Source: a virus. Taken from it: a stretch of 25,569 nucleotides of DNA. Under the pieces are notes generated by a model. It searched no databases, had not been told where the DNA came from, and worked only from the letters and a program-made list of their open reading frames with translations. Where the stretch lies: IMG/VR virus record IMGVR_UViG_3300045922_000092, positions 1-25,569 of that record; one strand, given 5' to 3'. Positions 1 through 25,569 of this stretch are shown here, one piece after another. Made by a program: the position numbers and the translations under genes. Every line of letters starts with the position of its first letter. Within the stretch, counting starts at the first letter, position 1.

Positions 1-94
1 TGAGGTCGAGCCAACCGTCAACCAAGACGCACCCGCCTTCAATGCGCATCGGAGCGCGGTCGCCATAGGCGGCGATAAATTCCTCGTTTGTCAT
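1..94 (-). CDS. Hypothetical protein, N-terminal 31 residues only (cut by window edge)
   Basis: An ATG at 94 opens a leftward frame that stays open to base 1. The visible part starts MTNEEFIAAYGDRAPMRIEG. The start shares one base with the TGA of the upstream small membrane gene (TGATG junction), the same arrangement used elsewhere in this leftward operon, so it is probably the next gene. Too little is visible to assign a family. It has the same leftward early-operon orientation as recT. I infer an early phage protein of unknown role. Confidence 0.6.
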   Translation of the reverse strand, partial: MTNEEFIAAYGDRAPMRIEGGCVLVDGWLDL

Positions 95-342
95 CAGTTG
101 CGCCCCTCTGCATCCGCCAGAAATTCCGGCTTTGGCTGGGCAACGCGCCGCGCCATATCGGCCTCAAGCGCGGCGATGTGCGCGGCTACGTAACGGCTCC
201 GTTCCGCCCTGCGCGCGGCTGCGGCGCGGGCTGAAAGAGCCTTGCCAGCGTCCGATGCGCTCGGCTTCTGGCGTCGATCAAGGGCCAGCCATACCGCGAC
301 GACTGTTGACGCGGTGGCTATGAAGGCAAGAGCCTCAATCAT
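94..342 (-). CDS. Small membrane protein with one N-terminal TM segment (82 aa)
   Basis: Residues 2-21 (MIEALAFIATASTVVAVWLA) form one hydrophobic segment. A basic, alanine- and arginine-rich cytosolic-type helix follows (residues about 30-65, with many A/R/E). This looks like a single-pass inner-membrane protein with a helical tail. The ATG at 342 overlaps the last codons of recT by 8 bp, so translation is probably coupled. Upstream in-frame ATGs at 360 and 354 lie inside recT and are less likely starts. No family is recognised. Location downstream of the recombination genes suggests an accessory early protein, but function is unknown. Confidence 0.6.
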   Translation of the reverse strand: MIEALAFIATASTVVAVWLALDRRQKPSASDAGKALSARAAAARRAERSRYVAAHIAALEADMARRVAQPKPEFLADAEGRN

Positions 343-1318
343 CGAAGCCTCCATCATCATAAACCTGGGTAGCAAAGCCCGCGCGCATCGCGTCCACCTC
401 TGCCTGCATCTCTGCCCACAGGTCAGGGTAAGCCTTTTCCAGCTTGGCGGTGGCGTCCCGAATGTCCGCAAGCGCATACTCCAAGTCGCTGGCCAGTTCA
501 CACGTCCGCAGCTTTGCCACGGCGCGGTTCACCCATTCTTCGGCCTTGTGACGCCCGCTTGACGCCGCTCCCGGCCCGGCGTCGTGTTGCGGGATCTCGC
601 TGGTAGCAGCCGGGTCAGGTTGGCTGTCGGGAGAACGAGAGGGGGCGGCGTCATCAATGACGACCGCGTCCGGCATGCCGGCCTGCTGCAAAAGAGCTGC
701 GCCGGTGAGCTTCGTCATGGACACAGGATTGACCGGCTGGGCCGTCGCCGGGCCGAAGTCCTGATAGTCCTTGGCTTCTTCGGCGATCCGCAGGCCTTTG
801 AGCACGTCCGGGAATCCGTCGCGCAACGCAAATGCGCGCGCCCGCATCTGGCGCATCCGGGCCGGGTATTGGGTCCATGGCCCGGCCTTGCCAAGCAGCC
901 CGGCGCGCTTTGCGTCCTCATTGCTGAAACTGCGCACGATGGGCGTTTTGCGACCGACGCGAGTGATGGTGCAGGTGGCGGTCTGGCCGTCGTCCCGCTC
1001 CTCCATGTCCTCGACCAGATTGGAGGCCAGCACCAGCGCCAGCGCGCCGTCTCCCCAAAGAGACGGATTGCCGTTGATGACGGCGATGGATTGCAGCGCG
1101 GCAAACGGCGTCAGGCCGATCTCCATGCCAGCCAACATCCCGACCATGATCTTGTTCGGGTCGGTCCCGTAGGTCTTGGGGGCCATGCCGCTGGCGGCGA
1201 TGACCTCAGACAAGCGCCATGCGCTCTCGACACTGTTCGGCACCATGGCCGCAACCGGGTTCCCGGTCACAAGTGCGGCTTTGGGCTTGGGGTCAATCTT
1301 GGCAACTGTGTTTGTCAT
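335..1318 (-). CDS. recT: RecT-family single-strand annealing protein
   Basis: A 327-aa protein. Phage RecT proteins coat single-stranded DNA left by a partner exonuclease and anneal it to a complementary strand. Family hallmarks seen: residues about 60-100 carry the block with GMEIGLTPFAALQSIAVING followed by PSLWGDGALAL; residues about 140-185 carry an FSNEDAKRAGLLGK-type block, then WTQYPARMRQMRARAFALRD. The last ~110 residues are acidic and variable, plausibly a partner-binding tail. The start chosen is the ATG at 1318, preceded by a strong purine-rich ribosome site (GAGGAGAGAG); a longer open frame to 1459 overlaps the exonuclease gene. The stop of the exonuclease gene lies 13 bp upstream, giving a RecE/RecT-type pair. 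The family call is firm; its biochemical activity is inferred. Confidence 0.88.
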   Translation of the reverse strand: MTNTVAKIDPKPKAALVTGNPVAAMVPNSVESAWRLSEVIAASGMAPKTYGTDPNKIMVGMLAGMEIGLTPFAALQSIAVINGNPSLWGDGALALVLASNLVEDMEERDDGQTATCTITRVGRKTPIVRSFSNEDAKRAGLLGKAGPWTQYPARMRQMRARAFALRDGFPDVLKGLRIAEEAKDYQDFGPATAQPVNPVSMTKLTGAALLQQAGMPDAVVIDDAAPSRSPDSQPDPAATSEIPQHDAGPGAASSGRHKAEEWVNRAVAKLRTCELASDLEYALADIRDATAKLEKAYPDLWAEMQAEVDAMRAGFATQVYDDGGFDD

Positions 1319-1331
1319 CGTCTCTCTCCTC

Positions 1332-2237
1332 TTAGGCGGTTTCAAGTTCGCCGGCGGCGTTGGCTTGGTCAATCTGGCGCTGCTCCCAAGCGGGGAGCGG
1401 CAGCGGGCGCACGTCATCGGCGTAGCCGGGCCAGTGGTTTTCCCTGAGGCAACGGGCAAAGGTGTTGATTGCCGCGCGGTTCAGCATCCGCCCGCGCTCA
1501 ATGTCCTCGGCCTCGATCTGGTAGAGCGCGACACAGAAGGGCTCTTGCTTCTCCACCACGACGAAGAAGAACGCCTCAGGCCGCTCGCCAAACACCGCCT
1601 CGATGCCGTCCATGTAAAGCGCGGCGGACTGGTGATAGCCGTAGGTCGCCATCGCGCGCTGGAATGCGGCGGGGCTGGCATCGGCGGCGGTTTTCAGGTC
1701 CGGGATGAAGCGGCGGGCATGGGGCAGGAAGTCAGGCCGGGCGCGAAGCCAGACGCCGGTTTCAGAGTCCTGCCACGCCAGCGTCTGCTCGGGCAGGCCG
1801 TTGGTGAGCGATGCGGCGGCAAAGCGGTTCGCCCGAATGGCGTCAGCCATCTGTTCGGCCAGCGCCGCATCGTCAGCCGTCAGTAGCGTCTTGCCATCCT
1901 CAAGCGCTGCGTCGGCCTCGGCAATGTCGTCGGCCATGGCCTTCGTCTTGGCCCGGCTGAAACCATCGGGAAGAATGTGGTAACGCTCTGGCCACCGCTC
2001 GGCCAGCAGCAGCATGTCATGCGCTGCCTTGCCGATGCTGAAATGCCTTGCGGCCTTCTCCACTGGCCTGGCCGGATTGAGGGGACTTCTCCACCAATAA
2101 TGCAGCGGCGAGGCGTCACGGATTTTTTTCAGCCCGCTGCTACTGATGGACGGGCCGGGGCAGATTTCCCAGCCATGATAGTCCTCGGCGCTGATGCCGT
2201 CGTAGCAGCCCGGCGCGGTGATGAGCGGCGCGGTCAT
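1332..2237 (-). CDS. RecE-like PD-(D/E)XK exonuclease (DUF3799-like)
   Basis: A 301-aa protein that probably resects double-stranded ends to make single strands for the neighbouring RecT. The N-terminus has the SISSSGLKKI and ASPLHYWW blocks typical of RecE/Cas4-like phage nucleases (residues 30-50). Catalytic-fold signs follow in order: GKAAHDMLL with H74, an E near residue 150 (LPEQTLAW), RARPDF with D169, the core IPDLKT with D180 and K182, and YGYHQSAALY (residues 199-208). This matches the order expected for a PD-(D/E)XK nuclease. The ATG at 2237 has an upstream GAGAGGAG site and overlaps the stop of the 57-aa gene by 4 bp. The pairing with recT supports the role. Confidence 0.85.
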   Translation of the reverse strand: MTAPLITAPGCYDGISAEDYHGWEICPGPSISSSGLKKIRDASPLHYWWRSPLNPARPVEKAARHFSIGKAAHDMLLLAERWPERYHILPDGFSRAKTKAMADDIAEADAALEDGKTLLTADDAALAEQMADAIRANRFAAASLTNGLPEQTLAWQDSETGVWLRARPDFLPHARRFIPDLKTAADASPAAFQRAMATYGYHQSAALYMDGIEAVFGERPEAFFFVVVEKQEPFCVALYQIEAEDIERGRMLNRAAINTFARCLRENHWPGYADDVRPLPLPAWEQRQIDQANAAGELETA

Positions 2238-2407
2238 TTCAAAACTCCTCTCAAGGCCCTCAAAATGCTTGCAAGGCGCGCCTGCCGGGCATGGGCATCC
2301 GGGCGCGGGAAGCCCCACGGATCAGCGTAATTCGTCGCCAGCTTCGGCGCATCTCGGGCCGGGTCTATGTCGACCAGTCGCTCGGTGATGGGCAGAGGGC
2401 GGCGCAT
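2234..2407 (-). CDS. Small hypothetical protein (57 aa)
   Basis: The frame begins at the ATG at 2407 with MRRPLPITERLVDIDPARDA and ends in TGA at 2236-2234. It overlaps the stop of the 88-aa gene by 3 bp upstream and the start of the exonuclease gene by 4 bp downstream. This perfect fit between two coupled genes, plus a Pro/Arg-rich and then basic helical C-terminus (residues 40-57), makes it a credible gene although it is short. It fills the otherwise empty 170 bp between its neighbours and carries the exonuclease ribosome site in its 3' end. No family recognised. Confidence 0.65.
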   Translation of the reverse strand: MRRPLPITERLVDIDPARDAPKLATNYADPWGFPRPDAHARQARLASILRALRGVLK

Positions 2408-2673
2408 CACAGCACCTTGCCAATTCGTTCGGCGCTGATACCGGTCAGCATCAGCACGGCGTCAGACAGCGTGCGCTTGTCGGCCTCGATTGCGTCCTCA
2501 AGCGCGGTCCACAGCCGGTCCTCGTCGGGGCGCATCTCGCGCCCTCTCACGCGGCGGTATAGCTCGTCCAGGCGGAGCGTGTTCAGCTCAATCCGGTCGG
2601 CCAGCGCCGGGCATTGGATGCGGCGCATAGTGCCCGTGAACAGGCTGGATCCGCATAGGGTGTTGGCGTCCAT
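2407..2673 (-). CDS. Hypothetical early protein (88 aa)
   Basis: A soluble, mainly helical, charged protein; residues about 25-75 (LADRIELNTLRLDELYRRVR onward) look like two or three amphipathic helices. No membrane segment or cysteine motif is seen. The ATG at 2673 is preceded by GGGGAGAG within the end of the upstream 38-aa gene, with 1 bp between that gene's stop and this start. Position in the leftward recombination operon suggests an accessory early role. I do not recognise the family. Confidence 0.65.
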   Translation of the reverse strand: MDANTLCGSSLFTGTMRRIQCPALADRIELNTLRLDELYRRVRGREMRPDEDRLWTALEDAIEADKRTLSDAVLMLTGISAERIGKVL

Positions 2674-2674
2674 G

Positions 2675-2791
2675 TCACTCTCCCCAAAGGATGCTGGCCA
2701 GCGGAAACGCCAGCACGATGCCGATGCAGACCAGCGCCATGCCGAGGCTGTCGCGCGGGTCGGCGGTGATGAGGTCCAGAAGGCGGCGCAT
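2675..2791 (-). CDS. Micro membrane protein (38 aa)
   Basis: A 38-residue frame starting MRRLLDLITADPRDS, followed by one strong hydrophobic segment at about residues 16-36 (LGMALVCIGIVLAFPLASIL). The ATG at 2791 shares one base with the TGA of the upstream 52-aa gene (TGATG), so it is probably translated by coupling. The basic N-terminus ahead of the membrane segment predicts an N-in orientation. No family is recognised. It is one of two adjacent micro membrane genes in the leftward operon. Confidence 0.6.
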   Translation of the reverse strand: MRRLLDLITADPRDSLGMALVCIGIVLAFPLASILWGE

Positions 2792-2949
2792 CACAGCAGG
2801 CCCTCCACGATGTGCGGCCAAGCCAGCAGCAGCAGCCCCAGCGTAAAAATGGTGCCGATCAAGCCGGGGCCGACGCCGCGCGCCGCATCCGCAGTCGCCA
2901 TTAGCAGCAAGGCGCACAGGACAATGGCAAGGATGGTGGCGGCGATCAT
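2791..2949 (-). CDS. Micro membrane protein, two TM segments (52 aa)
   Basis: Two hydrophobic stretches, about residues 2-18 (MIAATILAIVLCALLLM) and 29-47 (GLIGTIFTLGLLLLAW), are separated by a short polar ADAARGVG loop. This gives a hairpin membrane protein. The ATG at 2949 overlaps the stop of the 162-aa gene by 4 bp (ATGA), and its own stop overlaps the start of the 38-aa gene. It could be a host-modulating or superinfection-related membrane protein, as small early membrane proteins often are in phages, but nothing in the sequence proves a function. Confidence 0.65.
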   Translation of the reverse strand: MIAATILAIVLCALLLMATADAARGVGPGLIGTIFTLGLLLLAWPHIVEGLL

Positions 2950-3434
2950 GCGGCCACCTGTGCGGCGATCGGCGAGAAGGTGATCTCCTGCGAATAGTCG
3001 GTGGCGAACGGACCTGCGTAGACAATTCGCATGGGGCCGACCTCGGCGGCATAGCCCTCGGCTTCCATGGCTCTGACGAGACCGGCCACGCGGGGCGCAT
3101 AGTGCGCCTGAACCGCGTCGAAGCTCCATACGTTCTCGGCATGGGGCTGGACGGCGAACGTGCGCCCGTCCTCGGCCCATCTCACGGGCAGCCCTGCAAC
3201 CTCGGCGGAGCGAATGGCGGCACAGAACATCGGGCAGCGCGGCCAGAGGCCGGCCTCAACGCGCATGATGTCGATGATGACGGGATTTTCGTGTCGGCTG
3301 TCTGCGGCGAGCAGGTCGCTGACGACGCACGCAGCGCGGCTCAGATAGCCGAACCGCGCCTGCTTGGCCTCCAGCTCATCGCGCAGGCGGGCGCGCTCCT
3401 GTGCCGTCAGCGCGGTGTTTTCGGTGGTGAACAT
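2946..3434 (-). CDS. First gene of leftward early operon, unknown function (162 aa)
   Basis: The protein starts MFTTENTALTAQERARLRDE, with a charged helical N-terminus (residues 8-30), two cysteines near residues 67-71 (WPRCPMFCAA) and a mixed alpha/beta C-terminal half. The ATG at 3434 has a good GGAGGG site just upstream; an ATG at 3455 in the same frame lacks one. It is the first gene after the leftward promoter, where lambda-like phages may carry a repressor or an antiterminator, but I see no helix-turn-helix or arginine-rich motif. No family recognised. Confidence 0.7.
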   Translation of the reverse strand: MFTTENTALTAQERARLRDELEAKQARFGYLSRAACVVSDLLAADSRHENPVIIDIMRVEAGLWPRCPMFCAAIRSAEVAGLPVRWAEDGRTFAVQPHAENVWSFDAVQAHYAPRVAGLVRAMEAEGYAAEVGPMRIVYAGPFATDYSQEITFSPIAAQVAA

Positions 3435-3463
3435 TGAACCCTCCGTCATGGACAACGGATGGA

Positions 3464-3492
3464 TGGTTATCCGATTATCGTATGCAGGTCAA
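3464..3492 (-). promoter_or_regulatory. Putative leftward early promoter
   Basis: On the minus strand TTGACC (3492-3487) resembles a sigma-70 -35 box. Candidate -10 boxes are TAACCA (3469-3464, 17-bp spacer) or GATAAC (3471-3466, 15-bp spacer); both are weak matches. An operator copy sits in the spacer, so a bound repressor would block polymerase. It lies just upstream of the leftward operon, whose first start is at 3434. Confidence 0.45.
3469..3483. promoter_or_regulatory. Operator copy 1 (core CGATTATCG)
   Basis: Contains the odd palindrome CGAT-T-ATCG at 3472-3480 with TAT on its right flank. It is identical in the 9-bp core to the copy at 3554-3568, and lies between the -35 and -10 candidates of the leftward promoter. 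Confidence 0.65.
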
Positions 3493-3493
3493 T

Positions 3494-3508
3494 ATACGAA
3501 AATCGAAC
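3494..3508. promoter_or_regulatory. Operator copy 2 (one core mismatch)
   Basis: ATACGAAAATCGAAC has core CGAAAATCG, one base off the palindrome CGATAATCG. Its centre is about 25 bp from copy 1 and 26 bp from the weak copy 3, close to two and a half helical turns. Confidence 0.55.
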
Positions 3509-3519
3509 AGGGCCGTCCT

Positions 3520-3534
3520 GCTTGGAAATCGAAT
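3520..3534. promoter_or_regulatory. Weak operator copy 3 (one good half-site)
   Basis: The right half AATCGAAT matches the operator half-site, while the left half is degenerate. It is included because its spacing continues that of copies 1 and 2. Confidence 0.3.
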
Positions 3535-3542
3535 AGGCGCGA

Positions 3543-3571
3543 TTGCCAAATATATTCGATTATCGTATTAA
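3543..3571 (+). promoter_or_regulatory. Putative rightward early promoter
   Basis: TTGCCA (3543-3548), a 17-bp spacer and TATTAA (3566-3571) make a good sigma-70 promoter. Transcription would start at about 3577-3580, on or next to the ATG of the Cro-like gene, which has no ribosome site, so the mRNA is predicted to be leaderless or nearly so. Operator copy 4 covers the spacer and half of the -10 box. Confidence 0.6.
3554..3568. promoter_or_regulatory. Operator copy 4 (core CGATTATCG)
   Basis: ATTCGATTATCGTAT is the most symmetric copy; its 9-bp core at 3557-3565 is identical to that of copy 1. It overlaps the rightward promoter, so binding should repress the Cro-like gene and everything downstream. 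Confidence 0.65.
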
Positions 3572-3579
3572 CGTGTCTC

Positions 3580-3807
3580 ATGAGCCACACACCTCCCAAA
3601 ACGGTCTCCGATCTCATTGAAGCATTGGGCGATTGCACGGCGGTAGGAAGGGCCATTCAGGCCCCCACGACCACCGTGCATAGCTGGAAAACCAAAGGCG
3701 TGATCCCGCGCTGGCGCTGGCCGGCGCTTTTCAATCTGGCCCGCGACAAGGGCATAGACGCCTCGGCAATCCTGCCAACGCCGGCGGACCAAGACCAAGC
3801 AGCGTGA
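3580..3807 (+). CDS. Cro-like helix-turn-helix regulator (75 aa)
   Basis: A small DNA-binding protein. Residues about 19-47 (CTAVGRAIQAPTTTVHSWKT and on to PRWRW) form a Cro/YdaS-type helix-turn-helix: TAVGRAIQ is the first helix and TTVHSWKTKG the recognition helix, followed by the IPRWRWPALFNLARDKG helix common in phage Cro-like proteins. It lies next to the divergent operators and is the first rightward gene, as Cro is in lambda, so it is the best candidate to bind the CGATTATCG sites and autoregulate. There is no ribosome site before the ATG at 3580, and the promoter -10 ends 8 bp upstream, predicting leaderless translation. It ends in TGA at 3805-3807. Confidence 0.75.
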   Translation: MSHTPPKTVSDLIEALGDCTAVGRAIQAPTTTVHSWKTKGVIPRWRWPALFNLARDKGIDASAILPTPADQDQAA

Positions 3808-3884
3808 CGGGGCCGACGAAGGACGGGCGCTGCATATGGAGGCTTGATACCGAGCCGGCGGTTTCCGGCAAGCAGGAGGTAAGC

Positions 3885-4256
3885 ATGACTGTTCTGAACG
3901 AGGCGATGAAGGAGTCCGAACCCGTCGACTTCGCGGCGGTGATTGAGAAGATCAAGGCTGACATCATTCCTGGGATGGAGGTGATGGCATCGAGGCGAGG
4001 CAACCTCGCCTCCGACTGGAAGGTGATTGAAGACGATCTGCGCTGCAACAAGGCGGCAGCCAAGGTTTTCCTCAACCAGTGCCTTCGCACGAGCGAGGAA
4101 AAGCGCAGCGATTTCATCCGCACCCTTCTCGGCCTTATTGAGGAGGCGGGCTATATGCCCTCGCCCGATCTGGTTGACCAGGCTCAGGCCAATCTCCGCA
4201 CGGTGCCGCCAGCCGCTCCCGCAAGGCAGGCGGACAGCCGCCCGACACTCCAGTAA
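3885..4256 (+). CDS. Hypothetical early protein (123 aa)
   Basis: Starts MTVLNEAMKESEPVDFAAVI and is mostly helical and charged, with LRCNKAAAKVFLNQCLRT in the middle and a Pro/Ala-rich tail. I chose the ATG at 3885 because a near-perfect AGGAGGT lies 4 bp upstream of it. A GTG at 3804 overlapping the cro-like stop (GTGA) would add 27 residues and is the alternative. Its stop overlaps the resolvase start (TAATG). Its position between the regulator and the DNA-processing genes suggests a role in replication or recombination, but the family is not recognised. Confidence 0.65.
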   Translation: MTVLNEAMKESEPVDFAAVIEKIKADIIPGMEVMASRRGNLASDWKVIEDDLRCNKAAAKVFLNQCLRTSEEKRSDFIRTLLGLIEEAGYMPSPDLVDQAQANLRTVPPAAPARQADSRPTLQ

Positions 4257-4852
4257 TGCGCGGCGTCCGACCAGAGGACTTGCTGCCAAGGGCGGCGTAT
4301 TCGCGTGGGGCGTGGTCGCTCGACCTTGCAACCGCCACCGGATACGCCGTCGCACCGCCTGAGGCGGTGGCGAGCTGGCCGACAGACCGGCCGGGACACA
4401 GCGGCATCATCGAGCCCATGAAGCGCCCTGACGGCATCAGCTTTGGCACGAAGGTGCTCAAGCGTGACGCCAGCCAAGGCCACCGCTTCGCACAATTCGA
4501 GGCGTGGCTGGGTCAATTCGCACCGCCGGGGGTGTGCTTTATTGAGGAGGCCATTCCTGGCCATGCGAGCCGCAACCAGGCGGCGACGCAGATTGCGATG
4601 GGGCTGCGCTCGGGTGTCTATGCGTGGGCTTTCCGTGAGAATGTGCAGGTGGTCGAGGTGCCGGTCGTGACGGCGAAGGCGTGGTTCGGATCAAAGTTGT
4701 CTTCCGACAAGACGCCAATGATCGAAATGGCGCGCAGACTCGGGTGGATGGTCCAGACGGACCATGAGGCAGACGCGCTGGCCATCCTGGACTTCGGCCT
4801 TGCCTATGGCGCCCAAGCGGCGCGCATTTTCGGACGGGGGAGGGCTGCGTGA
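4256..4852 (+). CDS. RuvC-like Holliday junction resolvase
   Basis: A 198-aa protein with the RNase H-like layout of phage RuvC resolvases, which cut four-way DNA junctions. First strand SLDLATATGYAV carries acidic D23. The second acidic site is in VCFIEEAIPGHASRNQAATQ (E97/E98), followed by the QAATQIAMGL helix. The segment VPVVTAKAWFGSK (residues 135-147) resembles the RuvC substrate-contact loop, and the C-terminal helix QTDHEADALAILD supplies D169/D173. This order of D, E and HxxDA is diagnostic. The ATG at 4256 overlaps the upstream stop by one base. It would resolve recombination intermediates and debranch DNA before packaging. Confidence 0.82.
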   Translation: MRGVRPEDLLPRAAYSRGAWSLDLATATGYAVAPPEAVASWPTDRPGHSGIIEPMKRPDGISFGTKVLKRDASQGHRFAQFEAWLGQFAPPGVCFIEEAIPGHASRNQAATQIAMGLRSGVYAWAFRENVQVVEVPVVTAKAWFGSKLSSDKTPMIEMARRLGWMVQTDHEADALAILDFGLAYGAQAARIFGRGRAA

Positions 4853-5013
4853 AGAAGCAGTATCGCATCGAGGCCCTGTATCAGTCGCGCATGGGCACGC
4901 AGGCATGGGTGATGTTCTCGCCCGAGACCTATGACACCAAGGGCGAGGCAAGCCGCGCCATGACCGCCATGCGCAAGACAGCGAAGCATCAACTTCGGGT
5001 GGCTGAGGCGTGA
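4849..5013 (+). CDS. Small hypothetical protein (54 aa)
   Basis: GTG at 4849 overlaps the resolvase stop by 4 bp (GTGA), and the frame ends at TGA 5011-5013, overlapping a GTG start of the helicase gene in the same way. The product starts MKKQYRIEALYQSRMGTQAW and continues with a short beta-hairpin-like start and a basic helix (residues 32-50). A purine-rich GGGGGAGGG precedes the start. The layout and coupling make it a credible gene, and it would otherwise leave a hole in a compact operon. No family recognised. Confidence 0.65.
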   Translation: MKKQYRIEALYQSRMGTQAWVMFSPETYDTKGEASRAMTAMRKTAKHQLRVAEA

Positions 5014-6725
5014 GTTCTGGGGGGGGAGATATGGGCGAGCCTTCCGTATCTCAACCGATACCGGACGACCCCGGCTATTGGGCCATCTATGCCGAGGAGG
5101 CGAATTATATCCCGGACGGCATCGGCGCCGGATTTGTCGACAGCCGGCCTCAGGCATTTGCTCCGGTCGGCCCGGCGCCGGTCGTGGAGTTGCTGCCCCA
5201 GCTCGTGACGGACGGGCTTATCAACCTGGAGGCCGAACAGGAGGTTTTGGGCGCCTTGCTTCAAGACAACAGCCTGTGGCGGCAGCATTGCGCCGGGCTG
5301 ACCTACGACGACTTCTCGGAGCCGCTGCATCAGCGCATCTATGCCGCTCTGGAAAGCAGAATCAGCACCGGGCATCCGGCGACGCCCATCACACTTTGGC
5401 CTATGTTCGCCAAGGACGAGGCCATGCAGGTGATGGGCGGGTTGGGATACCTTGCGCAATGCACCGGCAGTTTCACGGCTGTCATCGGCATCGCCGACAA
5501 TGTGCGGCACCTGAAAGACTTGGCCGACCGCAGAAGGCTCGCAGGCGTGGCACAATCGGTCGCCCAGGCGCTTGCCGAGCCCGATGGCGATATATCAGGG
5601 GCTCTTGCCCAGCTCGATGAGGCGCGCAAGCAGGTGGCCGCTGGCAACGCGCCTATGGCCACAGTCTGCATGGCCTCGCTGCACGAAGTCGAGGTCGCGC
5701 CGCGGCAATGGGTGGTCAAGCAATGGCTGCCCGCAAATGCCGTCACCTATCTCGGCGGGCCGGGCGGCGTAGGCAAGTCGCTGCTCGTGCAGCAATGGCT
5801 CACAGCGATAAGCCTGGGCGAGTCATGGATTGGCATGGAGACGCTGGCGCCGGTCCCCTGCCTCTATGTCACGTGCGAGGATGAGGCCGACGAGGTAGCG
5901 CGGCGCAATGCCGACATTGCCAAAGCTCTTGGCTATTCAATCCGCGCGCTGACCGACATGCATTGCATCAGCCTCGCTGGCGCGGAAGGCAACGAGCTGG
6001 GGACATTCGACGCCGAGCGGCGCTTCCGGCCCTCCGAGCGTTTCCACCGCATCGTTGCTGCCGCCAAGGCCCTCAGGGTGCGCGTGGTGGCGCTGGACAA
6101 CTTGGCGCACATGTTCACCGGAAACGAAAACGTGCGCGGCGAGGTGACGCAGTTTGTCAACCTGCTGTCCCGGCTGGCGCTGGAGATCGGCGGCGCAGTC
6201 ATCCTGCTCGGGCACCCGGCGAAGGTTGAGGGATCGGAGTATTCTGGATCCACGGCATGGGAAAACGCGGTCCGCAACCGGCTGTTCCTGGGGCGCCCGG
6301 AGGCCAAGGGCGAGGGCGATGATGTCAACCCGAACGCGCGCCACCTGAGCCGCAGCAAGTCCAATTATGCAGCGATCGGCGAGGGGGTGGATATGGTCTG
6401 GAGCAAGGGCGCGTTCATCCCAGCCTCTGAAGTTCCAGAGGATGAGGCGCCCATATTCGAGGCCGCAGGGCTGCACAATGAGCTGTTTCTGGAGCGGCTG
6501 GAACAGTGCGCAGCCAAGAAACGGGCCGTCTCGCACAATGTCCGGGCGAGCAATTATGCACCCCGGATATTCGCCAAAATGCCGGGCAAGAAGCGCGCGT
6601 CACAGGCTCAATTCGAGGCCGCTATGGAGCGTCTGCTGGCCATGGGGATGATCGTCCTCGACGCAGAAATGCCCTTCCGGGACAGCTCAAGACGGCCGGT
6701 TATTGGCATTGGGAAAGCACCATGA
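5010..6725 (+). CDS. Replicative helicase: DnaB N-terminal domain joined to RepA/AAA_25-type ATPase
   Basis: A 571-aa protein. Residues about 70-185 match a DnaB N-terminal domain (INLEAEQEVLGALLQDNSLW, then HQRIYAAL and GGLGYLAQ). Residues about 236-430 are a RecA-fold ATPase of the RepA/AAA_25 kind: Walker A GGPGGVGKS at 249-257, the CEDEADEVARRNADI block at 289-303, Walker B VVALDN with D363, and the sensor-like AVILLGHPAK at 395-404. The C-terminal ~100 residues look like a winged-helix-like tail. It probably unwinds DNA at the phage origin. The GTG at 5010 overlaps the upstream stop; an ATG at 5031 behind a G-rich purine run is the alternative and shortens it by 7 residues. It sits directly upstream of the iteron cluster. 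Confidence 0.8.
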   Translation: MSSGGGDMGEPSVSQPIPDDPGYWAIYAEEANYIPDGIGAGFVDSRPQAFAPVGPAPVVELLPQLVTDGLINLEAEQEVLGALLQDNSLWRQHCAGLTYDDFSEPLHQRIYAALESRISTGHPATPITLWPMFAKDEAMQVMGGLGYLAQCTGSFTAVIGIADNVRHLKDLADRRRLAGVAQSVAQALAEPDGDISGALAQLDEARKQVAAGNAPMATVCMASLHEVEVAPRQWVVKQWLPANAVTYLGGPGGVGKSLLVQQWLTAISLGESWIGMETLAPVPCLYVTCEDEADEVARRNADIAKALGYSIRALTDMHCISLAGAEGNELGTFDAERRFRPSERFHRIVAAAKALRVRVVALDNLAHMFTGNENVRGEVTQFVNLLSRLALEIGGAVILLGHPAKVEGSEYSGSTAWENAVRNRLFLGRPEAKGEGDDVNPNARHLSRSKSNYAAIGEGVDMVWSKGAFIPASEVPEDEAPIFEAAGLHNELFLERLEQCAAKKRAVSHNVRASNYAPRIFAKMPGKKRASQAQFEAAMERLLAMGMIVLDAEMPFRDSSRRPVIGIGKAP

Positions 6726-7039
6726 TGGTTATGGCCTTTCCCGTGTTTCTAACCAATCTGGATGCAGCACGGTGCTGCACGGTCGCGCTTGATATGCTTA
6801 AGTCATTGATTTTGCTGCTGCACGGTCTGCTGCACGGTCATGCTGCATCGTGCTGCATGGTCAACATAAGCCGCTGTAATTGCTGCTGCACGGTCTGCTG
6901 CACGGTGCTGCATGGTGCTGCACCGTCAGCTATCCCCCTAAAGGGGGATAACCCCTACCCCTTTGAGGGGCAGGGTTTACCCCCAGGGGGAATGGGGGCG
7001 CGCGTGAACCCGAAAATCAACGAGAGGAGACTGACATGA
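6722..7039 (+). CDS. Doubtful ORF (105 aa) spanning the iteron/inverted-repeat locus
   Basis: A frame from ATG 6722 overlaps the helicase stop by 4 bp (ATGA) and ends at TGA 7037-7039, overlapping the next ATG by 4 bp. This coupling looks gene-like. Against it, the product is cysteine-rich and disordered in type (RCCTV, SCCMV, CCCTVCCTV), and the repeated DNA is read in all three phases, so the repeats are not maintained for their peptide. Most likely it is non-coding origin DNA that happens to remain open. It could also act as a translated spacer that couples the downstream genes. Low confidence as a protein gene. Confidence 0.25.
   Translation: MMVMAFPVFLTNLDAARCCTVALDMLKSLILLLHGLLHGHAASCCMVNISRCNCCCTVCCTVLHGAAPSAIPLKGDNPYPFEGQGLPPGGMGARVNPKINERRLT
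6764..6927 (+). repeat. Cluster of nine 12-bp iterons, putative replication origin
   Basis: Copies of TGCTGCACGGTC and close variants start at 6773, 6816, 6828, 6841, 6851, 6884, 6896, 6906 and 6916. Those at 6773, 6816, 6828 and 6884 are exact over 12 bases and 6896 over 11; the others differ by a few bases. Start spacing is often 10-13 bp, so sites would face one side of the helix. At 6764-6778 one more inverted copy makes the palindrome GCAGCACGGTGCTGC. The array follows directly after the helicase gene, as in lambda-type and plasmid origins. The origin role is inferred. Confidence 0.6.
6931..6950. repeat. Perfect 20-bp palindrome
   Basis: TATCCCCCT, AA, AGGGGGATA: a 9-bp stem with a 2-base centre. 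It lies immediately after the last iteron, has no T-tract and is therefore more likely a protein-binding site or cruciform than a terminator. Confidence 0.7.
6953..6975. repeat. Imperfect GC-rich inverted repeat
   Basis: CCCT-A-CCCCT, loop TTG, AGGGG-C-AGGG: nine base pairs with one internal A/C mismatch. It is the second of three G/C-run hairpins next to the iterons. Confidence 0.55.
6980..6990. repeat. Short inverted repeat CCCCCAGGGGG
   Basis: Five C, one A, five G. Third G/C-run symmetry element in 60 bp, close to the end of the putative origin region. Confidence 0.5.
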
Positions 7040-7179
7040 AGCGACACCCGAACCACCTCGAAGGCTATTGCGACGGCATGGCCCAAAAACCCCCCCAGCA
7101 CAGGCCAAACGACCAGCCATACCAAGAGGGCTACCTCATGGGACAGGATGACCGCAGCCGCCTGGACGGCAAGGAATGA
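7036..7179 (+). CDS. Small hypothetical protein (47 aa), weakly Rmf/CrpP-like
   Basis: Starts MKRHPNHLEGYCDGMAQKPP and ends with a YQEGYLMGQDDRSRLDG segment. The two GY-x-x-G turns separated by a Pro-rich stretch faintly recall the small Rmf/CrpP group of ribosome-associated proteins, which have a GY..G ... W..G pattern. This similarity is weak and only by eye. The ATG at 7036 has a strong GAGAGGAGA site 6 bp upstream. The stop is 6 bp before the next gene. Confidence 0.6.
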   Translation: MKRHPNHLEGYCDGMAQKPPQHRPNDQPYQEGYLMGQDDRSRLDGKE

Positions 7180-7185
7180 GTCACA

Positions 7186-7680
7186 GTGGAGTGGTTCATC
7201 GTCCACGCCGTCGCCCAGCAGGCCCGCACAGTAAAGGGTGTGGCAGGCTGTCTCGGCGTCGACAGGCGCAAAGCAAGACGATGGCTCTCGCAAGCAGGCG
7301 TCGACAGGTCCGAATGGCCAACCCAACAAGAGATCGGCGCCCGATACTGGCAGCAATACCGCAAGGCCAGAGGCATCGAAGAGCCGCCCGCCTCAACCAT
7401 CGCAGCCGCCTCATCCATCGGGAGCGTCGCGCGACAATTCGGCTGCGGAAGGAAGCTCGTGGCAAGGCTGATGATGACGACCAGAACACCCAAACCCAAG
7501 CCAGACCCGCGCCTCAAAAGCGCCTTGAAATACCTCAGAGCAGCGGAAATGGTCGTCATCGACATGGGACCAGACTATGCCTGCCTCTACGAGGGCAGGC
7601 GCTACGTGCTAGGCCCTATCAGAATGACCATTGACGAGCTGCTGACCCGAGCGCAGCGAAACGGATGGAAAGGAGACTGA
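7186..7680 (+). CDS. Putative double helix-turn-helix DNA-binding protein (164 aa)
   Basis: Two helix-turn-helix-like segments are visible: residues about 16-39 (VKGVAGCLGVDRRKARRWLS, recognition helix DRRKARRWL) and 77-96 (IGSVARQFGCGRKLVARLM). A basic Pro/Lys linker (residues 98-110) leads to a C-terminal mixed domain with VVIDMGPDYACLYEGRRYVL. The start is GTG at 7186 with AAGGAA about 9 bp upstream. It is the last gene before the terminase genes, the position of many late-gene activators, and the first sizeable DNA-binding gene after the iterons. Either late regulator or origin-binding protein would fit; neither is shown. Confidence 0.6.
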   Translation: MEWFIVHAVAQQARTVKGVAGCLGVDRRKARRWLSQAGVDRSEWPTQQEIGARYWQQYRKARGIEEPPASTIAAASSIGSVARQFGCGRKLVARLMMTTRTPKPKPDPRLKSALKYLRAAEMVVIDMGPDYACLYEGRRYVLGPIRMTIDELLTRAQRNGWKGD

Positions 7681-7681
7681 C

Positions 7682-8131
7682 ATGCCAGGCACCCGCTTTA
7701 CCGACGCCGAGCGCAAGGATGCTACCGCCTACATCCTCGCCAAGCTCGCCACAGGCCAGAGCATCGAGAGAACACTCAAGGGCGAGCGCGACCCAGAAGC
7801 GCCGCGCCTGCCTCACATTTCAGTGTGGTGGCTGTGGGTGGCGAACGACACCAAGCTTTGCGACGACCTTGCGCGCGCGCGCGAACACGGGATCGAGGCG
7901 CATTTGGACGCTTGTATTGACATCGCCGACAACGCTGAGGAGGATCCCGCGCGCAGCCGTGTTCGCATCGACACCCGGATTAAGATGGCGCAGATGATGA
8001 AACCGAAAAAATATGGCGCGAAGCTGGACCTGACGAGCGGCGGCCAGAGCATCCCCGCCATGATGGAGGAGGCTCGCGCCCGCGCTGGGCTGCTGCCTCC
8101 GACTGACAAGCTGCCAGCCCCAGAAGAATGA
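7682..8131 (+). CDS. terS: Terminase small subunit
   Basis: A 149-aa protein that recognises phage DNA and recruits the large terminase. Residues about 7-65 form a helical DNA-binding region with a WWLWVANDTKLCDDLARARE helix. The C-terminal signature VRIDTRIKMAQMMKPKKYG followed by AKLDL (residues 94-116) is characteristic of Sf6-type small terminases. The ATG at 7682 lies behind AAAGGAGA. The gene is separated from the large subunit by three small genes, which is unusual because the two subunits are normally adjacent. Confidence 0.8.
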   Translation: MPGTRFTDAERKDATAYILAKLATGQSIERTLKGERDPEAPRLPHISVWWLWVANDTKLCDDLARAREHGIEAHLDACIDIADNAEEDPARSRVRIDTRIKMAQMMKPKKYGAKLDLTSGGQSIPAMMEEARARAGLLPPTDKLPAPEE

Positions 8132-8283
8132 CCCTGGTGCTGCTGGCCCGCATTGATGCGGCGGAGACGCTGACCGAGCGCGCGCTGGCGATGCATTTTC
8201 TGCTTGCCATGGCGGAAAACCTTACTTATAAGGCGTCATCAGCAACGGGGCAGCGCCCCACCGAAAGGGAGAAGAAAAAATGA
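8128..8283 (+). CDS. Small hypothetical protein (51 aa)
   Basis: The ATG at 8128 overlaps the small terminase stop by 4 bp (ATGA), and the TGA at 8281-8283 overlaps the next ATG by 4 bp. The product starts MTLVLLARIDAAETLTERAL; one amphipathic helix is followed by a basic Lys-rich end (REKKK). The purine run coding for that end is also the ribosome site for the following repeat-protein gene. No family seen. Perfect coupling on both sides supports a real gene. Confidence 0.55.
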   Translation: MTLVLLARIDAAETLTERALAMHFLLAMAENLTYKASSATGQRPTEREKKK

Positions 8284-9179
8284 ACATCAAAATCGCCGAG
8301 ATTAACGCGGTGGGCATGGCCGCCCTCACCGATTGGGTGCGGGATCGCGGCAACGGCGACCCGGTATTTGCCCAAGCCGCCGCTGCGGCCTTGGCTGCCC
8401 GGTTCGACGGCAGTGATGTCGATGCGGTCGGTTTTGCGGCCATCGAACTGGGCCGCTACCAGACCAAGAGCGGCCACCCAGAGATTTTCAACTTTGAGCA
8501 CGGTCAGCTCGACATTGTCGAGCTCGACGAGGACGGCGACGAAATCTCTAGGGCAGTATGGGGGGTTAGCACACAAAACGAGGCTCAGCTGTGGGCGGCC
8601 TATGAGGCCGCAATGAACCAAGCTTGTCAGGCATACGACGCCGCAAAAGGCCAGGCACAGGCGGCCTATGAGGCCGAGAGAACCAAGGCGTATGCGGCAT
8701 ACGACGCCGCAAGGGGCCGGGCACAGGCGGCATACGACGCCGAAAGGGACCAGGCCTGGGCGGCCTATACGTCCGAGAGGGACCAGGCGTGGGCGGCCTG
8801 TGAGGAAGAGATAAATCGGGCTCGCGCGGCCCACCTGGACGGCATCCGCGCAGAAATGGCCTATGGGGCCGAAAAGCGCCCGAAAGGCGAATTGTATGCG
8901 GCTTACCAAGACGCATTTGTCCGGGCTTTGGCGGCTTATAGAGCCGTGGAGCGTCCGGCGTATGCGGCCTTTGAGGCCGCAAGGGATACAGCGGCTGCGG
9001 CCGCTCAGTCCCAGATAGATCAGGCAGAACAGGTCTATGAGGCCGCAACCAACAAAGCTTGGGCGGCCTATGAGGCCGCAATGAACCAAGCTTGTCAGGC
9101 ATACGACGACCTGACAAGCCCGGCCTGGGCGGCCTATGAGGCCGAGAGGGACCAGGCGTTGGCGGCCGACGAGGACTAA
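8280..9179 (+). CDS. Hendecad (11-residue) repeat helical protein, unknown function (299 aa)
   Basis: Residues 1-100 form a unique, acidic alpha/beta-like domain (MNIKIAEINAVGMAALTDWV onward). From residue 103 to the end there are about 18 units of an 11-residue motif, roughly x-A-x-A-A-Y-E-A-x-x-x, for example QAWAAYTSERD, KAYAAYDAARG and PAYAAFEAARD, with a single 3-residue insertion near residue 200. Hendecad repeats form long, nearly straight amphipathic helices or right-handed coiled coils, as in LEA-type and some surface proteins. Small Ala and aromatic Tyr at fixed places suggest a helix bundle. It lies between the terminase genes, coupled on both sides. Not recognised as any known phage protein. 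Confidence 0.75.
   Translation: MNIKIAEINAVGMAALTDWVRDRGNGDPVFAQAAAAALAARFDGSDVDAVGFAAIELGRYQTKSGHPEIFNFEHGQLDIVELDEDGDEISRAVWGVSTQNEAQLWAAYEAAMNQACQAYDAAKGQAQAAYEAERTKAYAAYDAARGRAQAAYDAERDQAWAAYTSERDQAWAACEEEINRARAAHLDGIRAEMAYGAEKRPKGELYAAYQDAFVRALAAYRAVERPAYAAFEAARDTAAAAAQSQIDQAEQVYEAATNKAWAAYEAAMNQACQAYDDLTSPAWAAYEAERDQALAADED
8586..9176 (+). repeat. Array of 33-bp degenerate coding repeats, with a 49-bp exact duplication
   Basis: The hendecad units are encoded by about 18 tandem 33-bp repeats, many sharing GCGGCCTATGAGGCCG. The stretch 8592-8640 is repeated exactly at 9060-9108, which points to a recent duplication or recombination between repeats within the gene. Confidence 0.7.
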
Positions 9180-9385
9180 TGACCCCCACCGAAATAAAAG
9201 CCGCCCGCCTCTCTCTCGGGATGAGCCAAAGACAACTTGGTGAGGCGCTGCGGCTGTCTCCCGACGAGGGCCGCACAGTCCGAAACTGGGAAAGCGGGAG
9301 GACAAAAATCAGTGGCCCCGCCTCGCTCGCCCTTGAGGCTCTGCTTTCCGGCTGGCGGCCTTCAGCAGCCGCCCCAGAAGAATGA
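9179..9385 (+). CDS. XRE-family helix-turn-helix regulator (68 aa)
   Basis: Nearly the whole protein is one XRE/Cro-C1 domain: TEIKAARLSLGMSQRQLGEA gives helices 1-2, and SPDEGRTVRNWESGRTKISG the recognition helix and turn, with the classic N/W-E-x-G-R ending. There is no second domain. Its ATG at 9179 overlaps the repeat-protein stop (TAATG), and its stop overlaps the large terminase start (ATGA). A regulator embedded between terminase genes suggests timing or autoregulation of packaging genes, or an antitoxin-like role, but no toxin partner is obvious. Confidence 0.8.
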   Translation: MTPTEIKAARLSLGMSQRQLGEALRLSPDEGRTVRNWESGRTKISGPASLALEALLSGWRPSAAAPEE

Positions 9386-10890
9386 CCACAGCCGCCAGCC
9401 TCGCCGCCGACATGGTGCGGATGCAGTACGACCCGCTCGCACACGCCCGCTACGCCTATCCGTGGGGGACGGCTGGCACCATTCTGGAGCGTGAGCGCCT
9501 GCGAGCCTGGCAGGAGGAGGAGCTGGCCGCAATCGGTCAGCACCTGCGCGACCCGCTGACCCGCCACCAGCCCTATCGCTCACTGACCGCCTCGGGTCAC
9601 GGCATCGGCAAGTCGGCGCTGGTCTCCATGATCGTGAACTGGGCTCTCGACACGCTCGTCGACACCCGCGTGGTCGTGACGGCGAATACCGAGGCGCAGA
9701 TTAGGGGTAAAACATGGCCCGAGGTGGTCAAGTGGCGCCAGCTCGCCATCACGCGCGACTGGTGGCAGTCGACCGCGACCGCAATCTTCTCGCGCGAGGA
9801 GTCCCACCAGAAGTCATGGCGCGCGGATGCCGTCACCTGGTCTAAGAACAATACCGAGGCTTTTGCAGGGCTGCACAACAAGGGCCGGCGCATCCTGCTG
9901 ATCTTCGACGAGGCGTCTGGCATTGACGACAAGGTCTGGGAGGTCGCGCAAGGCGCGCTCACCGACGAGGACACCGAAATTCTCTGGATAGGATTCGGCA
10001 ACCCCACCAAGAACACCGGGCGCTTCCGTGAGGGCTTCGGGCGGCTGCGGCACCTGTGGCGCCATCGGCATATCGACAGCCGCACGGTCGAGGGCACCAA
10101 CACCGCATACCTGCAAGAGATCGTCGACACCTACGGCGAGGACAGCGACATCGCCCGTGTCCGTGTCCGGGGCCAGTTTCCCCGCGCATCAGCCATGCAG
10201 TTCATCAGCGCCGAGACCGTCGCTTTGGCCCGCAAGCGGCCTGTGCCTTCGGATGTGTCCTCACCGCTCATCTACGGCGTCGACACCGCCCGCTACGGTG
10301 ACGACAAGTCCGTCCTGGCCAAGCGCCGAGGCCGCGATGCTCGGTCCTATCCATGGCGGCGCTGGACGGCGGCTGACACCTTCGAGCACGGCGGCAGCCT
10401 GCGCATCGTGGGCGACATCAACCGCGACGCGCTCATTGAGCGACCTGTGGCGATTTTCGTCGATGCCGGCGGGCCAAACGCGGGCGCGGTGATCGACGGC
10501 CTGAGGGCGCTGGGCCACCGCAACGTGTTCGAGGTCAGCTTCGGTGCCAAGGGCGGCGAGGCCATCTGGCAGGGGGAGCACCGCGTCAAGACCTGGAACA
10601 AGCGGGCGACCATGTGGACGGACATGCGATCGTGGCTCACCGGCGGCTGCATCCCGGACAGCGACGACCTGGAGGCCGATCTCGTCGGCGTCGAATATGG
10701 CTATGCCGGCGACCAGATGTCGCTGATGCTCGAAAAAAAGGAGCACATGAAAGAGCGCGGCTTAGCTTCACCCGACGATGGAGACGCGCTCGCCCTCACT
10801 TTCGCGGAGCCCGTCATGCCAGTCGACATTCACCGAGCTCTCGGCATCCCTCAGCCTCGTGACTACGACCCCTTGGAGCAGTTGAGGTAG
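9382..10890 (+). CDS. terL: Terminase large subunit (packaging ATPase/nuclease)
   Basis: A 502-aa packaging motor. The ATPase half has a Walker A SGHGIGKS at residues 71-78, Walker B ILLIFDEA at 171-178 and the coupling motif FGNPTKN at 205-211. The RNase H-like nuclease half shows the acidic triad in YGVDTARYGDD (D301), AIFVDAGG (D361) and ASPDDGDALAL (D466/D468). The length is typical for phage large terminases. It cuts concatemers and drives DNA into the procapsid through the portal. The start ATG overlaps the XRE gene stop by 4 bp. The gene is followed directly by a promoter-like element, so capsid genes may also be transcribed independently. Confidence 0.92.
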   Translation: MTTAASLAADMVRMQYDPLAHARYAYPWGTAGTILERERLRAWQEEELAAIGQHLRDPLTRHQPYRSLTASGHGIGKSALVSMIVNWALDTLVDTRVVVTANTEAQIRGKTWPEVVKWRQLAITRDWWQSTATAIFSREESHQKSWRADAVTWSKNNTEAFAGLHNKGRRILLIFDEASGIDDKVWEVAQGALTDEDTEILWIGFGNPTKNTGRFREGFGRLRHLWRHRHIDSRTVEGTNTAYLQEIVDTYGEDSDIARVRVRGQFPRASAMQFISAETVALARKRPVPSDVSSPLIYGVDTARYGDDKSVLAKRRGRDARSYPWRRWTAADTFEHGGSLRIVGDINRDALIERPVAIFVDAGGPNAGAVIDGLRALGHRNVFEVSFGAKGGEAIWQGEHRVKTWNKRATMWTDMRSWLTGGCIPDSDDLEADLVGVEYGYAGDQMSLMLEKKEHMKERGLASPDDGDALALTFAEPVMPVDIHRALGIPQPRDYDPLEQLR

Positions 10891-10897
10891 CGCCATC

Positions 10898-10936
10898 CGC
10901 GCTAAAATAGACCCCTGAACGTCCCACCGTGGGCAG
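10898..10936 (+). promoter_or_regulatory. Promoter-like element, copy 1 (capsid block)
   Basis: CGCGCTAAAATA followed, with fixed spacing, by GTCCCACCGTGGGCAG. The same two blocks, 18 bp from TARAAT to GTCCC, recur at 15617-15655. TAAAAT (10903-10908) is a good -10 box, and the CCCAC-C-GTGGG hairpin (10923-10933) would lie at the 5' end of the transcript, just before AGGAGGT and the ATG at 10949. There is no conserved -35 box. Confidence 0.6.
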
Positions 10937-10948
10937 CAGGAGGTCTTA

Positions 10949-11158
10949 ATGTGCTCAAGCCCAAAAATCCCCGGCATCCCCGAAAGGCAGACTGCAAAAT
11001 CACCTGACAGCGCTGACGCGATGTCGAGAGGTGACGAGCGCATCAGGCGACGCATGGCAATGGCCGCAATGCTCACGCGCGGGGCCGGCGGATTCGGTTC
11101 TCCGCCTCGGGTGACGACGCCAGGCATGACGCCGCCCAAGATGACGATGGGCGCCTGA
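10949..11158 (+). CDS. Small hypothetical protein upstream of portal (69 aa)
   Basis: Starts MCSSPKIPGIPERQTAKSPD, with a basic middle (RIRRRMAMAAMLTRGAGGFG) and a Pro/Met-rich tail. The ATG is preceded by AGGAGGT, the best ribosome site in the region. Small Cys-Ser-Pro-starting proteins of this kind are common next to portal genes in related podoviruses, and may be a virion or head-tail component, but no function is established from sequence. It is the first gene after promoter-like element copy 1. Confidence 0.65.
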   Translation: MCSSPKIPGIPERQTAKSPDSADAMSRGDERIRRRMAMAAMLTRGAGGFGSPPRVTTPGMTPPKMTMGA

Positions 11159-11162
11159 CGCC

Positions 11163-12821
11163 GTGCCCGCCTCGCCCTCAGAGCTGCGCAAGCACGTCGA
11201 TTTCAGGCTTGCCTGTCTGAAGACCGAGCGCGCCAGCTATGAACCGCACTGGGCGGACATCAGCAAGCTCATGAAGCCGAGGACGAGCCGCTTCCTGCTC
11301 GGCGCGCGGGACATGGCGCGCAACCGGGGGGGCAAGCGCAACGACAAGGTGCACGACAGCCACGCTATCCAAGCCGCCAAGATCACGCAGAACGGCATGG
11401 CCTCGGGCTTGCTGTCTGCATCGAGACCGTGGTTCCAGCTGGAGCCCGAGGACATCGGCATGGTCGAGTGGGGGCCGGTCAAGCACTGGATCGATGATTT
11501 CGAGCGCCGGATGTATGATTTCCTCTCCGGCACGAACATCTACGAAGCCGCGAAGTCGTGCCTGGGCGAGTTGGCGCTTTTCGGCACCACCGCCTGTCTG
11601 CTGCTGGCCAGCAACCGCATGGGGATGACGGCCCACGCGCTCACGGTCGGTGAATACTGGCTCGGGCTCGACGACGACGGGCAGGTCGATACGCTCTACC
11701 GTATGGTCGAAATGACCGTGAAGCAGATCGTGGACCGTTTCGGCATAGACGCAGCGTCCGATCACGTCCGCAGCCTCTATCGCTCCAAGCAATACGACCA
11801 GTCAGTCGTGACTATCCACGCGATCGAGCCAAACTGGCAGGCGGAGCCGGGTAAGCTGGACGCGCGCAACAAACCGTGGCTGTCCGTGTGGTTTGAGGAG
11901 GGAGCGCCGCAGGACAGGCTGCTGTCCGTCAGCGGATATTCGCGCAAGCCCTTCTTTGCCGCGCGCTGGGAGACGTTTGGGAACGATGTCTATGGCTCGG
12001 CGCCCGGCATGGATGTTCTGCCCGATGTTCAGCAGCTTATGCTCAACGCAATCAACCGGATGCAGCTACGCGAAATGCTGCGTCGCCCGCCGATGGGCCT
12101 TCCGCCCGCGCTGCAGGTGGCTGGGCAGTTTCCGAACCTCGCTCCCGGCACGATTATTCCCGTTGGCCCACAGGATACCGGCGCTCGCCCGCTGTTCGAG
12201 GTGAGGCCCGAGGCCATGAACGCGCTCCTGCAGGAGGCGACCGAGCTTCGCACGTCGATTGACCGCGGGCTGTTTACAGACCTGTTCATGGCAATCACGC
12301 GCATGGAGGGCGTGCAGCCTCGCAACGTCGAGGAGATCAGCAGCCGCAACGCCGAGAAGATGACCCAGCTCGGCCCGGTCGTCGAGCGCGTGTTCAACGA
12401 AATGCTGAAACCGATCGTTGACCGAACCGGGGACATCATGGCCGACTATGGGCTTGTTCCCCCGCCACCTGAAGATTTGGCCGAAAGTGAGTTGAAGGTA
12501 AAGTTCACCTCCATTCTGGCCGTTCTCCAGCAGCAGATGGGTCTTGGGTCCATTGAGCGCACTCTGTCCTTCATCGGCAACCTGGCCGGCATCTGGCCGC
12601 AGATCGTCGACAAGATCGACGCCGACCAAGCCGTTGACGAATACGCAAAGATGGCCGGCACGCCGGCGGCAGTCGTGCGCACCGACGAGGATGTCGAGGC
12701 CATGCGGGCCGAGCGGCAGCAGATGGACCAGATTGCACAGATGGCCGCCCTGGCGCCCGGCGCCAAGGCAGGCGCTGAGGCCGCCTCGCTTCTGGCCGAC
12801 CTCAGGAGCCGGGCGGCATGA
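11163..12821 (+). CDS. Portal (head-to-tail connecting) protein
   Basis: A 552-aa portal of the T7 gp8/podovirus head-tail connector type. Its dodecameric ring is the DNA entry and exit vertex. Typical features are TERASYEPHWADISKLMKPR near residue 21, KITQNGMASGLLSASRPWFQ at about 73-92, the wing and stem segments with MQLREMLRRPPMGLPPALQV near residue 300, and the helical crown with TELRTSIDRGLFTDLFMAIT near residue 363. The only in-frame start available is GTG at 11163, because a stop lies just upstream in frame; no clear ribosome site is seen, so coupling to the upstream 69-aa gene is likely. The C-terminus is Ala-rich. Confidence 0.88.
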   Translation: MPASPSELRKHVDFRLACLKTERASYEPHWADISKLMKPRTSRFLLGARDMARNRGGKRNDKVHDSHAIQAAKITQNGMASGLLSASRPWFQLEPEDIGMVEWGPVKHWIDDFERRMYDFLSGTNIYEAAKSCLGELALFGTTACLLLASNRMGMTAHALTVGEYWLGLDDDGQVDTLYRMVEMTVKQIVDRFGIDAASDHVRSLYRSKQYDQSVVTIHAIEPNWQAEPGKLDARNKPWLSVWFEEGAPQDRLLSVSGYSRKPFFAARWETFGNDVYGSAPGMDVLPDVQQLMLNAINRMQLREMLRRPPMGLPPALQVAGQFPNLAPGTIIPVGPQDTGARPLFEVRPEAMNALLQEATELRTSIDRGLFTDLFMAITRMEGVQPRNVEEISSRNAEKMTQLGPVVERVFNEMLKPIVDRTGDIMADYGLVPPPPEDLAESELKVKFTSILAVLQQQMGLGSIERTLSFIGNLAGIWPQIVDKIDADQAVDEYAKMAGTPAAVVRTDEDVEAMRAERQQMDQIAQMAALAPGAKAGAEAASLLADLRSRAA

Positions 12822-13168
12822 GCGAAAACAAGACGCTGGTGATGGAAGAGCGCCGGCAAATCCCGGCCGATCTCGCCTGGCTGATAGACAAACCAGCCTT
12901 CCGACGCTGGATGTTGCGTTTGACGCAACGTTCAGGCATATTCGCGTCAACCTTCGGCGCCGACAGCCGCACCACCGAATATCTCGATGGGCGCAGGTCG
13001 CTGGGGTTGGAACTGCTCAACGAATTGGCCGCGATCGAGCCTCAGGCTCTCGTGCGCATCCTTTCAGAGCCGATTTCAACACCCAGGGAGCCGAAGCATG
13101 ATCGACACCGCGACAGAAACCCTTATCCAGACCCCGACGCCGGCGACGACGACAGCGCCAGCGCCTGA
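12818..13168 (+). CDS. Bbp19-like phage protein (116 aa)
   Basis: Residues about 25-92 carry the Bbp19-type pattern: FRRWMLRLTQRSGIFASTF, then RTTEYLDGRRSLGLELLNEL. This family is named after a Bordetella phage BPP-1 gene found between portal and scaffold genes, the same place as here. Its exact role is not known to me; a structural or assembly role is likely. The ATG overlaps the portal stop by 4 bp. The last ~24 residues, rich in His, Asp, Arg and Pro, overlap the start of the scaffold gene in another frame and look non-conserved. Confidence 0.75.
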   Translation: MSENKTLVMEERRQIPADLAWLIDKPAFRRWMLRLTQRSGIFASTFGADSRTTEYLDGRRSLGLELLNELAAIEPQALVRILSEPISTPREPKHDRHRDRNPYPDPDAGDDDSASA

Positions 13169-13775
13169 CGCGCCTGCTGCTGTTGCCGCGCCCGAAGCCA
13201 TCCCCGGACTTGGCGACGTTCTGACCGAGGACGCCGCGCCTGCCGATGAGCCCGCCGCCGAGGAGGCGAAGGAGGACGCCGAGCAGAAGGGGCCGCCCGA
13301 GACCTATGCGCTGGAGGCGCCTGAGGGCTTCGAGATCACCGCCGAAGCAGTCGCCATTGCCGAGCCCGTGTTCAAAGAGTTGGGCCTCACCAACGAGCAG
13401 GCCAACAAGCTGATGCCGGTTGCGGCACAGTTCGCCGAGCAGGTGGCCTCCGGGATCCTCGCCAAGGGCGAAGCGCTCAAGGCCGAGTGGGCGCGCGAAG
13501 CACTTGCAGACCCCGAGCTGGGCGGCGGCGATCCCGCTATCTACAAGCAGAACCTCGGCATCGCCGCGAAATCGATCGAAACATTCGGCACGCCTGCACT
13601 TCGTCAGGTGCTGAACGAGTCCGGGCTGGGCAACCACCCCGAAGTCATCCGCTATGCCCTCAAGACCGGCCAGAAGATCAGCGACGAGGGACACGGATAC
13701 CGGAACGAGGGCGCCACGCCGACCAAGGCCGACAGGCTGGCTCTCCTTTACCCAAACAACCTCCCCCCAACCTGA
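13098..13775 (+). CDS. Probable capsid scaffolding protein
   Basis: A 225-aa acidic protein located directly before the major capsid gene. The N-terminal ~75 residues are Ala/Pro/Glu-rich and disordered. A helical region (LTNEQANKLMPVAAQFAEQV) and a C-terminal segment with LGIAAKSIETFGTPALRQVL and NHPEVIRYALKTGQKI follow, the pattern of podovirus scaffolds that chaperone capsid assembly and then leave. The ATG at 13098 has GGGAG 8 bp upstream and lies inside the Bbp19-like gene, so the two genes overlap by 71 bp. The alternative upstream frame has no ribosome site. Confidence 0.75.
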   Translation: MIDTATETLIQTPTPATTTAPAPDAPAAVAAPEAIPGLGDVLTEDAAPADEPAAEEAKEDAEQKGPPETYALEAPEGFEITAEAVAIAEPVFKELGLTNEQANKLMPVAAQFAEQVASGILAKGEALKAEWAREALADPELGGGDPAIYKQNLGIAAKSIETFGTPALRQVLNESGLGNHPEVIRYALKTGQKISDEGHGYRNEGATPTKADRLALLYPNNLPPT

Positions 13776-13789
13776 GAAGGAATTAACCC

Positions 13790-14809
13790 ATGGCCACGCT
13801 TGGCAGCACGTTTCTGAACCTCGCCGACCTGCACTCCCAGCAGCAGGCAGGCCCGATCATCGAAGTCCTCCACCAGGTCTGCCCGATCCTGCAGGACGCC
13901 GTGACGGTTCCCTGCAACAAGGGCACGACGCACCTGCACAGCATCCGCACCGGCCTCCCGGAGCCGACTTGGATGCAGATTTACAAGGGCGTCAAGCAGT
14001 CCAAGTCGAGCCGCATGAACGTCGAGGACACGACCGGAGCCCTGGGCGTCTCGTCGACCGTGGCCGAAATGCTGCTGAGCATCGCCGACAATCCCGCGCT
14101 TCTGCGTGACAGCGAGGCTCGCGCGGCCATCGAAGGCATCACCCAAGAGTTCGAGCGCGCCTTTTTCTACTCCGACACCGCGACGACGCCGGAAAAGATC
14201 AAGGGCATCGGAGCCCGCTTCAATCGTCACGGCACGGTCGGCGCTGCCCGTCAGGTCATTAACGCGGGCGGCGAAGGCTCTGACAACACCTCCATCTGGT
14301 TCGTGACGTGGGGCGACAACTTCTGCCACCTGCTGCATCCCAAAGGGACGCCGGCCGGCATCGAGCGCTCGGACAAAGGCTCGCAGCGCGTTACCGACGA
14401 AAACGGCGACCCCTACTACGTCCAGGAGGAGTTCATCACGATGCACACGGGCGTCGCGGTGAAGGACTGGCGCGCCATGGCGCGCATCGCCAACATCGAC
14501 GTGTCCAACGCGGTCGCGGGAAGCGTGGACCTCTACCGCCTCATGACCAGCGCCTATTACCGGATGCAGAACCGCCGCTATTCCAAGCTGAACAGCGACG
14601 TGCCGGCAATGGGCAGGACGGTGATCTACATGAACACCACCATGCTGGAAGTGCTCGACAACCTGGCCCACAACAAGGGTGCCGCGGACAATTACATCCG
14701 CCTGCGCCCCATGGAGATTGAGGGCCGGGAAGTGATGTCGTGGCGCGGCATCCCGATCCGCGAGTGCGACGCCATCCTCAACACCGAAGCCGTCGTGCCG
14801 GCCCTGTAA
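13790..14809 (+). CDS. Major capsid protein (BPP-1 Bbp17-like)
   Basis: A 339-aa HK97-fold capsid protein of the type found in BPP-1-like podoviruses. Recognisable segments are the start MATLGSTFLNLADLHSQQQA, the block KGTTHLHSIRTGLPEPTWMQ near residue 44, the SEARAAIEGITQEFERAFFY helix at about 107-126, and the C-terminal MSWRGIPIRECDAILNTEA strand and P-domain end. AAGGA lies 8 bp before the ATG at 13790. It is made after the scaffold and before the cement protein, the standard order. No protease is seen nearby, so maturation without cleavage is likely. Confidence 0.88.
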   Translation: MATLGSTFLNLADLHSQQQAGPIIEVLHQVCPILQDAVTVPCNKGTTHLHSIRTGLPEPTWMQIYKGVKQSKSSRMNVEDTTGALGVSSTVAEMLLSIADNPALLRDSEARAAIEGITQEFERAFFYSDTATTPEKIKGIGARFNRHGTVGAARQVINAGGEGSDNTSIWFVTWGDNFCHLLHPKGTPAGIERSDKGSQRVTDENGDPYYVQEEFITMHTGVAVKDWRAMARIANIDVSNAVAGSVDLYRLMTSAYYRMQNRRYSKLNSDVPAMGRTVIYMNTTMLEVLDNLAHNKGAADNYIRLRPMEIEGREVMSWRGIPIRECDAILNTEAVVPAL

Positions 14810-14839
14810 CCCCACGACACACAGGAAGGAATCTGACCC

Positions 14840-15274
14840 ATGCTTATCGACCGCCAGTCCCTTTTCAGCGACGCTCAGGCCATCACGGCCACGGCGTTCT
14901 CCACCAACGTCATTGACCTCCTCAAGACCGGGCGGGTTTATGGCACGACCGCCAATCTCAAGCGCGACATCGGCCGCTCGACCCATATCCCGCTGCTCAT
15001 CCAAGTCGTCGAGGCATTCAACACGCTGACCAGCTTGCAGGTGGAAATCCAGTGCTGCGCGCTTGAGGATTTCTCGGCAGGCGTGAAAACGGTCGACGTG
15101 TCTCCGGCCGCCGCGCTGGCCCTCCTCCAGCCGGGCTATCGGTTTCTGCCGGACCATCTGCCGCGCGGGCTCGATGAGCGCTATGTGCGGCTTCGCTATG
15201 TCGTGACCGGCACCAACCCGACGACGGGCCGCATCACCGCCGCAATCGTTGCCGGCGCCCAGACCAACGCCTGA
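14840..15274 (+). CDS. Bbp16-family capsid cement protein
   Basis: A 144-aa protein whose N-terminus MLIDRQSLFSDAQAITATAF and the following STNVIDL match the Bbp16 cement family, which decorates and stabilises the BPP-1-type capsid shell by forming a beta-rich jellyroll at its surface. The middle has LQVEIQCCALEDFSA and the end YVRLRYVVTGTNPTTGRITA, consistent with a beta sandwich. The ATG is preceded by AGGAAGGA. It follows the major capsid gene by 30 bp, as in BPP-1. Confidence 0.85.
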   Translation: MLIDRQSLFSDAQAITATAFSTNVIDLLKTGRVYGTTANLKRDIGRSTHIPLLIQVVEAFNTLTSLQVEIQCCALEDFSAGVKTVDVSPAAALALLQPGYRFLPDHLPRGLDERYVRLRYVVTGTNPTTGRITAAIVAGAQTNA

Positions 15275-15292
15275 CAGTAAGGGAGCGCAGCC

Positions 15293-15508
15293 ATGGTCAA
15301 AGCATCACAAAAGCCCGAGCCTGAGACTGAGGCCGTTGAAGCGGACGCAGTTGCGCCGGGAAACGTGTCCGATTCTGAGGCTGTTGGCGGCTGGTATATT
15401 TCGTCCATGCCTCTCACGCTGTCTGACGGCCGCTATGTTAAGGCGGGCGAGACCTTCTACTCCGAGGCCAAGCCCGGCATCTATTGGCAGCGAACGGGGC
15501 CGCCCTGA
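15293..15508 (+). CDS. Hypothetical protein at end of capsid block (71 aa)
   Basis: The first ~25 residues are acidic and disordered; then a small beta-type region with GGWYISSMPLTLSDGRYVKA and GETFYSEAKPGIYWQRTG. It resembles short virion-associated or head-fiber-type beta domains, but I cannot name a family. A GGGAG site precedes the ATG. It is the last gene before the hairpin terminator, so it belongs to the capsid transcription unit. Confidence 0.65.
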   Translation: MVKASQKPEPETEAVEADAVAPGNVSDSEAVGGWYISSMPLTLSDGRYVKAGETFYSEAKPGIYWQRTGPP

Positions 15509-15564
15509 GGCTTTGCCTCGCCCCAAGCTGTCATAGCAGGAGGCTTGATTAACCTCCTCTAAAC

Positions 15565-15599
15565 GCGCCCGGCCTCTTTCCCCCTGGGAGGCCGGGCGC
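15565..15599 (+). terminator. Strong hairpin terminator after capsid genes
   Basis: GCGCCCGGCCTC and GAGGCCGGGCGC form a perfect 12-bp GC-rich stem with an 11-base loop. The downstream sequence ACCATTTC has only a weak T-run, so it may be a partial terminator or an RNA 3' end stabiliser. It lies between the capsid block and the second promoter-like element, in an otherwise gene-free 159 bp. Confidence 0.7.
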
Positions 15600-15616
15600 A
15601 CCATTTCAGCAGCCGA

Positions 15617-15655
15617 CGCGCTAGAATAATCGCTCAATAGTCCCACCGTGGGCAG
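15617..15655 (+). promoter_or_regulatory. Promoter-like element, copy 2 (tail block)
   Basis: CGCGCTAGAATA and GTCCCACCGTGGGCAG repeat the element at 10898-10936 with identical spacing. TAGAAT (15622-15627) would be the -10 box. The hairpin again lies immediately before the ribosome site (AGGGAG) of the next gene, at 15668. Confidence 0.6.
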
Positions 15656-15667
15656 AGGGAGCGCGCC

Positions 15668-16279
15668 ATGGCCAGCATCATCGCCATCTGCAATGAGGCC
15701 CTTGATCTTCTGCCGGCTGACCGCATCCAGTCGCTTGACGCCGGCACGCTGGAGGCAAAGTCCTGCTCGACGCAATACGGGCTGGCCAAGCGCAACGTGC
15801 TTGCTCGCCGGTCGTGGACCTTTCTTCGCACCAGAACGCCGCTCGCGCCGATCGTCATGCCCGAGACCGTTCGCATGTCCTGGCTCTACGCCTACGCCTT
15901 GCCGGACAATGTGCGCATCGACGCCGTGGGCCCGTCGGCCATTACCCGGACGCTGGAAAACGACCGCTGGCGCGGAGGCGTCCCATACGAGCTGATGGGC
16001 GACATCATCTTGAGCAATCAAGCCGACGCCGTGCTCATCGGGCGCATAAGGCCAGAAGATTGCCCGGAAACCCGCATCGACGACATCACCGCCACGGCCA
16101 TTGCTTATGACCTGGCGCAGCGAGTCTGTATGCCAATCATCAAGAGCGTGCAGCGCTACAACATGCTGCTTTCTGAGGCTGCCATGGCCTTTGCGGCAGC
16201 CTCCCGCCACGACCAGGAGCAGACGCCGAACCTCTACGGGGACTTCATCCCCGAGGCGCTTGGAGCGCGTCACGCATGA
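15668..16279 (+). CDS. Head-tail adaptor / tail tubular protein A-like (gp11-like)
   Basis: A 203-aa protein of the T7 gp11/P22 gp4 adaptor kind, which forms a ring beneath the portal. Supporting features are the helical start MASIIAICNEALDLLPADRI, the LARRSWTFLRTRTPLAPI segment (W at about 51), the WLYAYALPDNVRIDAVG block at about 72-88 and the C-terminal helix with TATAIAYDLAQRVCMPI. The order after the capsid genes and before the large tail protein agrees. It is the first gene after promoter-like element copy 2. Its stop overlaps the next ATG by 4 bp. Confidence 0.75.
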   Translation: MASIIAICNEALDLLPADRIQSLDAGTLEAKSCSTQYGLAKRNVLARRSWTFLRTRTPLAPIVMPETVRMSWLYAYALPDNVRIDAVGPSAITRTLENDRWRGGVPYELMGDIILSNQADAVLIGRIRPEDCPETRIDDITATAIAYDLAQRVCMPIIKSVQRYNMLLSEAAMAFAAASRHDQEQTPNLYGDFIPEALGARHA

Positions 16280-16926
16280 GCGTCCGCGTCCATCAGCACA
16301 GCCTGTCGAAAGGCGAAATCAGCCCGCGCCTGTATGGCCGCACCGATGTTGCCGGCTGGGCAAGCGCAGTAAAGCGGGCGCTGAACGTCGTCATTCTCAA
16401 GGAAGGCGGGATGACGCAGCGGCCGGGCATGGAGTTTGTGGGGCCGGTCTACGATCAGGACCGCGCGCCGCGGCTGGTGCCTTTCCAGTTTGGCATGGAA
16501 CAGTCCTATGCGCTGGAGCTTGGCCAAGGCTATCTCCGCGTCGCAGCGCTTGGCGGGCTTGTGCTGGAGCCTGAATATGCCGTGACCTTCATCAGCAATG
16601 CGAACCCCTGCGTGGTGACGCTGCCTTTCCATCCTTATGCAGCCGGCGACGAGGTGTTTTTCTCAGGCATTGAGGGCATGGTTCAGATCAACAACAGCAC
16701 GTTCCGAGTGCTCAATGTGCTGTCCGACAGCACCTTTACGATCAACGCCGATAGCCGTGACTGGGGCGCTTTCACCGGGGCGACCGGAGGCACGCTGCTG
16801 ACGGAGGCGCTTGAACCGCCGCCGCCGCCTGTAGTGCCCAACCCGACGCCCCAGCCTCCGCCGCCGCCGCCTGTGTGGGATTGGGGCCTTGGTGGCGGCG
16901 GCTGGTATTTCGGAGGCTTTTTCTGA
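16276..16926 (+). CDS. Split tail protein, N-terminal part (216 aa)
   Basis: Residues about 5-65 carry the conserved start of a large podovirus tail/receptor-tube protein: HQHSLSKGEISPRLYGRTDV and LKEGGMTQRPGMEFVGPV. Residues about 95-175 form an FCCH-like beta domain (NPCVVTLPFHPYAAGDEVFF, then NSTFRVLNVLSDSTFTI). It then ends in a run of prolines and a Gly/Trp/Phe tail (PPPPPPVWDWGLGGGG...). In relatives as I know them, this region continues in one frame into the protein now encoded by the next gene. The TGA overlaps the next ATG (TGATG). Confidence 0.7.
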   Translation: MSVRVHQHSLSKGEISPRLYGRTDVAGWASAVKRALNVVILKEGGMTQRPGMEFVGPVYDQDRAPRLVPFQFGMEQSYALELGQGYLRVAALGGLVLEPEYAVTFISNANPCVVTLPFHPYAAGDEVFFSGIEGMVQINNSTFRVLNVLSDSTFTINADSRDWGAFTGATGGTLLTEALEPPPPPVVPNPTPQPPPPPPVWDWGLGGGGWYFGGFF

Positions 16927-18710
16927 TGGGCGCCGCTCGCATCTACCGCACCGGCTCGCCCTTCAACGCCGTCGACCTCGCCGACATGGACTTCGAGCAG
17001 ACCGCCGATGTCATGTATTTCGTGAATTGGGACCATGACGTTCAGAAGCTGGTGCGCTTTGACCATGCGGATTGGCGGTGGTCGACAGTGAGCTTCGGCC
17101 CGACGATCGGCCCGCCCGCGACCGTGACGGGTTTTCCGACAACCGTAAACGATGGCGATGGGCCCTTGGGCGGCAACAGCAATTATTGGCCGACCCAGGC
17201 GGTCTACGTCGTGACGGCCATTGGCGAGGACGGCTCTGAAAGCCGCGCCAGCGCTGCTGTGACGGTGAGCAACGACCTGACCCTTCGCGGCAACTTCAAC
17301 ACCGTGTCGTGGGCGGCGGTGACTGAGGCAGCGCGCTATAACATCTACAAGACCGAAAGTGGCAGCGGATCCCTGCAAGGCTACATCGGCAGCACGACCG
17401 CCTTGTCCTTCCGAGACCAGAACATCCTCCCCGACTTTTCCGAAACGCCGCCGATTGGGGAAAATCCCTTTGCTGGCGAAGGAAACCGACCGAGCACAAT
17501 CACCTTCTACCAGCAGCGCATGTTCTTCGGGCGCACCAAGACGCAGCCGAATGGCATCTGGTTCTCGCGGAGCGGAGACTTTGAGAACATGGACCGCCGC
17601 CGGCCTCTGGTTGCAGATGACGCCGGCTCTTTCGCGCTGGTGGCCTCGCGCGTGAACGCCGTGAATCAGCTCGTGCCCCTCACGCACCTTCTGGCCCTGA
17701 CCAGCGACGGCATGTTCCGCATCAGCGACGGACAGCAAGGCTTTCTCTCGCCCACGAATATTGTGTCGACCAGGCAGGGCAATGTGAGCAGCGCCAGGCT
17801 TCCAGCGGAAGTGGTCAACGAGGTAACATTCTTCGTGCCCGCTTCTGGCAACGCGGTAATGACGGCCGGCTACAGCTTCGAGATTGACGGCTATCGGTCC
17901 TCGGACGTGTCCATCTTTTCCTCGCACCTGTTCGAGGGCTTCACGGTGCGCTCGTGGTGCTATCAGCGCGACCCCTTCTCTGTGCTGTGGGCAGTCAGGA
18001 GCGACGGCAAGCTGCTGGCCCTGACATGGGAGCAGGAGCAACAGGTGTGGGGATGGACGCTGTGCGAGACCGCAGGCGAGATCGAGTCCGTGTGCTGCAT
18101 TAACGAGCAAGGCGAGGACCGGGTGTATCTGGCCGTCAACCGGGCGGGACTGCGCACGATTGAGCGCCTAGCATCGCCACGCTGGGCGACCGAAGCGGAC
18201 GCGACGTATCTGGACAGCGCGGTGCGCGTGAACATGCCTGAGCCAGTCCAAGCCGTGAACGGCCTGTGGCACCTTGAAGGCCAGACGGTCGACGCGCTTG
18301 TCGACGGCCATCCTGTCGCGGGCCTTGATGTCGAAAACGGCACGATTGTCCTGCCCTTCGCCGGTCGCAAAATCTGCGTTGGACTGCCCTATCTGGGCCT
18401 GATTGAGACCCTGCCGGTTAACCTCGCCATTGACGGCACGTCGCAGACGCGGCGGCAGATGATCGCCCAAGTGAAGGCTAGGGTGTTCAAGACGCGCGGC
18501 ATCGAAATGGGCGCGAGCGAAGATGCCATGTTCGAGCTGCCTGCGGTTCCGGCCGACGAAATCACAGGCTTGCCGCCGCTGGTGACGGACGACATCGGCT
18601 GCAACGTCTCCGCGCGCTGGTCGAGCGCTGCGACGGCCATCATCCGCCAGCGGCGGCCGCTTCCAATGACGATCAACAGCATCTTTGTCGACCCTGTGGT
18701 GACATCGTGA
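16926..18710 (+). CDS. Split tail protein, C-terminal part (594 aa)
   Basis: The start MGAARIYRTGSPFNAVDLAD followed by FEQTADVMYFVNW resembles the segment that normally follows the FCCH-like domain in one long tail protein. A fibronectin-like region lies at about 75-180 (VTAIGEDGSESRASAAVTVS, then AARYNIYKTES), followed by the block ITFYQQRMFFGRTKTQPNGI and a beta-rich body ending in IIRQRRPLPMTINSIFVDP. These are typical of the nozzle/tubular protein of BPP-1-like podoviruses. The start at 16926 shares a base with the upstream stop and is probably coupled. It is in the -1 frame relative to the N-terminal part. Confidence 0.75.
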   Translation: MGAARIYRTGSPFNAVDLADMDFEQTADVMYFVNWDHDVQKLVRFDHADWRWSTVSFGPTIGPPATVTGFPTTVNDGDGPLGGNSNYWPTQAVYVVTAIGEDGSESRASAAVTVSNDLTLRGNFNTVSWAAVTEAARYNIYKTESGSGSLQGYIGSTTALSFRDQNILPDFSETPPIGENPFAGEGNRPSTITFYQQRMFFGRTKTQPNGIWFSRSGDFENMDRRRPLVADDAGSFALVASRVNAVNQLVPLTHLLALTSDGMFRISDGQQGFLSPTNIVSTRQGNVSSARLPAEVVNEVTFFVPASGNAVMTAGYSFEIDGYRSSDVSIFSSHLFEGFTVRSWCYQRDPFSVLWAVRSDGKLLALTWEQEQQVWGWTLCETAGEIESVCCINEQGEDRVYLAVNRAGLRTIERLASPRWATEADATYLDSAVRVNMPEPVQAVNGLWHLEGQTVDALVDGHPVAGLDVENGTIVLPFAGRKICVGLPYLGLIETLPVNLAIDGTSQTRRQMIAQVKARVFKTRGIEMGASEDAMFELPAVPADEITGLPPLVTDDIGCNVSARWSSAATAIIRQRRPLPMTINSIFVDPVVTS

Positions 18711-19162
18711 TTGAGATTGTGCCGGCCTCTGTCCGCAATATAGGCCCGATCGCGCACCACATGCGCGAGATCGACAAGCTAGAGGCCGCCGCTTTCGGCC
18801 ACACACCCAAAAGCGCGCTGCGTCATGGTATGGCCCATTCAGTTCTGCCTCAGACGGCACTTGTCGATGGCGTGCCGGTGGCCATGTTTGGCGTCGTGGC
18901 CGTCAACCTTATTGAAGGGCATGGGCGGCCTTGGTTGCTGGGAACAGATGCACTCGTGCAGCATGGCCTTCCTCTGTGCGTCGGGGCGCGGCGCTATCTC
19001 AAGGCACAGTCTGCGGTTTTCCGGCTGCTCGACAACTGGATTGCCGAGGACAATCTGGTCGCCCGGCTGTGGCTGTCTCGGCTCGGGTTCAGCTTCGATC
19101 AAACGACTGTGATTAACGGGCTGCGGATGCAAAGATTTGAAAGGAGCGCGGGCAATGTGTGA
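18707..19162 (+). CDS. T7 gp13-like internal virion protein A (GNAT-like fold)
   Basis: A 151-aa protein with the gp13/DUF2833 pattern: MIEIVPASVRNIGPIAHHMR start, then EAAAFGHTPKSALRHGM, the VDGVPVAMFGVVAVNLI strand pair, GRPWLLGTDALVQ and a final LWLSRLGFSFDQT block. This is an acetyltransferase-like fold, although phage members need not be active enzymes. It begins with GTG overlapping the upstream stop (GTGA). It sits just before the gp14- and gp15-like genes, the same order as in T7, and probably helps assemble or load internal proteins. Confidence 0.78.
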   Translation: MIEIVPASVRNIGPIAHHMREIDKLEAAAFGHTPKSALRHGMAHSVLPQTALVDGVPVAMFGVVAVNLIEGHGRPWLLGTDALVQHGLPLCVGARRYLKAQSAVFRLLDNWIAEDNLVARLWLSRLGFSFDQTTVINGLRMQRFERSAGNV

Positions 19163-19670
19163 CCCTGCCACAATCGCCATTCTGGGCACGACGGTTTCCG
19201 CAATGGGCAGCATTACCGCCGGCATTGCTGCGCAGCGCCAAGGCCAGTTTCAGGCCAAAGTGGCAGAGCAAAACGCCAAGATGGCCGACGAGTCCGCGCG
19301 TGATGCCATAGAGCAAGGCAAGCGCGATAATCTTCTTCACTACCGCCGGCAGGCACAGTTGCAGGGCACGCAGCGCGCTGCCATGGCCGCCAACGGCATC
19401 GACCTGTCATTTGGCTCCGCGCTCAACGTGCAGGGCGACACAAAGATGATCGGCCGGGAGGATGCTGACGCAATCTCCGAAAATGCCATGCGCGCTTCGC
19501 GGGGCTATTCCATTGAGGCCATCAACTATCGAGGGCAGGCCAGCGCGTCTCGGATGGAAGGCAAAGCCGGGCTGATCGGCGGCATCGGAGAGGGGTTTTC
19601 AACCGCGCTGGGCGGGGCGAGTAAGGCCATGCAGCTATCGGCTGGCCGCACACCGAGGAGGTCTCGCTGA
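19155..19670 (+). CDS. T7 gp14-like internal virion protein B
   Basis: A 171-aa protein starting MCDPATIAILGTTVSAMGSI, the MCDP start and Gly/Ala-rich membrane-active helix shared by many gp14-like ejection proteins. A long helical Gln/Ala-rich body follows (residues 25-130). A conserved ANGIDLSFGSALNVQGDT turn at about 79-96 and a Gly/Ser C-terminal helix complete it. AAAGGAG precedes the ATG at 19155, which overlaps the upstream gene by 8 bp. It is expected to insert into the host envelope during DNA ejection. Confidence 0.72.
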   Translation: MCDPATIAILGTTVSAMGSITAGIAAQRQGQFQAKVAEQNAKMADESARDAIEQGKRDNLLHYRRQAQLQGTQRAAMAANGIDLSFGSALNVQGDTKMIGREDADAISENAMRASRGYSIEAINYRGQASASRMEGKAGLIGGIGEGFSTALGGASKAMQLSAGRTPRRSR

Positions 19671-21391
19671 TGGTCCGCGTCCCTGCTGCCGAGAACCAAG
19701 TCGTCGTCCGCGACCTGCCTCAAAACAGGCTTGCGGCGCCGCGGAACAATGCCGGCGAGTTGCTTGGCATCGCAGCGCGCAGCTTCGGCCAGGACATCAT
19801 CAATGTCGCCATTGACATGGACCAAGTGGAGCAGATGGTCGAGACGGCCGGCGCCAAGCAGCTCGACCTTGAGTTCTCAGCCTTTGAGCGCGAGACCCTA
19901 TACAATCCCGAGACCGGCTTCATGAACATGCAGGGCGGGAACGCTCTGAACAATCGCAAGGCCACAGAGGACGCGCTTGCAAAGAAGCGGGCCGAAATCA
20001 TGGCTAAAGCCCGCAGCCCGCGCCAGCGGGCCATCTTGAGCGAAATCCTCGATAGGCGGCAGGAGACGGCGCTGTTGACCATGGCCCGCCACGCAGCGGG
20101 CGAGGGCCGCCGCTACGCCGACGACACAGGCAAGGCCCGCATTGCCAACGAAATCGAGAACGCCATTGCCAAGCGCGACGACCCCGACGGCCTGGGCGCC
20201 GCGCTCGACACAATCAAGGACGAAGTGGACGCATGGGCAGCTCGCAATGGTGCATCGCCAGAAGCCCGCGACATGGAGCGCAGGACGCAGCTTGGCAAGG
20301 CTCATGCCGGCATCGTGGACACGCTGGCCAATGACGACCCGGAAGTCGCGCAGGCGTGGCTGGAAGGGCACAAGGATGAGATGCTGACCGCCGAGTATGA
20401 AAAGCTGACCGATGGCCTAAAGCCGGCCGTCATCAAGCGCAAAGCCATGCGCATCGCCGACGAAGTGCGCGGCGTGGCAGCCTTGGGCGTCCGCAACATG
20501 CCGCGCGACGATGACCTCAACGCCCGGCTGGCTGCCGTCGACAAAATGAACCTCAACCCCGAATTGGAGGCGGCCGTGAAGCAGCAGGTGCGCAGCGGCG
20601 TCGCCCTCGACCAGCAGCTACTGAGCGACCAGCGCACTCGCGCCGCTGAAAGCGCCTGGGAACATGTCGAGGCCGGGCGCGCGGTGCCGCCCTCGCTCTT
20701 GGCGCAGGTCTCGCCGTCCGTCCGCCGAGCGCTCACCAGTGCCAGCGCGGAGAATGGAGGCTTCTCCAAGCGCAGCGACCCGACCGTGTGGAACAACGCA
20801 CTCGACATGGCCGCCTATGAGCCAGAGCGCTTTGCGCAGATTGACTTGAACGAAGTGCGCGGCGAGTTCAGCCGGTCTGAGTGGCAGAGGCTCATGGACA
20901 TGCAGCGTCAAATCAAAGCCGGCAAGGATCCCAAGGCGCTGCCCATGAGCAGGATTATCTCAGCCACGCGCGACATCGCCGAAGCTGCCGGGCTGACGAC
21001 GACCGGCAAGAAGGGCAAAACCCGCGAAGCCGCCGCCGAGCGGATTTCCGCCTTCCGAGACGCGCTGCGAGCCGATGTCGAGACCTATACCTCCAGCAAC
21101 AATGGTTCGCTGCCTGATGATGACACGGTGCGCGACATGGCCCGGCGTCAACTGACCAAGCTCCAAGTGTGGGACGATGAGGCGCTGGTGTTTCGAGACC
21201 AAGGTAAGATGCTGTATTTTGAGCGCGGCAAGCGAAAGCCGGGCACGGAGCTGCGCTTCAATCCCGACGATGTGGCCGTTCCCGACCGATTCCGAGACCG
21301 CTACACTCAGAGGTATCGTGAATTGAACGGGGGCCGGCTTCCGCCAGAAGGCGACCTCGTGCGCGCATGGCTGGCAATAGGGAACCGCTGA
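19670..21391 (+). CDS. Large helical internal virion protein (gp15-like position)
   Basis: A 573-aa, almost entirely helical, charged protein starting MVRVPAAENQVVVRDLPQNR. Heptad-like and Ala/Arg/Asp/Glu-rich stretches fill residues 70-340 (for example GQDIINVAIDMDQVEQMVET). No catalytic motif is visible. It follows the gp14-like gene and precedes the giant protein gene, the T7 gp15 position, and long helical ejection proteins are typical there. The start shares one base with the upstream stop (TGATG), as does its own stop with the next start. The role is inferred mainly from order and composition. Confidence 0.7.
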   Translation: MVRVPAAENQVVVRDLPQNRLAAPRNNAGELLGIAARSFGQDIINVAIDMDQVEQMVETAGAKQLDLEFSAFERETLYNPETGFMNMQGGNALNNRKATEDALAKKRAEIMAKARSPRQRAILSEILDRRQETALLTMARHAAGEGRRYADDTGKARIANEIENAIAKRDDPDGLGAALDTIKDEVDAWAARNGASPEARDMERRTQLGKAHAGIVDTLANDDPEVAQAWLEGHKDEMLTAEYEKLTDGLKPAVIKRKAMRIADEVRGVAALGVRNMPRDDDLNARLAAVDKMNLNPELEAAVKQQVRSGVALDQQLLSDQRTRAAESAWEHVEAGRAVPPSLLAQVSPSVRRALTSASAENGGFSKRSDPTVWNNALDMAAYEPERFAQIDLNEVRGEFSRSEWQRLMDMQRQIKAGKDPKALPMSRIISATRDIAEAAGLTTTGKKGKTREAAAERISAFRDALRADVETYTSSNNGSLPDDDTVRDMARRQLTKLQVWDDEALVFRDQGKMLYFERGKRKPGTELRFNPDDVAVPDRFRDRYTQRYRELNGGRLPPEGDLVRAWLAIGNR

Positions 21392-24300
21392 TGACCAACC
21401 CATTCCGCGACTATGCAGCGCCCAACCGGCGCGCTGTGGCCAATGACGACGAGGATGAAATCAGCCGCTACATCCGGGAGACTAGCCGCGTCCGGTCTGG
21501 AACAGCACAAGAAGCCGCTCAAGCCATGCAGCCCGAGAAGGTGGCCAAGGCCAACCAGATCGCGCGCCAGACTGGACTTCCGCCCGAGGCTGTCGATGCC
21601 AATGTCGACGACGCCTATCGCAAGCAACTGGCCGCCGTAAACCGCGCCATCACCTTCGAGAGACCCGCCCTGCGCGAATGGGCCAGCGACCCGCGCAATG
21701 CGGCAATTTCGCAGGACGACATGGCCAACCTCGCCAGGCTGGGTGACAAGATTGAGCGCGGGCCGCAGCCGAAGCCAAAGGATGAAGATGAAGGCCTGTT
21801 CGGCAAGGAAGGCTTTGGCGCCTTCGCTCGCAACTTCGTGCCGGAAATCGGCCGGGCGCTGGCCGGCGGCATGATGAGGGGAGGCGCAGACATCTACGAC
21901 TTCCTCGCCGCGACCGCCGAAGTCCGCGACCCGATCAACCTCATGCTTGACCAGGTGCTGCGCGGGGGCAAGCCTCAGGACTGGCGCGGCCAGGTCGCCG
22001 GCAGCATTCGCACGAACCTTGCCGACCCGGCCCGCGAAGCGGCCAAAGCCATGCAGCCGACTGGCCGCGGTTATGTCGGCGACGCGCTTCTGTCCGGCGT
22101 TTCCAGCATCCCTCAGTCGGTCATCGTGGCAGGAACGGCGGCCTTTGGTGGTCCCGTAGGCGGTGCGGCCGCGCTGGCAACCTTGTTCGGCGCTCCCACG
22201 GCTGGCGCCAATTACCGCGAGGCGCGAGATGCCGGCCTCGATCCCGGCGATGCGGCCCTCTACGGCGCGCGGCAGGCGTCCGTGGAAGTGATGATGGAGT
22301 CTATGCCAATGGCCTTCGCCGCCTCGGCTTTCGGCAAGAGCGGCTTTGGGCAGTTCATGGCGGGCTATCTCGGGCGCGAGCTTCCGACCGAGCTGGTGAC
22401 GGAAACCCTGCAATCCTTCGATGAGGCGGTGACGATCAACCCCGAAAAACCGCTGTCCGAGTGGTGGGCAAGCCTGCCTGCCCGGCTGGGCCAGACCGCG
22501 ATTGCCACGCTGTCCACCACCGGAGGCATCGCCGCCACGTCCGAGGCGGTGCGGGTGACGATTGAGCAGGTGGACAAACGCCGCACTCTAAAGCAGGCCG
22601 AGGTTGACGCGGAGTATCTGACCGACCTCGCCAACGGCATTGCCGAGACCAAGACCTACAAGCGCGACCCCAGTGCTGTTGCAAAATACCTTGGCCAGCA
22701 GCTCTCCGCGACAGGCTCTGATACCACCTATATCAACGCCGAGGCGCTGCGGACGTTCTACCAAGCGCAGGGCCTTGACCCTTTGAGCGGGCAAGACCCG
22801 TTCTTTGCGTGGATGGACAATTTCAGGGAGCAGATGGAGCAGGCGATGACCGTGGGCGGCGAGATCGCTGTCCCCACCGCCGAGCTTTTGACCCGGTTCG
22901 GCAAGACGCCGATGTGGGAAGCCATCAAGAACGACATCCGCCTGACGCCTGACGGCGAGTCCGTAAACGAGGCCCGCGCCCGCATCAGCAACGACGAGGC
23001 CCGCGCGCAGTTTCTGGGCGCCGAGGTCGCGCAGCGGGTGGCGAAGCGCAAGGCAGACGCCGCACAGGCCAAGACCATCTATAGCGAAGTCTCGCGCATC
23101 CTGTCTGGCGCCGGCATGACCGGGGACCAGTTGAAGGTGAACGCGGCGCTCTGGTCGCAGCGAGCCATGGCGCGCGGGCAGCAGCTCGGAGTGGACCCGC
23201 TTGCCTTGTTCCTCAGCGAGAACGTGCGGGTGGAGCGCGACTTGGGCGACGGGGTGACAATAGCCGCACAACCCGCACCAACAGCCACAACCGAGACGCC
23301 AACAGATACAACCGAGACACCAACAGATACAACCGAGACAGAGGCCGCCATTGGGCCGGATAATGCGACCGAGATTGAGCGGCTGGCACGGCGCTATGCC
23401 GCCATCCTGATTGATCGTCACGGCGATTCCACCATGCGCAAAGACGTATCTGACTGGCATCGGCGCTTTGCCGCCGCCATCGTCGAGCGCCGCGCAGCCG
23501 ATCTCAGTCTGGCTTGGGGTAACAATCCGGCCGCCCGCCAGCTTTTTGAGGAATCGACGGGCGTGAAACTGCCTCGCGGTCAGGCGGCAACGCGCAAGGC
23601 CATCTACGAATGGGCAGGCGCCGATTTGGAGGCGGACAAGGCAAAAGAGGACAACGACAGGGCCATTGAAGCCGCAATTGCCAAGCGGAACATGGCAGCC
23701 GGTGCCGCAGAGCGCGCGAAAATCAAACTGGACGACGTGACCATGACTGCGCGCGAGTTCGTTGACATGCAAATGGCGGCCGGCTTTGTCGTCGAGAAGC
23801 TGCGCGACGGCAAATTCTATCTCGTGAACCACCAGACTGAGCAGGCTTATCCTCTGTCTCAAAAGGGCCTCAAAGAGATGGGCGACTATGCCCACGCTGT
23901 CCAAAAGCTGCGCGACTTGCAGGGCGAACAGCCTGCTGAAAGCGCATCAACGCCGGCACAAGCCGAGACTGCCAAGACAGACAAGCTGGCGAGCGCAAAT
24001 GCTCTTGCCGACGCGATTGCTGCCGAAGGTGAGGAAGCGGAAGCCGAGGACGTGCGAGATCGAGCCAAAGCGCTCTATGGCAAAAAGCCCGCAGGCCCGG
24101 ACCTGTCCAAGGTCACAATCGTCAGCCAGGAGCGACTGGAGGAGGCGTCCAAGATCATCGACGACTTCTTCCGCACCCTCGACCAAGGGCCTGTGACGGA
24201 TCCCGACGAGGACGGCCGGGTGTTCTACCAGACAGCCATCCCGCCGCAGGTGATGACGGCCATCATCGACGTGACGCTCGGCTACATCGAGGCCGGGCCG

Positions 24301-25569
24301 CGCGACTTCAACAGCTATGAGCAGATGATGGTGGGGCGGTTCGGGCCGAAAGTCCGCGCCTTCCTGCCGAGCGCCTATGAGGCGGCGCGCTATTTCCCCG
24401 GCATGGACGCCTATGCGGGCGACATGACGCCGCGCGAGGAATACATGAACCAGCCTGTTGGCACCCCGCCCGCGGCGCCAGAGCCAGCGCCAGCGCCCGT
24501 CGAGAAGGCGGAAGCCGCGTCTGAGCCCGAGCGCCTGAACGCGGCCGACACCGAGCGCGAGACCCTGATTGCCGACTTCTACAACAGCCTCGCCAATGGC
24601 CGCGCCTATGACACGATCGTCAAGGCGCGCAAGCAAGCCTCTGAGGTGCTGGGCCGAAAGATTGAGGGCGGCACAGTCGACGCAAAGATGGTCGAGGAGG
24701 CCATGGAGGCGGCTGTCGTGCTGCTGGCACGAGGCTATGTCGCTGAGGGACGCGCTGACCCGGTGGCAACCTACAGGCGCCTTGTGGACCTCTACAGTCG
24801 GCAACCCCGGCTTGCGACCCGCACCAGCACCAGCATGGAGCAACAAGCCTATTCGACGCCAGTTCCGCTGGCCTGGCTGGCATCAGTGCGCGCTGGCATC
24901 ACGCCAGACTCCACCGTCTACGAGCCAACTGCCGGCCATGGCGCGTTGCTGATCGGCGCGACTGGCAGCAACGTTGAGGCGAACGAGCTGAACCCCGAAC
25001 GCTTCGAGACGCTGCGCACGACAGTGCCCGGCATCAAGAAGATTTCCAACGTGAACGCCGCCGGCTACATGCCGGTTTCGCGCGTTGAGCGGGTGATCGC
25101 CAATCCGCCATTCGGCACGGTGAAAGATGAGAACGGAGAGACCGTCAGCTTCTACATCCCGGCCGCCGGCTGGACGACGACGCAGATCGACCATGCCATC
25201 GCCTTTCAGGCATTGCAGGCGATGGAGCAGGGCGGGCGCGCGGTCCTGATCGTGGGCGGGGTGAACAAGCAGGCGTCGAGTCGCGAGCAGCGCTCGGACG
25301 CCTACAATGCCAAGGACAAGCGGGAGTTCTATTACCACCTTTATCGGCACTACAACGTCACGGACCACTTCACCGTGGCCGGCGAGCTTTACGAGCGGCA
25401 AGGCGCGGGATGGCCTGTTGACGTGATTGTGATAGAAGGGCGCGGCAATTCGGCATTGCGACTGCCTGCGGCCAGCCCGCCGCGCCTCTATGAGACATGG
25501 GAGGCACTGGAAAATGCTTTCACCGACCGACCCGAAGCAGATGCTTACAAGGCTGCACGACCAGATTCT
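21391..25569 (+). CDS. Giant polyvalent internal virion protein with DarB-type adenine methyltransferase (3' end outside window)
   Basis: The frame is open from ATG 21391 to the last base: at least 1393 codons without a stop. The N-terminus (TNPFRDYAAPNRRAVANDDE, then RQTGLPPEAVDANV) and a Gly/Ala-rich possible membrane segment at about 231-275 fit an ejected internal virion protein. Low-complexity linkers (TETPTD repeats near 630-650; Pro/Ala near 1025-1045) separate modules. Residues about 1154-1320 form an N6-adenine methyltransferase: YSTPVPLAW, motif I YEPTAGHGALL (1177-1187), acidic ANELNPERF and motif IV NPPFG (1238-1242), then PVDVIVIEGRG. This run matches the phage P1 DarB antirestriction family, which usually carries a helicase domain further on. 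Its end lies beyond the window. Confidence 0.85.
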   Translation, partial: MTNPFRDYAAPNRRAVANDDEDEISRYIRETSRVRSGTAQEAAQAMQPEKVAKANQIARQTGLPPEAVDANVDDAYRKQLAAVNRAITFERPALREWASDPRNAAISQDDMANLARLGDKIERGPQPKPKDEDEGLFGKEGFGAFARNFVPEIGRALAGGMMRGGADIYDFLAATAEVRDPINLMLDQVLRGGKPQDWRGQVAGSIRTNLADPAREAAKAMQPTGRGYVGDALLSGVSSIPQSVIVAGTAAFGGPVGGAAALATLFGAPTAGANYREARDAGLDPGDAALYGARQASVEVMMESMPMAFAASAFGKSGFGQFMAGYLGRELPTELVTETLQSFDEAVTINPEKPLSEWWASLPARLGQTAIATLSTTGGIAATSEAVRVTIEQVDKRRTLKQAEVDAEYLTDLANGIAETKTYKRDPSAVAKYLGQQLSATGSDTTYINAEALRTFYQAQGLDPLSGQDPFFAWMDNFREQMEQAMTVGGEIAVPTAELLTRFGKTPMWEAIKNDIRLTPDGESVNEARARISNDEARAQFLGAEVAQRVAKRKADAAQAKTIYSEVSRILSGAGMTGDQLKVNAALWSQRAMARGQQLGVDPLALFLSENVRVERDLGDGVTIAAQPAPTATTETPTDTTETPTDTTETEAAIGPDNATEIERLARRYAAILIDRHGDSTMRKDVSDWHRRFAAAIVERRAADLSLAWGNNPAARQLFEESTGVKLPRGQAATRKAIYEWAGADLEADKAKEDNDRAIEAAIAKRNMAAGAAERAKIKLDDVTMTAREFVDMQMAAGFVVEKLRDGKFYLVNHQTEQAYPLSQKGLKEMGDYAHAVQKLRDLQGEQPAESASTPAQAETAKTDKLASANALADAIAAEGEEAEAEDVRDRAKALYGKKPAGPDLSKVTIVSQERLEEASKIIDDFFRTLDQGPVTDPDEDGRVFYQTAIPPQVMTAIIDVTLGYIEAGPRDFNSYEQMMVGRFGPKVRAFLPSAYEAARYFPGMDAYAGDMTPREEYMNQPVGTPPAAPEPAPAPVEKAEAASEPERLNAADTERETLIADFYNSLANGRAYDTIVKARKQASEVLGRKIEGGTVDAKMVEEAMEAAVVLLARGYVAEGRADPVATYRRLVDLYSRQPRLATRTSTSMEQQAYSTPVPLAWLASVRAGITPDSTVYEPTAGHGALLIGATGSNVEANELNPERFETLRTTVPGIKKISNVNAAGYMPVSRVERVIANPPFGTVKDENGETVSFYIPAAGWTTTQIDHAIAFQALQAMEQGGRAVLIVGGVNKQASSREQRSDAYNAKDKREFYYHLYRHYNVTDHFTVAGELYERQGAGWPVDVIVIEGRGNSALRLPAASPPRLYETWEALENAFTDRPEADAYKAARPDS
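23287..23340 (+). repeat. 21-bp tandem repeats encoding TTETPTD linker
   Basis: Two and a half copies of ACAACCGAGAC(A/G)CCAACAGAT encode TTETPTD-TTETPTD-TTET. ACA-rich codons differ from the surrounding GC-rich usage. It looks like a flexible, length-variable linker between modules of the giant protein. Confidence 0.7.

Follow-up and report, generated by a model that had tools for sequence, protein, structure and literature searches.

Ten head-to-tail copies of an 11-bp unit, TGCTGCAYGGT, each with 0-2 mismatches, lie at 6763-6926 of a phage genome record, and the first of them begins 37 bp 3' of the end of a helicase gene. The array is probably a self-contained replication origin, served by a helicase with a built-in domain for origin recognition; both binding and origin activity are inferences, and no experiment supports them as yet. 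The window studied here is the whole IMG/VR virus record IMGVR_UViG_3300045922_000092 (25,569 bp). A first-pass annotation of this DNA had proposed a probable replication origin at the same place, and the proposal now gains support from conservation among relatives and from covariation of the repeats with a winged helix of the helicase. Apart from a few model phages, replication origins of phages have seldom been identified. Because this family of RepA-type helicases marks the origin by position and pattern, the origin becomes predictable in dozens of uncultured phages and prophages.

The repeat array and the helicase gene before it

The features discussed herein are as follows.

5010..6725, + strand: helicase gene, 571 aa, with DnaB_N (72-169), a RepA-like AAA_25/RecA core (~227-470) and a C-terminal winged helix (~481-571); from Pfam, PDB sequence matches, an AF2 model and a fold match
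6450..6722, + strand: winged-helix coding region, proposed reader of the repeats; from the AF2 model, structural matches and unit covariation
6763..6783, + strand: iteron group 1, two matches to the unit TGCTGCACGGT (starts 6763, 6773)
6799..6811, + strand: IHF-consensus element TAAGTCATTGATT (YAANNNNTTGATW); exact match, enriched in related arrays
6816..6861, + strand: iteron group 2, four unit matches (starts 6816, 6828, 6841, 6851)
6867..6880, + strand: degenerate second copy of the spacer element (TAAGCCGCTGTAAT), from sequence
6884..6926, + strand: iteron group 3, four unit matches (starts 6884, 6896, 6906, 6916)
6931..6950, + strand: conserved hairpin TATCCCCC-TAAA-GGGGGATA, stem of 8, TAAA loop; relatives have the same position and loop class with other stems
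6952..6990, + strand: two further inverted repeats, 6952-6975 and 6980-6990 (CCCCCAGGGGG), from sequence

All ten units are on the + strand and fall into three groups (two, four and four units), with a spacing of 10-13 bp inside the groups and spacers of ~32 and ~22 bp between them. The first-pass annotation had described nine units of 12 bp. The array is real, but it holds one unit more, and the conserved core is 11 bp, usually followed by C or G as a 12th base; the 12-mer TGCTGCACGGTC occurs in four exact copies. The 10-13 bp phasing given there is borne out inside the groups, and the three inverted repeats it placed after the array are all present. No other short-repeat cluster in the record is as strong as the array: the helicase end has a repeat score of 16, compared with at most 10 elsewhere (145 windows of the record) and at most 7 in shuffles. 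Moreover, a pattern of two adjacent units has 2 matches in the window versus 0.01 expected from shuffles. Several direct repeats in the same orientation at near-helical spacing are one criterion for an iteron origin, and the ten units satisfy it.

A search of viral contigs with the unit pattern TGCTGCACGGTCTGCTGCACGGT and a nucleotide search of named phages with the array region gave no match, and Rfam found only a chance match in the region. Cumulative GC skew, a check suggested in the first-pass annotation, has no clear extreme at the array and therefore lends no support to an origin. The AT skew rises from ~0 (6001-7000) to +0.32 (7001-8000) just after the array, which may reflect a change of gene class.

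Repeats behind an open reading frame could also be coding or chance repeats, with the array encoding a repetitive C-terminal tail of the helicase. The helicase frame does stay open through the array in about half of the relatives, but a stop precedes the array in the window and in the other half, the 10-13 bp spacings break the frame, and the repeat score lies far above that of shuffles. The coding-tail reading is already contradicted for the window, and coding or chance repeats can practically be ruled out as an explanation.

Pfam recognizes a DnaB N-terminal domain and AAA_25 in the helicase. A PDB sequence search matched the core to RSF1010 RepA (1g8y, E 1.5e-5), and the best PDB fold matches of the AF2 model are likewise RSF1010 RepA (1nlf, 1g8y, 1olo). 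The criterion of a RepA-type hexameric helicase is thus met by sequence and fold match, the hexamer itself not being shown. The last 90 residues are predicted to form a winged helix (pLDDT 90.9, AF2). Foldseek alone gave only weak matches to this domain (E above 0.1), and a structural aligner gave Z 8.3 with SAMD1 and Z 7.6 with KAT6A WH-DNA; Z values of 7-8 support the predicted winged-helix fold class without implying a relationship. The model has low confidence in its N-terminal part, which was not interpreted structurally. Among relatives this part varies (a CHC2/Toprim primase in L002, a Toprim-like domain in WO phage RepA, none in short forms), and the core and winged helix are retained.

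Arrays in related loci and their covariation with the winged helix

Protein searches yielded ~40 loci in viral contigs, Sphingomonadales genomes, an Azospirillum megaplasmid and Wolbachia phage WO. In nearly all of them the 3' end of the helicase gene has an array with units of 9-11 bp, almost always oriented with the gene. With clusters in 38 loci scored independently of unit sequence, the window at the helicase end was the best repeat cluster in 34, against ~0.8 expected. A fresh set of 25 prophage loci was obtained by an HMM profile search of 398 genomes of one bacterial order, 3 of the 25 being misplaced or weak matches; here the helicase-end window ranked strictly top in 14, and a cluster was visible by eye in ~21. 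Arrays were weak or displaced in L011, L016 (by fixed window), L039, L126 and L128. Loss of the repeats in relatives that keep the helicase, which the first-pass annotation had named as a refutation of the origin, was the opposite of what was found: position, spacing, orientation and accompanying elements are all kept. What is not kept is the unit sequence. Units vary widely among loci, for example TGCGGAAGT, TGCGGGACGGT (the unit of L014), GCACCGACC, CCGGTGACC, CGCACAAC, GCGCTGAC, CCGGAAACC, CTACGGACA, AAGTTGGCA and, in L006, GCACCAACC, and across ~60 related loci in all the unit changes between phages in step with the winged helix of the helicase.

In Wolbachia phage WO, AAGTTGGCA/AAGATGGCA repeats lie behind RepA (L046:4235-4443). 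The word "iteron" is absent from a WO genomics paper, and these repeats may be an unrecognised WO origin.

The genes behind the arrays differ from locus to locus, and include small and large terminases of several families, SSB, a head protease, and a tape measure gene with an endolysin. This diversity bears on the reading that the repeats are a packaging site, that is, cosB- or pac-like sites for the small terminase subunit. An Sf6-like small terminase gene is indeed located at 7682-8131, ~1 kb downstream of the array, terminases lie within 2 kb in several relatives, and lambda cosB, likewise a set of repeats in a phage genome, combines them with an IHF site, a motif also present here. But lambda cosB goes with terminase, and the constant terminase association expected of a lambda-type cosB/pac site fails: in phages whose terminases are of different types, the array still comes after the helicase; the late genes that come next encode head protease/major head in L036 and L045 and tape measure/endolysin in L017; and in WO, where the array lies after repA, the sequence read has no annotated terminase. 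The units, moreover, track the winged helix of the helicase instead. Since the array goes with the helicase while the flanking late genes differ, a packaging site is very unlikely.

The arrays also sit between early and late genes, as would suit an operator array through which a repressor or activator controls the downstream genes or the helicase; the protein encoded at 7186-7680 has a weak HTH match, and the winged helix itself could be autoregulatory. Against this, the array is behind the helicase gene and not before it, no promoter-like site was found in 6500-7300, none of the related loci encodes a homologue of the HTH protein, and the array stays while the downstream genes vary widely. 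An operator is thus quite improbable.

If the helicase reads its own origin, changes in the unit are expected to accompany changes in the DNA-binding domain rather than in the motor. For loci below 85% core identity, partial Mantel tests were run once with all loci and once without the most divergent groups. The correlation of unit with winged helix, given the core, was 0.53 and 0.46 (p 0.0002), and that of unit with core, given the winged helix, was 0.26 (p 0.001) and 0.10 (p 0.12). In the fresh prophage set (20 loci), the unit correlated at 0.41 with the winged helix (p 0.0002) and at 0.02 with the core (p 0.39). A sliding window over the protein placed the peak of covariation at residues 499-518 (KKRAVSHNVRASNYAPRIFA); covariation rises again at 539-558. 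For example, L006 and L007, which share 80% of the core but 56% of the winged helix, have different units. As judged from these sequence comparisons, unit similarity follows the winged helix and far less the ATPase core; the tests reduce the effect of shared ancestry without fully removing it. By eye, proteins with SRT[YF]AP pair with units CGCTGAC (L019, L032-L034, L112, L115), and proteins with GPNYAP pair with CGCACAAC or CCCGAAC (L013, L043, L104, L120, L121, L124). Such pairing of motifs and units is post hoc, and is a lead rather than a test. Matched pairs of winged helix and repeat form a data set on joint change of initiator and origin specificity, which domain swaps can test.

An initiator should have a domain that reads the repeats; here the winged helix is predicted and the unit covaries with it, binding itself not being shown. 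This gap leaves room for an origin whose repeats are read by another protein, either a separate phage initiator or a host factor, with the winged helix contacting other partners only. RSF1010 iterons are read in this way by the separate RepC (PMC4234260), and core similarity does keep some correlation with the unit in the full set. Yet it is in the winged helix that covariation is highest, no separate initiator gene common to the loci was seen, and host factors would not explain why units change between prophages of one bacterial order. We therefore regard a separate reader as unlikely, and favor the helicase as the reader of its own repeats.

Spacer element and hairpin

The sole exact match to the IHF consensus in the window is the one inside the array, and IHF binding to it is not shown. 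It falls within 6789-6813, where 19 of 25 positions are A+T, among the most AT-rich 25-bp stretches of the window; no 13-mer array of the unwinding-element type was found in this spacer. A similar element recurs: many related arrays have YAAGTCATTGAWW between iteron groups, which contains the IHF consensus YAANNNNTTGATW, the reverse of WATCAANNNNTTR. There are 12 occurrences of YAANNNNTTGATW in arrays versus 7 outside in 40 times as much DNA. IHF is well known in origins (PMC4980987). It does not explain the GTCA that is fixed within the variable part of its consensus. As the element is missing from compact arrays and is enriched only ~4-fold in the fresh set, it cannot be essential in all. 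Spacers with another shared motif, CCGCAGAAA..TGCGGAAAACGAG, in place of the IHF-like element were seen at L018:2259-2460, L021:4090-4290 and L022:1335-1535, and remain unidentified.

No DnaA box was found in the array, which counts against an origin, though some iteron origins do without such boxes; a near-match lies at 6554, and the four near-matches of the window do not exceed chance level.

An IMG/VR search with the spacer element and TTGCGG, blind to protein, gave 52 matches, among which were ~13 independent arrays. Ten of these were directly behind a helicase of the AAA_25/RepA kind. Two arrays with the same spacer element (L049:2415-2600 and L064) have small genes upstream and no helicase found nearby, and in L051 a cytosine methylase gene lies between the helicase and the array; these three are possible origins separated from their own initiator. 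A pattern for GCAC-type units plus the spacer element was discarded, having found one contig (L100) without an array.

The hairpin that follows the array recurs as well. A hairpin with a stem of at least 5 and a loop of TAC, TAAA, TATA or similar was found in 50 of 56 loci, compared with 1.7% of random windows. The loop set was picked after looking, and the random windows were scored with the same set. Because pairing was a selection criterion, what is informative is the excess over random, the fixed place and the small number of loop sequences. The stems have many different base pairs per position across loci, while loop and place are constant; a fixed loop on a free stem points to a structural rather than a sequence signal near the start site. 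The hairpin is not an ordinary intrinsic terminator, since it has no T-run and a terminator scan found none. The two inverted repeats next to it can also fold jointly with it.

A mechanism can be proposed in which the origin immediately follows the gene for the helicase that initiates at it; the C-terminal winged helix of this helicase would bind the 11-bp repeats. Paired and grouped sites, together with a bend between groups (by IHF, the use of which is inferred, or at an AT-rich weak spot), would gather several helicase subunits, so that a ring might load and the nearby DNA be opened. The hairpin, forming once its strand is single, may then mark a start or priming point. Binding, loading and the role of the hairpin in this scheme are all inferences.

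Comparison with known origins

Lambda ori, the parallel offered in the first-pass annotation, is only a loose one; in lambda the origin is located within gene O. In function, SaPI Rep/ori and phage P4 alpha come closer. SaPI Rep and SCC Cch2 bind, through a C-terminal domain, iterons directly downstream of their own gene (PMC7581432). SaPI Rep/ori and SCC Cch/Cch2 thus share the layout described here, a C-terminal reader with iterons just downstream of the helicase gene, and the window array meets this positional criterion. On the contrary, the helicase type is not met: SaPI Rep and Cch/Cch2 are DUF927 or Primase_Cterm helicases in other hosts, whereas Pfam gives DnaB_N and AAA_25 for the window protein, whose family is AAA_25 RepA/RecA-like with DnaB_N or primase N-termini.

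The helicase of P4 alpha is of the SF3 type and so differs from the AAA_25/RepA-type core of the window. P4 alpha likewise unites, in one polypeptide, a helicase and a winged helix through which it binds origin repeats (PMC4234260). It also has a primase, as do relatives L002-L005 with their CHC2/Toprim domain, whereas the window protein has DnaB_N and no primase; the P4 alpha combination of winged helix, primase and SF3-type helicase is absent from it. No second repeat region comparable to P4 crr was seen in the window. Failing both helicase types, the window helicase works like SaPI Rep and P4 alpha and belongs to neither.

At RSF1010 oriV, hairpins ssiA and ssiB are exposed for priming, in addition to the iterons read by RepC (PMC4234260). 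The window shares with oriV a RepA-type helicase, iterons and small hairpins comparable to ssiA/ssiB, and by inference the hairpin after the array may play the role of an ssi site. It differs in that the winged helix is fused to the helicase whereas RepC is separate, and in that its units are shorter and more numerous; no RepC or RepB' is present among the annotated genes, which were not searched directly for them. The window family looks like RepA with a fused reader.

For us it is an even question whether these loci represent an undescribed class of replicon in phages of Alphaproteobacteria. Such a class would combine an RSF1010-RepA-type helicase, fused to an origin-reading winged helix, with a three-part origin composed of fast-diverging iterons, an IHF-type bend element and a structure-conserved hairpin with a TAC/TAAA/TATA loop. 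Its dozens of domain-repeat pairs, matched by nature, could then be read as a recognition code, and the divergence may be driven by incompatibility between co-resident phages. Literature searches found no description of this helicase family with iterons, but most subscription journals were outside their coverage; such an absence is weak evidence, and the novelty is provisional.

Three further repeat regions of the record were observed. The stretch 3468-3576, which lies between minus-strand genes and a small HTH-like gene that starts just after it, carries an operator-like sequence, TATYCGATTATCGTAT, in two near-identical copies, a partial copy and an inverted copy. This arrangement resembles the immunity region of lambda-type phages and makes a temperate lifestyle probable. 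A tandem repeat with a period of 33/66 bp occupies 8594-8797 inside the gene at 8280-9179, and at 23276-23340, in a very long open frame (21367-25569), a 21-bp unit (CACCAACAGATACAACCGAGA) is repeated in tandem about three times.
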